DNA of 64,000 nt from Wenjunlia vitaminophila DSM 41686 (GTDB lineage Bacteria > Actinomycetota > Actinomycetes > Streptomycetales > Streptomycetaceae): contig NZ_KB904724.1 of the NCBI RefSeq assembly GCF_000380165.1, positions 257 to 64,256 on the forward strand, written 5' to 3'. Positions 1 to 64,000 of the stretch are shown in pieces; position 1 is the stretch's first letter; each line of letters begins with the position of its first letter. The notes beneath the pieces were generated by a model. It saw nothing but the letters and a program-made list of their open reading frames with translations, did no database searches and was not told where the DNA came from. Made by a program: the position numbers and the translations under genes.

Positions 1-26
1 GCGGTGTGCGCCAGGAATGTGCGCAT
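1..26 (-). CDS. start of an unidentified gene leaving the left edge
   Basis: Reading the minus strand, an ATG at 26-24 follows a good ribosome-binding site (GGAAG, six bases before the ATG) and opens a frame (M R T F L A H T) that is still open at the window edge. Only eight codons are visible, so no function can be given. The strong Shine-Dalgarno sequence is the only evidence that this is a gene. Confidence 0.35.
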
Positions 27-257
27 GGTTCACTTCCTTCGGATTTGGGGGCCTCAAGAATTACCGCACCGAATGCCGGCTTTGGTTGATTTTCCGGCGT
101 ATCCACCTCAATGGTGGTTAAGGGGGTGATGTTCATTGACGGGATGTTCGGTCCCCAGCGTGGGTGCCCAGCGCAGGTGTCCAGCCTTGGGCAGCACGCT
201 CCGGCCGGAGCGCGGTGCGCCCAACGGTGCGTGCGATCGGTACGGCCCGGAGGGCCC

Positions 258-653
258 TCAGGCGGGGACGACGGTGACCGTGGCTCCGGCAGGACCGAGG
301 CGGACGAGCAGGCGACGCAGGCCGTCCTCGTTCGAGGTGGGAACCACCGCGCGCAGTCGAGCGGCGAGCACCACCACCGCGGCGTCCACCGGGTCGGCCG
401 TCCCAGCCCGCTCCAACAACTCCCCGACCTCCCGGGCCATGGCGTGGTCCAGCGGCACCACCTGGCAGCCGCGCAACAGCAGGCTGAGCCGGGACTTGGC
501 GACCCGGACCCGCCAGGCCTCGACCACAGCGGCTGCGGGGACCCGGGGCACGGTGCCGGCCAACAGGTAGCCGCGGTGGCGGTGCCACACCGTCCGTTGC
601 GCCCTCCCGGCCGCGATGAGCGTCCCGGTGTCGTACACCACGGGCCTGTTCAC
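258..653 (-). CDS. PIN-domain ribonuclease toxin (VapC-like)
   Basis: A 131-residue PIN-domain protein, the size of VapC toxins, which are Mg-dependent ribonucleases held inactive by a partner antitoxin. The acidic residues expected in the active site are visible: D8 (VVYDTG), E45 (VVEAWR), D90 (ADPVDAAV) and D110 (SNEDG). It starts at GTG just after a strong purine run (gaggggggact). The likely antitoxin gene lies upstream on the same strand, but its stop is about 200 bases away, whereas most vapBC pairs overlap or nearly touch. That spacer is GC-rich and contains short repeated motifs. Family assignment is firm; the biological target is unknown. Confidence 0.75.
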   Translation of the reverse strand: MNRPVVYDTGTLIAAGRAQRTVWHRHRGYLLAGTVPRVPAAAVVEAWRVRVAKSRLSLLLRGCQVVPLDHAMAREVGELLERAGTADPVDAAVVVLAARLRAVVPTSNEDGLRRLLVRLGPAGATVTVVPA

Positions 654-859
654 CAGTCCCCCCTCGTCGGTCGCACCACCTGCCCCATTGCGAACCGGGC
701 GCCTTCTGCCGCGGACCAGCGACGGCGCACGGCGCCTGACGGACGGTGGTCCGGGAGCGGCTCGCCGGCGTCGCGGCCGGAGGGTGCGGCGCGCCCCACC
801 GGCTCGGGCCCCACCGGCTTGCGCCCCTCCGGCTCAGGTCCCGCCGCGAACGGTCCTGC

Positions 860-1132
860 TCAGGCGACCCGATCGGTGGCCGGAGGGCGGTCGGTGGCGG
901 CGTCGGACTCCAGATCCACCAACGCGTCCACCCCGCTGCGTCCCTCGGGTCCCGGGGGCCCGAGCTCGGCGAGCACCTCGTTGGCCGCGGCCAGCCCGTC
1001 CTCGATCTTCGCCGCCCAGGCGGCGGCCCGGGAGAGCCAGGCGGACACGCTCAGACCGTCCCGCTCCGCGGCGGCCCTGGCTGCCGCGAGGGTTTCGCTC
1101 GGAATGGTGATCGTGATTCTCTCCAAGCTCAT
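860..1132 (-). CDS. ribbon-helix-helix antitoxin (VapB-like)
   Basis: A 90-residue protein. The N-terminal 35 residues (ERITITIPSETL followed by a helix and the turn DGLSVSAWL) fit a CopG/RHH DNA-binding domain, and the acidic, Pro/Gly-rich tail fits a toxin-neutralising region. It precedes the PIN toxin on the same strand, so a toxin-antitoxin operon is the natural reading. The longer open frame extends upstream, but I place the start at the ATG at 1132-1130, because the protein begins with the first beta strand and a TACGAT box lies exactly seven bases upstream, suggesting a leaderless transcript. RHH antitoxins usually autoregulate their operon. Confidence 0.7.
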   Translation of the reverse strand: MSLERITITIPSETLAAARAAAERDGLSVSAWLSRAAAWAAKIEDGLAAANEVLAELGPPGPEGRSGVDALVDLESDAATDRPPATDRVA

Positions 1133-1430
1133 ATTCCGGATCGTATGGATAGTGCCGCGGAAGGTACCGGCTTCCCCCCATAGTTCACCCGAACGGGGAA
1201 ACGGCAGGCCAGGGCGTGGGCAAGGGCGGGGTCCCGGCCTTCCGCCCGGGGCGAGTGGCGGGGCTCGGCGCGCAGCCGCCACCGCTGCTCCGTGTCCAGC
1301 CGTCCGCGGGTCGGGCCTCCGGCACGCGGTGTCCGTCAGGCCGCGTACCCTGGTCTCAAGGAACCTCCGACATTCGAAGGACTGAACGACACTGGGACGC
1401 CGACAGCCCGAAGGGCCGCCGCCTGCGCCG
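1133..1430. other. intergenic region between divergent genes
   Basis: About 300 bases between the antitoxin (minus) and the TIGR03936 gene (plus). It holds the antitoxin -10 box at its left end. A TACCCT hexamer at 1346-1351 could be a -10 box for the rightward gene, with a leader of about 70 bases. No RNA gene or repeat is evident. Confidence 0.3.
1140..1145 (-). promoter_or_regulatory. -10 box for a leaderless antitoxin transcript
   Basis: On the minus strand TACGAT is followed by seven bases and then the antitoxin ATG, so transcription would start at or next to the start codon. No clear -35 was found. Confidence 0.45.
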
Positions 1431-2273
1431 GTGGTGCAGCGCATCCGACTGCGTTACACCAAGCGCGGTCGCCTTCGGTTCACCAGCCACCGCGACTTCC
1501 AGCGTGCGTTCGAACGCGCGCTGCGGCGGGCCGAGGTTCCGATGGCCTATTCCGCGGGGTTCACCCCGCATCCCAAGGTCTCCTACGCCAACGCCGCACC
1601 CACCGGTGTGGGCAGCGAGGCCGAGTACCTCGAGATCGCCCTGTCGGCGGCGACCGATCCGGAGCGGCTCCGGGCGTTGTTGGACGAGTCGCTTCCCCGC
1701 GGTCTCGATGTGCTGGCCGCCGTGCCGGCCCTGACCTCGGGATTCGCCGAGAGGCTCGAGGCGTCGGTGTGGCGGGTGCGGCTCTCCGGCGTCGACCGGT
1801 CCACCGCCGAGGCGGCGGTCGGGAAGTTTCTGGCCGAGGACCGGGTTGAGGTGAAGCGGATGACCAAGAACGGCATCCGGGGCCTCGACGCGCGCAGCGC
1901 CGTGGTGGCCCTGGAGGTGCTCGACGCGACAGACGAGCAGGTCGCCGGGGACATCAACGGCATTTTCGAACGTGAGGCCGATAGGCCGCAGGGTGTTGCC
2001 TGTGCGATACTGCGGCTGGTTGTTCGGCACCTGACACCTGCCGTGCGACCAGACGACGTCCTTTCCGGCCTCCGCGCGGTGGCCGACCTGGCGCCGCCGG
2101 TCCCCGCAGAGGTGACCAGGCTGGCGCAGGGGCCGCTCGACGAGGAGTCCGGCACGGTCACCGACCCGTTCGCGCCCGACCGCGAAGCCGCCACGGCCGA
2201 TCCCACCACGACCGGCGGGCTGTCCGCGGTAGGGGGTGCCCCCGACGGGGGGACACAGGCAGGGACCACCTAG
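1431..2273 (+). CDS. TIGR03936 family radical-SAM-associated protein (DUF2344)
   Basis: A 280-residue protein with the typical opening IRLRYTKRGRLRFTSHRDF and the motif SAGFTPHPKVSYANA of the TIGR03936/DUF2344 family. Family members sit next to, or are fused to, a B12-binding radical SAM protein, and their role is unresolved. The last 50 residues are acidic, Thr/Gly-rich and probably disordered. GTG at 1431 and 1434 are both possible starts and neither has a strong Shine-Dalgarno. It precedes rne and the ribosomal protein genes, as in other actinobacteria. The radical SAM partner is not visible in this window. Confidence 0.85.
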   Translation: MVQRIRLRYTKRGRLRFTSHRDFQRAFERALRRAEVPMAYSAGFTPHPKVSYANAAPTGVGSEAEYLEIALSAATDPERLRALLDESLPRGLDVLAAVPALTSGFAERLEASVWRVRLSGVDRSTAEAAVGKFLAEDRVEVKRMTKNGIRGLDARSAVVALEVLDATDEQVAGDINGIFEREADRPQGVACAILRLVVRHLTPAVRPDDVLSGLRAVADLAPPVPAEVTRLAQGPLDEESGTVTDPFAPDREAATADPTTTGGLSAVGGAPDGGTQAGTT

Positions 2274-2527
2274 GACCGTCGTCGACGCGTCACCGAAGCG
2301 CCAGGGAGCCCTCCTCCTCGCCCGTCAGCGAGCCGGAGAAGCCCAGGGGCCCGGACGGCGCGCTGACACACACAAGACTTTCGTCCGAGCAGTGGAGACA
2401 GCGCGGACGAGTGAGACAACAGCTCCTGTGCGGCGCCCACGCCGATCGGAAACGGCACCGCCCCGAAACGGGGCCCATGCCAGGAACACGGCGCGGCGCC
2501 CGGGAGCGTGACGGGAGAACCGCCCGC

Positions 2528-5500
2528 ATGCTCGAGAACACCGAGCCGAACAACGAGACCACACCGACCACCGAACCCGCCGAGACCACCGGCACCGCCC
2601 CGGCCCAGGAGGCCGCAGCCGCGCCGCGTCGCCGGCGCAGGGCCGCGTCCCGCCCCGCGGGCCCGCCGGTCAGCGCGGACACCAGCACGCCGATACCGCA
2701 AGCGGCACGGCTCGCCGGAGCCACCGAGGACGCGCCCGCCAAGCCGCTCCAGGAGGAGCGCGCCCACCCCGACACCGCCCCCGCGGACGAGCGGCCTGAG
2801 CCGGCCCCGGAGAAGCCCAAGCGGGTGCGGCGCAAGTCCACGGCGAAGGCCGCGGAGCAGCCCGAGGAGACCGCCACCGCCACGGACGCGCCGGCTGAGC
2901 CGGCTCCCCGGCGGACCCGCCGCCGGGCCACGGCCGTGGCGGCCCCCGAGCCGGCGCCCACCGAGCAGCCCGAGGACACCGCGCCGCAGAAGCCGGAGGC
3001 GGTGCCCGCCACGACGGACGAGCCCCAGCCCACGCCCCGGCGGACCCGTCGCCGCGCCACCGCCCCGGCGGGGGCCCCCGAGGCGGCCACCACGGAGGAC
3101 GGCGCCGAGCCGGCCGCACCCGTGGCGGAGCCGGTCGCCGAGGAGCAGGCCCCCACGGAGCCCGCGCCCCGGCGCAGGCGCCGCCGCGCCGAGGCGCCGG
3201 CCGGTGCCCCGGCCCCGTCCCCCGCCGAGGGTCCCGCCACCTCCGCCCCCACCGAGCCGCCGGAGTCCATGGTCGAACCGGAGGCTATGCCCGCGCCCAA
3301 GCGCACCCGCCGGCGTGCGGTCGCCGCGGCCGGTGCCCCCACCCCGGACCAGGCTCCGTCCGAGCCTGCCGGACCCACAGCCGAGCAGGCCGTGGCGGAG
3401 CCGGCGCCCAGGCGCACCCGGCGTCGGGCCGCCATCACGACCCCGCCCGGGGAGGTGGCCCCCGCCGACGTCGCCGCGAGCGAGGACGCGCCCGTCAAGC
3501 CGCTCCAGCAAGAGGAACAGGACCGCGCACAGGAGCAGGAGCAGGAGCAGGAGCCGGAACAGGGGGCCACGCGGCCGGGCCGGCGGCGTGCCGTGCGGCC
3601 GCCCACGGCCGTGTTCCAGGCGCCCGTCTTCGAGGCCCCGGTGTTCGCGGCGCCGGTCTTCGTCGTGCCCGAACCGGAGATCGAGGACGAGGACGTCGAG
3701 GTGTTCGAGGCCCCGGCCCGGCCCCGTCGTCGCCGGGCCGAGCCGGAGCAGCCGGCTGAGGCCGTCGAGGCGGTCGAGGACGAGCTGGAGGTCGAGGAAC
3801 CCGTCCGCGACCACGTCGAGGACGAGGCCGACGAGCGGCCGTCGCGTCGCCGTCGTCGTGGGGGCCGTCGCCGTCGTCGCGGCGAGGCCGCCGAGGACTT
3901 CGACGAGCACGTCGAGGAGCCCGAGGCGGAGGAGGAGCCGGCCGAGGCCGTTGAGGAGCCCGAGGAGGAGTTGTCCGCCTCGGGGACCAGCAGCAGCCGG
4001 CGTCGCCGGCGTCGCCGTCGGCGCAGCGAGGGCGGTGTCGAGGGCGAGGTGAGCGCGGACGACCCCGAGCGCACGGTGGTCAAGGTCCGCGAGCCCCGGA
4101 AGAAGACGGAGGACGTGGACGAGGTCCAGTCCATCAAGGGCTCCACCCGCCTCGAGGCCAAGAAGCAACGCCGCCGGGAGGGCAGGGAGCAGGGCCGTCG
4201 CCGGGTCCCGATCATCACCGAGGCCGAGTTCCTGGCCCGCCGGGAGGCCGTGGAGCGGGTGATGGTGGTCCGCCAGCAGGGCGACCGCACCCAGATCGGG
4301 GTGCTCGAGGACAACGTCCTGGTGGAGCACTTCGTCAACAAGGAGCAGTCCACCTCCTACGTCGGCAACGTGTACCTGGGCAAGGTCCAGAACGTGCTGC
4401 CGTCGATGGAGGCCGCGTTCGTGGACATCGGCAAGGGCCGCAACGCCGTGCTGTACGCGGGTGAGGTCAACTTCGAGGCGCTGGGCGCCCACGGGGGGCC
4501 GCGCCGGATCGAGAGCGCGTTGAAGTCGGGGCAGCCCGTCCTGGTCCAGGTCACCAAGGACCCCATCGGCCACAAGGGCGCCCGGTTGACCAGCCAGGTG
4601 TCGCTGCCGGGCCGCTACCTGGTCTACGTGCCCGAGGGCTCGATGACCGGCATCAGCCGCAAGCTGCCGGACACCGAGCGGTCCAGGCTCAAGCAGATCC
4701 TGAAGAGGATCGTCCCCGAGGACGCGGGAGTGATCGTCCGCACCGCGGCCGAGGGGGCGAGCGAGGAGGAGCTCTCCCGCGACGTCGCCCGCCTCCAGGC
4801 GCAGTGGGAGGAGATCCAGAAGAAGGCGGCCTCCGGTAACGCCCCGAGCCTGCTCTACGGCGAGCCGGACATGACCGTCCGGGTGGTCCGCGACATCTTC
4901 AACGAGGACTTCTCCAAGGTCATCGTCTCCGGGGACGAGGCGTGGGAGACCATCCACGACTACGTCTCCCATGTCGCGCCCGACCTCGCCGACCGCCTCC
5001 AGCGGTGGACCAGCGAGGTGGACGTGTTCGCCACCTACCGGATCGACGAGCAGTTGCTGAAGGCCCTGGACCGCAAGGTCTGGCTGCCGTCCGGTGGCTC
5101 GCTGGTGATCGACCGGACCGAGGCGATGGTCGTCATCGACGTCAACACCGGGAAGTTCACCGGGCAGGGCGGCAACCTCGAGGAGACGGTCACCAGGAAC
5201 AACCTGGAGGCGGCCGAGGAGATCGTGCGCCAGCTCCGGCTGCGGGACCTCGGCGGCATCATCGTCATCGACTTCATCGACATGGTGCTGGAGTCCAACC
5301 GTGACCTGGTGTTGCGCCGGTTGCTCGAGTGCCTGGGCCGGGACCGCACCAAGCACCAGGTGGCCGAGGTCACCTCGCTCGGCCTGGTGCAGATGACCCG
5401 CAAGCGGGTCGGCCAGGGGCTCCTGGAGTCGTTCTCCGAGACCTGCGTGCACTGCAACGGCCGTGGCCTGCTCGTCCACATGGACCAGGCGACCATGGCC

Positions 5501-6658
5501 GGGGGCGGAGGCAAGCGGCGTCGTCGGGGCAAGGCCGCGAGCACGGCCCAGCCCCCGGTCCACGAGCTGCCCGAGGCAGCCGAGGGCGTCGTCGAGCCGG
5601 TGGAGGTCGAGGCGGAGCCGGTGACCCCGGTGGAACCGGTGGAGGTGGCGGGCGTCGAGTTGGTGGACGTCACCGCGGAGCGGGAGCCGGTGGTCGAGGA
5701 GCCGGTCGCCCCGGAACCGGCGCCGGAAGCCGCGGAGGCCAGGCCGCCGCGGGCCCGTCGCCGGGCGTCCCGCAAGGCCATGGCTCCCGCGGGTCCGCCG
5801 CCCTCGGCCACGGCGGAGCAGGCGGTGGTGGTGGTCCCGTCCACCACGCCGTCGGTCGACGAGGAGGCCAGGGCCACGGAGCCCGGACCCGGCGAGCCCA
5901 CCCCCGTTGAGGCGGCGCCGCTTGCGGCGACCCTCACCGGGGAGGCGGAGCCGAGTGGCGTGGAGCCCGGGGAGGCCCCCGCGGTCGAGGAGCCCGTGAC
6001 CCCGGAGCCCGCCGCCGGTGAACCGGTCCAGCAGGCGCCCGCGAAGAAGCGGGCCGCACGCAAGGCCGCGACGCGGAAGACGGCCGCCAAGGCCACCACG
6101 GCCCGCAAGACGACCGCTCGCGAGGCCGTCGCCGAACGCGTCGAGGTGGAGGGCGAGGTCACGGCGCCGGCTGCGGAACCGGCCGAGAAGGCCGAGGCCG
6201 GCACGGAGACGGCTGCCAAGAAGGCCCCGGCCAAGAGGGCCGCTGCCAAGAAGGCGACGGCCAAGAGGGCGCCGGCGAAGAAGGCGGCTGCCAAGAAGGC
6301 CACCGTCGTCGAGGCCGCGCCGGTGGAGCCCGCGGTCCCGGCGGCGGGAGCCGGGGAGGCCGTCCCCGAGGGGGCTGAGGCCGGTGAGGCCGGGCTGAGG
6401 CAACCGGCGCCCCGGAAGGCGGCCGCCAGGAAGACGGCAGCCAAGAAGGCTCCGGCCAAGAAGGCCCCGGCGAAGAAGACGGCTGCCAAGAAGACGCCGG
6501 CGAAGAAGGCCACCACCGGCAGGGCGGCCGCGAAGAAGCCGGCGGCTGCGGCCGGCGCCGCCCATGCGGGTGGTGGGAGTGCGACGACTGCCGCGGCGCA
6601 GCAGGCGTCCGCGTCGGTGGTGTCCGCGCAGGTGCCGCTGGAGGACCCGGCTGACTGA
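2528..6658 (+). CDS. rne: ribonuclease E/G
   Basis: Endoribonuclease for mRNA decay and rRNA processing. The catalytic half lies near residues 570-1000: an S1-like RNA-binding segment at about 590-650, then the DNase I-like site with the conserved aspartates in VIDVNTGKFTGQ (about 871) and IDFIDM (about 914), and the zinc-link cysteine pair in ETCVHCNGRG. At 1376 residues it is far longer than the catalytic core. Residues 1-560 are acidic/Pro-rich and punctuated by basic boxes such as PRRTRRRA; residues from about 1170 carry AAKKA/PAKK repeats resembling histone H1 tails. The open frame begins earlier, but I choose ATG 2528 because GGGAGA lies nine bases upstream and the earlier frame has no binding site. 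It is followed by a terminator. Confidence 0.93.
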   Translation: MLENTEPNNETTPTTEPAETTGTAPAQEAAAAPRRRRRAASRPAGPPVSADTSTPIPQAARLAGATEDAPAKPLQEERAHPDTAPADERPEPAPEKPKRVRRKSTAKAAEQPEETATATDAPAEPAPRRTRRRATAVAAPEPAPTEQPEDTAPQKPEAVPATTDEPQPTPRRTRRRATAPAGAPEAATTEDGAEPAAPVAEPVAEEQAPTEPAPRRRRRRAEAPAGAPAPSPAEGPATSAPTEPPESMVEPEAMPAPKRTRRRAVAAAGAPTPDQAPSEPAGPTAEQAVAEPAPRRTRRRAAITTPPGEVAPADVAASEDAPVKPLQQEEQDRAQEQEQEQEPEQGATRPGRRRAVRPPTAVFQAPVFEAPVFAAPVFVVPEPEIEDEDVEVFEAPARPRRRRAEPEQPAEAVEAVEDELEVEEPVRDHVEDEADERPSRRRRRGGRRRRRGEAAEDFDEHVEEPEAEEEPAEAVEEPEEELSASGTSSSRRRRRRRRRSEGGVEGEVSADDPERTVVKVREPRKKTEDVDEVQSIKGSTRLEAKKQRRREGREQGRRRVPIITEAEFLARREAVERVMVVRQQGDRTQIGVLEDNVLVEHFVNKEQSTSYVGNVYLGKVQNVLPSMEAAFVDIGKGRNAVLYAGEVNFEALGAHGGPRRIESALKSGQPVLVQVTKDPIGHKGARLTSQVSLPGRYLVYVPEGSMTGISRKLPDTERSRLKQILKRIVPEDAGVIVRTAAEGASEEELSRDVARLQAQWEEIQKKAASGNAPSLLYGEPDMTVRVVRDIFNEDFSKVIVSGDEAWETIHDYVSHVAPDLADRLQRWTSEVDVFATYRIDEQLLKALDRKVWLPSGGSLVIDRTEAMVVIDVNTGKFTGQGGNLEETVTRNNLEAAEEIVRQLRLRDLGGIIVIDFIDMVLESNRDLVLRRLLECLGRDRTKHQVAEVTSLGLVQMTRKRVGQGLLESFSETCVHCNGRGLLVHMDQATMAGGGGKRRRRGKAASTAQPPVHELPEAAEGVVEPVEVEAEPVTPVEPVEVAGVELVDVTAEREPVVEEPVAPEPAPEAAEARPPRARRRASRKAMAPAGPPPSATAEQAVVVVPSTTPSVDEEARATEPGPGEPTPVEAAPLAATLTGEAEPSGVEPGEAPAVEEPVTPEPAAGEPVQQAPAKKRAARKAATRKTAAKATTARKTTAREAVAERVEVEGEVTAPAAEPAEKAEAGTETAAKKAPAKRAAAKKATAKRAPAKKAAAKKATVVEAAPVEPAVPAAGAGEAVPEGAEAGEAGLRQPAPRKAAARKTAAKKAPAKKAPAKKTAAKKTPAKKATTGRAAAKKPAAAAGAAHAGGGSATTAAAQQASASVVSAQVPLEDPAD

Positions 6659-6669
6659 CTGGGCCGGAC

Positions 6670-6705
6670 TGCCCACCCCGGGCTGGTTTGACCCCGGGGT
6701 GGGCA
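6670..6705 (+). terminator. rne terminator hairpin
   Basis: A perfect 13-bp stem (6670-6682 with 6693-6705) and a 10-base loop just after the rne stop. It lacks a long T-run, as is common in high-GC actinobacteria. Confidence 0.7.
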
Positions 6706-6717
6706 CTTCAGTAGCGT
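6688..6717 (+). promoter_or_regulatory. rplU-rpmA promoter
   Basis: TTGACC (6688-6693) and TAGCGT (6712-6717), separated by 18 bases, form a good housekeeping-type promoter. The -35 sits in the loop and right arm of the rne terminator. The predicted transcript would have an rplU leader of about 135 bases. Confidence 0.6.
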
Positions 6718-6859
6718 TGTCCCTCGGCGTGTTTCACGCCGCTCCTGAGCAACCACCTCCCTGTCCCGACCTCTGGTCCTAACGGGAGAGGCCGTCCGTG
6801 TCCGTGATCCGGATGGCTGGCGTCAGGGGCTTCGTTCGAGAAGAGAGAGTGGGTTCGCG

Positions 6860-7177
6860 GTGTACGCGATCGTCCGCAGCGGCGGCAGGCAACACAAGGT
6901 TGCCGTCGGCGATGTTCTTGAGGTCGACAAGATTCAGGCCAAGCCCGGCGACACCGTGGAGCTCTCGACGCTCCTGGTCGTTGACGGGGACCTGGTCACC
7001 AGCGACCCGTGGGTGCTGGCCGGGGTGAAGGTGCACGCCGAGGTCGTCGACCAGACCAAGGGCGCCAAGATCGACATTCTGAAGTACAAGAACAAGACCG
7101 GTTACCGCAAGCGCCTTGGCCACCGCCAGCAGTACACGGCGATCAAGATCACCGGCATCGACTCCGCCGCGAAGTAA
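6860..7177 (+). CDS. rplU: 50S ribosomal protein L21
   Basis: A 105-residue bL21 that binds 23S rRNA in the large subunit. The opening [17 protein letters not shown] and the end [22 protein letters not shown] are diagnostic. It starts at GTG with an AG-rich stretch (agagagag) upstream. rpmA follows after 12 bases, the near-universal L21-L27 operon. It appears to be transcribed from its own promoter behind the rne terminator. Confidence 0.98.
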
Positions 7178-7189
7178 GGGGCGTAACAG

Positions 7190-7450
7190 ATGGCACACAA
7201 GAAGGGCGCCTCTTCCACCCGGAACGGGCGCGACTCCAATGCTCAGCGGCTCGGCGTGAAGCGCTTCGGCGGCCAGGTCGTGAACGCCGGCGAGATCATC
7301 GTTCGCCAGCGCGGCACCCACTTCCACCCCGGAGCCAACGTGGGCCGGGGCGGCGACGACACGCTGTTCGCCCTCACCGCCGGTGCGGTCCAGTTCGGCC
7401 GCTCCCGTGGGCGCAAGGTCGTGAACATCGTTCCGGTCGCCGCTAGCTGA
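7190..7450 (+). CDS. rpmA: 50S ribosomal protein L27
   Basis: An 86-residue bL27, located near the peptidyl-transferase centre. The sequence [18 protein letters not shown] at the N-terminus and [17 protein letters not shown] are diagnostic. The second residue is already Ala-His-Lys, without the cleavable N-terminal extension found in some Firmicutes. Second gene of the rplU operon, followed by a strong hairpin and then obgE. Confidence 0.98.
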
Positions 7451-7486
7451 CGCCCGCGACCGTCCGGACGGCACACCGTCACCAAG

Positions 7487-7528
7487 GGCGGGCTGTCCTC
7501 TCCGCCGCATCGGGGAGGACAGCCCGCC
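7487..7528 (+). terminator. rpmA terminator hairpin
   Basis: A perfect 14-bp stem (7487-7500 with 7515-7528) with a 14-base loop, ending in TT. It separates rplU-rpmA from obgE. Confidence 0.75.
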
Positions 7529-7631
7529 TTCGGCGTTGTGCCGGACGAACGGGAGGGGGCGGGCGGCACACCGACGGGTCGTCGGCGTGCACTATGGACA
7601 TGTCACAACGAACCACCCGGGAGACACACAG

Positions 7632-9071
7632 ATGACCACCTTCGTGGACCGCGTCGAACTCCAGATCGCCGCGGGTAACGGGGGGCACGGTTGCGCCTCG
7701 GTGCACCGGGAGAAGTTCAAGCCGCTCGGCGGCCCCGACGGCGGGAACGGCGGACGCGGCGGGGACGTGGTCCTGGTGGTCGACCCGTCGGTGACCACCC
7801 TGCTCGCCTACCACCACTCCCCCCACCGCAAGGCCACCAACGGTCGACCAGGCATGGGTGGCAACCGCTCCGGCGCGGACGGTGCCGACCTGACCCTGCC
7901 GGTCCCCGACGGCACCGTGGTCAAGGACAGCCGCACCGGTGAGACCGTGGCCGACCTGGTCGGCGCCGGAACCCGCTACGTGGTGGCCCAGGGCGGGCGC
8001 GGCGGGCTCGGCAACGCGGCGCTGGCCTCCCCGCGGCGCAAGGCCCCCGGCTTCGCTCTGCTGGGCGAGCCCGGGGAGTCCGGCAGCTACGTGCTGGAGC
8101 TGAAGACCGTCGCCGACGTCGCGCTGGTCGGCTTCCCGAGTGCCGGCAAGTCCTCGCTGGTCTCGGTGCTCAGCAAGGCACGTCCCAAGATCGCGGACTA
8201 CCCGTTCACCACCCTGGTGCCCAACCTGGGCGTGGTCACCGCCGGCTCCACCGTGTTCACCGTGGCCGACGTCCCCGGGCTGATCCCCGGCGCCAGCGAG
8301 GGCCGTGGACTCGGCCTGGAGTTCCTGCGGCACGTGGAACGCTGCTCGGTGCTGGTGCACGTCCTGGACTGCGCCACCCTGGAGTCCGACCGGGACCCAC
8401 TCACCGACCTGGACGCCATCGAGGCGGAACTCGCCGCCTACGGCGGGCTCGCCGACCGACCGCGGCTAGTCGCCCTCAACAAGATCGATGTGCCGGACGC
8501 GCGGGACCTCGCGGACATCGTCCGTCCCGAGATCGAGAGGCGGGGCCTGCCCACCTTCGACATCTCCGCGGCCTCCCACGAGGGCGTCAGGCAGCTCTCC
8601 TTCGCCATGGCGGAGATCGTCGCGGGGGCCAGAGCGGCACGTCCGGTGGAGGAACCCACCAGGGTCGTGCTGCGCCCCAAGGCGGTGGACGACACCGGGT
8701 TCACCGTCGCGGCCGAGGAGGACGTGTTCCGGGTGCGCGGCGAGAAGCCGGAGCGCTGGGTGCGGCAGACCGACTTCAGCAACGACGAGGCCGTCGGCTA
8801 CCTCGCCGACCGGCTGGCACGGCTCGGCGTCGAGGAGGAACTGGTCAAGGCCGGGGCGCGGCCGGGCGACACGGTCGTCATCGGGGACACCGAGGACGCC
8901 GTGGTCTTCGACTGGGAGCCGTCGGTCGCCGCCGGGGCGGAGATGCTGGGCCGACGCGGCGAGGACCACCGGTTCCAGGCCCCGCGTCCCGCGGTGGAAC
9001 GCCGCAGGGAGCGGCAGGCCGCGCGGGACGAGGTGGAGGCGGAGTACCAGGGGTTCGACCCGTTCGGGTGA
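7632..9071 (+). CDS. obgE: GTPase Obg (CgtA)
   Basis: A 479-residue GTPase for 50S assembly and stress control; in Streptomyces Obg also affects the onset of differentiation. The Gly-rich Obg fold ([25 protein letters not shown]) occupies residues 1-160. The G domain carries the P-loop [25 protein letters not shown] and NKID. An OCT domain follows (from about residue 340), then a charged tail. The open frame begins at 7536, but ATG 7632 matches the Obg N-terminus and follows GGGAGA by about eight bases. It follows rpmA, the usual neighbour. Confidence 0.97.
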
Positions 9072-9087
9072 GCGGACCCACGGGTTC

Positions 9088-9122
9088 GTGAGCCGGCCCC
9101 TGGGTACGGGGCCGGCGCTCAC
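9088..9122. terminator. bidirectional terminator between convergent genes
   Basis: An inverted repeat with a two-base bulge between obgE and the convergent CDP-glycerol transferase-like gene. It pairs GTGAGC with GCTCAC and CGGCCCC with GGGGCCG. It overlaps the stop codon of the minus-strand gene. Confidence 0.6.
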
Positions 9123-11428
9123 GCCACCCGCACGGTGGTGGGGGTGCCCCCGCCGGGCTGCGGCGACTCCGCCCGGGCTCCTTCGACCGCCGGCTCCGCC
9201 ACGCCCTCCGCGGCGGGCTCCCCGGCCGCCGCCGCGTCCACCGGCTCCCCGGCGTCGTTCGCAACGGAGGCGACGGCCACCGGCGGGACATCCCCCGCGG
9301 ACCCCCGGGGCCCGGACGGGGTGGGTGCCGGTGAGGACGGTGCGGGCTCCGCCGGATCGCCGTGAGCCGTCGTGGCACCGGCCTCGGACAGCACCTCTTC
9401 CCGCTGCGGCGGGAGGTCCGACCCGGCCGCCAGCCGGACCGCCATCCGGAGGCGCCGTTCGTCCGCCTTGGCCGCCAGGGCCAGCACCGCCTCGTTGAAC
9501 CGCTCCAGGGACCTGGGCTCGGCGGGACCGAGCAGGTAGGTCTTGAGCTCGGCGCGAGCCGCGGCGAGGTGGTCCATGGCGGGGACCCGCACCGACTCCA
9601 GCAACTCGGGGATGCCGTCGCCCGACGGATCGAGCAGCGTGGCCGCCCGCACCGTCGGGAAGCGCTCCCGGAACTGCTGCTCCTCGAGACCCGAGGTGTT
9701 GGCCACCGCGTACGGCTTCTCGCTGGCGAGGTAGTCGGACACCACGCTGGAGACGTCGCTGATCAGCAGGTGGGACTGGTTGAAGCAGGAGTAGAGGGCC
9801 GGCCGGCTGCCGCTGATCACCTGGTGCTCCCACTCCGGCAGGCTGGCCCAGTACGCCTCCTCCCAGTTCCTGGTGGCCACCTGGAGGGCGGCGGAGCGCT
9901 CCGGGTCGGGCCGGCACTGCACCGCCATGCGCTCCAGCTCGTCCGCCGATGACCGGAAAGCGACGGCGGTGACCTCGGCGAGTTCCTGGGTGCGCCGTTC
10001 CAGGACCTGCTGCTTCTCCGGCCCGACCTGGGCGTTCGCCGGGTCGGCGGACCGCTGGTGGTTGGCCTCCGCGATCATCGCCTTGATCCGCTCGTTGGCC
10101 TGTGCCGCGCGCGGATCGACCGAGCCGGTCAGCGGGTGCGGCTTGTAGAGCAGGCGCACCCCCGGGTCGTCGAGGAGCTGGCGGACGAGGTTCTCACCCG
10201 CCAGGATGACCGAGGTGTTCCCCGGGTCGTCGGTCCATCCCTCCCAGGTGGGCGCGTACAGCACGGTGGTCATCTCCCCGTCCGCCGGCGCACCCCGGTA
10301 CGCCTCGATCGGGGAGAGCTGCGGCCGGCCCACCTCCACGACGTCCTGGTCCTGCACGCCGACGTCCGCCAGGGCGTAGCGCTGCCGGGCCGCGGGGCCG
10401 GCCACCCAGACCTCGTCGTAGGCCTTGGCGTACGGGTTGCAACTGGAGAGCTTGTCGCTCTCCCCGTGGTTGATGAACGCGTGTTTGATCGTGGGGACGC
10501 GCAGTACCTGCGAGGTCTTGCCGGAGTTCGACGGGTGGAGCATGACCTGGAGAGTGGACTGCTCCAGGTTGAGTACGTGGGCGGCCTTGGGGATGCACAC
10601 GATCGGGATGTCGGTGGCGTCGATCTTCTGCACCATGAACCGTTCCCGGAGCACGATGAGCGGCTTGCCGTCCAGCGCCGCGAGCGTGGAGAGCCACATG
10701 TTGGCCTGGTAGGCGGAGGTCTGGCCGCCGGAGAAGTACATGCCGACCGTCGGCTGGTACTCGGCCAGCCACCCGTTGAGCCACTCCAGTGCCTCGGCGC
10801 TGTTCGCCGGGCGCCTGCCGGGCAGCAGCCACGTGCCGAGCCACGCGGCACCACCCAGGGCGAGCGCCAGCGAGAGGGACAGCCCCAGCACGCCCCAGGT
10901 CGCGTCCTGGGTCCCCGCGGTCGCCATCAGCCCCGCCGTGGCGGGCACGGAGAAGCGCAGCAGCCGGTACGCGGGGCGCCGCAGCAGCTTCGGCGGCGCC
11001 GGGGAGAGCCGCAGCCCGGAGGCGTCGATGTTCCTGGTCACCACGGGCAGGGTGCGGCTGCGCCGGACCAGGATGACCAACGCCTGGCAGACGAAGTGCA
11101 CCAGGTAGAAGCCCAGGAGCAGGGCGAGCAGCGGGAACTGTTCCCCCGTCGGGTCGATGCCGTCGATGCGCAGCAGCGCGATCAGGGTGAGGGTGTCCCG
11201 GAGCTGCTGACGCACCGTGGCGTCCAGGCGCGTCTTGCTGAGCAGTGCGGCCAGAGCTGGCTGCCGGTGCTGCACGTACAGGTCGATGACCAGACCCGCC
11301 GAGGTACCGACGATCAACGCGGGCACGTGGGGCAGTATCGCGGCCACGAGCTGGACGGAGAACGCCAACGCCAGCGCGACGAGGCTGAGGAGCTGTGCGG
11401 CACGGGTTCGAGGTCCGGCAGAGGGCAC
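9119..11428 (-). CDS. CDP-glycerol glycerophosphotransferase-like membrane protein
   Basis: A 769-residue protein. Hydrophobic segments at about 10-50, 90-120 and 155-200 form an N-terminal membrane region. A cytoplasmic transferase domain follows with TagB/TagF-type motifs: HGESDKLSS (about 320), YAPTWEGW (about 395), LLYKPHP (about 430) and DVSSVVSDYLASEKPYA (about 570). These enzymes polymerise teichoic-acid-like glycerol- or polyol-phosphate chains from CDP-activated donors. The last 100 residues are Ala/Pro/Glu-rich and low complexity. GTG start with GGAG upstream. The position next to obgE and proB matches the Streptomyces gene linked to spore-wall glycopolymer. The actual acceptor and donor cannot be read from sequence. 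Confidence 0.8.
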   Translation of the reverse strand: MPSAGPRTRAAQLLSLVALALAFSVQLVAAILPHVPALIVGTSAGLVIDLYVQHRQPALAALLSKTRLDATVRQQLRDTLTLIALLRIDGIDPTGEQFPLLALLLGFYLVHFVCQALVILVRRSRTLPVVTRNIDASGLRLSPAPPKLLRRPAYRLLRFSVPATAGLMATAGTQDATWGVLGLSLSLALALGGAAWLGTWLLPGRRPANSAEALEWLNGWLAEYQPTVGMYFSGGQTSAYQANMWLSTLAALDGKPLIVLRERFMVQKIDATDIPIVCIPKAAHVLNLEQSTLQVMLHPSNSGKTSQVLRVPTIKHAFINHGESDKLSSCNPYAKAYDEVWVAGPAARQRYALADVGVQDQDVVEVGRPQLSPIEAYRGAPADGEMTTVLYAPTWEGWTDDPGNTSVILAGENLVRQLLDDPGVRLLYKPHPLTGSVDPRAAQANERIKAMIAEANHQRSADPANAQVGPEKQQVLERRTQELAEVTAVAFRSSADELERMAVQCRPDPERSAALQVATRNWEEAYWASLPEWEHQVISGSRPALYSCFNQSHLLISDVSSVVSDYLASEKPYAVANTSGLEEQQFRERFPTVRAATLLDPSGDGIPELLESVRVPAMDHLAAARAELKTYLLGPAEPRSLERFNEAVLALAAKADERRLRMAVRLAAGSDLPPQREEVLSEAGATTAHGDPAEPAPSSPAPTPSGPRGSAGDVPPVAVASVANDAGEPVDAAAAGEPAAEGVAEPAVEGARAESPQPGGGTPTTVRVA

Positions 11429-11756
11429 GGGCGTGGCTCCTGGAGCAAAGACGGGTTATGCGGGCGAAGACCACCGGGTGGAGGTCAGGCGCCCCGCGGG
11501 ACTGTTCGACAGAGCCGCGGGACATGCACGTGATACATCTCAGGTTTGAAGGTTAAGGCGATCGTCACCGCGGTGACAAAGCGGCGTGGCCTGGTTCGGA
11601 ACTGTGACTTCCCGACCATCTTGAGCCACTCACCGATTTACTGTCTGAAGACCCACTCGGGTTCCACAGAACGAACACAGGAGCGTGACACGAGGACGCT
11701 CCCGTACATTGCCGGCAGATCAGGCCGACGAGTCGTCGATTGTGGGGACGGGCAGG
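11429..11756. other. divergent intergenic region before proB
   Basis: It holds the control regions of the leftward transferase-like gene and the rightward proB. A TACATT hexamer at 11705-11710 is a possible -10 for proB with a leader of about 40 bases. No hairpin, repeat or RNA gene stands out. Confidence 0.3.
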
Positions 11757-12884
11757 GTGGCAGCGGACAGGCAAGAGGTGGTGGAAGCCCGCAGGGTCGT
11801 GGTCAAGGTGGGGTCATCCTCCCTGACCACCACATCGGGTGGTCTTGACGCCGACCGGGTGGATGCGCTGGTTGACGCGCTGGCCAAGGCGAGGGACGGC
11901 GACGCCAAGGAGGTCGTGCTGGTCTCCTCGGGCGCCATCGCGGCGGGCCTGGCGCCGCTCGGGCTGCGCCGGCGACCGCGGGACCTGGCCCGGCAACAGG
12001 CCGCGGCCAGCGTCGGGCAGGGCCTCCTGGTGGCGCGCTACACCGCGTCGTTCGCCCGGTACGGGGTACGGGTGGGGCAGGTGTTGCTCTCCGCGGGTGA
12101 CATCGCCCGCCGGGCCCACTACCGCAACGCCTACCGGACCCTGGACAAGCTGCTGGCGATGGGTGCCCTGCCGGTGGTCAACGAGAACGACACGGTGGCC
12201 ACCGACGAGATCCGCTTCGGCGACAACGACCGGCTGGCGGCGCTCGTCGCCCATCTCGTCCGGGCCGACCTGCTGGTGCTCCTGTCCGACGTGGACGGCC
12301 TGTACGACGGGCCGCCCGGCACCCCCGGAGCGGCCAGGATCGCCGAGGTCAGCGGCCCCGCGGACCTGGAGGGGGTGTCGATCGGCAGCGCCGGCCGCGC
12401 CGGGGTGGGCGTCGGCGGCATGGTCACCAAGGTGGAGGCGGCGCGGATCGCGGCCGGCGCCGGCATCCCGGTGGTGCTGACCGCGGCGAGCAGCGCGGCC
12501 GACGCCCTCGCCGGACGCGCCACCGGCACCCTGTTCCACCCCACCGGACGGCGCTCCGCCGGCCGACTGCTGTGGCTGGCCCACGCCAGCGAGCCCCGGG
12601 GGGCGCTGCGCCTGGACCCCGGGGCGGTGCAGGCGGTGGTCGAGCGCCGCAAGTCCCTGCTGCCGGCCGGGGTCGTCGGTGCCGAGGGGGAGTTCTCCGC
12701 GGGCGACCCGGTGGACCTCCTCGACGAGAAGGGCCACGCCGTCGCCCGGGGGCTGGTCAACTTCGACGCGAAGGAGCTGCCCCGGCTGCTCGGCCGGTCC
12801 ACGCGGGAGCTGGCCCGGGAGCTGGGCCCGGCGTACGAGAGGGAGGTCGTGCACCGGGACGACCTGGTGGTGTTGCGGGGCTGA
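11757..12884 (+). CDS. proB: glutamate 5-kinase
   Basis: First step of proline synthesis: phosphorylates glutamate to gamma-glutamyl phosphate, the substrate of ProA. An amino-acid-kinase domain (VVVKVGSSSLT at the start, VVNENDTVATDEIRFGDND, LLSDVDGLY) is followed by a C-terminal PUA domain from about residue 280. The open frame begins at 11685, but GTG 11757 follows GGGGAC and gives the N-terminus usual for actinobacterial ProB (VAADRQEVVEARRVVVKVG), 375 residues. It is separated from proA by 144 bases and a proA promoter, so the two may be transcribed separately. Confidence 0.95.
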   Translation: MAADRQEVVEARRVVVKVGSSSLTTTSGGLDADRVDALVDALAKARDGDAKEVVLVSSGAIAAGLAPLGLRRRPRDLARQQAAASVGQGLLVARYTASFARYGVRVGQVLLSAGDIARRAHYRNAYRTLDKLLAMGALPVVNENDTVATDEIRFGDNDRLAALVAHLVRADLLVLLSDVDGLYDGPPGTPGAARIAEVSGPADLEGVSIGSAGRAGVGVGGMVTKVEAARIAAGAGIPVVLTAASSAADALAGRATGTLFHPTGRRSAGRLLWLAHASEPRGALRLDPGAVQAVVERRKSLLPAGVVGAEGEFSAGDPVDLLDEKGHAVARGLVNFDAKELPRLLGRSTRELARELGPAYEREVVHRDDLVVLRG

Positions 12885-13016
12885 ACGGGCCCGTGCGTGC
12901 CGGGCCCGTGCGTGCCGGGGGGAGGAGCGGGGAACGTGTCGTGACGCGGTGGCCGTCCACCGACGGGCCGGCATCTCGAGTGATGAACCTCTCGAGTGTT
13001 CCTCAGGGCGGGTCAG

Positions 13017-13022
13017 TAGGCT
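13017..13022 (+). promoter_or_regulatory. -10 box for leaderless proA transcript
   Basis: TAGGCT followed by six bases and the proA ATG. Two direct copies of CTCGAGTG (12975-12982 and 12991-12998, 16 bases apart) span the expected -35 area and could be an operator. Confidence 0.55.
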
Positions 13023-13028
13023 CGCCGC

Positions 13029-14297
13029 ATGAGCAGCGAATCGACTTCCCCCGTGATCGACACCGCTCGCCGCGCCCAGGAGGCCGCCGCGGAGCTGGCA
13101 CCGTCGCCGCGCACCGTCCGGGATGGCGCGCTGCTCGCGATCGCCGACGCCCTGGTCGCCCGCACCGAGGAGATCATTGCGGCGAACGCCGAGGACGTGG
13201 CGAAGGCGCGGGCCGCGGGCACCAGCGAGGCCGTCGTGGACCGGCTGACGCTGACCCCTGAGCGGGTGGCGGCCATCGCCTCCGACGTGCGGGACGTGGT
13301 GGCCCTGCCGGACCCGGTGGGCGAGGTGGTGCGCGGTTCCACCCTCCCCAACGGTCTCGAGCTGCGGCAGGTCCGGGTGCCGCTCGGGGTGGTCGGCATC
13401 GTCTACGAGGCCCGCCCGAACGTCACCGTGGACGCCGCGGCGCTCTGCCTGAAGTCCGGGAACGCCGTGCTGCTGCGCGGCTCCTCGTCGGCCTACGCGT
13501 CGAACACCGCCCTGGTGGGGGTGCTGCGGGACGCGGTGGCCGGCGCGGGGCTCCCCGCTGACGTGGTGCAGCTCGTGCCGGGGGAGGGCCGCGAGTCGGT
13601 GCGGGAGCTGATGCGGGCCCGTGGGCTGGTGGACGTGCTGATCCCGCGCGGCGGCGCCTCGCTGATCCGAACGGTGGTGGAGGAGTCCACCGTTCCGGTG
13701 ATCGAGACGGGGGTGGGCAACTGCCACGTCTACGTGGACGCCGCCGCGGACCTGGACATGGCGGTCAGCATCCTGCTCAACGCCAAGGTCTCCCGCCCCA
13801 GCGTGTGCAACGCCGCGGAGACCCTGCTGGTCCACGCCGACGTCGCCGAGGAGTTCCTGCCGATGGCGCTGAAGGCGCTGGGCGAGGTGGGGGTCACGGT
13901 GCACGGCGACGAGACGGTGCAGCGGTTCACCGGGATGGGCGCGCCGGTGCTGCCGGCCACGGACGAGGACTGGGAGACCGAGTACCTCTCGTACGACATC
14001 GCCGTCGCCGTGGTGCCGGACCTGGACGCCGCCGTGCGGCACATCCGCCGGTGGAGCTCGGGGCACTCGGAGGCGATCGTCACCGGTTCACAGGCCGCCG
14101 CGCGGCGCTTCGTGCAGCGGGTGGACTCCACCGCGGTCCTGGTGAACGCCTCCACCCGGTTCACCGATGGCGGCCAGTTCGGTTTCGGCGCGGAGATCGG
14201 CATTTCCACCCAGAAGCTGCACGCCCGGGGTCCGATGGGCCTGCCGGAGCTGACCTCGACGAAGTACGTGGTGACCGGCGACGGCCACGTGCGCTGA
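13029..14297 (+). CDS. proA: gamma-glutamyl phosphate reductase
   Basis: Second step of proline synthesis: NADPH-dependent reduction of glutamyl phosphate to the semialdehyde. A 422-residue aldehyde-dehydrogenase-fold protein; [20 protein letters not shown] is diagnostic, the catalytic cysteine is in [15 protein letters not shown], and [21 protein letters not shown] marks the C-terminus. ATG 13029 has no Shine-Dalgarno but sits six bases after a TAGGCT box, so a leaderless mRNA is likely. Confidence 0.97.
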
Positions 14298-14376
14298 CTC
14301 GGGGCCGGCCGCGGGTTCGGCCGGGGAGCGGCCCGGGGCGTCAGAGAAACTCTGTTCATGCTCATGCGTCCGGTAA

Positions 14377-14382
14377 TACGCT
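14377..14382 (+). promoter_or_regulatory. -10 box before the SCO2584-like gene
   Basis: TACGCT, six bases, then the GTG start at 14389. It fits the leaderless pattern seen elsewhere in the window. Confidence 0.5.
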
Positions 14383-14388
14383 GGTTGG

Positions 14389-14922
14389 GTGCCGGACGAC
14401 GTGGGTGGCTCGCCGTTCCCGGAGGGGAGCGACCACGGAGGCGCGGACGACGAGTTCGCCTCCGTGGTGTTTGACGAGGCCTTCGTCAGCGCGGCCCGCA
14501 TACACGAGCCCACCGCCCAGGAGCGCCTGGTGGCGGCGGCCCAGGCCCGCGCGGAGGCGGAGCAGACCCGCACCAGGGTGAGTCCCCACGACGAGTCCCC
14601 GGACGAGAGGGACGGCTTCGCGCACGGCCACCCGGACGACGACTACGGTCCGGAGTGGGCCGACGACCCGTTCATGGAGTTCCCCGAGGGGTACCGGCAC
14701 CGACAGGGGCGCTGGCACCGGACGGTGGCCTGGGTGCTCGCGGTGGTGATGGGCGTGGGGGTCGTCGCGCTGACCGTCGCCGCCATCTACCGCGGGGCCT
14801 CCAGCGGGCGCCAGCAGCAGCCGCCACCTCCGGGGAACAGCCGGATGGACCCCTCGGGCTCCTCCACCCCGTTGCGTCCCGAGACCCCCCGATTGGTGCA
14901 ACCCGTCGTTCCCCGGACCTAG
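14389..14922 (+). CDS. single-pass membrane protein, SCO2584-like
   Basis: A 177-residue protein with one membrane helix at about 110-134 (TVAWVLAVVMGVGVVALTVAAIY). The roughly 108-residue N-terminal part is acidic and cytoplasmic if the orientation is N-in, and the C-terminal tail is short and Pro-rich. Near the N-terminus, VVFDEAFVSAARIHEPTAQER is nearly repeated in the next gene, so the two are related in that region. By position (after proA) and layout it matches the Streptomyces SCO2584 family, which has been linked to spore-wall synthesis. The molecular role is not established by the sequence. Confidence 0.7.
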   Translation: MPDDVGGSPFPEGSDHGGADDEFASVVFDEAFVSAARIHEPTAQERLVAAAQARAEAEQTRTRVSPHDESPDERDGFAHGHPDDDYGPEWADDPFMEFPEGYRHRQGRWHRTVAWVLAVVMGVGVVALTVAAIYRGASSGRQQQPPPPGNSRMDPSGSSTPLRPETPRLVQPVVPRT

Positions 14923-15054
14923 GGCCTGTCTGGTGAATCCTGCCCCCGGCGTCCCACCTCGTGCGCGCCGTGGGCTCCGCCGAACCGCTCAAACGCCGCT
15001 GAATGGGGCAAAGTTGTTCGCCCGGCGAACCACCCCACGTCAGGGAGCCCGACT

Positions 15055-15060
15055 TACCCT
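15055..15060 (+). promoter_or_regulatory. -10 box before the SCO2583-like gene
   Basis: TACCCT, six bases, then ATG 15067. Confidence 0.5.
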
Positions 15061-15066
15061 GGGGGC

Positions 15067-16161
15067 ATGACCGGGCGTGGAGACCCTCCCGAAGGGGCAC
15101 CGGACGGCGCCCCGGGAGGGGACGACGAGTACGGGCGGCCCTTCGTCTTCGATGAGTCATTCGTTCGGGCTGCCCGCATCCAGGAGTACTCCGCGACCGA
15201 ACGGATGCGTTCCGACGCCAGCGCGGTGCGTGCCCGGCGGACGCGGCCCGGCGGGGGAGTGTCCCGGCAGGCGCTCGCCCTGGTGCTGCTGATCGTGCTG
15301 GCCTTCGGCACCGCCGTCTACATGGGCATCCAGCACCCGTACGCCGAACCCCAGCGGGTGCCGCGGCACGAGCTCGCGGTGACCCTCGTCCCGCTGGTGC
15401 CCCGCCGGGACGCCGAACCCGTCAGGGGACCGGTCGACGAGCAACTCAGGCGCAGTCCCGCGGCGGGCTACCGGGTCGGAGCCGAGGGGATCACCCTGCC
15501 ACCGGCACGCCGCACCGAGCACTACAACGTCAGCCAGGTCCTGCGGGCCAGCACGGAGGCGAAGAACTTCGTGGTGGCCTCCTCCCTCAACCCCGACGTG
15601 GTGGCGAACGGGGAGACCGACCTGGTGCGCCAGATGGTGGACCCGGCGCAGGTGGGGCAGTTCGACCGCAGTGTGCGGCGGCCCAGGAACGACGGGCGGT
15701 ACGCGGCCACCGGCTGGATGGTGCGTTTCGATCCCCAGCGGGTGGAGTTGGCCGACCCCCGGGTGTGGGCGGACGGTTCCATCGAGGTCGGCGAGGACGG
15801 CTCGGGCGCGCTCCAGGTGGTCACCGACCACACCCTCGTCTACGCCCTGCGGCCGGCCGGGGGCCCCGCCTCGGCGGAAGCCGTCCGCGGGAGCGACCCG
15901 GTGCTCTTCACCGTGCGCCGGGAGCTGCGGATGCGCTTCGACCGGGAGGCCCTGCGCACGTCCCACGTCACCCTGCTGGAATCGGCGACCGAAGCGGGGC
16001 CCCAGGCGTGCTCGGCGGAGGCCGCCGGTTTCTTCCAGCCCCTGTTCGACGCCGGGGACGGCGCCGGGGACGGCGATCCCAGGGGGTCGGGCGGCACCGA
16101 CCCGTTCGACCACGACCGGCCGGTCGCCGCGGCCTGCGGGGAGCTGGCGACCAACCCCTGA
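15067..16161 (+). CDS. single-pass membrane protein, SCO2583-like
   Basis: A 364-residue protein with a short acidic N-terminal domain, one membrane helix at about 67-88 (ALALVLLIVLAFGTAVYMGI) and an extracytoplasmic domain of about 270 residues. The N-terminal FVFDESFVRAARIQEYSATER parallels the preceding gene. The outer domain contains no enzyme motif I recognise; the two cysteines near the C-terminus could form a disulphide. Position and architecture match the SCO2583 membrane-protein family of sporulating actinomycetes. It probably works with the upstream gene at the envelope, but this is inferred from proximity and the shared motif. Confidence 0.7.
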   Translation: MTGRGDPPEGAPDGAPGGDDEYGRPFVFDESFVRAARIQEYSATERMRSDASAVRARRTRPGGGVSRQALALVLLIVLAFGTAVYMGIQHPYAEPQRVPRHELAVTLVPLVPRRDAEPVRGPVDEQLRRSPAAGYRVGAEGITLPPARRTEHYNVSQVLRASTEAKNFVVASSLNPDVVANGETDLVRQMVDPAQVGQFDRSVRRPRNDGRYAATGWMVRFDPQRVELADPRVWADGSIEVGEDGSGALQVVTDHTLVYALRPAGGPASAEAVRGSDPVLFTVRRELRMRFDREALRTSHVTLLESATEAGPQACSAEAAGFFQPLFDAGDGAGDGDPRGSGGTDPFDHDRPVAAACGELATNP

Positions 16162-16184
16162 CCGCGGCCGGCCGCCCCTCCCCC

Positions 16185-17291
16185 TCAGCCCTCGTCGCCG
16201 TCGCCGTCGCCGGGCCGGGAGGTGCCGTTCCCGTCGGGACGTTCCGCGGACGCCTGCCCGTTCTTGTCGGACCGCGTGCCCGTGAACCGCTCCCGGAGCT
16301 TGGTGCCGACGTCACCGGCACCGGAACCGAGGTCCCGGATCAGCCCCATCAGGGGGTCCTTGCTGTTCTTGACCGTGTCGGAGTAGTGGCTGGCCGACTC
16401 CCGGAAGGCGTCGGAGAACGAGGTGTCCTTGTCCTCGCCGCGCCGCGGGTAGTGACCGTCCATGATCCGCTGGTAGTCGCGGCTGCTCGCCCACTTCTTC
16501 AGCTCGGCGGCGCGCACGGTGGTGAACGGGTGACTGCGGGGCAGCATGTTCAGGATCTTCAGCACGGAGTCCCGCAGGTCGCCGCCCTGCTCGTAGTCGT
16601 CGGCCTGCTTGAGGAAGGCATCGACGTTCATCTCGTGCAGGTGGTTGCCGCCCGCCAGCTTCATCAGCCCCCGCATCGACGCCTGGAGGTCCTGGCCGAC
16701 CAGCAGGCCGGCCCGGTCGCACGACAGCTCGGACTTGCGGTACCACTCGCGGAGCGCGGTGACGATCGCCATGATCGCTATGTTTCCGAGCGGTATCCAG
16801 GACACCTTGACGGCGAGGTTGGTGAGGAACAACAGGATGGTGCGGTAGACGGCGTGGCCGGACAGCGCGTGCCCCACCTCGTGGCCGATGACCGCGCGCA
16901 TCTCCTCCTCGTCGAGGAGCTCCACCAACCCGGTGGTGAGCACGATGATCGGCTCGTCCATGCCGATGCACATGGCGTTCGGCTGGGGGTTCTGCGCCAC
17001 GTACATCGCCGGGACCCGCTCCAGGTCCAGGATGTAGCAGGCGTCGCGGAGCATGTCGTGCAGGTGGGCGAACTGCTGGTCGCTCACCCGCACCGAGTCG
17101 GAGAGGAAGAGCAGGCGCAGCGAACGTTCCGGGAGCACGCCGCTCAGCGCCTTGAACACCGTGTCGAACCCGGTGAGCTTGCGGAGCGCCACCAGCGCCG
17201 ACCGGTCGGCGGGGTGCTCATAGGCCCGGGAGGATATCTCCGGGAAACGGGTGCGGTTCCGGCTCGGCACGCTGTCTGCTGGCTCGGTCAT
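16185..17291 (-). CDS. M48 family metallopeptidase
   Basis: A 368-residue zinc protease of the HtpX/Ste24 group. The site GHEVGHALSGH gives HExxH with its catalytic glutamate, and SELSCDRAG about 70 residues later supplies the third zinc ligand. Hydrophobic stretches between these motifs (TILLFLTNLAVKVSW, IAIMAIVTAL) suggest membrane association. The tail after residue 320 is Gly/Asp-rich. The open frame extends upstream, but ATG 17291 has GGGGGAA eight bases before it. It is convergent with the SCO2583-like gene and diverges from two tiny membrane-protein genes. M48 enzymes commonly remove damaged membrane proteins; the substrate here is unknown. Confidence 0.85.
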   Translation of the reverse strand: MTEPADSVPSRNRTRFPEISSRAYEHPADRSALVALRKLTGFDTVFKALSGVLPERSLRLLFLSDSVRVSDQQFAHLHDMLRDACYILDLERVPAMYVAQNPQPNAMCIGMDEPIIVLTTGLVELLDEEEMRAVIGHEVGHALSGHAVYRTILLFLTNLAVKVSWIPLGNIAIMAIVTALREWYRKSELSCDRAGLLVGQDLQASMRGLMKLAGGNHLHEMNVDAFLKQADDYEQGGDLRDSVLKILNMLPRSHPFTTVRAAELKKWASSRDYQRIMDGHYPRRGEDKDTSFSDAFRESASHYSDTVKNSKDPLMGLIRDLGSGAGDVGTKLRERFTGTRSDKNGQASAERPDGNGTSRPGDGDGDEG

Positions 17292-17410
17292 CGAAGGTGT
17301 TCCCCCCTGGTTGCCGTGACGGGCTGGTCGTTGCGGCCGTGGGTCCCTCGCGCCCGGTGCGCGGGCCGGGGTTACGGTGGTTCGTCCGACCATACGCGAG
17401 GAGTGCGCCT

Positions 17411-17578
17411 GTGATGCCCGAGATGTCGAACCGCCTGCCCGAACTGATGACCGTGGCCGCCCAGCAGTCCGGGAACAACGATCCCGGGGTGCTGCTGAAA
17501 TGGGTCCTGGTGATCTCGGTGATCGGCATCGCCTTCCTGGCGTGGTTCCTGCTGCGCGGATACCGGAACGAGGACTGA
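17411..17578 (+). CDS. small single-pass membrane protein
   Basis: A 55-residue protein (54 if started at ATG 17414). The GTG at 17411 is seven bases after GAGGAG, so I prefer it. A hydrophilic N-terminus is followed by one membrane helix (LLKWVLVISVIGIAFLAWFLL) and the charged end RGYRNED. No function is known to me. It begins a short run of small genes leading to nadD. Confidence 0.6.
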   Translation: MMPEMSNRLPELMTVAAQQSGNNDPGVLLKWVLVISVIGIAFLAWFLLRGYRNED

Positions 17579-17721
17579 CCCGGGCGCGGGCCCCGGTTCC
17601 CGGATCGGGCGGCCGGTGCCCAGAAGGACGAACGGAGCCTGCGTGAGGTTCCCCGGCGCCGCGCCCGTACCATGGGCGCACGATAACCCGCACCACTGAC
17701 AGACCGTGAGGGCCTGCCGCG

Positions 17722-17874
17722 ATGACCGCTCATAACGCTGTGACCCTGCTCGCCGAGGCGTCGGAGCACAGCAACAAGCACGAGAGCCTGAACCCCTACC
17801 TGACCGGTGGCGGTGCCCTCCTGGCGCTGCTGCTCCTGCTCTTCATCACGACGCGGTTCAACCGCGACCGCTGA
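17722..17874 (+). CDS. small single-pass membrane protein upstream of nadD
   Basis: A 50-residue protein: a hydrophilic N-terminus with HSNKHESLNPYLTGGG, then one membrane helix ([12 protein letters not shown]) and the basic end TTRFNRDR. ATG with GAGGG upstream. Only 21 bases separate it from nadD, so it is probably co-transcribed. Small membrane proteins of this kind are usual just before nadD in actinomycetes; their job is not known. Confidence 0.6.
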   Translation: MTAHNAVTLLAEASEHSNKHESLNPYLTGGGALLALLLLLFITTRFNRDR

Positions 17875-17895
17875 CCCGGCGCCCCAGAAGGACGT

Positions 17896-18561
17896 ATGGC
17901 AGCGCAGACAGGGTTGGTACGGCCCGAGTCCGTACCCGTGGTGTCCCCACCCCCCGGGGTCGAGGGACCGGCGAAGAAACGACTCGGCGTGATGGGTGGC
18001 ACCTTCGACCCCATCCACAACGGCCACCTCGTGGCGGCGAGCGAGGTCGCCTCGCTCTTCCGGCTGGACGAGGTGGTCTTCGTCCCGACCGGGCAGCCGT
18101 GGCAGAAGAGCGACCGGAAGGTGTCCGCGGCCGAGGACCGCTATCTGATGACGGTCATCGCCACCGCGTCGAACCCGCAGTTCTCGGTGAGCCGCAGCGA
18201 CATCGACCGGGGCGGCCCCACGTTCACCATAGACACCCTGCGGGACCTGCACGCCGAGCACGGCGAGGCGGACCTGTTCTTCATCACCGGCGCCGACGCC
18301 CTGTCGCAGATCTTCTCCTGGCGCAACGCACAGGACCTCTTCGACCTCGCCCACTTCATCGGGGTCACCCGTCCCGGGCACACCCTCGCCAACCCCGGGC
18401 TCCCGGAGGGCGGGGTCTCCCTGGTCGAGGTGCCGGCGCTGGCCATCTCCTCGTCCGACTGCCGGGAGCGGGTCTCCAAGGGCGAACCGGTCTGGTACCT
18501 GGTGCCGGACGGAGTTGTGCGGTACATCAACAAGCGGGCGCTGTACCGAGACGTCGGATAG
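17896..18561 (+). CDS. nadD: nicotinate-nucleotide adenylyltransferase
   Basis: Adenylates nicotinate mononucleotide to deamido-NAD in NAD synthesis. A 221-residue nucleotidyltransferase: [15 protein letters not shown] carries the HxGH-type motif and [10 protein letters not shown] corresponds to the C-terminal ISSTxIR motif. About 30 residues precede the first motif, a longer N-terminus than in E. coli NadD. The ATG follows agaagga. It lies in a nadD - LCP - rsfS order typical of actinobacteria. Confidence 0.96.
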
Positions 18562-18585
18562 CGCGCGGACGACCGAAGGGACGCT

Positions 18586-20496
18586 GTGAACGACGCCAAC
18601 TCCCCGAGGAACGACGCCGCGGACGGGTCCGGTGGTCAGCCACACCCGGGGGACACGGGCCAACTGCCGCCCTACGACCCCTATGACCCGTACGGGCAGT
18701 ACCAGCAGGCCGCGTACGGGTACGACCCGTACGCGCAGGGAGGCGGCCAGCAGCACGACCCGAACGCCTACGGCTACGATCCGTACGCGGCGCAGTCGCA
18801 GCAGTACCAACAGCCACCGCAGCACTCCACGTCACCGCAGTATTCGCAGCCCCAGCAGTACCAGCAGCCCCAGCAGGTGCCGCAGCCCCAGCAGGCTCAG
18901 TACCAGCAGACCCAGTACCCACAGGGCGGGTACGCAGACCCGTACGTCGGGAACTCCCCGCCCTCCGTGGACACCGGCGCTGTCCCGCGCATCCCGCAGC
19001 AGTACCCCTACCCCGCCCAGACGCCGGCCCACCACTCCGGCCAGTCCGACACCGGCCAGTCCGACACCGGGCAGTACGACACCGGGCAGTACGACACCGG
19101 GCAGTACCCCGCCCACCCACAGGACGAGGACGCCCCCCGGGCGACACCGCCGGACAACCCCTACGACGAGCTGGCGGAGCTGCGTTCCCCGGAGCCCGAG
19201 TCCGACGGGGGGCCGGCCGGGCAACGGCCCGAGACGGGCGCGGGGGAGTACAAGACCGAACAGTTCGCCTTCGTGGATGACCAGGAGGAGGACGAGGAGG
19301 TCATCGACTGGCTCAAGTTCGCCGAGACCCGCACCGAGCGGCGGGACGAGCGGCGCCGCCAGCTTCGCAACCGACTCGTCGGGCTCTGCCTGGTCATGGC
19401 GCTCGTGCTGACCGGCGGCGTGGGTTACCTCTGGTGGCAGGACAAACTGATCTTCAGCGACTCCAGCACCTCCGCCGGACCGAACGCGGGCCAGAAGCGC
19501 GACGTGATCGTGCTGCACCTGAAGGAACTGGACAGCGCCCGCAGCTCGACGGTGCTCCTGGTGAACAACGAGACCTCCGGCAAGGGCACCAGCGTGCTGC
19601 TGCCGAACGCCCTGGCGGTGTCCACCGAGGAGGCCGGTTCCACCACCCTGGGCCAGTCGGTGGACGAGGAGGGCGCAGGCCCGACCCGGGACGCCCTGTC
19701 CACCCTGCTGGGCGCGGACATCAAGGGCACCTGGCGGCTGGACACCCCGTTCCTCGAGCTCCTCGTCGAGTCCGTGGGCGGCATCGCCGTGGACACCGAC
19801 ACCGAGGTGCGCGGCACCGGTAAGGAGAAGGGCAAGGTCCTGGTCACCAAGGGCGCGGGGCAGCAGTTGCGCGGTGCCGCCGCGGTCGCCTACGCCACCT
19901 ACCTCGGACCGGGGGAGTCGGCCGACCAGCAGCTCGCCCGCTTCGGCGCGGTCATGCAGGCGGTGTTGAAGAAGGTGCCGAGCGAGCCCGCGAGCGCGAC
20001 CCGGCTAGTGGAGAGCCTGGGCCTGGTTCCCGACCCCTCGCTCCCCGAGAACGAGCTCGGCGCCAGTCTGGCGCCCCTGGCCGCCTACGCCAAGACCGGC
20101 AAGTACCGCACCATCGCGCTGACCGCGCAGGAGGACGGGACGCTGGACGAGGAGACCACCAAGTCCGTGATCAAGGACGTGCTCGGCGGGACGGTGCGGA
20201 ACACCGACCCCCAGGCCACCCCGCGGGTCAGCGTGCGCAACGCCACGGGGGACCCGGACGCCGCAGGCACCGCCAAGGTGGCCCTGGTCAACGGCGGCTA
20301 CACCTACGCCTCGGGCGGCACCGCCGAGGAGCCGGTCGACACCTCCCGGGTGGAGTACGTGGACCAGGTCCGCAAGGAGGTCGCCGAGGAGGTGGCCAGG
20401 ACCCTGGGCCTGCCGAAGAGCGCGGCCAAGAAGGTCCCCGGCGATGACGGCGACCTGGACCTCACCGTGGTGCTCGGCGAGGACTACTCCGGGTGA
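18586..20496 (+). CDS. LCP/LytR_C family cell-wall glycopolymer transferase (PdtA-like)
   Basis: A 636-residue protein. Residues 1-250 are a low-complexity Tyr/Gln/Pro region (repeats such as YDPYAQ, QYQQPQQ, DTGQ). A membrane helix follows at about 263-285, then an extracytoplasmic LytR-CpsA-Psr-like domain (DVIVLHLKEL onward) and a LytR_C domain near the C-terminus (PRVSVRNATGDPDAAGTAKVAL). LCP enzymes move lipid-linked polymers onto peptidoglycan. The place between nadD and rsfS is that of S. coelicolor SCO2578 (PdtA, a polydiglycosylphosphate transferase needed for sporulation). The canonical LCP arginines are not obvious to me, so catalytic competence is uncertain. GTG start with GAAGGGA upstream. 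Confidence 0.75.
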   Translation: MNDANSPRNDAADGSGGQPHPGDTGQLPPYDPYDPYGQYQQAAYGYDPYAQGGGQQHDPNAYGYDPYAAQSQQYQQPPQHSTSPQYSQPQQYQQPQQVPQPQQAQYQQTQYPQGGYADPYVGNSPPSVDTGAVPRIPQQYPYPAQTPAHHSGQSDTGQSDTGQYDTGQYDTGQYPAHPQDEDAPRATPPDNPYDELAELRSPEPESDGGPAGQRPETGAGEYKTEQFAFVDDQEEDEEVIDWLKFAETRTERRDERRRQLRNRLVGLCLVMALVLTGGVGYLWWQDKLIFSDSSTSAGPNAGQKRDVIVLHLKELDSARSSTVLLVNNETSGKGTSVLLPNALAVSTEEAGSTTLGQSVDEEGAGPTRDALSTLLGADIKGTWRLDTPFLELLVESVGGIAVDTDTEVRGTGKEKGKVLVTKGAGQQLRGAAAVAYATYLGPGESADQQLARFGAVMQAVLKKVPSEPASATRLVESLGLVPDPSLPENELGASLAPLAAYAKTGKYRTIALTAQEDGTLDEETTKSVIKDVLGGTVRNTDPQATPRVSVRNATGDPDAAGTAKVALVNGGYTYASGGTAEEPVDTSRVEYVDQVRKEVAEEVARTLGLPKSAAKKVPGDDGDLDLTVVLGEDYSG

Positions 20497-20503
20497 CCGA
20501 CCT

Positions 20504-20541
20504 CCCGGCCGGACCGCTCCCCGTGGACCGGTCCGGCCGGG
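20504..20541 (+). terminator. terminator after the LCP gene
   Basis: A perfect 13-bp stem (20504-20516 with 20529-20541) and a 12-base loop, eight bases after the stop codon. Confidence 0.7.
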
Positions 20542-20704
20542 CGCGAACCTCCGGGCCCTCCGGCCCGGCCGGAGTCGCGCGGGGGGCAGAACCCGGGCCG
20601 GCGGTCCGGGGGCGCCCGGACGAGCCCCCGGATATCGGGGAGAGCGCTGGCAGGGGGACATGTCATCCTGGGGAGGTACCCACCATCGAACGGGAAGCGT
20701 ACTT

Positions 20705-21190
20705 GTGACCGCTACTGACCGTGCCGTCGAGCTCGCCAACACCGCCGCCCAGGCAGCCGCCGACAAGCTGGCGCACGACATCGTCGCCTACGACGTGAGT
20801 GACGTCCTCGCCATCACCGACGTCTTCCTGCTGGCGTCGGCGCCGAACGACCGGATGGTGAAGTCCATCGTGGACGAGGTCGAGGAACGGCTGCTCAAGG
20901 AGTGCCAGACCAAGCCGGTGCGCCGGGAGGGCGAGCGCGACGGCCGCTGGGTGCTGCTGGACTACGTGGACGTGGTGGTCCACGTCCAGCACTCCGAGGA
21001 GCGGGTCTTCTACGCCTTGGAGCGGCTGTGGAAGGACTGCCCCCAGCTCGAGCTGCCCGAGGACGCCGTGGCCACCCGGGGGCGTGCCGCCGAGCACGCC
21101 AGGGCCCTGCGGGAGGACTCCGGGTCGGACGGGGCGGTGTACGACGGCGCCGATCTCGGCGCCACCGGCATCCGCGGGGGGCGGCGCTGA
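20705..21190 (+). CDS. rsfS: ribosome silencing factor
   Basis: RsfS (Iojap/DUF143) binds L14 and blocks subunit joining during starvation. A 161-residue protein with the conserved core VAYDVSDVLAITDVFLLASAPNDRMVKSI and GRWVLLDYVDVVVHVQHSEERVFYALERLW. The extra 40 residues at the C-terminus are charged and variable. GTG 20705 is preceded by GGGAAG. Its stop overlaps the apparent CTG start of the next gene. Confidence 0.95.
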   Translation: MTATDRAVELANTAAQAAADKLAHDIVAYDVSDVLAITDVFLLASAPNDRMVKSIVDEVEERLLKECQTKPVRREGERDGRWVLLDYVDVVVHVQHSEERVFYALERLWKDCPQLELPEDAVATRGRAAEHARALREDSGSDGAVYDGADLGATGIRGGRR

Positions 21191-21840
21191 ACGGGCGGCA
21201 GTACGGCCGGGGCCGCAAGATCGTGATGTGGCGGCACGGCCAGACCACCTGGAACGTCGAACGCCGCTTCCAGGGCAGCACCAACATCCCGCTCACCGAG
21301 GTGGGGCGGACCCAGGCCCGCCGTGCGGCCCGGCTGCTCGCCGCGCTCGGGCCGGACCTGATCATCTCGTCCGACCTCGACCGGGCGGCCCACACGGCCG
21401 ACGAGCTGAGCGCGGTCACCGGTCTCGAGGTCACCCACCATCCCGGGCTGCGGGAGACCTACGCCGGGGTGTGGCAGGGGCTGACCGGTGAGGAGATCCA
21501 GGCGAAGCACGGTGCGGAGTACCTCGCCTGGAAGCGGGGCGAGCCGGTGCGCCGCGGCGGTGGGGAACTGGAGACCGAGGTGGCCGACCGTGCCGCCCCG
21601 GTGGTGCTCCGCGCCGTGGAGTCCCTGCCGGACGACGGCACCTTGGTCGTGGTCAGCCACGGCGGGGCCATCCGCGTCACCATCGGCCGGCTGCTCGGTC
21701 TCGACCCGCGCACCTGGGAGGCGCTGGGCGGCCTGTCGAACTGCTGCTGGTCGGTGCTCGGCGAGGCGCTGCGCGGCTGGCGCCTGCTGGAGCACAATGC
21801 CGGTTCCCTCCCGGAGCCGGTCCTCGGCGACGACGACTGA
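21187..21840 (+). CDS. histidine phosphatase family protein
   Basis: A 217-residue phosphoglycerate-mutase-like phosphatase. The catalytic RHG is in VMWRHGQTTWNVERRFQG, and the second histidine in VVSHGGAIRVTIG. The substrate is not evident. The start is unusual: the family N-terminus (NGRQYGRGRKIVMWRHG) is encoded from CTG 21187, which overlaps the rsfS stop as CTGA. The next canonical starts (GTG 21223, ATG 21226) would leave only two or three residues before RHG and would cut the first beta strand. I therefore annotate CTG as the start, inside a purine-rich context (ggggggcggcg). Confidence 0.85.
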   Translation: MNGRQYGRGRKIVMWRHGQTTWNVERRFQGSTNIPLTEVGRTQARRAARLLAALGPDLIISSDLDRAAHTADELSAVTGLEVTHHPGLRETYAGVWQGLTGEEIQAKHGAEYLAWKRGEPVRRGGGELETEVADRAAPVVLRAVESLPDDGTLVVVSHGGAIRVTIGRLLGLDPRTWEALGGLSNCCWSVLGEALRGWRLLEHNAGSLPEPVLGDDD

Positions 21841-21895
21841 AGGCCCCGGAGCGTTGGCGCCGGTCGGCGATTTCTCGCTCACCGGGGTGACACGC

Positions 21896-21901
21896 TAAGC
21901 T
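21896..21901 (+). promoter_or_regulatory. -10 box for tRNA-Ala copy 1
   Basis: TAAGCT ends 15 bases before the mature tRNA 5' end. No strong -35 was identified. Confidence 0.4.
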
Positions 21902-21916
21902 TCTACCAGTTGCAGC

Positions 21917-21989
21917 GGGGCTATAGCTCAGTTGGTAGAGCACTTGCATGGCATGCAAGGGGTCAGGGGTTCAAATCCCCTTAGCTCCA
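21917..21989 (+). tRNA. tRNA-Ala (GGC), copy 1
   Basis: Cloverleaf: acceptor GGGGCTA with TAGCTCC (one G-U pair), D arm GCTC...GAGC, anticodon stem CTTGC/GCAAG with loop ATGGCAT giving anticodon GGC, and T arm with GGTTCAAATCC. Discriminator A; the CCA end is not encoded. It reads GCC, the dominant alanine codon here. Followed by a strong intrinsic terminator. Confidence 0.97.
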
Positions 21990-22033
21990 CAGGACGACCG
22001 TCCTCGGGTCAGCTCGGGGTGAGTCGGTCAGAT

Positions 22034-22064
22034 CCCGCCCGATCATTCAGATCGGGCGGGTTTT
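22034..22064 (+). terminator. intrinsic terminator after tRNA-Ala copy 1
   Basis: A perfect 11-bp stem (22034-22044 with 22050-22060), a five-base loop and TTTT. Confidence 0.88.
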
Positions 22065-22172
22065 CGGCTTTGGGGACTCCTGGGACTCCTCGTTGCGGTG
22101 TCCGGCCGTGGCTCTGCTCCTGCCGGCCGGCAGGCAGGCCAAAGGCCTTGGGCAAACCCCGCGCCCGGCGTG

Positions 22173-22178
22173 TAAAGT
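22173..22178 (+). promoter_or_regulatory. -10 box for tRNA-Ala copy 2
   Basis: TAAAGT, with TTGGGC at 22148-22153 as a possible but widely spaced (19-base) -35. The tRNA starts 36 bases downstream. Confidence 0.4.
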
Positions 22179-22214
22179 AGGCCAGGTCGGCCGGTGATCC
22201 GGCGGCGATTTCTC

Positions 22215-22287
22215 GGGGCTATAGCTCAGTTGGTAGAGCACTTGCATGGCATGCAAGGGGTCAGGGGTTCAAATCCCCTTAGCTCCA
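22215..22287 (+). tRNA. tRNA-Ala (GGC), copy 2
   Basis: All 73 bases are identical to the copy 298 bases upstream, with different flanks, so it is a duplicate gene with its own promoter and terminator. The CCA end is not encoded. Confidence 0.97.
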
Positions 22288-22306
22288 CTCGTTTTGACCT
22301 GACCGG

Positions 22307-22328
22307 CCGCGCATTCACGCGGGGTTTT
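22307..22328 (+). terminator. intrinsic terminator after tRNA-Ala copy 2
   Basis: A five-bp stem (CCGCG/CGCGG) with a six-base loop, followed by GG and TTTT. Confidence 0.6.
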
Positions 22329-22468
22329 CCGGTCGGAGCATCCCCCGCCGGTCCGTCCCTGGCCATCCCAGGCCCGACCGCCGTTCGCCCCCCTCTGGCG
22401 CGACCTCCCGTCGGGGCGTGATCGACCACTGCTGCACCGACTCCATCCCAGGTCATCCATGCCGCACA

Positions 22469-22487
22469 TATTCTTGTAATGGCCATT
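22469..22487 (+). promoter_or_regulatory. aminotransferase promoter with palindrome
   Basis: An unusually AT-rich patch. TATTCT (22469-22474) is a plausible -10 and the perfect palindrome AATGGCCATT (22478-22487) falls on the predicted start site, where a repressor could act. The regulator is not known. Confidence 0.4.
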
Positions 22488-22546
22488 TATGTTCCCGGTG
22501 TGCCGACCGGGTCCCGCCGCCGACCACGAGGGACAGGAGTCGCCCG

Positions 22547-23734
22547 ATGCCCCCCGCAGTTCCCCCTCCAGCGCTGTCCCCGCGTGCCCGTGCCGTCGGT
22601 GGCTCGGCCGTACGGGAGATCCTGGCGGTGACCGCGAAGCCCGAGGTGATCTCCTTCGCCGGGGGGCTGCCCGCGCCGGAGCTGTTCGACGTGGCCGGGC
22701 TCGCCGCCGCCTACCAGGCGGTGCTGGCCCAGGCGGGCGAGGAAGCCCTCCAGTACTCCACGACCGAGGGCGACCCCGGGCTGCGCGCCGTGGTCGCGGC
22801 GCGGCTGAGCGCCCGGGGACTGCCGACGGGACCGGACGACCTGCTGATCACCTCGGGGGCGCAGCAGGGGCTGGCGCTGCTCGCCACCACCCTGCTCGAG
22901 CCCGGATCGACCGTGCTGGTGGAGGACCCCTGCTACCTCGCCGTCCTCCAGGTGTTCGGCTTCGCCGGGGCCCGAGTCGTGCCGGTGCCCTGCGACGAGG
23001 ACGGCCTGGACCCGGAGGCGCTGGACCACCTGGTCAGCCGGGAGCGGCCGACCCTGCTCTACACGGTGCCCACCTTCCAGAACCCCACCGGACGCACCGT
23101 CCCCGCCGACCGCCGGGCCGCCATCGGCGAGGTCGCGGCCCGCAGGGGGCTGTGGATCGTGGAGGACGACCCGTACGGCGACCTGCGGTACGAGGGCCAG
23201 CAGGTGCCGTGGATCGCCTCGTTCCCCCAGGCCGCCGACCGCACGGTGCTGCTCGGCTCGTTCTCGAAGATCATGTCGCCGGGGATGCGCCTGGGTTGGT
23301 TGCGGGCCCCCGACGCGCTGCGGCAGGGCTGCGTCGTCGTCAAACAGTCCGCCGACCTGCACACCCCGACCGTCAACCAGCTCGCCGCGGCCCGCTACCT
23401 GGCGGACCGCGACCTCGGGGCGCACATAGCCACCGTCAGGGACGCCTACCGGGCGCGCAGGGACGCCATGCTGGCCGGTCTCCCCGACGCCCTGCCGCCG
23501 GGGTCGCGGTGGACCCGCCCGGAGGGCGGCATGTTCGTCTGGGTCAGACTGCCGGACGGGTACGACACCGTGTCGCTGCTGCGCCGGGCCGTTGAGCACG
23601 ACATCGCCTACGTCCCCGGAGCGCCCTTCTACGTGGCCGAACCCGACCGCGCCACCATGCGGCTGTCCTTCGTCACCCACCGTCCTGAGGAGATCGCCGA
23701 GGGGCTGCGGCGACTCGCCGAGGTGCTGCGCTGA
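22547..23734 (+). CDS. PLP-dependent aminotransferase, class I/II
   Basis: A 395-residue fold-type I aminotransferase. The PLP lysine is in GSFSKIMSPGMRLGW; SGAQQGLALLATTLL, EDPCYLA and YTVPTFQNPTG are typical of the LysN/2-aminoadipate and MocR-like transaminase group, and VISFAGGLPAPELFD is its usual opening. Substrates could be branched-chain, aromatic or 2-aminoadipate amino donors; the sequence does not decide. ATG 22547 follows GGACAGGAG, whereas the longer frame has no binding site. It stands alone between tRNA-Ala and the leuS leader, with its own promoter. Confidence 0.85.
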   Translation: MPPAVPPPALSPRARAVGGSAVREILAVTAKPEVISFAGGLPAPELFDVAGLAAAYQAVLAQAGEEALQYSTTEGDPGLRAVVAARLSARGLPTGPDDLLITSGAQQGLALLATTLLEPGSTVLVEDPCYLAVLQVFGFAGARVVPVPCDEDGLDPEALDHLVSRERPTLLYTVPTFQNPTGRTVPADRRAAIGEVAARRGLWIVEDDPYGDLRYEGQQVPWIASFPQAADRTVLLGSFSKIMSPGMRLGWLRAPDALRQGCVVVKQSADLHTPTVNQLAAARYLADRDLGAHIATVRDAYRARRDAMLAGLPDALPPGSRWTRPEGGMFVWVRLPDGYDTVSLLRRAVEHDIAYVPGAPFYVAEPDRATMRLSFVTHRPEEIAEGLRRLAEVLR

Positions 23735-23824
23735 CCCGGTGGAGGCACCGGCGCCCGGGGCGCGGCCGGGGCCCTGGTGCCCCGCGGCGGCGTCACCGCC
23801 ATGCGGGTGGGGGACACGCTGCGG

Positions 23825-23830
23825 TACCCT
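23825..23830 (+). promoter_or_regulatory. -10 box of the leuS leader transcript
   Basis: TACCCT six bases before the ATG of the leader mini-ORF. The predicted transcript starts at that ATG. Confidence 0.55.
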
Positions 23831-23836
23831 ACGGGT

Positions 23837-23875
23837 ATGCGATCCGTGCGCCGTCTGCTTAGTCGGCCGCGCTGA
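23837..23875 (+). CDS. leuS leader peptide, 12 codons
   Basis: A leaderless mini-ORF encoding MRSVRRLLSRPR. Two adjacent leucine codons (CTG CTT, 23855-23860) end five bases before a helix arm that contains the stop codon. CTT is a rare choice in this GC-rich sequence. It is followed by an intrinsic terminator and then leuS. Classical attenuators have been predicted before leuS in some Streptomyces by comparative work, which supports a leucyl-tRNA-sensing role here. Confidence 0.65.
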   Translation: MRSVRRLLSRPR

Positions 23876-23987
23876 CCAGGACCGATCCGTGGCCCTGCCA
23901 GACCGTGATCCGCGAGAAGGCGAACCACCAGGGTGATCCGCCGGCTCGCGGGGCCGTGGCGGGCTCCGGGCTCGGAGTCAGCGCGGC
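23866..23987 (+). promoter_or_regulatory. leuS attenuator helices
   Basis: An 11-bp perfect long-range helix pairs 23866-23876 (end of the leader ORF) with 23977-23987, right before the terminator. A competing pairing of 23950-23956 with 23984-23986 and 23990-23993 (seven bp around a three-base bulge) would use both the terminator left arm and the helix right arm. A ribosome stalled on the leucine codons would cover the first arm and favour this antiterminator. The pairings are seen; the mechanism is inferred. Confidence 0.6.
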
Positions 23988-23988
23988 G

Positions 23989-24014
23989 TCCCCTCCTGAG
24001 CGGGGGGATTTTTT
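23989..24014 (+). terminator. intrinsic terminator in the leuS leader
   Basis: The stem TCCCCTC/GGGGGGA (one G-U pair) with a six-base loop is followed by six Ts. It is the only hairpin with such a T-run in the window, and it stands between the leuS promoter and the leuS start. Confidence 0.85.
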
Positions 24015-24123
24015 GTTGGCCGCGGCCGGCCCGTGACGGGTCCGAGCCCGCCCGTGAACCATGACGAACCGGCCGGCAGGCGTCGCATCCGATCGCCGTG
24101 ATCCCGATGGAGTTCCCAGGACG

Positions 24124-27003
24124 ATGAGCGAGACCACCTCGGCCACTGAGCCGCAGCAGACCGCGACCCAGAAGTACACCGCGGAGTTGGCCGCGCGGAT
24201 CGAGGCGCGCTGGCAGGACGAGTGGGAGCGGCGGGGCACGTTCCAGGCCGCCAACCCCGCCGGGTCGCTGGCCGGTCCCGGCGCCACGGCCCGCCCACCC
24301 GCGTACATCATGGACATGTTCCCCTACCCGTCCGGGGCGGGACTGCACGTCGGGCACCCGCTGGGGTACATCGCCACCGACGTCTACAGCCGCTACCTGC
24401 GGATGACCGGGTACAACGTGCTGCACACCCTGGGCTACGACGCGTTCGGCCTGCCCGCGGAGCAGTACGCGGTGCAGACCGGCACCCACCCCCGGGTGAC
24501 CACCGAGGCCAACATGGTCACCATGCGCGCCCAGTTGCGCCGTCTGGGCCTGGGGCACGACAGCCGCCGCTCCGTCGCCACCATCGACCCGGGGTTCTAC
24601 CGGTGGACCCAGTGGATCTTCCTGAAGATCTTCGAGTCCTGGTACGACCCGGAGCAGGACCGGGCGCGGCCCATCGCCGAGCTGGTCGAGGAGTTCGCCT
24701 CCGGTGCCCGCCCGGTGCCCGGCGGTCGCCCCTGGGGAGAGCTGGACGCGGTCGAGCGCTCCGCGGTGCTGGACGACCACCGTCTGGCGTACGTCAAGGA
24801 GGCGCCGGTCAACTGGTGTCCGGGTCTGGGCACGGTGCTGGCCAACGAGGAGGTCACCGCGGACGGCCGGTCCGAACGCGGTAACTTCCCCGTGTACCGG
24901 GCCAGCCTGCGGCAGTGGATGATGCGCATCACCGCGTACGCCGACCGCCTGCTGGACGACCTGGACCTGTTGGACTGGCCGGAGGCCATCAAGCTGCAAC
25001 AGCGGAACTGGATCGGCCGCTCCGAGGGCGCCCGGGTGGAGTTCCGGCTGGACGCCGCGGGTGGTGAAGACGACAAGATCGTCGTCTTCACCACCCGGCC
25101 GGACACCCTGTGGGGCGCCACCTACATGGTGCTGGCGCCCGAGCACCCCCTGGTGGACCGGATGGTGCCCGCGCGCTGGCCGGAGGGCACCAGGGAGGCG
25201 TGGACCGGGGCCGCTCCCACCCCCGCCGCAGCGGTGGCCACGTACCGCAGGCAGGCCGCGGCCAAGTCCGACGTGGAGCGGCAGGCCGAGGCGAAGGACA
25301 AGACGGGGGTCTTCACCGGGGCGTTCGCGGTCAACCCGGTCAACGGGGAACGCATCCCGATCTTCATCGCCGACTACGTGCTGATGGGCTACGGCACGGG
25401 CGCGATCATGGCCGTGCCGGCCCACGACCACCGCGACTTCGCGTTCGCCCGGGCCTTCGAGCTGCCCATGCGGTGCGTGGTGCAGCCCGGCGACGACCGT
25501 GGCCAGGACCCGCGGACCTGGGACGACGCGTTCGTCTCGCACGACGCGCGGATCGTCAACTCGTCCGGCTCCGACATCTCGTTGGACGGCCTGGGCGTGG
25601 CCGAGGCCAAGGCGCGGATCACCGCGTGGCTGGCCGAGCGGGGCATCGGCGAGGGCACCGTCAACTACCGGCTGCGGGACTGGCTGTTCAGCCGGCAGCG
25701 CTACTGGGGCGAGCCGTTCCCGATCGTCTACGACGAGGACGGGGTGCCGCACCCGCTGCCGGCCTCCATGCTGCCCGTCGAACTGCCCGAGATCGATGAC
25801 TACGCGCCGCGCACCTTCGACCCGGACGACGCCGACTCCCGGCCGGAGACGCCCCTGTCCCGGAACAAGGAGTGGGTGGAGGTCACCCTGGACCTGGGCG
25901 ACGGCCCCAGGCAGTACCGCCGGGAGACCAACACCATGCCCAACTGGGCCGGCTCGTGCTGGTACGAGCTGCGGTACCTGGACCCGGACAACGACGAGCG
26001 GTTGGTCGACCCCGAGGTCGAGCGGTACTGGATGGGGCCCCGCACCACCGGTGGCTCGGGCGGCGCCGACCTGTACGTGGGCGGTGCCGAACACGCGGTG
26101 CTGCACCTGCTGTACGCCAGGTTCTGGCACAAGGTGCTGTACGACCTGGGGTACGTCTCCTCCAGGGAACCGTTCCACCGCCTGTTCAACCAGGGCATGA
26201 TCCAGGCGTACGTCTACCGGGACGAGCGCGGGTTCCCGGTGCCCGCCACCGAGGTCGTCGAGGAGGACGGCGGCTTCTGGCACGACGGCCAGCCGGTCCG
26301 CCGCGAGCTGGGCAAGATGGGCAAGTCCCTGAAGAACTCCGTCACCCCGGACGAGATCTGCGCCGAGTACGGGGCCGACACCCTGCGCCTGTACGAGATG
26401 GCGATGGGGCCGCTGGACGTCTCCCGCCCCTGGGAGACCAGGGCCGTCGTCGGCTCCTACCGCCTGCTGCAACGCCTGTGGCGCAACGTGGTGGACGAGG
26501 CCACGGGTGAGGTCGTGGTCACCGACGAGGAGCCGGACGAGGAGACCCTGCGCGCCCTGCACAAGGCGATCGACGGCGTGCGTGCCGACATGGAGGGGCT
26601 GCGCTTCAACACCGCCGTCGCCAAGGTGACCGAGCTGAACAACCACCTGACCAAGCGGGGCTCGGTGCCGCGTTCCGTCGCCGAGCCGCTGGTCCTGATG
26701 ATCGCGCCGCTGGCCCCGCACATCGCCGAGGAGCTGTGGCGGCGGCTGGGGCACACCGAGTCGCTGGCCCACGAGCCGTTCCCGGTGGCGGACCCGGCAC
26801 TGGTGCAGGACCCGACGGTGACCTGTGTGGTGCAGGTCAAGGGCAAGGTCCGGGCACGGATCGAGGTGCCGGCGACGATCGGCGACGGCGACCTGGAGGC
26901 CCTGGCGCTGGCCGACCCCGCGGTGCGCAGGGCGCTGGGTGACGCCCAGGTCCGCAAGGTCGTGGTCCGGGCGCCCAGGCTGGTGAACGTGGTCCCGGGC
27001 TGA
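24124..27003 (+). CDS. leuS: leucyl-tRNA synthetase
   Basis: Charges tRNA-Leu. A 959-residue class I synthetase of bacterial type: the HIGH-like site is in [18 protein letters not shown], a CP1 editing domain lies at about 250-500, [13 protein letters not shown] is part of it, and the KMSKS-like site is in [12 protein letters not shown]. It ends with the anticodon-binding domain and the C-terminal [14 protein letters not shown] segment. ATG 24124 (MSETTS) is preferred over ATG 24061, which adds 21 atypical residues. Expression is probably controlled by the attenuator described upstream. Confidence 0.97.
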
Positions 27004-27079
27004 CCCGTCCGCCGAGGGGCCTGGTGTCACCACCGACCCGGCCCCTCGACGCGGGCGGCGCCTGTCGTCGTCCCCTTGC

Positions 27080-27118
27080 GGCCCGTGCCCCGGTTCGGCG
27101 TTCCCCGGGGCACGGGCC
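27080..27118 (+). terminator. leuS terminator hairpin
   Basis: A perfect 14-bp stem (27080-27093 with 27105-27118) and an 11-base loop, without a T-run. Confidence 0.7.
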
Positions 27119-27421
27119 GTTGCCCGCGCTGCTCCGGCTGACGGCGGCGGGCAGCGGACTCCGGGTGGCCCGGGCGGGGCACTCCCGCGGCCCTCGGGGG
27201 AACTCGCCGCCGGTCCGGCGCGTTCTCCCTGCGATCAGCGATTGACGCTACGGTGGGACGGGCTGATCCCGCGTCGTCTGATCGCTGTTCCGCCTGCCCG
27301 GCGCGCTTCCGGACCCGGTGAGTCCTTCCGGTTCGCCGCCCTGTTGGGCGTCCTGGTTCGCCGTTCACAGGTGGCCTGTCCCGTCCCGCCCCGACTTCCG
27401 CCGTTCCAGGGAGGCGCGCTC
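27119..27421. other. leader region of the coiled-coil protein gene
   Basis: About 300 bases without a convincing gene. A TACGGT hexamer near 27249 could be a -10 box, giving a leader of roughly 165 bases. A frame open through part of it lacks a binding site and family signal. Confidence 0.3.
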
Positions 27422-28069
27422 GTGGATATCGTTCTCGCCGTCGTCGCGCTGTTCTTCGTGATGACGACCGCGCTGGCCGCGGTGGCCGTCGTCAAGACCA
27501 AGCGCGCCGTGCAGCGCGGTCTGGAGCGCCACGTTCCGCAGGCCCGCCGGATGATCGAGGACACCACGCTCAAGGCCCGCAGGGTCGCCCAGCCGGGCGT
27601 ATCGGGGCAGATCGCCGACGTCAGACTGGCGATGCGGGCCTCGCTTGACTCCACCCGGCGCACGCTCCGCGCCGCCTGCGCCGAGGACGTCTCGCTGGGG
27701 GAGTCGCTGGCGCTGTGTGACCGGCTCGACGCCCACGCCCGTGCCCTCGAGGAGGAGCTGAAGGTGCTGGAGCGGGAGCCGGACAAGGCCAGGGTGTCCG
27801 TCCGACTCCCCGAGCTGAGGGAGCGCGCCGAGCGGATCGCGCACTCCGCGGACACCCTGCGCTGGGCGGCGCAGGACAGGGCCCGACGGTTCGCCGACGA
27901 GGAACTGGTCGAGCTGAGCCGGATCTGTGAGGGCGAGGCGGCGGCACTGCGGCACTGGACCGGCCCGGAGCCGGCGGTGGACGAGCCGCAGGAGAGCGCC
28001 CCGGGCTCGCTCGGCGCGGGCGACCCGCCGAAGGCGTTCCCCGGCAGCCCGAGCCCGGCCGAGTCCTGA
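27422..28069 (+). CDS. membrane-anchored coiled-coil protein
   Basis: A 215-residue protein: an N-terminal membrane helix (VDIVLAVVALFFVMTTALAAVAVV), then long charged helices with heptad-like spacing (residues about 30-180), then a Pro/Gly-rich tail. GTG 27422 is placed by GGGAGG seven bases upstream; the longer frame from 27242 lacks this and would bury the membrane helix. I do not recognise a named family. Possibly a cell-envelope scaffold, but this is only inferred from shape. Confidence 0.65.
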   Translation: MDIVLAVVALFFVMTTALAAVAVVKTKRAVQRGLERHVPQARRMIEDTTLKARRVAQPGVSGQIADVRLAMRASLDSTRRTLRAACAEDVSLGESLALCDRLDAHARALEEELKVLEREPDKARVSVRLPELRERAERIAHSADTLRWAAQDRARRFADEELVELSRICEGEAAALRHWTGPEPAVDEPQESAPGSLGAGDPPKAFPGSPSPAES

Positions 28070-28070
28070 A

Positions 28071-28109
28071 GGGTGGTGCAGGACCGGGCCTTCAGGTCCT
28101 GCACCACCC
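28071..28109 (+). terminator. terminator after the coiled-coil gene
   Basis: A perfect 14-bp stem (28071-28084 with 28096-28109) with an 11-base loop, beginning two bases after the stop codon. Confidence 0.75.
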
Positions 28110-28376
28110 CACTCCCTGGGGTGCGGAGTGGGGCGACACAGAGAGCCGGCGGGGCGGGTCGCAGTTGTCGTGTCTCACCGGCCGGCTCGACGACGAACAG
28201 CCGGACCGGCCACGGAGCGTCCCGGAGAACCTCGCCGACACGGGTGTGGGTGCGGAGGCGACGAGAACGGCGTCTCGTCCTGCCACGTGTTCTGACACGG
28301 CCGATGTGGTCGGCGAGGTTGTCGGCGCACCGTCCCCAGCGCTGCGCCAGGCCATGGCGGAAGTCGCTTCGACCGG
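28110..28376. other. intergenic region without a recognisable gene
   Basis: Frames are open on both strands, but none has a binding site or a family signature. It may contain decayed coding sequence. Nothing firm can be said. Confidence 0.25.
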
Positions 28377-28697
28377 TCACAGACCGGTGACGACGTCGGT
28401 CCTCTTGAGCACGGAGTCGAGCGCGTCCACGGCGGCGTCGTGCCGCCTCGTGCGCGCCGCCCGGTCCGCCGGCACCAGCCGAGCGGCGGCCTGTACGGCG
28501 TACGCGTCCGGGTCGCCGAAGGCAGTCCGCGGTTGCTCTGCCGTAGCCGCGCAGTGCGCCGTGACATCCTTGACCGCCTGGAGCACGACTGCCCGGTCCA
28601 CGCCCGGCTGCATGGCCAGCCGTACCTGGAAACGCGCCATCCACTTCTCGCGGTCCTTCTCCCTCGCCGAGGCCGTCGTCTGGTCCTTCTTCGCCAC
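28377..28697 (-). CDS. small helical protein, possibly HAAS-like
   Basis: A 106-residue, largely helical protein. The segment GVDRAVVLQAVKDVTAHCA followed by FGDPDAYAVQAAARLV resembles the helical HAAS domains that end in a (G/S)(D/S)PxxYA motif, but the match is weak. GTG 28697 follows GGGGGAG; a longer frame to 28793 lacks a binding site. It is an isolated minus-strand gene between two plus-strand genes. Function unknown. Confidence 0.5.
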   Translation of the reverse strand: MAKKDQTTASAREKDREKWMARFQVRLAMQPGVDRAVVLQAVKDVTAHCAATAEQPRTAFGDPDAYAVQAAARLVPADRAARTRRHDAAVDALDSVLKRTDVVTGL

Positions 28698-28990
28698 GTG
28701 CTCCCCCGGGTGATCGGCAGCAGTCCCGTCGTGGAGTTGGACGCTGGGCCATCGAAGTGGGTTGCGTGAACAAGATCCCGATGTGTTTCCCACGTGACTG
28801 CCCGGGGAGCCGTGGCAGTACCCACCGGCCCACGGTTACCGAACGTCACAATCAGGTGTTCTGGGGACTGCCCGCCCCACCCCGCCCGGGGCGCGCCCCT
28901 GGTTTCGGGCGGGACCCACCGAGGCCCCCGGACCCGCGCGGTGTCAGGAACGGCACGCCCGGGCGGGTGCCCCATCCACGTGGCTGAGGG

Positions 28991-28996
28991 TAACCT
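28991..28996 (+). promoter_or_regulatory. -10 box for leaderless degV transcript
   Basis: TAACCT, seven bases, then ATG 29004. Confidence 0.55.
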
Positions 28997-29003
28997 CGCG
29001 GGC

Positions 29004-29849
29004 ATGTCCAGCCATGTCGCCATCGTCACGGACTCCACGGCCTACCTCCCCCGGGGGATATTGGACCGCCATCGCATCACGGTCGTCCCGCTGACCGTGG
29101 TGGTCGGCGACGAGGCCATGGAGGAGGGCACCGAGGCGTCGGCCCCCGCGGTGGCCCGTGCGCTCCAGCACAAGGACCGGGTGACCACCTCGCGTCCCAA
29201 CCTCGAGGACTTCGCCGCGGCGTACCGTGCGGCCGCTGGGGCCGGCGCCACCGAGGTGGTGTCGCTGCACCTGTCCGCCGAACTGTCCGGCACCTACGAG
29301 TCGGCCGTCAGCGCCGCCGAGGGGGCGCCCCTGCCGGTGCAGGTGGTGGACACCCGGATGGTGGCGATGGCCCTGGGGTACTCGGTGATCGCCGCGGCCG
29401 AGGTCGCGGAGGCAGGGGGTGCCGCGCGGGAGGTGGTGGCGGCGGCCGAGAAGCGGGCCGGTGACGCGTCGGCGTTCTTCTACGTGGACACGCTGGACCA
29501 CCTGCAGTCGGGCGGAAGGATCGGCGCCGCCCAGGCCATGCTGGGCTCCGCGCTCGCGGTCAAGCCCCTGCTGCACCTGGCGGACGGGCGGATCCAGCCG
29601 CTGGAGAAGGTGCGCACGGCGGCCAGGGCCATTGCCAGGCTCGAGGAGATCTCGGTGGAGAGGGCCGGGGCCGGGGCAGTGGACGTAGCCGTCCACCACC
29701 TGGGGGCGGCCGACCGGGCAGGGGCACTCGCGGAGCGGCTGCGGGGCCGGGTGCCCGGGATCAAGGACATCCAGGTCAGTGAGGTCGGAGCAGTGATCGG
29801 TGCCCATGTGGGCCCGGGACTGCTCGGCGTGGTGCTGGCCCCGCGCTGA
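29004..29849 (+). CDS. DegV family fatty-acid-binding protein
   Basis: A 281-residue DegV protein. VAIVTDSTAYLPRG at the start, TTSRPNLEDF, HLSAELSGTYESA, VVDTRMVAMALGY and LDHLQSGGRIGAAQAMLGSALAVKPLL are typical. DegV/FakB proteins bind single fatty acids, and in Firmicutes present them to the kinase FakA for phosphorylation; no FakA partner is visible here. ATG 29004 lacks a Shine-Dalgarno but has a TAACCT box at leaderless spacing. The next gene is comEA, the same order as in Streptomyces. Confidence 0.93.
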   Translation: MSSHVAIVTDSTAYLPRGILDRHRITVVPLTVVVGDEAMEEGTEASAPAVARALQHKDRVTTSRPNLEDFAAAYRAAAGAGATEVVSLHLSAELSGTYESAVSAAEGAPLPVQVVDTRMVAMALGYSVIAAAEVAEAGGAAREVVAAAEKRAGDASAFFYVDTLDHLQSGGRIGAAQAMLGSALAVKPLLHLADGRIQPLEKVRTAARAIARLEEISVERAGAGAVDVAVHHLGAADRAGALAERLRGRVPGIKDIQVSEVGAVIGAHVGPGLLGVVLAPR

Positions 29850-29947
29850 CCAGGGGAAACTCACTCCTCCGGGTGACGGGGATATCCACAACCACCGAGT
29901 GCTCCACAGAAGGGCGAGCAGCCCGGCGGGGTCGTCGGAGAACGACT

Positions 29948-29953
29948 TATGGT
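29948..29953 (+). promoter_or_regulatory. -10 box for leaderless comEA transcript
   Basis: TATGGT, seven bases, then ATG 29961. If used, the in-frame ATG at 29949 cannot be the start because it lies inside the box. Confidence 0.5.
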
Positions 29954-29960
29954 CCGTGCC

Positions 29961-31115
29961 ATGAGTGCTCCAGCCACCGCCCGAGGCAGGCGGTCCAGTG
30001 ATGTCGTCCCCGACACCGGAGGGGCTGGCTCCGCCGTTGACGAGTCCGGCGCAGCCCCCCGAGTCCCGCGCGGTGCCCGCGCGCGCGGTGCGCCCGCTCG
30101 CGGCGCTCCGCCCAGCGGGGTTCGCCACAGCGGGGTTCGCCACAGCGATGTTCCCACGGACGGTGTCGGCGGCCCGGGCGTCCGCGCCCCCAGGGCTCCT
30201 TCCGAGGCCGCGTCCGCTCGTGACGCCCCCACCCGCGCCGCAGCTCCACGGCGCGCCCCCACGCGGGCCGCGGGCCGGGGCGGTGGGGGCGGGGCCGAGG
30301 CCCTGAGGCAGCGTGCCGCCGCGCTCTTCCCCGGGGGAGCACGTCAGGGCGAGCTGCCGCCCGACACCCCCGCGGCGGGCCCTGACGCCGCGTTACGCCG
30401 GCCGCTGCGGCGCCGGGTCCGGTTACGCCTGGCGCTGCTGGAGCGGCTGCCCACGGCGGTGCGGGTCCGCTGTGGGCTGGAGGTCAGGGCCGTGGTGGGC
30501 CTGGCCCTGGTGCTGCTCGTGGCGGTGGCCCTCGCCGCGCACCACTTCCTCGCCGGGCGCCCGCAGGAAGTCGGGGTACCGCCGTTGTCCGAGCCCGGGC
30601 CCACGGCTCCGCGCGCGTCGGCGGCGCCCGGTGCCCCCCGGCCCTCCGTCCCCACGCTCCCGCCGTCCCCCGCGGCCAGCGGCGCCGAGTCCGGGGTGGT
30701 GGTGCACGTCGCGGGGGAGGTGCGCAGGCCGGGCCTGCGCACCCTGCCCCCCGGCAGCAGGGTGGGTGACGCGCTGGGAGCCGCCGGAGGAGCGCTCCCG
30801 GGGTCGGACACCGACGGGCTCAACCTGGCCCGGGTGCTCGGGGACGGCGAGCAGGTCGTGGTCGGCGCGCCGGCGCCGGCTGGTTCCCCGGTCACCACAC
30901 CCGCCGCGTCGGGCCCCGGCCCCGGCCCGATCAGCCTGAGCACCGCCACCGCGGAGCAACTCGACTCCCTGCCGGGCGTGGGCCCGGTCCTCGCCCAGCA
31001 CATCATCGACTACCGCACCCAGCACGGTGGCTTCACCACCGTGGACCAGCTCCGCGAGGTCACCGGGATCGGCGAGCGGCGCTTCACCGACCTGCGACCA
31101 CTGGTCCGGGCGTGA
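29961..31115 (+). CDS. comEA: ComEA family DNA-binding protein
   Basis: A 384-residue protein. The N-terminal 160 residues are Ala/Arg/Gly-rich and disordered. A membrane helix follows at about 175-195 (VVGLALVLLVAVALAAHHF), then a Pro-rich linker, an SLBB domain (VVVHVAGEVRRPGLRTLPPGS) and a C-terminal double helix-hairpin-helix (ATAEQLDSLPGVGPVLAQ... TVDQLREVTGIGERRF) that binds DNA. ComEA delivers DNA to the ComEC channel in transformable bacteria. Natural competence is not generally known in these organisms, so the role may differ. It overlaps comEC by GTGA. Confidence 0.9.
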   Translation: MSAPATARGRRSSDVVPDTGGAGSAVDESGAAPRVPRGARARGAPARGAPPSGVRHSGVRHSDVPTDGVGGPGVRAPRAPSEAASARDAPTRAAAPRRAPTRAAGRGGGGGAEALRQRAAALFPGGARQGELPPDTPAAGPDAALRRPLRRRVRLRLALLERLPTAVRVRCGLEVRAVVGLALVLLVAVALAAHHFLAGRPQEVGVPPLSEPGPTAPRASAAPGAPRPSVPTLPPSPAASGAESGVVVHVAGEVRRPGLRTLPPGSRVGDALGAAGGALPGSDTDGLNLARVLGDGEQVVVGAPAPAGSPVTTPAASGPGPGPISLSTATAEQLDSLPGVGPVLAQHIIDYRTQHGGFTTVDQLREVTGIGERRFTDLRPLVRA

Positions 31116-33565
31116 CCACCGCCCCGCGGGCTCCGGCGAGTCACCCTCCCGGAGGTCAGCGCGCCGAGAACGCCCAGGGCCCCAGGACACTGGCCACCGA
31201 GAGCCGTCCCATCGACCTGCGTCTGCTCCCGCCCGCCGCCGCGGCCTGGGGCGCCGCGGCGTGGGCGCCGTCGGCCCCGAGGGCTGGTGTCCTGCTTCTG
31301 GCCGGGCTGGCGCTGACCACGGCCGTGCTCCTGGTCGTGGTGCGCCGGCACGGGGCGCTGTCCCGGATCTGTGCCGTGGCGCTGCTGTGCGGCGCGGCGT
31401 CCGCCGTCGTCGCCGCGGGGCACGCCGCAGACCTCCACCGCGGACCACTGCCCAGGCTCGCCGCCCAGCATGCCCGGGTCGGTGTCGAGTTCACCGTCAC
31501 CACGGACCCGCGCGGCCCGCGCCCGTCGGCCGAGGGAGCGGCCGGGCGCGGGCAGGCGGTCGTGGAGGCCACTGCCCGCCGGGTGGACGGCCCCGACGGT
31601 GTCACCCGGGTCCGCACCCCCGTGCTGGTCGTCGCCCGCGGACCGGGCGCGGAGGGCTGGCTCTCCCTGTTGCCCTCGGCCCGGGTGGTCGCCGAGGGCA
31701 GGTTGGGGGAGGGGGACGGCCGGGTCGCCGCCGTCCTGCACGTCTCCGGCGCGCCCCGGATCTGCGCGCCGCCCAACCGCATCCAGCGGATCGCGGGTGA
31801 GTTGCGCTCCGGCCTGCGCGAGGCCACCGACGGCCTGTCACCCGACGCCCGCGCCCTGGTGCCGGGGCTCGCCGTCGGCGACACCTCCCGGATGCCCCCC
31901 GAGCTCGTCGAGGACTTCCGGGCCACTGACCTGAGCCACCTGCTCGCGGTGTCGGGCGCCAACCTGTCGATCCTGCTGTTCGTGCTGGTCGGCCCGCCCG
32001 GGCGGGCGGCCAGAGCCGAACGCGGCGGGCTCGCGCCCCGCCTGGGCGTCCCGTTGCGGGTCACCGCTGTGCTGGGAGGGCTCCTCACCCTCGGCTTCGT
32101 CGTCCTGTGCCGGCCCGATCCCAGCGTGCTGCGGGCGGCGGCCTGCGGCCTGATCACGCTGGTCGCCATCGGGACCGGCCGTCGCCGAAGCCTGGTCCCC
32201 GCGCTGGCCGCCGCGGTTCTGCTGCTGGTGCTGTTCCTCCCCCGGCTGGCTCGCTCCTACGGGTTCCTGTTGTCCGTGTTGGCGACCGCGGCCCTGCTGG
32301 TGCTGGCTCCGCGCTGGAGCAGGGTGCTGCGGGACCGCGGGGTGCCGGGTCGGCTGGCCGAGGTGGTGGCCGCCGCTGCCGCGGCGCAGGTGGTGTGTGC
32401 CCCGGTCGTCGCGGTGATGGCGGCCCGGGTCAGCCTGGTCGCGATCCCCTGCAACCTGCTGGCCGAGCTCGCGGTCGCCCCGGCGACGGTGCTGGCGTTC
32501 GCGGCGCTCGCGGCGGCGCCGGTGGCGATGCCGCTGGCCAGGTGGCTCGCCTGGCTGGCGGGATGGCCGGCGGAGTGGATCGCCGCCGTCGCCCGCACCG
32601 GCGCCGGGCTGCCCGGCGCCCAGGTGGACTGGCCCGGTGGCTGGGCCGGTGGGCTGGCGTTGGCCGTGGTCACGGTGGCCGGCGTGCTGACTGCCCGTCG
32701 GTTGCTCCACAGCGCGGTGCTGAGCGCGGTGGTGGTCCTGGTGCTCGTGGCCGCCGTGCTCAGGCCCGTCCCGTTGCCCCGTGTCCTGTCCGGTTGGCCG
32801 CCAGGGGAGTGGCGGATCGCGGCCTGCGACGTCGGCCAGGGCGACGCCATCGTGCTGTCCGCCGGTCGGGGCTCCGCGGTCGTCGTGGACACGGGGCCCG
32901 ACCCCCGGGCCGTGGACGCCTGCCTGCGCGACCTGTCGGTGACCCGGGTGCCCCTCGTGGTCCTGTCGCACTTCCACGCGGACCACGTCGCCGGGCTGCC
33001 CGGGGTGCTGCGCGGCAGGGCGGTGGGGGCCGTGCAGACCACCGGCTGGGAGGTGGGCCCGCCCGAGCGGCGCGCCCCGGTGGAGCGTCAGGCCGCCACG
33101 GCTGACCTCACGGTGCTGCGGGCCACGGCCGGGGAGGCCCGCAGCGTGGGGCCGCTGTCCTGGCGGGTCCTGTGGCCGCCCCCGTCCGTGCCGCTGGACC
33201 AGGAGCCGAACAACACCAGCGTGGTGATGCTGGTCCGGGTCGCGGGTCTGACCGCGCTGCTCCTCGGGGACCTCGAGCCCTGGGCCCAGAGGCGCCTGTT
33301 GGCCGCCCTCCCGGACCTGCCCAGGGTCGATGTGCTCAAGGTGGCCCACCATGGTTCCGCCCACCAGGACCCGGATCTGCTGCGCCGCCTCCGCCCCCGG
33401 ATCGCTCTGGTGTCCGCAGGCAGGGAGAACCCCTACGGTCACCCCTCACCCCGTACCGTGGCGGCGCTGCGCGCCTTGGGGTCCACGGTGCTGCGCACCG
33501 ACACCGACGGCTCCGTGGCCGTCCTGGGCAGCGGCGGGTCACTCCGCGCGGTGACCAGGAGGTGA
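31112..33565 (+). CDS. comEC: ComEC/Rec2 family DNA-import channel protein
   Basis: An 817-residue polytopic membrane protein. An N-terminal DUF4131-like region is followed by the Competence domain (LAVGDTSRMPPELVEDFRAT and LSHLLAVSGANLSIL), many hydrophobic helices from residue 270 to 550, and a C-terminal metallo-beta-lactamase domain (CDVGQGDAIVL, LSHFHADHVAGLPG, LKVAHHGSAHQ). It starts at GTG inside the comEA stop (GTGA), so translation is coupled. ComEC moves single-stranded DNA across the membrane in competent bacteria, and the C-terminal domain is thought to be a nuclease. Confidence 0.93.
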   Translation: MTTAPRAPASHPPGGQRAENAQGPRTLATESRPIDLRLLPPAAAAWGAAAWAPSAPRAGVLLLAGLALTTAVLLVVVRRHGALSRICAVALLCGAASAVVAAGHAADLHRGPLPRLAAQHARVGVEFTVTTDPRGPRPSAEGAAGRGQAVVEATARRVDGPDGVTRVRTPVLVVARGPGAEGWLSLLPSARVVAEGRLGEGDGRVAAVLHVSGAPRICAPPNRIQRIAGELRSGLREATDGLSPDARALVPGLAVGDTSRMPPELVEDFRATDLSHLLAVSGANLSILLFVLVGPPGRAARAERGGLAPRLGVPLRVTAVLGGLLTLGFVVLCRPDPSVLRAAACGLITLVAIGTGRRRSLVPALAAAVLLLVLFLPRLARSYGFLLSVLATAALLVLAPRWSRVLRDRGVPGRLAEVVAAAAAAQVVCAPVVAVMAARVSLVAIPCNLLAELAVAPATVLAFAALAAAPVAMPLARWLAWLAGWPAEWIAAVARTGAGLPGAQVDWPGGWAGGLALAVVTVAGVLTARRLLHSAVLSAVVVLVLVAAVLRPVPLPRVLSGWPPGEWRIAACDVGQGDAIVLSAGRGSAVVVDTGPDPRAVDACLRDLSVTRVPLVVLSHFHADHVAGLPGVLRGRAVGAVQTTGWEVGPPERRAPVERQAATADLTVLRATAGEARSVGPLSWRVLWPPPSVPLDQEPNNTSVVMLVRVAGLTALLLGDLEPWAQRRLLAALPDLPRVDVLKVAHHGSAHQDPDLLRRLRPRIALVSAGRENPYGHPSPRTVAALRALGSTVLRTDTDGSVAVLGSGGSLRAVTRR

Positions 33566-33638
33566 CCGGTGATCTGGCGGTGAGCTCGCTGGTTCGGGGG
33601 CGCGGACCGCCGTGGGCGGCGTCCTGGGGCGTCAGGGG

Positions 33639-34235
33639 TCAGCGCTGCCGTTGCACGCCGGCGAGCACCGTGGTCACGAGCCTGTTGACGGCCGCGGTGG
33701 TCGGCGGGCCCGGGTCGCGGTCCACGAACAGGAGGTGCCCGCCTCCGACCAGGGAGAGGGCGAGTGAGTCGATGTCGGCGTCGGCCGCGATGCGGCCCAT
33801 GTCGCGCTCATCCGTCAGGTACGCGGTGATCGCGGTCGTGACGTCGGCGAGGATCGCGACGCCACCCCCGGGCCTGGCCTGCCGCAGCCGCGTGCGCAGC
33901 TCGTCCCGGAAGGTGACGAGCGGGATGATCGCCATCGGCACCGGTCCGAACAGGGCGGTCAGCGCACCAGTGAGGTTGTCGGTCACGGTGCCGGTGCCAG
34001 CGGCCTCGCGCAGCGTGCGCGCCTGCGTCTCGAGCCGTGCGGCCCGGTCGAGCACGAGCTCGGTGAGGAAGGCGTCGAAGTCGGTGAAGTGCCGGTGTAG
34101 GACGCCTTTGGCGCATCCCGCCTCGTCGGTGACGGCCCGACTGGTCAGCCCGTTCGGGCCGTCGCGCAGCAGCACGCGTTCGGCGGCGTCGAACAGTTGC
34201 TGTCGCGCGTCGCGTAGGTGCACCCCGGTCGGCAC
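33639..34235 (-). CDS. TetR family transcriptional regulator
   Basis: A 198-residue repressor-type protein. The N-terminal helix-turn-helix is clear (LFDAAERVLLRDGPNGLTSRAVTDEAGCAKGVLHRHFTDFDAFL), and the C-terminal ligand domain is helical. GTG start with GAGAGGA upstream. It diverges from a methyltransferase gene, and a perfect palindrome lies in the 70-base gap, so it very likely represses that gene. The ligand is unknown. Confidence 0.88.
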   Translation of the reverse strand: MPTGVHLRDARQQLFDAAERVLLRDGPNGLTSRAVTDEAGCAKGVLHRHFTDFDAFLTELVLDRAARLETQARTLREAAGTGTVTDNLTGALTALFGPVPMAIIPLVTFRDELRTRLRQARPGGGVAILADVTTAITAYLTDERDMGRIAADADIDSLALSLVGGGHLLFVDRDPGPPTTAAVNRLVTTVLAGVQRQR

Positions 34236-34276
34236 TCACGGATCCTCTCGTACGCCCGTCCTGGCATCCGTTGTCC

Positions 34277-34299
34277 AGTGGGCGTCTGCCCACTAAAGT
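34277..34299. promoter_or_regulatory. TetR-type operator over the methyltransferase promoter
   Basis: The palindrome AGTGGGC-gtct-GCCCACT (34277-34294) ends on the first base of TAAAGT (34294-34299), the -10 box six bases before the methyltransferase ATG. A further half-site GCCCACT at 34308-34314 lies exactly 20 bases (two helical turns) after the second half-site, inside the first codons. Confidence 0.7.
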
Positions 34300-34305
34300 G
34301 AACGC

Positions 34306-35127
34306 ATGCCCACTCTATCGCGGGAGCAGCCAGAACCGGCGCCGCCGCACCGGGCTCGGCGGGTGGCCGAGTCGTTCGGCGTGGCCGCTGAACGCTACGA
34401 CCTGGCCCGGCCCGGCTACCCCGACGGCCTGGTGGCGCGGATCGTGGCCGGGAGCCCGGGCCCCGACGTGCTCGACGTCGGGTGCGGGACCGGCATCGCG
34501 GCGCGCCAGTTCCAGGCCGCCGGCTGTGCCGTGCTCGGTGTCGAGCCGGACGTGCGGATGGCCAACCTCGCCCGGGCCCGCGGCCTGCGTGTCGAGGTGG
34601 CCACCTTCGAGGCGTGGGAGCCGACCGGCCGGGTGTTCGACGCACTGGTCGCCGCCCAGTCCTGGCACTGGGTGGACCCCGCCGTCGGCGCCGTGAAGGC
34701 GGCCCGGGTGCTGCGTCCGAACGGGCGCCTGGCGATCTTCGGGCATGTGCTCGAGCCGCCTGTCGAGGTGGCGGAGCCCTTCGCCGTCGCCTACCGTCGG
34801 GTGGCGCCCGACTCCCCGTTCGGCAACCAGCCGGCGCGACGCCCACTGGACGCCTACCAGGCGGGGTACGCGCGGATCGCGGACAACATCCGCGAGACGG
34901 AGCAGTTCGACGCCCCCGAGCAGTGGCGGTTCGACTGGGAGCGGTCCTACACCCGGGACCAGTGGCTGGACCTGCTCCCCACCACCGGCGGCCTCACCCG
35001 TCTTCGTTCCGACCAACTGGCCGAGGTGCTGGGCGCGGTGGGAGACGCCATCGACGCACTGGGTGGCCGCTTCACGATGCGGTACACCACTCTGGCAACC
35101 ACCGCCGTCCGCGCCGGCACCCCGTGA
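34306..35127 (+). CDS. class I SAM-dependent methyltransferase
   Basis: A 273-residue Methyltransf_11-type enzyme. SAM motif I is VLDVGCGTGIAARQF, an acidic residue follows in VLGVEPD, and AAQSWHWVDP is the post-motif region typical of the family near residue 110. The C-terminal half is specific to this group and gives no substrate. The ATG sits six bases after a TAAAGT box, so the mRNA is probably leaderless. It is divergent from, and presumably controlled by, the TetR protein. Confidence 0.85.
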   Translation: MPTLSREQPEPAPPHRARRVAESFGVAAERYDLARPGYPDGLVARIVAGSPGPDVLDVGCGTGIAARQFQAAGCAVLGVEPDVRMANLARARGLRVEVATFEAWEPTGRVFDALVAAQSWHWVDPAVGAVKAARVLRPNGRLAIFGHVLEPPVEVAEPFAVAYRRVAPDSPFGNQPARRPLDAYQAGYARIADNIRETEQFDAPEQWRFDWERSYTRDQWLDLLPTTGGLTRLRSDQLAEVLGAVGDAIDALGGRFTMRYTTLATTAVRAGTP

Positions 35128-35454
35128 CGCTGCCTCACCGACGCGGCGGGCCCGCAGCAGAGCATGGGGGAAAGACCCACCCCTCCCGCGCCATCCGTGA
35201 GCGCCCCGGCAGACGCATCCGGCGGTCATCCGCGTCCCCGCTGATCACCGGGGACGCTGGCCGCGTCGAGGCGGCCCACCGGCCTTCGGTCGTCAGGGCG
35301 CCACACGCGACACCGTCGAGCGGCGCGCCGACCGGAACAGGTGACCAGGCGGCGCGGGCCGCCCCGCGGACTCACCTTTTGTGACGGGGGTCACACAGTT
35401 GTGCGGTAACGCCGTCCGGTCGTCCGCCCAAGTACGGGTGAAGGGCTCGACGAC
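35128..35454. other. control region of the sigma-factor operon
   Basis: About 330 bases with no convincing gene. The only clear element is the Crp-like site at 35380-35395. A GGTAAC sequence near 35405 resembles ECF-type -35 boxes, but no matching -10 was recognised. Confidence 0.35.
35380..35395. promoter_or_regulatory. Crp/Fnr-type operator
   Basis: TGTGA-N6-TCACA, a full match to the Crp consensus (also used by mycobacterial Crp). It is centred about 67 bases before the sigma-factor ATG. Confidence 0.5.
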
Positions 35455-36159
35455 ATGGGAGAGGCCCAGGTGCAGAAAACCAGCAGAAGTCCTTGTGGGC
35501 CCGCCGAGGCGGCGCGCGACCCCCGGGTGTTCGCCGACTTCTACCGGCGGCACATCGACGCGGTGACCCGGTTCCTGGCGCGTCGCGTGGAAGACCCGCA
35601 CGCCGTCGCGGACCTGACGGCGGAGGTGTTCCTCGCCGCCATCGACTCCGCGCACACCTACCGCCCGGGGCTGGGCAGTGAGATCGCCTGGCTCTACGGC
35701 ATCGCCCGGAACGTGGCGTCGGCGGAGCGCCGCCGGGCCGCCCGCGAGGCGGTGATGAACGAGCGGGTCTGTGGTCGCCGGCTGCTGGACTCCGACGACA
35801 TCGCCCGCCTCGAGGACAAGCTCGACGCCGAGAGCGAGGGGCGGCGGCTGCTCAGGGCCATCAGCGGGCTCCCCGAAGGAGAGCGGGCCGTCCTGGAGCT
35901 GGTCGCGGTGGACCAGCTCACCGTCTCGGAGGCGGCAGCGGCCCTCGGCATCCGGCAGGTCACCGCGAGGGTCCGGCTCCACCGGGCACGTCGGGCGCTG
36001 CGCAACACAACCGAGGCCGAACCGGCCGGGCCCGCCGAGCGACACGGGCCGCCCGGACCGCCCCCCACGGCGTCCCGCGGCTGCGTGCCCGGGGCCGCGG
36101 TCTCCGAGGCGCCCACCCGGCTCGCGTTCACAGCAAGGCTCGCAGGGAGAGAGGCATGA
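35455..36159 (+). CDS. ECF-type RNA polymerase sigma factor
   Basis: A 234-residue sigma-70 family protein of group 4 size. Region 2: FADFYRRHIDAVTRFLARRVEDPHAVADLTAEVFLAAI. Region 4 with helix-turn-helix: LPEGERAVLELVAVDQLTVSEAAAALGIRQVTARVRLHRARRALR. A Pro/Ala tail of about 45 residues follows. ATG 35455 has GAAGGG upstream; GTG 35470 after GGGAGAGG is an equally good start. It overlaps the next gene by ATGA, so the two proteins are made together. The regulon is unknown. Confidence 0.88.
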   Translation: MGEAQVQKTSRSPCGPAEAARDPRVFADFYRRHIDAVTRFLARRVEDPHAVADLTAEVFLAAIDSAHTYRPGLGSEIAWLYGIARNVASAERRRAAREAVMNERVCGRRLLDSDDIARLEDKLDAESEGRRLLRAISGLPEGERAVLELVAVDQLTVSEAAAALGIRQVTARVRLHRARRALRNTTEAEPAGPAERHGPPGPPPTASRGCVPGAAVSEAPTRLAFTARLAGREA

Positions 36160-36890
36160 CGAAGAAGACGTTCGAGGACCGACTGCTCACCGAACTCCAG
36201 ATGGAGGTGGAGCTGGGCCGCGACGACCGGCCGCAGCCGGCCCGCCGCATGGTCACCGCCCGGCGTGCCGGCATGGTACTGGCGGTGTGCGCGGGCATGG
36301 CCGTGGCCGGGGCCGTGTTCCCCGGCTCCACCAGCACCCCCGCCTACGCGGTGGAGAAGAACCCGGACGGTACGGTCACGCTCAGCATCAACGAACTCAT
36401 GCTCCCCATGGAGTCACAGGACCGGCTCGTGGTGGAGCTCCGCCGGGCCGGTCTGGCGGCGGAGATCGACCTCCTCCCGAAGGGGTTCGTGTGCCTGCCG
36501 CGGTCGGGGGACCGGCTGGGCATGATGGAAGTGCGTGTGGACGGGAAGCCGATCGCTGAGTCGATGGCACTGCACCGGGCCGGCGAAGGAACGACCGAGG
36601 GCCCTCCCGCGCCGGACCTGCCGGGCCGCGACGAGGTGACCGCCCGCCCTGCTGAGCCGGACCCGGGCGGCGATGGGTGGCTCGATGACCTTGCCAGGTC
36701 GGCACCGCCGAGCAAGGCGGTGCTGAACCCGGCCGGTCCCCTGATGGACATGTCCCTCACCCTTCGCCGCGGTGACACGCTGGTCATCGAGAACTCCCTG
36801 GTGGAGGGGAACGGACGGTCCGTTTCCTACTACCGGGTCAGTGGGGAGGTCCCGCCCTGCCAGCGGGTGCCCGCGGACACCGTCCGTTAG
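36156..36890 (+). CDS. membrane protein coupled to the sigma factor
   Basis: A 244-residue protein. The first 38 residues are charged and probably cytoplasmic, a membrane helix (AGMVLAVCAGMAVAGAVFPG) follows at about 38-57, and the remaining 185 residues are extracytoplasmic. Its ATGA overlap with the sigma-factor gene and its topology suggest an anti-sigma or sensor role. However, the short N-terminal part lacks the HxxxCxxC zinc motif of ZAS anti-sigma factors. No named family is recognised. The outer part contains two beta-rich segments (TVTLSINELMLPM and DMSLTLRRGDTLVIEN). Confidence 0.7.
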   Translation: MTKKTFEDRLLTELQMEVELGRDDRPQPARRMVTARRAGMVLAVCAGMAVAGAVFPGSTSTPAYAVEKNPDGTVTLSINELMLPMESQDRLVVELRRAGLAAEIDLLPKGFVCLPRSGDRLGMMEVRVDGKPIAESMALHRAGEGTTEGPPAPDLPGRDEVTARPAEPDPGGDGWLDDLARSAPPSKAVLNPAGPLMDMSLTLRRGDTLVIENSLVEGNGRSVSYYRVSGEVPPCQRVPADTVR

Positions 36891-36948
36891 CCCACCGTGG
36901 GTCCGGCCGGTCGCCCACGGGACCGCAGCCGGTGTCGGTGCGGCATGG

Positions 36949-36954
36949 GATGCT
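36949..36954 (+). promoter_or_regulatory. possible -10 box of holA
   Basis: GATGCT, seven bases, then ATG 36962. It keeps the key A and T of TAnnnT but not the first T. Confidence 0.3.
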
Positions 36955-36961
36955 GTGGGGG

Positions 36962-37951
36962 ATGGCCAGGACGACGAAGAAGGACGACCCCCTCGCCCCG
37001 GTGACCCTCGCGGTCGGGCAGGAGGACCTGCTGGTGGACCGGGCCGTCGCCCAGGTGGTGGCGGCGGCCAGGGCCGACGACCCCGACACCGACGTCCGGG
37101 AGCTCACCCCGGACCTGCTGCGGCCCGGCACGCTGGCCGAGTTGACCAGCCCCTCGCTCTTCGCCGAGCGCAAGGTCGTGGTGGTGCGCGCCGCCCAGGA
37201 CGTGGCCGCGGACACCGTCAAGGAGCTGAAGGCGTACCTGACCGACCCGGCAGCGGAGATCACCCTGGTGCTCGCGCACGCCGGCGGGGCGAAGGGCAAG
37301 GGCCTGCTGGACGCGGCGCGCAAGGCCGGGGCGCGCGAGGTGCCCTGCCCGAAGATGACCAAGCCGGCCGAGCGGCTGGGGTTCGTGCGGACGGAGTTCC
37401 GCGCCGCCGGGCGCTCGGTCACCGAGGAGGCGTGCCGGGCGCTGGTGGACGCCATCGGCAGCGACCTGCGCGAGCTGGCCAGCGCCTGTGGGCAACTCGC
37501 CGCCGATGTCGAGGGCACCATCGACGAGGCCGTGGTCGCCCGGTACTACACCGGCAGGGCCGAGGCGTCGAGCTTCACCGTCGCGGACCGGGCGGTGGAG
37601 GGCAGGACCGCCCAGGCACTCGAACAGCTCCGCTGGGCGCTGGCGGTGGGGGTGGCACCGGTCCTGATCACCAGCGCGCTGGCGCAGGGTGTGCGGGCCG
37701 TCGGCAAGCTGGCCACCGCCCCCCGGGGGATGCGGCCGGGCGACCTGGCCCGGGAGCTGGGGATGCCGCCGTGGAAGGTGGACAAGGTGCGGCAGCAGAT
37801 GCGGGGGTGGACCGGCGACGGGCTGGCGGTCGCCCTGCGGGCCGTGGCCGAGGCCGACGAAGCGGTCAAGGGAGCCGGGAGCGACCCCGCGTACGCCCTG
37901 GAGCGGGCCGTGGTCGCGGTGGCGCAGGCAGCCCGTTCCGGCGGTCGTTAG
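36962..37951 (+). CDS. holA: DNA polymerase III delta subunit
   Basis: Clamp-loader subunit that opens the sliding clamp. A 329-residue protein with the delta pattern: VTLAVGQEDLLVDRAVAQVV at the start, LTSPSLFAERKVVVV, and the C-terminal region EASSFTVADRAVEGRTAQALEQLRWAL followed by MPPWKVDKVRQQMRGW. ATG 36962 (MARTTKK) is preferred over the longer frame. It lies between the sigma-factor pair and rpsT, and the holA-rpsT linkage is common in bacteria. Confidence 0.93.
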   Translation: MARTTKKDDPLAPVTLAVGQEDLLVDRAVAQVVAAARADDPDTDVRELTPDLLRPGTLAELTSPSLFAERKVVVVRAAQDVAADTVKELKAYLTDPAAEITLVLAHAGGAKGKGLLDAARKAGAREVPCPKMTKPAERLGFVRTEFRAAGRSVTEEACRALVDAIGSDLRELASACGQLAADVEGTIDEAVVARYYTGRAEASSFTVADRAVEGRTAQALEQLRWALAVGVAPVLITSALAQGVRAVGKLATAPRGMRPGDLARELGMPPWKVDKVRQQMRGWTGDGLAVALRAVAEADEAVKGAGSDPAYALERAVVAVAQAARSGGR

Positions 37952-38111
37952 CGTCCACGTGCCTGCAGGGGCGCACCAGCGTCAGCCCCGGTCCTGCGGG
38001 CGGCTGGTGGTCCCGCCCCGCGGGCCCGCCCGATGCGCACGCCGCCCCGCCCGCTCGTGCACCCGTGCCGGTGACCTCCCCGAACGCCTCCCGGCACCGG
38101 AGGGCGGCGCG

Positions 38112-39005
38112 TCACTGGCTGAGCTTCTTCAGGGTGGCCTCGGTGTCCTTCTTGATGACCGGTGTGATCTCGGAAACCGACTCCTCGCTGGAGGTGTCGA
38201 AGTCGCTCCAGGACATGGTGTACGTCATCCAGCCGTCCCGGACCCCCAGGTACACGGAGCGACTGGTGTTCTCGTCGTTGGGGTCGGGGGTCACCAGGTA
38301 CGCCTTGTCGCCCAGGCCGTCCACCTCCTCGACCTTGTACTTGGTCTCCAGGTGGGCGTAGCTCTCCCAGCGTGCCTCGAACTCCGCCGACGGGTCGGTC
38401 TTCTTGTGCAGCTCCACGTTGATCGACAGGTAGGCGTTCGAGTAGTCCGCGCCCTCCTTCTTCAACGAGAGGTTGCAGGACATGCTGTCCAGCGCCGCGT
38501 GTTCCAGCTCGTCGTGGCTGGGGTCCTCGTCCTCCACCGGGTACTTCTCCTTCATACCCGAGATGTCGGACGCGGCGCAGAGGTTGTCCTTCAACGCGTA
38601 GGCGCCGAGGTCGGCCTCGTCGTCGCCCAGCATCTGGAAACCGACCAGTGCTCCGCCCCACAGCACCGAGGCGATGCCCGCGCCGAGCAGTGCGTACAGC
38701 GCCTTCTTGCCGCCGCCGCCCGCGACCGGTGCCCCCGGGGGGCCGGGCGGCGGGACACCCGGGCCGTAGGGCCCCGGCTGGCCGGTGGGCGGCTGCGCGT
38801 AGGGGTTGGGGCCGCCGGGCGGGGCGGGCTGCGGCTGGATGTAGGGGTTGGGTTGTCCGGTCCCGGTGCCCTGGTAGGACTGGGGCCCGGGCTGTCCGGG
38901 CACGCCCGGTGGGGTAGCCGGCTGCCCTGGCGGCGGTGGATAGCCGCCCGCGCTCTGCGGGTTCGGGTACGGGTACGAACTGGGCTGGTCTGGGGGCGTG
39001 GACAT
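38112..39005 (-). CDS. Pro-rich single-pass membrane protein
   Basis: A 297-residue protein. Residues 1-95 are Pro/Gly/Gln/Tyr-rich and probably a disordered cytoplasmic tail. A membrane helix follows at about 100-120 (ALYALLGAGIASVLWGGALVGF). The outer domain of about 175 residues has two cysteines (LCAAS and MSCNLSL) likely to be disulphide-bonded, and the layout resembles actinobacterial DUF3558-like surface domains, though I cannot confirm it. The ATG is six bases after TAGGGT, the leaderless arrangement. Function unknown. Confidence 0.65.
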   Translation of the reverse strand: MSTPPDQPSSYPYPNPQSAGGYPPPPGQPATPPGVPGQPGPQSYQGTGTGQPNPYIQPQPAPPGGPNPYAQPPTGQPGPYGPGVPPPGPPGAPVAGGGGKKALYALLGAGIASVLWGGALVGFQMLGDDEADLGAYALKDNLCAASDISGMKEKYPVEDEDPSHDELEHAALDSMSCNLSLKKEGADYSNAYLSINVELHKKTDPSAEFEARWESYAHLETKYKVEEVDGLGDKAYLVTPDPNDENTSRSVYLGVRDGWMTYTMSWSDFDTSSEESVSEITPVIKKDTEATLKKLSQ

Positions 39006-39011
39006 GGCGCG

Positions 39012-39017
39012 ACCCTA
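39012..39017 (-). promoter_or_regulatory. -10 box for the Pro-rich membrane protein gene
   Basis: TAGGGT on the minus strand, six bases before the ATG. The long palindrome at 39032-39091 begins 15 bases further upstream and covers the expected -35. Confidence 0.5.
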
Positions 39018-39031
39018 CCCAACACGCCAAC

Positions 39032-39091
39032 AACCCCGCCCGGCTGGTGGGTAATCGTTCCAGAACGATTACCCACCAGCCGGGCGGGGTT
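39032..39091. repeat. 60-bp near-perfect palindrome
   Basis: A 29-bp perfect inverted repeat (39032-39060 with 39063-39091) around a two-base centre (CA). The outer part is GC-rich and the inner part holds the AT-richer GTAATCGTTC. It lies between rpsT and the Pro-rich gene, both read leftward. It could be a terminator for rpsT read-through, a very strong operator, or a small palindromic repeat element. Confidence 0.85.
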
Positions 39092-39296
39092 CCGCGGGTC
39101 CTGGCGGGCCGGACCGAGGAGATCCGGGCCGCCGACCCTCCGTCGCGTGAGGCGCCGCACCCGCGTGGCGAACGTCGGCCGCGTGCGGCGTCCAGGGCTG
39201 GACCGGGGCGGGTGAGAGGGACCGCGGGTTCCGTTCCAGCGATCCGGGGTCGCGGCACGCCGGCCGTGGGCCCGGAGGACGGGACGAGGAAGCGGG

Positions 39297-39563
39297 TCAG
39301 CCCTTGAGGGTGGCGACCCGGTGGGCGAGGGCCGACTTCTTGTTGGCCGCGCTGTTCTTGTGGATGACGCCCTTGCTGGCGGCCTTGTCGAGCTTCCGCG
39401 AAGCCTCGCTGGCCAGCGCCGTGGCCTTCTCGAGGTCGCCGGCCTCCACGGCCTCACGGGTCTTGCGGATCGCGGTCTTCAGCGAGGACTTGACCGCCTT
39501 GTTCCGCTGCCGCGCCTTCTCGTTCGTCTTGATCCGCTTGATCTGGGACTTGATGTTCGCCAC
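39297..39563 (-). CDS. rpsT: 30S ribosomal protein S20
   Basis: An 88-residue bS20 that binds 16S rRNA early in assembly. [30 protein letters not shown] is diagnostic, as is [25 protein letters not shown] context before the ATG (reverse strand) gives a weak binding site. It is divergent from lepA. A long upstream region with possible TTGGGC/TACCCT boxes near 39838-39867 suggests a leader of about 270 bases. Confidence 0.98.
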
Positions 39564-40056
39564 GAAAGAGCCTCTGAGTGGGTCGGGAACCTGTTGTGCC
39601 TGCTGGCGGGTGGTGCTCGGCCGACTTCGCGGGTCACGCGGCGCGGGTCACGGGTGCCGGGTGCACAGTGCGGGCGAGCGGTGTCGAACCACGCAGTGCG
39701 CTACCGAGCGTCGTGGACCAGGCAGCGTGGGGCCACGCGTCGAGGGCCGTCCGGCGCGGTCGTGCTGGGCAGTGGTACTGCCTGGCAGGAACGGCGCCGG
39801 GCGCGTCGCGGAAACAGGCGCGATGCGCAGTGGAACAGGGTACCAGCAGGCCGGATGACCGCCCAAAACGCCCCGGGTGGGCGGTGGGCTCGGATGGCGC
39901 CCGGCCGGCAGCGCGCCCGCGGGGGGCCGTCGCCGCCCGGGCTCGTGGGACTATGGGAACGACGAACCGATCAGACCGCGCCGTCCGCCATGTCCGCCGC
40001 TCCCGGCCCAGGGGGCGGCAGCCCGGGCGGCGGACCGAACAGAATCTGGACACCGC
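39564..40056. other. divergent rpsT-lepA intergenic region
   Basis: About 490 bases without a convincing gene. On the minus strand TACCCT at 39838-39843, with TTGGGC 18 bases further upstream, is a possible rpsT promoter. I see no clear lepA promoter or binding site. Open frames crossing it lack family signals. Confidence 0.3.
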
Positions 40057-41931
40057 GTGCCCGCGACCTCCACCCATGTGCCGGAGCCGAGCCGTACCGA
40101 GCCGGCTCTGATTCGCAACTTCTGCATCATCGCGCACATCGACCACGGCAAGTCCACGCTCGCCGACCGGATGCTCCAGCTCACCGGCGTGGTCGACCAG
40201 CGCCAGATGCGTGCACAGTACCTGGACCGCATGGACATCGAGCGGGAGCGCGGCATCACGATCAAGTCCCAGGCGGTGCGGCTGCCCTGGGCGCCCACCC
40301 AGGGGGCGTCCGCGGGCACCACGCACATCCTGAACATGATCGACACCCCGGGGCACGTCGACTTCACCTACGAGGTCTCCCGCTCCCTCGCGGCCTGCGA
40401 GGGGACGATCCTGCTGGTGGACGCGGCCCAGGGGATCGAGGCCCAGACCCTGGCCAACCTCTACCTGGCCTTGGAGAACGACCTCACCATCATCCCGGTG
40501 CTGAACAAGATCGACCTTCCCGCGGCCCAGCCGGAGAAGTACGCCGCCGAGCTGGCCCACATCATCGGCTGCGATCCGGGTGACGTCCTCAAGGTCAGCG
40601 CGAAGACGGGCGAGGGCGTCAGCGAGCTGTTGGACGTGGTGGTGGAGCAGGTCCCGGCGCCGGTGGGCGTGGCCGACGCCCCTGCCCGGGCAATGATCTT
40701 CGACTCGGTCTACGACGCCTACCGCGGCGTGGTCACCTACGTACGGGTCGTGGACGGTCACCTGTCCAAGCGCGAGCGCATCCAGATGATGTCCACGGGG
40801 GCCGCCCACGAGCTGTTGGAGATCGGCGTCATCGCCCCGGAGCCCAAGGCGTCCGACGGCCTCGGCGTCGGCGAGGTGGGTTACCTGATCACCGGGGTGA
40901 AGGACGTGCGCCAGTCCAAGGTCGGCGACACCGTCACCCGGCTCTCCAAGGGCGCCACCGAGCCGCTGGGCGGGTACAAGGACGCCAAGCCCATGGTCTT
41001 CTCCGGGCTCTACCCCCTGGACGGCTCCGACTACCCGCTGCTGCGCGACGCGCTGGACAAGCTCAGGCTCAACGACGCCGCGCTGGCGTACGAACCGGAG
41101 ACCTCCGTGGCGCTCGGCTTCGGCTACCGCTGCGGCTTCCTCGGCCTGCTCCACCTGGAGATCATCCGGGAGCGCCTGGAACGCGAGTTCAACCTGGACC
41201 TGATCGCCACGGCGCCCAACGTGGTCTACCAGGTCCAGATGGAGGACGGCACGGAGCACACCGTCACCAACCCCAGCGAGTTCCCCTCCGGCAAGATCGC
41301 CGCGGTGCACGAGCCGGTGGTGCGGGCCACGGTGCTGGCCCCCAGCGAGTTCATCGGCGCGATCATGGAGCTGTGCCAGGCCCGCCGGGGCACCATGCTG
41401 GGCATGGACTACCTCTCCGAGGACCGGGTGGAGCTGCGGTACACCCTGCCGCTGGCGGAGATCGTCTTCGACTTCTTCGACCAGTTGAAGTCCAAGACCC
41501 GCGGCTACGCCTCACTGGACTACGAACCCACCGGGGAGCAGACGGCCGACCTGGTCAAGGTGGACATCCTGCTGCACGGTGACAAGGTGGACGCGTTCTC
41601 CGCCATCGTGCACAAGGACAAGGCGTACAACTACGGCGTGCAGATGGCCTCCAAGCTGCGGGAGTTGATCCCCAGGCAGCAGTTCGAGGTGCCGATCCAG
41701 GCGGCCATCGGGTCCCGGGTCATCGCCCGCGAGACGGTCCGGGCGATCCGCAAGGACGTGCTCGCGAAGTGCTACGGCGGTGACATCTCCCGCAAGCGCA
41801 AGCTGCTGGAGAAGCAGAAGGAGGGCAAGAAGCGGATGAAGGTGGTGGGCCGCGTGGAGGTCCCGCAGGAGGCGTTCATCGCCGCCCTGTCCACCGACTC
41901 CGACGGCTCCGAGAGCAAGGGCCGCAAGTAG
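40057..41931 (+). CDS. lepA: elongation factor 4 (LepA)
   Basis: Translational GTPase that acts on stalled or back-translocating ribosomes. A 624-residue protein: P-loop [23 protein letters not shown] switch [17 protein letters not shown] switch [10 protein letters not shown], and the LepA-specific C-terminal domain ([51 protein letters not shown]). GTG 40057 gives the N-terminus [20 protein letters not shown] seen in actinobacterial LepA; the upstream open frame is low complexity. The Shine-Dalgarno is weak. Confidence 0.97.
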
Positions 41932-42046
41932 TCGAACCCGCCCCGTGGTCAAAGCCTTACGCACCGGGCCCGGCGCCCGTACCCTGATCACCCTGGCTGT
42001 TGGTTACTGGTGAGTTAAGCCTGGTGTGCGGGCCCCGGAGGTTGAT

Positions 42047-43969
<1,923 letters not shown>

Positions 43970-44045
43970 TCACCCGCCCGGCGCGGCCGTGCCCGGCGGT
44001 CGCCCCGGTACCCCGGTACGCGGGCCGGTTCCCCCAGCGGTGCGG

Positions 44046-44051
44046 GACAAT
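44046..44051 (+). promoter_or_regulatory. possible -10 box of hemW
   Basis: GACAAT, six bases, then ATG 44058. It keeps the A and T of TAnnnT at leaderless spacing. Confidence 0.3.
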
Positions 44052-44057
44052 GGGGAC

Positions 44058-45290
44058 ATGCCCTCCGCACTCCCCGACGGCGAGCCGGTCCCCCCGGACG
44101 GTGCGCTGCCCGCATCCGCGCTGGACGGAGCCGGGACCCGCCCGCTCGGCTTCTACCTCCACGTCCCGTACTGCGCGACTCGCTGCGGGTACTGCGACTT
44201 CAACACCTACACCGCCGGTGAACTGCGCTCGGCGGACGGGGCCCGGGCCACCCAGGAGGGCTACGCGGACCTCGTCGTCGAGGAGGTCCGCCTGGCCAGG
44301 AAGGTGCTGGGGGACACCGACCGCGAGGTCAGCACGGTCTTCGTCGGCGGCGGCACCCCCACCCTGCTGCCCGCGGCCGACCTCGGGCGGATGCTGCGGG
44401 CGGTCCGGGACGAGTTCGGCCTGGCCCCGGACGCGGAGGTCACCACCGAGGCCAACCCCGAGTCGGTCGACCCCGAGTACCTGGCCGAGTTGCGCGGGCA
44501 CGGGTTCGACCGGATCTCGTTCGGCATGCAGAGCGCCCGTGAGCACGTGCTGCGGGTCCTGGACCGCCGGCACACCCCCGGCCGGCCGCAGCGCTGCGTC
44601 GCCGAGGCCAGGGCGGCCGGGTTCCGGCAGGTCAACCTGGACCTGATCTACGGGACCCCGGGCGAGTCCGACGACGACTGGCGGGCCTCCCTGGACGCGG
44701 CCCTGGGGGCCGCGCCGGACCACGTCTCGGCGTACGCGCTGATCGTCGAGGAGGGCACCGGGCTCGCCCGGCGCATCCACCGCGGGGAGGTCGCCCCCGT
44801 CGACGACGACGTGCACGCCGATCGCTACCTGATCGCCGAGGAGACCCTGACCGCGGCCGGCCTGGCCTGGTACGAGGTCTCCAACTGGGCGGTGGACGCC
44901 GCGGCCCGTTGCCGCCACAACGAGCTGTACTGGACCGGAGCCGACTGGTGGGGCGCCGGCCCCGGCGCGCACAGCCACGTCGGCGGGGTCCGCTGGTGGA
45001 ACGTCAAACACCCGGCCGCCTACGCGCAGCGCCTGGACGCCGGCCGCTCACCGGGGGCCGGCCGGGAGGTCCTGACCGACGAGGAGCGCCGCACGGAACG
45101 CGTCCTGCTGGAACTGCGGCTCGCCGACGGCTGCCCGCTGGACCTGCTCACCCCCACGGGGGCTGCCGCCGCCGGGCGCGCCGTCGCCGACGGCCTGCTG
45201 GAACCCGTCCCGTTCCGGGCCGGCCGCGCGGTGCTCACCCTGCGGGGCCGGCTGCTCGCGGACGCGGTGGTGCGGGACCTGGTGGACTGA
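44058..45290 (+). CDS. hemW: radical SAM protein HemW
   Basis: A 410-residue radical SAM enzyme related to HemN. The cluster motif is CATRCGYC (CxxxCxxC); GGGTPTLL, EANPES, RISFGMQS and DLIYGTPGES follow, and CRHNELYW belongs to the HemW-specific region. HemW binds heme and is thought to hand it to target proteins; it is not the coproporphyrinogen oxidase it was once annotated as. ATG 44058 has no clear Shine-Dalgarno. It lies between the acyl-CoA ligase and the convergent DUF3097 gene. Confidence 0.93.
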   Translation: MPSALPDGEPVPPDGALPASALDGAGTRPLGFYLHVPYCATRCGYCDFNTYTAGELRSADGARATQEGYADLVVEEVRLARKVLGDTDREVSTVFVGGGTPTLLPAADLGRMLRAVRDEFGLAPDAEVTTEANPESVDPEYLAELRGHGFDRISFGMQSAREHVLRVLDRRHTPGRPQRCVAEARAAGFRQVNLDLIYGTPGESDDDWRASLDAALGAAPDHVSAYALIVEEGTGLARRIHRGEVAPVDDDVHADRYLIAEETLTAAGLAWYEVSNWAVDAAARCRHNELYWTGADWWGAGPGAHSHVGGVRWWNVKHPAAYAQRLDAGRSPGAGREVLTDEERRTERVLLELRLADGCPLDLLTPTGAAAAGRAVADGLLEPVPFRAGRAVLTLRGRLLADAVVRDLVD

Positions 45291-45316
45291 CACCGGCGCC
45301 ATGGTCCGGGCCCGGG

Positions 45317-46144
45317 TCAGGCCTCCGCCGTCACGAAGTCGATCAGCTCCTCGACCCGGCCGAGCAACTCCGGTCGCAGGTCGCGGTAGGAGTGCACCGC
45401 GCCCAGGATCCGCCGCCAGGCCGCCGGCGGGTCGTCGGGCCAGCCCAGGGCCCGGCAGGTGCCCCGTTTGAAGTCCTGCCCCGGTGGGACGTCCGGCCAC
45501 CGGTCGATCCCGAGCGCCGAGGGTTGCACCGCCGCCCAGACGTCCACGAAGGGGTGTCCCACCACCAGCACGTGCTCCCCGGTGACCCGGGCGGCGATGC
45601 GGGACTCCTTGGAGCCCGGGACGAGGTGGTCGACCAGGACACCGAGCCGGGCGCCGGGGCCCGGGTCGAACCGCCGGACGATCTCGGGGAGGTCATTGAT
45701 CCCCTCGAGGTACTCCACCACCACCCCCTCGATGCGCAGGTCGTCGCCCCAGACGCGTTCCACCAGCTCCGCGTCGTGCCGACCCTCCACGAAGATCCGC
45801 CCCGCCCTGGCCACCCGGGCCCTGGCGCCGGGCACGGCGAGGGAGCCGGACGCGGTGCGTGCGGGCCCCCGCCCGGTCCCCCCGGCCGGCGGCCTGACCA
45901 GGGTGACCACCTGGCCCTCGAGCAGGAAGCCGCGCGGTTCCATGGGGAAGACCCGGTGCTTGCCGAACCTGTCCTCCAGGGTCACGGTCAGTCCCTGGGC
46001 GGTCTTCTCGCAGCGCACCACGGCGCCGCAGAAACCGCTGCTGACCTCCTCCACCACCAGGTCCGGTTCGGCGGGCACCTCGGGCACCTGCTGCCGCCGC
46101 TGCCAGGGCGGGGTCAGGTCCGGGTCGTAGCTCCTGCTGCGCAT
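45317..46144 (-). CDS. DUF3097 family protein
   Basis: A 275-residue actinobacterial protein of the DUF3097 type; no function is established. After an N-terminal [13 protein letters not shown] it has a small beta domain (about 30-85), then [33 protein letters not shown] and [17 protein letters not shown], a pattern reminiscent of Toprim-type acidic nucleotide-binding domains. ATG 46144 is placed by a TACCGT box six bases upstream; the longer frame overlaps the neighbouring hydrolase. Confidence 0.8.
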
Positions 46145-46150
46145 GGGAAG

Positions 46151-46156
46151 ACGGTA
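46151..46156 (-). promoter_or_regulatory. -10 box of the DUF3097 gene
   Basis: TACCGT, six bases, then ATG 46144. The gap from the upstream gene's stop is only 26 bases, so this would be an internal promoter. Confidence 0.5.
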
Positions 46157-46170
46157 GTCGCCCGGGGCCG

Positions 46171-46908
46171 TCACGCCGTGCCGAAGCGCCGGGCCAGGGC
46201 GTCGCGCTGGGCCCCGACGAAGGCGGCGTCCACCACCGCGCCGTGGCCCGGTACGTAGACGGCGCCGGGGCCGCCCTCGGCGAGCAGCCGGTCCAGGGCG
46301 GCCGGCCAGCCACCGGGCACCGCGTCGGGACCGGCCTGCGGCGGCCCGGACTCCTCCACCAGGTCGCCGCAGAACACCACGGGCGTGGGGCCGCCGCGCA
46401 CCACCACCGCCAGGTCGTGGTCGGTGTGCCCCGGGCCCGGGTGGACCAGGCGCACGGCCAGCCCGCCCAGGTCCAGCTCCAGCTCGTCGTCCACCAGGTG
46501 GTCGGGCGGGACCAGCGCCCGGACGGCCGCCCGGGCCACCGCGGGATCGACGCCGTACCGCACCGCGTCCGCCGCCAGTTCCTGCGGCACCAGCGCGCCG
46601 ACCAGGCCCCGTTGCCCGTACACCGCCGCCCCGTCCGGGGTGTCGGGACCCGGGCGGAAGGCGGCCGTGCCCAGGCAGTGGTCGAAGTGCCCGTGGGTGA
46701 CGACGACGTGGTCGGCGCCGCGTCCGGTGGCCGCCCGCACCGCCGCGGCCAGGTCCGCCCCCTCCTGGAGGGAGCCGCCGGTGTCGATCACCAGCACCCC
46801 CCGGGCGCCCGCCACCACCCCGACCGTCGCGTCGTGACCGGGCAGCCGGCGCCGTGCCACGGCAGGCCCCAGCGGCTCCCAGCCGCCCTCGTCCCATCCT
46901 GCTGTCAT
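46171..46908 (-). CDS. MBL-fold metallo-hydrolase
   Basis: A 245-residue metallo-beta-lactamase-fold protein. The zinc motif is [11 protein letters not shown] (HxHxDH), with further ligands in [10 protein letters not shown] and in [10 protein letters not shown], and FCGDLVEES between. This is the glyoxalase-II/quorum-lactonase-like class; the substrate is not evident. It is the first gene of a leftward pair with DUF3097. ATG 46908 lies six bases after a TACCGT box, and the much longer open frame to 49302 is an artefact of GC-rich sequence. Confidence 0.85.
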
Positions 46909-46914
46909 ACCGCG

Positions 46915-46920
46915 ACGGTA
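46915..46920 (-). promoter_or_regulatory. -10 box of the metallo-hydrolase gene
   Basis: TACCGT, six bases, then ATG 46908. The same hexamer and spacing serve the next gene downstream. Confidence 0.5.
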
Positions 46921-46975
46921 GTCCGAGCGGCGCCCGATACGGTGTCCGCCATTTCGGAGCGTTGCTACCCGGCCG

Positions 46976-46981
46976 TACACT
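46976..46981 (+). promoter_or_regulatory. -10 box of hrcA-dnaJ
   Basis: TACACT; the predicted start near 46988 places the CIRCE element inside the first transcribed bases. Confidence 0.45.
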
Positions 46982-46994
46982 GGCTCCGGGTCTG

Positions 46995-47021
46995 TTGGCA
47001 CTCGGTTGAGCAGAGTGCCAA
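46995..47021. promoter_or_regulatory. CIRCE element (HrcA operator)
   Basis: TTGGCACTC-N9-GAGTGCCAA, a perfect inverted repeat with the canonical nine-base spacer. It differs from the usual TTAGCACTC/GAGTGCTAA by one symmetrical A-to-G change. It lies 40 bases before the hrcA start, so HrcA autoregulates. Confidence 0.92.
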
Positions 47022-47061
47022 GGCGATTGGTGGTCAAGACCACGGGCTGGAGGTGTGGGCC

Positions 47062-48078
47062 ATGCTCAGCGAACGCAGGCTTGAGGTGCTCCGCGCCATT
47101 GTCCAGGACTATGTGGGCACGGAGGAGCCGGTGGGTTCCAAGGCACTCACCGAGCGTCACAACTTGGGAGTGTCTCCCGCGACGGTCCGCAACGACATGG
47201 CGGCGCTCGAGGAGGACGGCTTCATCCATCAGCCGCACACCAGTGCGGGACGCATCCCCACCGACAAGGGCTACCGGCTGTTCGTGGACCGGTTGGCCGG
47301 GGTCAAGCCGATGTCCGGGGCGGAGCGCCGGGCCATCCACAACTTCCTCGGCGGAGCGGTGGACCTGGACGACGTGATCGCCCGCACGGTCCGCCTGCTG
47401 GCCCAGCTCACCCGGCAGGTCGCCGTCGTCCAGTACCCGTCGCTCACCAGGTCCACGGTGCGCCACGTGGAGCTGCTCGCGCTGGCCCCGGCCCGGTTGA
47501 TGCTGGTGCTGATCACCGACACCGGTCGGGTGGAGCAGCGCATGGTGGACTGCCCCTCCCTCGTGGGGGAGGTGGCCCTCGCCGACCTCCGGGCCCGGTT
47601 GAACAGCCGGGTCGCCGGCCGCCGGTTCACCGACGTGCCTCAGCTCCTCCAGGACCTGCCGGAGGCCTTCGAGCAGGATGACCGGCCCATGGTCACCATG
47701 GTCCTGGCCACGCTCCTGGAGACCCTGGGGGAGGAGACCGAGGAGCGGCTGATGATCGGCGGCACCGCGAACCTCACCCGGTTCGTCCACGACTTCCCGA
47801 TGACCATCCGCCCGGTGCTCGAAGCCCTGGAGGAACAGGTCGTGCTGCTGAAGTTGCTGGGCGAGGCAAAAGACTCCGGAGTAACCGTACGAATCGGTCA
47901 TGAGAACGCTCATGAGGGACTGAACTCCACCTCCGTCGTGTCGGTCGGCTACGGTTCGGGCGACGAGGCGGTTGCGAAACTCGGCGTGGTCGGCCCGACC
48001 CGCATGGATTACCCCGGAACGATGGGAGCGGTACGCGCAGTGGCACGTTACGTCGGACAGATCCTGGCGGAGTCGTAA
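47062..48078 (+). CDS. hrcA: heat-inducible transcriptional repressor HrcA
   Basis: A 338-residue repressor of heat-shock genes. [29 protein letters not shown] and the wing [35 protein letters not shown] form the winged-helix domain; [13 protein letters not shown] is in the C-terminal domain. ATG 47062 follows GGAGG by eight bases. A CIRCE element lies just upstream. It is followed without any gap by dnaJ. Confidence 0.97.
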
Positions 48079-49218
48079 GTGGCCACGGACTACTACGCGG
48101 TCCTGGGGGTTCGCCGTGACGCGAGCCAGGACGAGATCAAGAAGGCGTTTCGTCGACTTGCCCGGGAGCTCCACCCGGACGTCAATCCGGACCCGAAGAC
48201 CCAGGAGCGGTTCAAGGAGATCAACGCCGCCTACGAGGTGCTCTCGGACCCGCAGAAGAAGCAGGTCTACGACCTCGGCGGGGACCCGCTGTCCAACACG
48301 GCCGGCGCCGGCGGAGCCGGAGGCTTCGGCGGCGCCGGGTTCGGCGGCTTCAGCGACATCATGGACGCGTTCTTCGGGACGACGTCCCAGCGCGGCCCCC
48401 GCTCCCGGACCCGCCGCGGCCAGGACGCGATGATCCGCCTCGAGGTGGAGCTGGACGAGGCCGCTTTCGGCACCACCAAGGACATCCAGGTGGACACCGC
48501 GGTGGTCTGCGGCACCTGCGAGGGCGAGGGCGCGGCGCCGGGCACCTCGGCGCAGACCTGCGACATGTGCCGGGGCCGCGGGGAGGTCAGCCAGGTCACC
48601 CGCTCGTTCCTCGGCCAGGTCATGACCTCGCGTCCGTGCCCCCAGTGCCAGGGCTTCGGCACGGTGGTCCCCACCCCGTGCCCGGAGTGCGCGGGCGACG
48701 GCCGGGTCCGCTCCCGCAGGACCCTGACGGTGAAGATCCCGCCGGGCGTGGACAACGGCACCCGCATCCAGCTCGCCGGCAGCGGCGAGGTCGGCCCGGG
48801 CGGAGGCCCCGCCGGTGACCTCTACGTGGAGATCGCCGAGCGCCCGCACCCGGTGTTCCAGCGGCGCGGTGACGACCTGCACTGCACGGTGACGCTGCCG
48901 ATGACCGCGGCCGCCCTGGGCACCAAGGTGCCGCTGGAGACCCTGGACGGGATGGAGGAGGTGGACATCCGCCCCGGCACCCAGTCCGGGCAGTCCATCC
49001 CCCTGCACCAGCGCGGCATCACCCACCTGCGGGGCGGCGGTCGCGGCGACCTCATCGTGCACGTCGAGGTGCAGACGCCGAACAACATCGACCCCGAGCA
49101 GGAGGAGCTGATCCGTCGGCTGGCCAAGCTCCGCGGCGAGGAGAGGGCAGCGGGCCAGTTCGCCCCGGGCCAACAGGGGCTGTTCTCCCGGCTGAAGGAC
49201 GCGTTCAACGGCCGCTGA
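48079..49218 (+). CDS. dnaJ: molecular chaperone DnaJ (second copy type)
   Basis: A 379-residue type I DnaJ, co-chaperone of DnaK. J domain with HPD (ARELHPDVNPDPKT) at residues 4-65, Gly/Phe-rich segment (GGAGGFGGAGFGGFSDIMDAFFG), four zinc motifs (CGTCEGEG, CDMCRGRG, CPQCQGFG, CPECAGDG) and the C-terminal substrate domains. The GTG start immediately follows the hrcA stop, with no spacer, so the two are translated together. This hrcA-linked DnaJ is the one usually called DnaJ2 in actinobacteria, distinct from that in the dnaK operon. Confidence 0.97.
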   Translation: MATDYYAVLGVRRDASQDEIKKAFRRLARELHPDVNPDPKTQERFKEINAAYEVLSDPQKKQVYDLGGDPLSNTAGAGGAGGFGGAGFGGFSDIMDAFFGTTSQRGPRSRTRRGQDAMIRLEVELDEAAFGTTKDIQVDTAVVCGTCEGEGAAPGTSAQTCDMCRGRGEVSQVTRSFLGQVMTSRPCPQCQGFGTVVPTPCPECAGDGRVRSRRTLTVKIPPGVDNGTRIQLAGSGEVGPGGGPAGDLYVEIAERPHPVFQRRGDDLHCTVTLPMTAAALGTKVPLETLDGMEEVDIRPGTQSGQSIPLHQRGITHLRGGGRGDLIVHVEVQTPNNIDPEQEELIRRLAKLRGEERAAGQFAPGQQGLFSRLKDAFNGR

Positions 49219-49239
49219 CCCCCGGACGGGGGGCCGTGA

Positions 49240-49245
49240 CACCAT
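49240..49245 (+). promoter_or_regulatory. possible -10 box of the nitronate monooxygenase gene
   Basis: CACCAT, seven bases, then ATG 49253. It supports the second of two in-frame ATGs. Confidence 0.3.
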
Positions 49246-49252
49246 GGGCCAC

Positions 49253-50311
49253 ATGGTCGAATTCCTCGGTCTGGCAGCCCATCCGGTCGTCCAGGCGCCC
49301 ATGGCCGGCGGGGTCTCCGGCCCGGAGCTGGCCGCCGCAACCTCCCGCGCCGGTGGTCTCGGCTTCCTGGCGGCGGGCTACAAGACCCCCGAGGCGATGG
49401 CGGCGGAGATCGAGCGACTGCGCCAGCTCACCGGGCGGCCCTTCGGCGTGAACCTCTTCCTGCCGCAGCCGGGCAACGCCGACCCCGCAGCGGTCACCGC
49501 CTACCGTGACCGGCTCGACGGCGAGGCCACCCGGTACCGAGCCGCGCTCGGTGACCCCGGCCAACCGGCCGACGACGGCTACCAGGCCAAGGTGGCGGTG
49601 CTGGTGCGCGACCCGGTGCCGGTGGTCAGCTTCACCTTCGGCTGCCCCTCCGCCCGGACCCTGGAGTCGCTGCGCCGCGTCGGCACGGTCACGGTCGTCA
49701 CCGTGACCACCCCCGCCGAGGCGGTGGCCGCCGAGCGGGCGGGAGCCGACGCGGTCTGCGCACAGGGCGTGGAAGCGGGCGGCCACCAGGGGACGCACCA
49801 CGACGACGCGGGGCGGGACGGCGCCGGCCTGGGACTGCTGGCGCTGCTCGCCCTGGTCCGGGACGCCGTGACCCTCCCGGTGATCGCCGCGGGCGGGCTG
49901 ATGCGGGGCGGGCAGATCGCCGCGGTGCTGGCCGCGGGGGCGAGCGCCGCCCAGCTCGGCACCGCGTTCCTGGCCTGCCCTGAGTCCGGGGCGCACCCCC
50001 TGCACAAGGCCGCGCTGACCGACCCGGGTTTCCCCCACACCGAGCTGACCCGGGCCTTCTCCGGGCGGCCGGCGCGGGGCCTGGTCAACCGCTTCCTGCG
50101 CGAGCACGGCCGGCGGGCGCCCGCCGCCTACCCGCAGGTGCACCACGTCATCGCGCCGCTGCGCAGGGCCGCCGCCGAGGCGGGGGACCCCCAGGCGATG
50201 GCGCTGTGGGCCGGCCAGGGCCACCGGCTGGCCCGCGACCTGCCGGCCGGGGAACTGGTGGGGACCCTGGTCGAGGAGATCGCCGCGGCCCGCAGGGGGT
50301 GGGACCGCTGA
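49253..50311 (+). CDS. nitronate monooxygenase-like FMN protein
   Basis: A 352-residue TIM-barrel flavoprotein of the nitropropane dioxygenase/nitronate monooxygenase family. HPVVQAPMAGGVSGPELAAATSRAGGLGFLAAGY is the typical opening; GADAVCAQGVEAGGHQGTH contains the conserved catalytic histidine region; PVIAAGGLMRGGQIAAVLAAGASAAQLGTAFL binds the FMN phosphate. ATG 49253 gives the usual short N-terminus; ATG 49244 would add three residues. The stop overlaps the following rsmE start region, so the two are probably co-transcribed. Confidence 0.9.
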   Translation: MVEFLGLAAHPVVQAPMAGGVSGPELAAATSRAGGLGFLAAGYKTPEAMAAEIERLRQLTGRPFGVNLFLPQPGNADPAAVTAYRDRLDGEATRYRAALGDPGQPADDGYQAKVAVLVRDPVPVVSFTFGCPSARTLESLRRVGTVTVVTVTTPAEAVAAERAGADAVCAQGVEAGGHQGTHHDDAGRDGAGLGLLALLALVRDAVTLPVIAAGGLMRGGQIAAVLAAGASAAQLGTAFLACPESGAHPLHKAALTDPGFPHTELTRAFSGRPARGLVNRFLREHGRRAPAAYPQVHHVIAPLRRAAAEAGDPQAMALWAGQGHRLARDLPAGELVGTLVEEIAAARRGWDR

Positions 50312-51057
50312 GCGCCCCGGTCTTCCTGGTCCCCACGGAACGACTGGCCGCCGCGGGGCCCGGGGACACGCTGCTGGTGGACGGCGCGGAGGGACGGCAC
50401 GCCGTCTCGGTGCGTCGGCTCCGGGTGGGGGAGGAGGTCGTGCTCACCGACGGCGCGGGCAACGGCGCCAGGACCCGGGTCGCCGCCGTCGAGGGCAAGG
50501 ACACCCTGCACGCCGTCGTGCTCGAGCGGACAGCCGAGCCCGAGGCACCGCTGCGCCTGACCGTGGTCCAGGCCCTGCCCAAGGGGGACCGTGGGGAACT
50601 GGCGGTGGAGACCATGACCGAGGTCGGGGTGGACGCCGTCGTGCCCTGGTCGGCGTCCAGGTGCGTCACCCAGTGGCGGGGGGAGCGGGCGGCCAAGTCG
50701 CTCGCCCGCTGGCGCGCCTCCGCCCGCGAGGCCGGCAAGCAGGCCCGCAGGCTCCGGTTCCCAACGGTGCACGAGCTGATGACGACGGATCAGGTTTCCG
50801 AGCTGTTGGCCACCGCCGACCTCGGGGTGGTCCTGCACGAGGAGGGCGCCGCCCCCCTGGCCACCGCCCCCCTGCCGGCGCGGGGCTCGATCGTGCTGGT
50901 GGTGGGCCCCGAGGGCGGGCTGACGGAGGAGGAGGTCGCGACGTTCGCCGCGGCCGGGGCCCGTCCCCACCGCCTCGGACCCAGCGTGCTGCGCACCTCC
51001 ACGGCCGGGGTGGCCGCCGCCGCCTCGGTGTTCACCCGTACGGGACGGTGGGCCTGA
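50299..51057 (+). CDS. rsmE: 16S rRNA (uracil(1498)-N(3))-methyltransferase
   Basis: Methylates N3 of U1498 in 16S rRNA. A 252-residue SPOUT enzyme: EGRHAVSVRRLRVGEEV in the N-terminal domain, ALPKGDRGELAVETMTEVGVDAVVPW, RWRASAREAGKQARR, and the SAM knot VVGPEGGLTEEEV with LGPSVLRTSTAG. The start is uncertain. GTG 50299 overlaps the previous gene by 13 bases; the family-typical N-terminus SAPVFLVP would begin at CTG 50308, overlapping the upstream stop as CTGA. The DnaJ-NMO-RsmE order is conserved in Streptomyces. Confidence 0.93.
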   Translation: MGPLSAPVFLVPTERLAAAGPGDTLLVDGAEGRHAVSVRRLRVGEEVVLTDGAGNGARTRVAAVEGKDTLHAVVLERTAEPEAPLRLTVVQALPKGDRGELAVETMTEVGVDAVVPWSASRCVTQWRGERAAKSLARWRASAREAGKQARRLRFPTVHELMTTDQVSELLATADLGVVLHEEGAAPLATAPLPARGSIVLVVGPEGGLTEEEVATFAAAGARPHRLGPSVLRTSTAGVAAAASVFTRTGRWA

Positions 51058-51168
51058 TCCCCCATAGCGGCCCCGGGATGACGGTCCGTCGCAAGGTGTA
51101 GACCCGTCACCACCCGGTCCTGCCCGTGCCCGATGCGCCTCCAGGACCTGGTCGGCACGCTGAAGGAC

Positions 51169-51546
51169 ATGGGAGCACACAGATGGATGGCAGTGTCGCT
51201 GACCGGACTCCTCGTCGCCTTCGGGCCGGCCCTGGTCGCCTGTGACGAGGCCGAGGAGGAACTCACCGAGGCAGCGGTGGAGCTCGCCGTGGACAAGCTC
51301 GGCTCGGACCGGCTGCGGGACGCCGGGGTCGAACTCGACGGGATGGACTGCGACACCTCCCACCAGGACGCCGAGGACCGGGTCTCGGTGGTCTGCACCG
51401 GGGAGACCGACGACAACCGGAAGATCAGGATCACCGGCACGGTGAGCGACGAGGGCGGCGACTGCGTCCGCGGCGCCCTCAAGGCGGTGGTGGGCACCCG
51501 CACGGTCTTCGACCTCAACGCCCTCGGCGACTGCGCCACCCACTAG
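51169..51546 (+). CDS. small secreted lipoprotein, DUF4333-like
   Basis: A 125-residue protein with a signal peptide (MGAHRWMAVSLTGLLVAF) ending in a lipobox-like ALVAC, so the cysteine would be lipidated. The mature part of about 100 residues has three more cysteines and a VSVVCTGETDDNRKIRITGTV pattern, resembling small DUF4333 domains. The frame is open from ATG 51133, but that adds 12 residues before the basic start of the signal peptide; ATG 51169 or 51187 is more plausible. Function unknown. Confidence 0.6.
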   Translation: MGAHRWMAVSLTGLLVAFGPALVACDEAEEELTEAAVELAVDKLGSDRLRDAGVELDGMDCDTSHQDAEDRVSVVCTGETDDNRKIRITGTVSDEGGDCVRGALKAVVGTRTVFDLNALGDCATH

Positions 51547-51555
51547 CCCCGCCCA

Positions 51556-52115
51556 GCGACACCATGCGGCCGGCGCCGCGGACCGCGCCCCTGCCAAGTG
51601 ACGAGGCCCGGCGGCCGAGGGCTCCCACATCATGCGGCTGGCGCCGCGCGGGGGGAGCGGGCTGAGGAGCGCCGGCAGGGGCTCCCCAAAGGCGGCCGGC
51701 GGCGAGCGAACCCCAGCAAGGCGCCGCAGTGTCGTGCACCCCCACCCCGGCGTCGCGGAGACGTGAGCGAGCCGCAGTGACACCATGCGGCTGGCGCCGC
51801 GGACCGCGCCCCTGCCGAAGAGACGAAGAGAAGGTCGCGAGGAACGAGCGACCGCACGACGAGGAACGCCGGCAGGGGCACCCGAAAGCGGCCGGCGGCG
51901 AGCGAACCCAAAAAGAGGCGCCGCAGTGTCGTGCACCCGCACCCCGGCGACGCGTAGACGTGAGCGAGCCAAAGGCCGCTGCCCCTGCCAAGAGACGAGG
52001 AGCAGGTCGCGAGGAACGAGCGGCCGCACGACGAGGAGCGCCGGCAGGGGCTCCGTAAGCGGCCGGCGGCGAGCGAACACAAAAGGAGAGCCCCCGGCGG
52101 CGAGCGAACACCGAA
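51556..52115. repeat. array of degenerate ~195-bp repeats with conserved stems
   Basis: About two and a half imperfect tandem units (B boxes at 51664, 51859 and 52029; C boxes at 51721 and 51919). Each unit keeps an outer stem GCCCCTGCC/GGCAGGGGC: 51587-51595 with 51674-51682; 51808-51817 with 51870-51879; 51981-51989 with 52043-52051. Two units also keep an inner hairpin GGTCGC-N9-GCGACC (51833-51853), which becomes GCGGCC (52005-52025) through a G-U pair. The motif GGCGGCGAGCGAAC recurs four times. Frames open on both strands here look spurious. No gene is supported in this 580-base gap. Confidence 0.8.
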
Positions 52116-52117
52116 TA

Positions 52118-52123
52118 TAAGGT
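52118..52123 (+). promoter_or_regulatory. -10 box of the tricorn-like protease gene
   Basis: TAAGGT in an AT-rich patch, six bases before the GTG start at 52130, just after the repeat array. Confidence 0.5.
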
Positions 52124-52129
52124 ATCCGG

Positions 52130-55100
52130 GTGACTCACTCTCGTTACCTCCGCTATCCGCATCTGCACGGCAGCCTGCTGACGTTCACCGCCGAGGACGA
52201 CGTGTGGATCGCTCCGCTCGACGGGGGCCGTGCCTGGCGGGTGAGCGCGGACAACATGCCGGTCGACCACCCGAGGTTCTCCCCGGACGGGGCGCGGATC
52301 GCCTGGACTTCCACCCGGGACGGCGCACCCGAGGTGCACGTGGCCCCGGTGGAGGGTGGGCCTGCGACGCGGCTGACGCACTGGGGGGGCTACCAGACCT
52401 CGGTGCGCGGCTGGGCCTCGGAAACCGAGGTGCTGGCGCTCACCGCGGCCGGGCAGGCCTCCACCCGTCGCACGTGGGCGCACGCCGTTCCGCTCGACGG
52501 CGGCCCGGCGCGCCGGTTGCCGCACGGACCGGTCGGTGACGTCGCCTACGGCCCGGGCGGCGCCACCTTGCTGCTTTCGGCCACGATGGGGCGGGAGGCC
52601 GCGTACTGGAAGCGCTACCGGGGCGGGACCGCGGGCAAGCTGTGGATCGACCGGGAGGGGGACGGGGAGTTCGTCCGGCTCCACCAGGACCTCGACGGCA
52701 ACATCGAGTGCGCGCTGTGGGTGGGTGACCGGATCGCCTTCCTCAGCGACCACGAGGGCGTGGGCGCGCTCTACTCCAGTCTTCCCGACGGGTCCGATCT
52801 GCGCCGGCACTCCCCGGTCGACGGCTTCTACGCCCGGCACGCCGCCACCGACGGCTCCCGTGTGGTCTACGCCAGCGGGGGCGGGCTGTGGCTGGTCGAG
52901 GACCTGGCGGGTGCCGCTCCGCGGCGTCTGGACCCGAGGACCGGGGGGTCCCGGGTGGACCTGACCCCGTACCCGGTGCGCCCCAACCGGTACCTCGGCG
53001 GGGTGGCCCCGGACCGGACGGGCCGGGGGAGCGCGGTCGAGGTCCGCGGAACCGTGCACTGGGTGACCCACCGGGAGGGCCCGGCCCGGGTCCTGACGGA
53101 CCGGCCGGAGGTGCGCGCCCGGCTGCCGCGGGTGCTCGGGGACCAGGTGGTGTGGGTGACGGACGCGGAGGGCGCGGACGCGCTGGAGTTCGCCCCGAGC
53201 ACCGGCACCGTGCCGGGGTCCACTCCGCGGCGGCTGGCTGCCGGGCAGCTCGGCAGGGTGCTCGACCTGGCCGTCTCACCGGACGGCCACCGCATCGCGG
53301 TCGCCTCCCACGACGGACGGGTGCTGCTGGTCGAGGCGCAGACCGGCGAGGTGCGGGAGGTGGCGCGGAGCGAGTACGGCGACGCCGACGGGCTGGTCTT
53401 CTCGCCGGACTCCAACTGGCTGGCCTGGTCCCACCCAGGCCCGGAGCCGCTGCGCCAGGTGAGGTTGGCCAATGTGACGGACCTGTCCGTGGCGGACGCC
53501 ACTCCGCTGCGGTTCAGGGACTTCTCCCCGGCGTTCACCCTGGACGGGAAGCACCTCGCCTTCTTGTCGGAACGCAGCTTCGACCCGGTCTACGACACGC
53601 ACGCCTTCGACTTGTCGTTCCCGGCCGGCTGCCGTCCGTACCTGATCACGCTGGCGGCGGCCACCCCGTCCCCGTTCGGTCCGCAGCGGCACGGCCGACC
53701 GGCGGACAGCTCGGACAAGAGCGACGACGAGAACCGTGAGGGCTCCAGGGGCGAGGGCGAGGAATCGACCCCGATGACCCGGGTCGACCTCGAAGGGCTG
53801 GCTGACCGGATAGTGCCGTTCCCGGTCCAGGCCGACCGCTACTCTTCCCTGCGCGCGGCCAAGGGCGGGGTGCTGTGGCTGTGTCATCCGCTCCAGGGCG
53901 TGCTGGGAGCGAGCCTGGCCACCCCCGACGCGGAACCCCCGGGGCCGGCCCTCGAGGTGTTCGACCTCACCACCCACCGCCTGGAGGAGCTCGCCGACGA
54001 CGTGGTGGACTACGCGGTCACCGGGGACGGCTCCCGGTTGCTGCTGGTCCAGGACGGCAAACTGCGGGTGGTGCCGTCCGACCGCAAGCCGTCCGACGCC
54101 GACGACAAGGTCACCGTGGACCTCTCCCGGGTGAGGGTCACCGTGCGCCCGGTCCGCGAGTGGCGACAGATGTTCGACGAGACCGGCCGGCTGATGCGGG
54201 ACAACTTCTGGCGTCCTGACCTCGGCGGCGTGGACTGGGACGGGGTCCTGGACCGGTACCGGCCCCTGCTCGACCTGCTGTCCACCCACGACGACCTGGT
54301 GGACCTGCTCTGGGAGGTCCAGGGCGAGCTGGGCACCTCGCACGCCTACGTGGTGGCCCACCGGGGTCGGGCGAGCGCGCTGTGGAGGCAGGGGCTGCTC
54401 GGCGCGGACCTGGAACGCGACCAGGACGGCGTGTGGCGCGTCGCCAGGGTCCTGCCCTCGGAGAGCTCCGACCCCAAGGCCCGTTCCCCGCTGACCGCGC
54501 CGGGTGTCTCGGTGCGGGCCGGGGACGCGCTGCTGGCCGTGGACGGCCGCCCGGTCGATCCGGCCACCGGTCCTGGACCGCTGCTGGTGGGGACCGCGGG
54601 CACCCCCGTGGAGCTCACCGTGGGCCCTGCCGACGGCGGGGACCCGCGCCACGTGGTGGTGGTGCCGGTGGCCGACGAGGAGCCGCTGCGCTACCACGAC
54701 TGGGTAGCCGGCCGCCGCGCCTACGTCCACCAGCGGTCGGACGGCCGGATCGGTTACCTGCACGTTCCGGACATGGTCGGCTCGGGCTGGGCGCAGCTCC
54801 ACCGCGACCTGCGGGTGGAGGTGGCCAGGGAGGGTCTGGTGGTGGACGTCAGGGAGAACCGGGGCGGCCACACCTCGCAGTTGGTCATCGAGAAGCTGGC
54901 CCGTCGGATCGTCGGCTGGGACGTGCCGCGTGGCATGCGGCCGTCGAGCTACCCGCTGGACGCCCCGCGCGGGCCGATCGTGGCGGTGGCCGACGAGTTC
55001 TCCGGCTCGGACGGTGACATGGTCAACGCGGCGATCCAGGCGCTGGGCCTCGGTCCGGTGGTGGGGGTGCGCACCTGGGGCGGGGTGATCGGGATCGACT

Positions 55101-55339
55101 CCCGCTACTCCCTGGTGGACGGCACCGGCGTGACCCAGCCGAAGTACAGCACCTGGCTGGAGGGCTACGGCTGGGACGTGGAGAACCACGGCGTGGACCC
55201 GGACGTCGAGGTGGTGTGCACCCCGCAGGACTACGCGGCCGGGCGTGACCCGCAGCTCGACAAGGCGATCGAACTGGCCCTGGAGACCCTGGCGAGGCAG
55301 CCCGCCGCGGCCCCGCCCGAACTGCCGGAGCTCGGGTGA
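52130..55339 (+). CDS. tricorn-like S41 family peptidase
   Basis: A 1069-residue cytosolic protease related to tricorn core protease, which degrades oligopeptides released by the proteasome. The N-terminal half (1-560) is a beta-propeller pair with WD/PD40-like repeats (FSPDGARIAW, SPDGHRIAV, FSPDSNWLAW). A charged linker follows at about 525-550, then a PDZ-like domain and the S41 catalytic domain. The tricorn tetrad is visible: S737-H738 in LGTSHAY, nucleophile S960 in DEFSGSDGDM, and E1018 in ENHGVDPD. No signal peptide. The GTG has no Shine-Dalgarno but lies six bases after TAAGGT. The gene stands alone downstream of the repeat array. Confidence 0.92.
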   Translation: MTHSRYLRYPHLHGSLLTFTAEDDVWIAPLDGGRAWRVSADNMPVDHPRFSPDGARIAWTSTRDGAPEVHVAPVEGGPATRLTHWGGYQTSVRGWASETEVLALTAAGQASTRRTWAHAVPLDGGPARRLPHGPVGDVAYGPGGATLLLSATMGREAAYWKRYRGGTAGKLWIDREGDGEFVRLHQDLDGNIECALWVGDRIAFLSDHEGVGALYSSLPDGSDLRRHSPVDGFYARHAATDGSRVVYASGGGLWLVEDLAGAAPRRLDPRTGGSRVDLTPYPVRPNRYLGGVAPDRTGRGSAVEVRGTVHWVTHREGPARVLTDRPEVRARLPRVLGDQVVWVTDAEGADALEFAPSTGTVPGSTPRRLAAGQLGRVLDLAVSPDGHRIAVASHDGRVLLVEAQTGEVREVARSEYGDADGLVFSPDSNWLAWSHPGPEPLRQVRLANVTDLSVADATPLRFRDFSPAFTLDGKHLAFLSERSFDPVYDTHAFDLSFPAGCRPYLITLAAATPSPFGPQRHGRPADSSDKSDDENREGSRGEGEESTPMTRVDLEGLADRIVPFPVQADRYSSLRAAKGGVLWLCHPLQGVLGASLATPDAEPPGPALEVFDLTTHRLEELADDVVDYAVTGDGSRLLLVQDGKLRVVPSDRKPSDADDKVTVDLSRVRVTVRPVREWRQMFDETGRLMRDNFWRPDLGGVDWDGVLDRYRPLLDLLSTHDDLVDLLWEVQGELGTSHAYVVAHRGRASALWRQGLLGADLERDQDGVWRVARVLPSESSDPKARSPLTAPGVSVRAGDALLAVDGRPVDPATGPGPLLVGTAGTPVELTVGPADGGDPRHVVVVPVADEEPLRYHDWVAGRRAYVHQRSDGRIGYLHVPDMVGSGWAQLHRDLRVEVAREGLVVDVRENRGGHTSQLVIEKLARRIVGWDVPRGMRPSSYPLDAPRGPIVAVADEFSGSDGDMVNAAIQALGLGPVVGVRTWGGVIGIDSRYSLVDGTGVTQPKYSTWLEGYGWDVENHGVDPDVEVVCTPQDYAAGRDPQLDKAIELALETLARQPAAAPPELPELG

Positions 55340-55387
55340 CCCGGCACCGTTACCATCCACCGTCGGCGTTGAGAGGGAGTGTTGTCC

Positions 55388-55747
55388 GTGGCCGGTGAGA
55401 GGCAGCCGGACTGTCTGTTCTGCAAGATCGTTTCAGGAGAGGTGCCGGCGACGGTGGTCCGGGAGACCGAGACCACCGTGGCGTTCCGCGACATAAACCC
55501 GCAGGCACCGACCCACGTCCTGGTCATCCCCAAGGTCCACTACCCGGACGCGGCCACCCTGGCAGCCGCCGAGCCGGGAGTGGCGGCGGACGTGCTCCGG
55601 GAGGCCGGTGCGGTCGCCGACGACGAGAAGCTGGACTCCAGCGGCTACCGGATCGTCCTCAACACCGGCAGCGGGGCCGGGCAGACCGTGTTCCACGCGC
55701 ACGCCCACGTGCTCGGGGGCCGCGGCCTGACCTGGCCTCCCGGCTAG
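55388..55747 (+). CDS. HIT family protein (histidine triad)
   Basis: A 119-residue HINT-type nucleotide hydrolase or transferase. [18 protein letters not shown] at the start is typical, and the triad is [18 protein letters not shown] (HxHxHxx). GTG 55388 is eight bases after GGGAG; the longer frame from 55379 would place the start on the binding site. A TACCAT box upstream at about 55350 is a possible promoter. It is followed by the RNase Z gene after 20 bases. Confidence 0.93.
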
Positions 55748-55767
55748 CCGCGGCACCGGCGGTCACG

Positions 55768-56739
55768 ATGCGTGAACTCGTCGTCCTGGGCACGGCGAGC
55801 CAGGTGCCCACCCGGCACCGGAACCACAACGGCTACCTGCTGCGGTGGGACGGCGAGGGCATCCTGTTCGACCCCGGTGAGGGCACCCAGCGCCAGATGC
55901 TGCTCGCCGGGGTGGCCGCCAGCGACCTCACCAGGATCTGCGTCACCCACTTCCACGGGGACCACAGCCTGGGACTCGCCGGGGTGGTGCAGCGGCTGAG
56001 CCTCGACCGGGTGCCGCACCCGGTCACCGCGCACTACCCGGCGACCGGGCAGGTGTTCTTCGACCGGCTGCTCCACGCCACGGCCTACCACCAGGTCGCG
56101 GAGGTGCGCGGCGCCCCGGTGCACCAGGAGGGGCTGCTCGAGGACACCGGGGCGTTCACCCTGTGGGCGCGCCGGCTGGACCATCCGGTGGACTCCTTCG
56201 GCTACCGGATCGTCGAGCCGGACGGCCGCCGGATGCTCCCGGAGGCGCTGGCCGCCCACGGCCTCGCCGGCCCGGCGGTCGGGCGGTTGGCCAGCGCCGG
56301 CGAGGTGGTCGCACCGGACGGTCACACCGTCACCCTGGACCAGGTCAGCGCGGTCCGCCGGGGGCAGCGGTTCGCGTTCGTCATGGACACCCGGCTCTGC
56401 GACGGGGCCTTCGCCCTGGCCGAGGGCGCTGACCTGCTGGTGATCGAGTCCACGTTCCTGGAGCAGGACGCGGACCTCGCCACCGAGTACGGGCACCTGA
56501 CCGCGGCCCAGGCCGCGCGGGTGGCCGCCGAGGCGGGGGCGCGGCACCTGGTGCTCACCCACTTCTCGCAGCGTTACCCGGACCCGGCCGGGTTCCTCGC
56601 CGAGGCCCGCGCCCACTTCACCGGGCCGATCACCGTGGCGGCCGACCTGACGCGGGTGCCGCTGCCCCGCCGCCGGCCCCCCGCGGCGGGCACGTCCGCG
56701 GTACCGGGTGCCACGGGTCCGTCACGGACCGGAGCCTGA
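55768..56739 (+). CDS. rnz: ribonuclease Z
   Basis: tRNA 3'-end endonuclease needed for tRNAs without an encoded CCA, which includes both tRNA-Ala genes in this window. A 323-residue MBL-fold protein: [33 protein letters not shown], the zinc motif [38 protein letters not shown], and the C-terminal [14 protein letters not shown]. An extra Pro/Ser-rich tail of about 30 residues follows. It lies close behind the HIT gene, probably in the same transcript. Confidence 0.93.
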
Positions 56740-56829
56740 CCGGCGCCCCTCGGGGGCGGGTCCCCCGGCGGGTGCGGGACCGGCGGCCGGTGGGGTAAAA
56801 GCGTTCGCGCCCGGGAGGTCGCCGCCGGT

Positions 56830-56835
56830 TACCAT
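56830..56835 (+). promoter_or_regulatory. -10 box of the phoH operon
   Basis: TACCAT, five bases, then the GTG of the small upstream ORF at 56841. Confidence 0.5.
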
Positions 56836-56840
56836 GGCCA

Positions 56841-56897
56841 GTGTCACAGCCCTCGAGAGAGAATCGGGATGAGCTGGCCCCCGTGGCCGACCCATGA
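56841..56897 (+). CDS. 18-codon leader ORF coupled to phoH
   Basis: A GTG-initiated frame ([18 protein letters not shown]) whose TGA overlaps the phoH ATG as ATGA. phoH lacks a Shine-Dalgarno, and a TACCAT box is placed so that the mRNA would begin at this GTG. Termination-reinitiation from this mini-ORF is a reasonable way to translate phoH. The peptide itself shows no motif and no regulatory codon run. Confidence 0.5.
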   Translation: MSQPSRENRDELAPVADP

Positions 56898-57982
56898 CTC
56901 AGACATCGCCCTCGCGGACCGGGTCCGCGCACCAGGCCCACGCCCGCATCGTGGTGCCTGCCAAACACCCCATGGTGACCGTCCTCGGCTCCGGTGACGC
57001 ACTGCTGCGCGTGATCGAGGAGTCGTTCCCCGCCACCGACATCCACGTCCGTGGCAACGAGGTCAGCGCGACCGGAGACCCGGCGGAGGTCGCCCTGGTC
57101 CAGCGCCTCTTCGACGAGATGATGCTGGTGCTGCGCACCGGCCAGCCCATGACGGAGGACTCGGTGGAGCGGTCCATCGCGATGCTCCGCCAGGCGCAGG
57201 AGGGCGGCCAGACCGAGCGTCCCGCAGAGGTCCTGACCGCCAACATCCTGTCGAACCGGGGCCGGACCATCCGCCCGAAGACGCTCAACCAGAAGCGGTA
57301 CGTCGACGCGATCGACAAGCACACGGTCGTCTTCGGCATCGGGCCCGCCGGCACCGGCAAGACCTACCTGGCCATGGCGAAGGCCGTCCAGGCGCTCCAG
57401 GCCAAGCAGGTCAACCGGATCATCCTCACCCGTCCCGCGGTGGAGGCCGGTGAGCGGCTCGGGTTCCTGCCCGGCACGCTCTACGAGAAGATCGACCCGT
57501 ACCTGCGTCCGCTGTACGACGCGTTGCACGACATGGTCGATCCGGACTCCATCCCCCGGCTGATGGCGGCGGGCACCATCGAGGTCGCGCCGCTTGCCTA
57601 CATGCGCGGGCGGACCCTCAACGACGCGTTCATCATCCTGGACGAGGCCCAGAACACCAGCACGGAACAGATGAAGATGTTCCTGACCCGGCTGGGCTTC
57701 GACTCCAAGATCGTGATCACCGGCGACGTGACCCAGGTGGACCTGCCCGGCAGCACCAAGAGCGGGCTGCGCCAGGTCCAGGACATCCTCCAGGGCGTCG
57801 AGGACATCCACTTCTCCATGCTGACCAGCACCGACGTGGTGCGGCACAAGCTGGTCGGGCGGATCGTGGACGCCTACGAGGCCCACCGCAGCCGCGAGGT
57901 CGAGGGCGTCCAGGACCCGCACCACGACGGCAGGCCCCGCGCCCCCCGACAGTCGTCCCGTCCCCAGAGCACCGAGAGCTGA
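56894..57982 (+). CDS. phoH: PhoH family ATPase (YbeZ)
   Basis: A 362-residue PhoH-like ATPase that works with YbeY in RNA metabolism. An N-terminal KH-like region ([19 protein letters not shown]) is followed by the Walker A motif [14 protein letters not shown], Walker [10 protein letters not shown], and [11 protein letters not shown]. The C-terminal 25 residues are charged and disordered. Start at ATG 56894, translationally overlapping a small upstream ORF. ybeY begins 15 bases after its stop, an order found in most bacteria. Confidence 0.95.
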
Positions 57983-57997
57983 GACCGGCCACCCCCC

Positions 57998-58465
57998 ATG
58001 TCGATCGATGTGAACAACGAGTCCGGCTGGGAGGTCGATGAGCACCTGGTGCTCGACGTCGCCCGCCACGCCCTGGCGCGGATGCGCATCCACCCGCTCT
58101 CCGAGCTCTCGGTGATCTTCGTGGACGCCGACGCGATGGAACAGCTCCACATCCAGTGGATGGACGAGCCGGGCCCCACCGACGTGCTGTCCTTCCCGAT
58201 GGACGAACTGCGTCCCGGCAAGGAGGACGAGGAGCCGCCGCAGGGGCTGCTCGGCGACATCGTGCTGTGTCCCGAGGTCGCCAAGAAACAGGGCGACGCC
58301 GCCGGGCACACCATGGACGACGAGCTGCACCTGCTCACCGTGCACGGCGTCCTGCACCTGCTCGGCTACGACCACGCCGAGCCGGAGGAGGAACGGGAGA
58401 TGTTCGGTCTCCAGCAGGAGATCCTGCACTCCTGGCGGGCGCAGCGCGCCGCCCAGGACGACTGA
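57998..58465 (+). CDS. ybeY: endoribonuclease YbeY
   Basis: Zinc endoribonuclease for 16S rRNA 3'-end maturation and ribosome quality control. A 155-residue protein with the signature [11 protein letters not shown] (zinc histidines) and the conserved [10 protein letters not shown] and [10 protein letters not shown]. It follows phoH and precedes a CorC-like gene and era, the classical phoH-ybeY-corC-era order. Confidence 0.97.
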
Positions 58466-58541
58466 GCCGCCGCGGTGGACGCGAAACGCACCGTCCGTGC
58501 CCGGCGTCGTCCCGGGCTCCCCGGCCCGGACGGAGCCTGAG

Positions 58542-59870
58542 GTGGCGGGGGACGTCACCGGAGGCTACCTGGCCGCCGCGGTGGCGTTGGTCGTGGTGGC
58601 CTGGTTGGCCGCGTGCGCGGAGGCCGGGCTCGCCCGGCTCTCCCGCTGGCGGGCCGAGGAGGCGGTGCGGGCCGGGCGGCGCGGCGGCGCCAAGCTGCTG
58701 GCGGTCACCGCCGACCCCACCCGGTACCTCAACGTCGCGCTGCTGGTCCGGGTCGGCTGCGAGATGGCCGCCGCGGTCCTGGTCACCCTGGTGTGCGCCG
58801 AGTCGTTCGACGAGAACTGGAAGGTGGTGCTCACCGCGGTCGGCGCCATGGTGCTGGTGTCGTACGTCGCGGTGGGGGTCTCCCCGCGCACCATCGGTCG
58901 TCAGCACCCGCTGAACACCGCCACCGCGGCGGCCTACGTGCTGCTGCCGCTGGCCCGGATCATGGGGCCGATCCCCCGCCTGCTGATCCTGCTGGGCAAC
59001 GCCCTCACCCCGGGCAAGGGCTTCCGCCACGGCCCGTTCGCCTCCGAGGCGGAGCTGCGCGCCGTGGTGGACCTGGCGGAGAAGGACTCACTGATCGAGG
59101 ACACCGAGCGCCGGATGGTGCACTCGGTGTTCGAGCTCGGCGACACCATCGTCCGGGAGCTGATGGTGCCGCGGACCGACCTGGTGATGATCGAGCGGTA
59201 CAAGACCATCCGGCAGGCCCTGACCCTCGCCTTGCGCAGCGGGTTCTCCAGGATTCCGGTCACCGGGGAGAACGAGGACGACGTGGTGGGGGTGGTCTAC
59301 GTCAAGGACCTGGCCCGCCGGGTGCACATCAACCGGGAGGCGGAGAGCGAGCCCGTCGCCACCGCGATGCGCCCGGCCGTGTTCGTGCCGGACACCAAGC
59401 CCGCCGGGGACCTGCTGCGGGAGATGCAGCGGGACCGCGGCCACGTCGCGGTGGTGGTGGACGAGTACGGCGCCACCGCCGGCCTCGTCACCATCGAGGA
59501 CATCCTGGAAGAGATCGTCGGGGAGATCACCGACGAGTACGACCGCGAGCTGCCGCCGGTGGAGGACCTCGGCGGCGGCGAGTACCGGGTGACCGCCCGC
59601 CTGGACATCGACGACCTCGGCGACCTTTTCGGGGTGGAGATCCAGGAGGAGGACGTGGAGACCGTCGGGGGGCTGCTCGCCAAGGCGCTGGGCCGGGTGC
59701 CGATCCCGGGGGCCACCGCCGTGGTGGAGGGCGTCCGGATCACCGCGGAGAGCGTCGCCGGCCGCCGCAACCAGATCGGCACCGTGCTGGTCCGCCGGGA
59801 GCCCGAGGCCGAGCCCGAACCGCCGGAGGGGTCGGCCGCGGCACCGGACCCGTCCGGAGCCGAGGACTGA
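58542..59870 (+). CDS. CorC/HlyC-like protein with CNNM and CBS domains
   Basis: A 442-residue protein. The N-terminal membrane domain (DUF21/CNNM) has hydrophobic helices at about 8-30, 65-85, 95-115 and 130-160. A CBS pair follows (VRELMVPRTDLVMIERYKTIRQAL and VATAMRPAVFVPDTKPAGDLL), then a CorC_HlyC transporter-associated domain (about 340-425). Such proteins are linked to Mg2+ or Co2+ export. GTG 58542 follows GGAG by six bases and gives an N-terminus close to the first helix. Confidence 0.9.
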   Translation: MAGDVTGGYLAAAVALVVVAWLAACAEAGLARLSRWRAEEAVRAGRRGGAKLLAVTADPTRYLNVALLVRVGCEMAAAVLVTLVCAESFDENWKVVLTAVGAMVLVSYVAVGVSPRTIGRQHPLNTATAAAYVLLPLARIMGPIPRLLILLGNALTPGKGFRHGPFASEAELRAVVDLAEKDSLIEDTERRMVHSVFELGDTIVRELMVPRTDLVMIERYKTIRQALTLALRSGFSRIPVTGENEDDVVGVVYVKDLARRVHINREAESEPVATAMRPAVFVPDTKPAGDLLREMQRDRGHVAVVVDEYGATAGLVTIEDILEEIVGEITDEYDRELPPVEDLGGGEYRVTARLDIDDLGDLFGVEIQEEDVETVGGLLAKALGRVPIPGATAVVEGVRITAESVAGRRNQIGTVLVRREPEAEPEPPEGSAAAPDPSGAED

Positions 59871-59902
59871 CCCGCCGGCCCTGGCCGGCCGGGACGGGCG
59901 CC

Positions 59903-59908
59903 TACACT
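59903..59908 (+). promoter_or_regulatory. -10 box of the deaminase-like gene
   Basis: TACACT, six bases, then ATG 59915. Confidence 0.5.
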
Positions 59909-59914
59909 CACCGC

Positions 59915-60280
59915 ATGAGCAACGAGAGCCCGGCCCCCGCCGAACTCGCCCCGGAGGACCGCAAGATCGTGACGTTGGCCCGTTCGGCCCGGGCTCGCAA
60001 CGCCGCCGCCGAGGGCGCCGCGGTCCGGGACGAGACCGGACGCACCTACGTGGCCACGACCGTCACCCTGCCCTCGCTGCCGCTGAGCGCGGTGCGCACC
60101 GCCGTGGCCATGGCCGCCTCGAGCGGGGCACGCGGGCTGGAGGCCGTCGCCGTGGTCACCGACTCCGGCACGGCGGCCCCGGAGGACCTGGCCGCCGTGC
60201 GTGACCTCGGGGGCGCGGGCACCCCGGTGCTGCTCGCCGGGGCGGACGGCACGGTGCACACCACCGTGACCGCAGGGTGA
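59915..60280 (+). CDS. cytidine deaminase-like protein without zinc ligands
   Basis: A 121-residue protein that matches a small protein found next to era in Streptomyces and often labelled cytidine deaminase. The pattern DRKIVTLARSARARNAAAEGAAVRDETGRTYVATTVTLPSLPLSAVRTAVAMAASSGA fits the deaminase fold. However, there is no cysteine in the whole protein, no HAE/CAE motif and no PCxxC, so zinc catalysis is not possible. A structural or regulatory role is more likely. The leaderless spacing of a TACACT box supports the ATG. Confidence 0.75.
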   Translation: MSNESPAPAELAPEDRKIVTLARSARARNAAAEGAAVRDETGRTYVATTVTLPSLPLSAVRTAVAMAASSGARGLEAVAVVTDSGTAAPEDLAAVRDLGGAGTPVLLAGADGTVHTTVTAG

Positions 60281-60342
60281 ACCGTCCGTCACGGGCCCGG
60301 GGGGTCGCCGGTCGGCGGGTGGGGACCGGCCGCGCCGTCGGG

Positions 60343-60348
60343 GAGAAT
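60343..60348 (+). promoter_or_regulatory. possible -10 box of era
   Basis: GAGAAT, six bases, then ATG 60355; the A and T of TAnnnT are kept. Confidence 0.3.
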
Positions 60349-60354
60349 GGGGGC

Positions 60355-61344
60355 ATGAGCGTTCCCTCTTCCTCCGGCCCCGCCAAGGACCCCAGTGCCC
60401 CCGGCCCGTCCGGGGACACCGAGCGGCCCGCCGTCCACCGCTCCGGCTTCGCCTGCCTGGTCGGCCGTCCCAACGCCGGCAAGTCCACCCTGACGAACGC
60501 TCTGGTCGGCACCAAGGTCGCCATCACCTCGGGGCGTCCGCAGACCACCCGGCACACCGTGCGGGGCATCGTCCACCGCCCGGACGCCCAACTCGTCCTG
60601 GTGGACACCCCTGGACTGCACAAGCCCCGCACCCTCCTCGGGGAGCGGCTCAACGACCTGGTCCGGTCGACCTGGGCCGAGGTGGACGTGATCGGGTTCT
60701 GCCTGCCCGCCGACCAGCGGGTCGGCCCCGGGGACCGCTACATCGCCGGGGAGCTGGCCGAGGTCAGGCGCACCCCCAAGATCGCTGTGGTCACCAAGAC
60801 CGACCTGGTGGACCCCGCGACCCTGGCGGAACGCCTGGTCGCCGTGGACCGGCTCGGCAAGGAGGCCGGCCTGGAGTGGGCCGAGATCGTCCCGGTGTCG
60901 GCCCTGCGGGACCGGCAGGTGGGGCTGCTGGCCGACCTGCTGGTGCCGCTGCTGCCGGAGGGACCGCCGCTGTACCCGGACGGGGACCTCACCGACGAAC
61001 CGGAGCAGGTGATGGTCGCGGAGCTGATCCGGGAGGCGGCGCTGGAAGGCGTCCGGGACGAGCTCCCGCACTCGCTCGCCGTGGTCGTGGAGGAGATGCT
61101 GCCCCGGCAGGGGCGCCCGGAGGACAGGCCGCTGCTGGACATCCACGCGTTCGTCTACATCGAGCGCCCCAGCCAGAAGGGCATCGTCATCGGCGCCAAG
61201 GGAGCGCGGCTGAAGGAGGTCGGCACCCAGGCCCGCCGCCAGATCGAGGCGCTGCTGGGCACGCCGGTCTTCCTCGACCTGCACGTGAAGGTGGCCAAGG
61301 ACTGGCAGCGGGACCCCAGACAGCTCCGCAAGCTCGGCTTCTGA
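60355..61344 (+). CDS. era: GTPase Era
   Basis: Essential GTPase that binds the 3' end of 16S rRNA during 30S assembly. A 329-residue protein: P-loop GRPNAGKSTLTNAL, switch region TTRHTVRG, DTPGLHKPR, TKTD in place of NKxD, and a C-terminal KH domain with KGIVIGAKGARLKEVG. The first 30 residues are a Pro/Ser-rich extension. ATG 60355 is preferred over the longer frame from 60277. Together with ybeY, obg and rsmE it makes this region rich in ribosome-assembly genes. Confidence 0.97.
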   Translation: MSVPSSSGPAKDPSAPGPSGDTERPAVHRSGFACLVGRPNAGKSTLTNALVGTKVAITSGRPQTTRHTVRGIVHRPDAQLVLVDTPGLHKPRTLLGERLNDLVRSTWAEVDVIGFCLPADQRVGPGDRYIAGELAEVRRTPKIAVVTKTDLVDPATLAERLVAVDRLGKEAGLEWAEIVPVSALRDRQVGLLADLLVPLLPEGPPLYPDGDLTDEPEQVMVAELIREAALEGVRDELPHSLAVVVEEMLPRQGRPEDRPLLDIHAFVYIERPSQKGIVIGAKGARLKEVGTQARRQIEALLGTPVFLDLHVKVAKDWQRDPRQLRKLGF

Positions 61345-61374
61345 GAGCCCTCCGGTCCGCCCCGCCCGCCGTGG

Positions 61375-61641
61375 TCAGGGGGATGCCCCGAAGAGCAGGG
61401 AGACCAGCTCCGCGGCGGGCTCCGGCACCTCCGGGTCCGCGAAGTACACCGTGCGGTCGCCCACGGTCAGGGCGTACCGGAAACCGTCCGGGACGCCGGG
61501 CGGCGGTGCCGCCCGGCCCACGGCGAGGGCCCTCAGGGCCAGGGCCCGCCACCGCTCGGCGTCGGGGCGGTCGGTGCTGTCCACCGCCGCCTCCCGGGTG
61601 GTGCCGGCGAATCCTCCGCTGCGCCTGACCTGGATACGCAT
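61375..61641 (-). CDS. emfourin-like protease inhibitor
   Basis: An 88-residue protein beginning MRIQVRRSGGFAGTTREAAVD, with a central PDGFRYALTVGDRTVYF and an acidic C-terminus. This is the pattern of emfourin (M4in), the protein inhibitor whose gene lies beside protealysin-type M4 proteases. The binding partner is probably the M4 protease encoded 27 bases upstream on the same strand, forming a two-gene operon. ATG with GGAG upstream. The family call is by recognition of sequence pattern and context. Confidence 0.8.
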   Translation of the reverse strand: MRIQVRRSGGFAGTTREAAVDSTDRPDAERWRALALRALAVGRAAPPPGVPDGFRYALTVGDRTVYFADPEVPEPAAELVSLLFGASP

Positions 61642-61668
61642 GGCTCCAGCTTCCCTCGGTCCACCTCT

Positions 61669-62787
61669 TCAGGACGTGGGTTCCGGGGCCTCCTTCCCCG
61701 CTTGGTGGGGAACAGTCGTCCCGGAGTCGGACCCCCGGGTGGGCACCCCCACCCGGGACCAGGCCCCGGTCACCGCGCGGACCTCGGCGCCCGACCCGAA
61801 ACGGGCCTCGGCGGCGGCCACGGTGAGCCGGGCGAACGAGGCGAAGTCGGCGTTCGGGGTCAGTTCGCCGCCGGTCAGCACGTCGTACCAGACCTGGCCG
61901 GGACGTTCCCAGGCGTGCCCGCCCAGTTCCGTGGCGAACAGGTAGAAGGCGCGGTTGGGGATGCCGGAGTTGATGTGCACGCCGCCGTTGTCGTCGGCGG
62001 TGTCCACGTAGTCGTCCATGTGCCCGGGCTGGGGGTCCTTGCCCAGGACGTCGTCGTCGTACGCGGACCCGGGCTCCTTCAGGGAACGCAGCGCCACGCC
62101 CTCCACCTCGCTGGTGAGCAGGTCCGCGCCGATCAGCCAGTCAGCCTCCGCCGCCGTCTGCCCCAGGGCGTACTGGCGCACCAGCGAGCCGAACACGTCG
62201 GAGACCGACTCGTTCAGCGCGCCTGACTGGTCCTGGTAGTCGAGGTTGGCGGTGTACTGGGTGACGCCGTGGGCCAGCTCGTGGCCGATCACGTCGAGCG
62301 ACTTCGTGAAGTCGGTGAAGATCTCCCCGTCGCCGTCACCGAAGACCATCTGCTCGCCGTCCCAGAAGGCGTTCATGTAACGGCGGCCGTAGTGGACGGT
62401 GGCGTTGAGCCGCAGCCCTGACCCGTCGATGGAGTCCCGGGAGAAGGCGTCCAGGAAGAGCTTGAACGTGTCGCCCAGGCCCTCGTAGGCGCGGTTCACC
62501 GAGGGGTCGGCCACCGGACCGTCCCCCTCCGTGCGGACGATCCTGCCGGGCAGCCGTTGGTGCTGCTCGGCGTCCCCGATGGCGCGGTGGGGCTTGGGCC
62601 GGGCCTCGGCCCTGGGCCTGGCGGGCGGCGTCGGGGCACTGACCAGACCGATCCGTCGGTCACGGTGGACCGCGTCCAGGCGCAGCGCGCTGCGGGCGGC
62701 CTGGCGGACCGCTTCGCTGCCCGAGTCGGCCAGGCGGTCCAGGAGGTGGGGCGGGACGATGCCGCAGAAGACAGGGTTGACATCCAT
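61669..62787 (-). CDS. protealysin-like M4 metalloprotease
   Basis: A 372-residue zinc protease. The short propeptide begins MDVNPVFCGIVPPHLLDRLA, with the Cys and Pro-Pro pattern of protealysin-like precursors and no signal peptide, so it may act inside the cell or leave by another route. Catalytic motifs: HELAH (H169, E170, H173), GALNESVSD (third ligand E193) and GGVHINSGIPN (proton-donor histidine). The open frame reaches 62823, but ATG 62787 gives the usual precursor start. An emfourin-like inhibitor follows in the same operon. In Streptomyces a metalloprotease also lies just before leuA. Confidence 0.88.
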   Translation of the reverse strand: MDVNPVFCGIVPPHLLDRLADSGSEAVRQAARSALRLDAVHRDRRIGLVSAPTPPARPRAEARPKPHRAIGDAEQHQRLPGRIVRTEGDGPVADPSVNRAYEGLGDTFKLFLDAFSRDSIDGSGLRLNATVHYGRRYMNAFWDGEQMVFGDGDGEIFTDFTKSLDVIGHELAHGVTQYTANLDYQDQSGALNESVSDVFGSLVRQYALGQTAAEADWLIGADLLTSEVEGVALRSLKEPGSAYDDDVLGKDPQPGHMDDYVDTADDNGGVHINSGIPNRAFYLFATELGGHAWERPGQVWYDVLTGGELTPNADFASFARLTVAAAEARFGSGAEVRAVTGAWSRVGVPTRGSDSGTTVPHQAGKEAPEPTS

Positions 62788-62898
62788 GTCACCCAACGTG
62801 GCAGAAAGGCCACAGCCTGTCACCCGATCCGGCGATGATTCCTAAAAAGGGGTGGAAAACTACGACGGGGGCTGTACCACCCGGCGGCGGAGGGGTAG

Positions 62899-64000
<1,102 letters not shown>

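Follow-up and report, generated by a model that had tools for sequence, protein, structure and literature searches.

Does the RNA in front of leuS in Wenjunlia vitaminophila DSM 41686 act as a transcription attenuator, and what would its switch be? The locus lies in a stretch of 64,000 nucleotides (contig NZ_KB904724.1), which as a whole is called the window here. Known beforehand in Streptomyces are leuS attenuators, predicted in 2005 for S. coelicolor and S. avermitilis (PMC1262725), and a leaderless 12-residue leader, leuL2 of S. lividans TK24 (MRAVRLLLSEPR), reported as such by RNA-seq in 2021 (PMC8079986). Control of aminoacyl-tRNA synthetases in Firmicutes mostly involves T-boxes (PMC1262725). 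Comparison of about 170 leaders from many actinobacterial families adds a conserved box, a CTY sensor codon, a ruler of 3-6 nt and a covarying helix and terminator that abut each other.

The leuS leader in the window

The features of the leader are collected in Table 1. The TACCCT box, the ATG six bases further on and the 12-codon ORF with CTG CTT, all named in the initial annotation, can be read directly (ATG CGA TCC GTG CGC CGT CTG CTT AGT CGG CCG CGC TGA). A strict sigma-70 scan found no promoter at the leader (0.0 expected); it is conservation in relatives that supports the -10 box. CTT makes up 0.9 % of the leucine codons in the 23 long ORFs of the window.

The 11-bp long-range helix, which had been placed five bases after the leucine codons and is called P1 here, was recovered as an inverted repeat with 100 % complementary arms 100 nt apart, beginning exactly 5 nt after CTT. 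The terminator with its six Ts was found as well, with three overlapping matches at this site against 0.1 expected from shuffles; it does not overlap P1. The loop of P1 is the longest among 166 leaders (median 23.5 nt, minimum 2), and the sister species Wenjunlia tyrosinilytica has a short P1 loop only, without the 100-nt insert. The fold of the leader is only moderately better than that of shuffled sequences (z = -2.22). At 23825-24014 no Rfam family was found at E <= 5 and none at the gathering score. In particular, the leader gave no match to the Rfam model of the T-box riboswitch.

Table 1 Features of the leuS leader of W. vitaminophila (window coordinates)
Feature	Position	Strand	Basis and remarks
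-10-like box TACCCT	23825..23830	+	Six bases 5' of leader start codon; sequence reading
Leader ORF MRSVRRLLSRPR with stop codon, predicted leaderless	23837..23875	+	Sequence reading; S. lividans orthologue leaderless by RNA-seq (PMC8079986)
Presumed sensor codon CTT, the Leu codon just before P1	23858..23860	+	Preceded by CTG at 23855-23857; family codon counts
P1 5' arm	23866..23876	+	Spans last codons and stop codon of leader ORF; inverted-repeat search, covariation
P1 loop	23877..23976	+	100 nt, with own hairpin (23910-23929 / 23932-23951); holds 23950-23956, 5' strand of the competing pairing of the initial annotation
P1 3' arm	23977..23987	+	Terminator follows directly; inverted-repeat search, family geometry
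Intrinsic terminator	23988..24014	+	Stem 23988-23995 / 24002-24009; six Ts 24009-24014
leuS, leucyl-tRNA synthetase, presumed controlled gene	24124..27003	+	NCBIfam TIGR00396, 903 bits vs cut-off 548

Distribution among actinobacteria

The leader ORF was present in all 66 leuS regions of the Streptomycetaceae type, which comprise the window and 65 loci with names (two carry no label beyond 'Actinobacteria bacterium'). Among the remaining 15 loci in the first set, 9 had it. A covariance model matched 160 of 374 genomes of the class, in 70 of 134 genera, at E <= 0.05, these matches including some cimA leaders, four of which were seen; the 297/297 obtained at E <= 10 is not counted as evidence. 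Downstream of 100 places fetched outside the family of the window lay leuS (95), a citramalate synthase-like gene (4) or a contig end (1), and the four cimA loci were left out of the leuS counts. The leucine columns of the model itself could bias toward leaders with CTT; bearing on this, 39 of 40 leuS upstream regions chosen in genomes with no model match lacked such an ORF and held no other boxed leucine ORF, the start of LeuS not being placed in four of the 40 (L300, L302, L303, and L305). As judged from these sequences, the arrangement of ORF, helix and terminator is common to many actinobacteria, and leader-peptide control of an aminoacyl-tRNA synthetase is predicted for about half of the sampled genera.

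Conservation of box, sensor codon and spacing

In all 94 independent leaders, a TANNNT box was found 6 nt (63) or 7 nt (31) before an in-frame start, against 47 of 1880 shuffled upstream regions; for the first 75 leaders the box had been a search criterion, and only the later 94 test its conservation. The leucine codon next to P1 was CTT in 160 and CTC in 9 of the 169 tabulated leaders. Two rows dropped from the ORF table, both at contig ends, carry CTT (L195) and CTG (L230), which brings CTY to 170 of 171 leaders overall. Other dropped rows were L020, with a miscalled terminator, and L249, L260 and L264, the 3 of 170 leaders in which the automatic scan gave no terminator. The codon preceding CTY was CTG in 82 of 169, and the place and identity of the first leucine codon vary.

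P1, placed by a helix scan over start offsets of -9 to +26, begins at +5 (131), +4 (25), +3 (9) or +6 (1) after the leucine codon in 166 leaders. The position of the stop codon is variable, from 3 to 30 nt after that codon; it is 3 or 12 nt in 155 of 169 leaders and at least 24 nt (24-30) in 9 of 94. A further leucine codon follows in 5 of 94. When the arms are kept fixed, 0-2 nt separate P1 from the terminator in 158 of 166 leaders, and the two overlap in 4; with P1 fully extended, the counts are 153 and 11 (overlap of 1-2 nt). A similar spacing with a flush helix was found in all 25 parsed distinct ilvB leaders and, by reading, in the four cimA leaders with isoleucine codons. An ilvB scan requiring the TANNNT box found nothing; the ilvB leaders were recovered when that requirement was dropped.

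Five pairs were changed on both sides in a 28-sequence alignment, a number reached by 3 of 500 shuffles, and its covariation score was reached by none of the 500; the count of further pair types was not above chance (168/500). In a 100-sequence alignment, which was fitted to the structure and includes four cimA leaders, 13 of 17 pairs were changed on both sides, and 128 cells were counted where shuffles averaged 21.8. P1 and the terminator covary strongly across relatives. Absence of covariation or of conserved leucine codons in relatives had been named in the initial annotation as grounds for abandoning the attenuator; both comparisons were made, and neither gave such grounds. The family combines a short ORF with leucine codons (predicted to be translated), a first (protector) helix over its end and an intrinsic terminator.

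A proposed switch made of two abutting helices

The preferred reading, which is given an even chance, is a leuS transcription attenuator whose leaderless leader peptide serves to sense charged tRNA-Leu and in which contact with P1 aids termination. Transcription would start at or next to the leader ATG, as suggested by the spacing of the -10 box and by RNA-seq of the S. lividans orthologue, and the mini-ORF would be translated by a 70S ribosome, with the conserved CTT or CTC codon 3-6 nt 5' of P1 as the sensor. With charged tRNA-Leu present, the ribosome would pass and leave, P1 would form flush against the terminator and most transcripts would end before leuS. When charged tRNA-Leu is short, the ribosome would stall with CTY in the A site and cover about nine further bases, which take in the spacer and the start of P1 to a depth of four or five bases. 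This start of P1, a nearly invariant GCCG(C), forms the pairs closest to the terminator. With these bases covered, P1 would no longer touch the terminator and more transcripts would continue into leuS. The arrangement would probably switch leuS on when charged leucine tRNA is low, in the direction already given in the initial annotation, where stalling blocks the first helix and favours read-through. The comparison shows the ORF with its sensor codon and spacing, and it shows P1 and the terminator next to each other with no conserved antiterminator found; that the ribosome stalls, that an abutting helix can physically aid termination and that P1, as is favoured here, helps rather than hinders it are inferences. 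Stops at least 24 nt away speak against the stop codon as the switch, since a ribosome terminating there would not cover the outer part of P1. If the ribosome stalled at the first of three leucine codons, P1 would stay free, and under this reading strong starvation might therefore not induce.

Several points count against this reading. Abutting helices need not influence each other, the terminator forms at equilibrium whether or not the 5' arm of P1 is masked, and some leaders have a later leucine codon or, as L230, CTG as the sensor. Replacement of the control codons in the S. coelicolor ilvB leader is reported to have had no effect (Seliverstov 2005, PMC1262725), and the relatives of that leader examined here have the same architecture as the leuS leaders. 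The helix at the corresponding place in the Corynebacterium glutamicum ilvBNC leader has been named an antiterminator, the opposite sign (PMC11857589).

That P1 itself is the antiterminator, standing too close to the terminator for both to fit in the RNA exit channel, is possible but unlikely. A ribosome stalled at the first leucine codon would leave P1 free and allow read-through, and one at the stop codon would cover P1 and allow termination. The gap of 0-2 nt fits this, as do the stops at 3 or 12 nt, where, by general knowledge of the ribosome footprint, a terminating ribosome covers the whole arm. The stops 24-30 nt away do not, and the fixed distance is to the P1-adjacent codon, nearly always CTY, whereas the first leucine codon varies. 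Overlap of the two helices is rare in the family; the C. glutamicum helix called an antiterminator overlaps its terminator by 3 nt (PMC11857589). With P1 as the antiterminator, read-through would be expected in the absence of a ribosome, yet in C. glutamicum expression drops by 80 % when the leader loses its start codon, as cited in PMC11857589.

A constitutive or codon-independent leaky terminator, behind an ORF that is translated but whose leucine codons are irrelevant in vivo, is judged quite improbable. It would account for the ilvB codon replacement of S. coelicolor, but not for the retention of leucine codons, CTY and spacing across families, and in Mycobacterium tuberculosis ilvB1 a change of LVVI to AAAA abolished induction (PMC13236596).

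Search for an antiterminator

In a classical four-segment attenuator, masking of P1 would free its 3' arm to pair with the loop or the 5' arm of the terminator (in the window, 23984-23993 with 23950-23956). The competing pairing proposed in the initial annotation can indeed form (-9.6 kcal/mol vs -23.0 for P1); it is not conserved, and as a family element it was rejected, lying in the insert that the sister species lacks. In many Streptomycetaceae the terminator loop offers six bases to which the P1 3' arm can pair, as was also seen in some folds, and antiterminators were drawn for two Streptomyces in 2005 (PMC1262725). This promising candidate was rejected by swap and shuffle tests: exchanging arms and loops between leaders did not weaken their pairing (the observed value was reached in 879 of 1000 permutations; 100 distinct pairs). 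Compared with hairpins built from a shuffled arm, the native hairpin was the stronger one in only 11 of 23 distinct leaders from Streptomycetaceae and in 21 of 94 from elsewhere, swap tests being weaker where the arms are nearly invariant. For the RNA that a stalled ribosome leaves exposed (67 of the 116 listed leaders), RNAalifold gave only four terminator pairs. Many P1 loops lack the length needed for a partner strand.

Two further candidates, a pairing between the terminator loop and the leucine codons of the window's leader, which appeared in a single fold, and an anti-P1 hairpin within the ORF, were rejected since neither showed co-evolution. No co-evolution with the terminator was found across the family for seg2, seg1, the ORF or the loop region.

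With the 11 nt after the leucine codon masked, the mean equilibrium formation of the terminator in 167 leaders was 0.95, against 0.93 unmasked; the values for the window were 0.89 and 0.42. Before the 3' arm of the terminator exists, pairing of its 5' arm exceeds one half in 21 of 166 leaders when masked and in 8 when unmasked, too few for a general antiterminator. In the window this pairing rises from 0.10 to 0.81 on masking, and a private antiterminator could therefore act in this genome only. The four-segment scheme is considered improbable, and the description of the leader as a complete-looking attenuator is not supported, as no antiterminator was found in the family and the candidate of the window is absent from W. 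tyrosinilytica.

Whether the leaders of leuS, ilvB and cimA represent a separate attenuator design is evenly balanced. In such a design a ribosome at one fixed sensor codon would toggle a helix abutting the terminator, with contact between adjacent helices, or competition for space in RNA polymerase, as the switch instead of base-pair exchange and an antiterminator. If so, a pair of abutting helices, with a ruler of about five bases, would suffice for attenuation. The recognition of attenuators in GC-rich genomes, where searches seek competing hairpins, would change, and a single, testable account of the three kinds of leader might be relevant to older, ambivalent findings from Streptomyces.

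Comparison with known systems

The trp and leu attenuators of Escherichia coli combine control codons and a terminator with a first helix that takes in the last part of the leader ORF. The leaders described here differ from these in their leaderless start and in that no competing 2:3 helix was found. Leaderless polycysteine uORFs of mycobacteria, reportedly described by Canestrari in 2020, are said to be sensing ORFs upstream of metabolic genes. They are likewise leaderless and differ in acting by translation attenuation, according to a citing paper.

The C. glutamicum ilvBNC leader resembles the leuS leaders in that transcription starts one base from the start codon and in a conserved CUU control codon immediately before a helix that reaches the terminator (PMC11857589; ilvB-II motif, PMC10272879). 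Its helix and terminator share three bases, a 'fast' attenuator trait, and an anti-antiterminator has been proposed for it (PMC11857589); in the present family the two mostly lie end to end, overlap being rare, and no conserved third helix was found. A further hairpin in the C. glutamicum leader may account for the 80 % drop in expression on loss of the start codon.

The 2005 description of the Streptomyces leaders (PMC1262725) counts an antiterminator, and none was found conserved here. Among the closest known systems is the leuL2/leuS attenuator of Streptomyces, with the same gene, place and 12-residue ORF family, a leaderless start and a terminator with a U run. The initial annotation, which held the leaderless leader ORF to be unusual, was half right, as the S. 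lividans orthologue had already been reported to be leaderless (PMC8079986). The window differs in its 100-nt P1 loop and in having two adjacent leucine codons instead of three, arginine replacing the first; it shares with leuL2 a 12-codon leucine ORF upstream of leuS, a predicted leaderless-type start and a terminator behind it.

Architecture of the leuS leader

The leuS gene is preceded by a short leucine-containing ORF, a long-range helix (P1) and an intrinsic terminator, and a re-reading of the sequence upheld the coordinates that the initial annotation had assigned to these parts.

Features of the leuS leader and RNA genes in the window
Feature	Position	Strand	Basis or remark
tRNA-Ala (GGC)	21917-21990		Rfam; upstream of leader
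tRNA-Ala (GGC)	22215-22288		Rfam; upstream of leader
TACCCT box	23825-23830	+	Read from sequence
12-codon leader ORF, MRSVRRLLSRPR*	23837-23875	+	ATG six bases after TACCCT box
P1, 11-bp perfect helix	23866-23876 with 23977-23987	+	Inverted repeat
P1 loop, 100 nt, with 20-nt imperfect hairpin	23877-23976	+	Not in sister species
Intrinsic terminator	Stem 23988-24009, then six Ts	+	Terminator scan
leuS	24124-27003	+	TIGR00396
tRNA-Glu (ctc), 88 nt	34443-34530		ARAGORN call

The two tRNA-Ala genes have equal Rfam scores and lie approximately 225 nt apart; the tRNA-Glu was not reported by Rfam at the gathering score. The terminator 5' arm and loop, CCCCTCCT (23990-23997 in the window, and in relatives), contain the anti-Shine-Dalgarno core; this stretch is variable in other families.

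Spread and leaderless start

A leucine ORF behind a TANNNT box was found in 75 of 81 leuS upstream regions (the window and 80 named loci), the box being a search criterion for these first 75 leaders. All 66 regions of the Streptomycetaceae type carry it, two of them labelled only 'Actinobacteria bacterium', as do nine of the 15 other loci (a Micromonosporaceae MAG, Austwickia, Geodermatophilaceae, Lentzea and an Intrasporangiaceae bacterium). Among the same 15 it is missing at three Aeromicrobium loci and in Sediminivirga, Brevibacterium and Gordonia. The usual leader peptide is MRAVRLLLS(E/G)PR. Searched with a covariance model made from 28 of the 75 leaders, 24 genomes out of 149 in the phylum gave matches (E <= 0.1; the weakest perhaps by chance), as did 160 out of 374 in the class, representing 70 of 134 genera (E <= 0.05). 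At 100 places outside the family of the window, taken from among the matches listed, a LeuS-coding sequence followed in 95 cases, its first aligned residue 18-305 nt past the match; four of the remaining five lie before a citramalate synthase-like gene and one at a contig end. No such ORF was present in 39 of 40 leuS upstream regions chosen from genomes without a model match, the exception (L273) having both the ORF and a weak match. Two divergent LeuS types occur behind the leader (L167-L266), with approximately 33-47 % versus 61-76 % identity to the N-terminus of the LeuS of the window, and in one genome (G625), where the two types coexist, separate leaders precede them (L175, L176). Replacement of the leuS gene may leave its leader in place.

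For 94 leaders the box was no search criterion and six offsets were allowed; all 94 have it 6 nt (63) or 7 nt (31) before an in-frame start codon, and shuffled upstream regions gave such a boxed start in 47 of 1880 trials. All 169 tabulated leaders start with ATG (126) or GTG (43). In an RNA-seq study of S. lividans TK24, transcription of the LeuL2 orthologue, MRAVRLLLSEPR, is described as leaderless, with a terminator after it (PMC8079986), so that the leaderless start of the leuS leader has already been published.

Presumed sensor codon and spacing

Of the 169 leaders, 160 have CTT and nine have CTC as the leucine codon immediately 5' of P1, which is the presumed sensor and is here called the sensor codon. 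Adding two contig-end leaders outside that table, L195 (CTT) and L230 (CTG), gives CTY in 170 of 171. CTT and CTC are decoded by one tRNA, with anticodon GAG. Across 23 long window ORFs (two on the minus strand, one of these overlapping a plus-strand ORF), 66 % of leucine codons are CTG and 0.9 % CTT; the codon preceding the sensor codon is CTG in 82 of 169 leaders. An extra leucine codon 3' of the sensor codon occurs in five of 94 leaders, as CTC in the spacer (L208, L228, L259) or as CTG or TTG inside P1 (L249, L253).

A best-helix scan between ORF end and terminator (start offsets -9 to +26) placed the start of P1 at 5 nt (131), 4 nt (25), 3 nt (9) or 6 nt (1) after the sensor codon in 166 leaders. 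The stop codon follows it at 3 (18), 12 (137), 15 (2), 18 (2), 21 (1), 24 (1), 27 (7) or 30 nt (1) in the 169. The stop codon shifts while the P1 offset is nearly constant, so the fixed ruler for P1 is anchored at the sensor codon more than at the stop codon. The leaders are related by descent, and such counts are not independent events. With fixed arms, the gap between the P1 3' arm and the terminator stem is 0-2 nt in 158 of 166 leaders; with P1 extended to full pairing this holds for 153, and 11 overlap the terminator by 1-2 nt, stems in these counts including pairs with the U run. Two leaders (L249, L264) have ORF, P1 and hairpin with no clear T run behind the hairpin.

Helices, search for an antiterminator and probable mechanism

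In a MAFFT alignment of 28 leaders, 96 % of P1 and terminator cells are paired, versus 38-53 % when slid. Five pairs changed on both sides, which was reached by 3 of 500 shuffles, and the covariation score by none of 500; the count of pair types is not unusual (168 of 500). Among 100 leaders of other families, in an alignment fitted to the structure and including four cimA leaders, double changes occur in 13 of 17 pairs (128 cells versus a shuffled mean of 21.8). Judged by this covariation, the P1 and terminator helices are real.

The initial annotation had proposed a complete-looking attenuator with a competing pairing (23950-23956 with 23984-23993). Alignment of relatives bears out the covarying helices and the conserved leucine codon; no antiterminator pairing among those tried co-evolves. 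When segments were swapped among 117 distinct leaders, each leader's own P1 arms and terminator arms matched far better (0 of 2000 resampled means as low), and eight other pairings, in which the P1 3' arm, P1 5' arm, leucine region or loop region was set against the terminator or P1 3' arm, were no better than swapped ones (fractions 0.18-0.85). Pairing of the P1 3' arm with the terminator loop was rejected after a negative dedicated matched-versus-swapped test; this hairpin beats its shuffled-arm version in only 11 of 23 and 21 of 94 leaders. A co-evolution test gave no particular partner for the 5' part of the ORF, and RNAalifold on the RNA free beside a stalled ribosome (67 sequences) returned four terminator pairs only.

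We consider that the leuS leader probably works by a ribosome at CTY masking P1 near the terminator. A ribosome covers approximately nine bases downstream of its A-site codon. If that codon is CTY, it would extend over the spacer and four to five bases into P1, onto the nearly invariant GCCG(C), paired adjoining the terminator. Intact P1 would favour termination and masked P1 read-through into leuS. Masking P1 takes the mean terminator probability in equilibrium folds of 167 leaders from 0.93 to 0.95; in the window, masking lifts this probability from 0.42 to 0.89. The main rival has the sign reversed, P1 being a sterically acting antiterminator, for which C. glutamicum ilvBNC (PMC11857589) offers an analogue. 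The terminator 5' arm of the window, with P1 masked, reaches a pairing of 0.81 before synthesis of the 3' arm, so that the competing pairing, private to the window, could still act there.

Comparison with known leaders

The leuS attenuator as such is already known (PMC1262725, PMC8079986). The literature covered, which included few subscription journals, described no class-wide spread, CTY rule, spacing rule or missing antiterminator for the leuS leader; for cimA leaders it yielded no matching account, the one paper on cimA concerning a methanogen.

Leaders of the same design precede other genes. In one family, four leaders (L261, L262, L263, L265) lie before a citramalate synthase-like gene; read by eye, their ORFs have isoleucine codons, e.g. 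ATC ATT ATC, with a four-base spacer leading to a helix that abuts a terminator. The L262 gene has TIGR00977 as best match, with a partial protein scoring under the full-length cut-off; the others were identified by similarity of their translations. The genome of the window has its own ilvB leader (L309, MRTRILVLGWRVG*), approximately 256 nt upstream of ilvB. Of 32 ilvB loci (L309, L310, L311-L340), five were unparsed, their terminator stem ending differently, and one was a duplicate. An ilvB-like gene is present at 29 of 30 pattern loci; L314, which has none, was rejected as a chance match of the pattern. In the 25 distinct ilvB leaders of the family (L309 and 24 others) the last control codon is CTT (24) or CTC (1), and all 25 have a four-base spacer, a 10-13 bp helix and a terminator at gap 0. 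No TANNNT box was found at the usual distance from the start of the ilvB leader in four loci scanned. Published codon replacements point in two directions: in the S. coelicolor ilvB leader replacement is reported to have been without effect (Seliverstov 2005, PMC1262725), which counts against a shared design, whereas in M. tuberculosis ilvB1 the change of LVVI to AAAA ended induction (PMC13236596), a codon result that counts for it.
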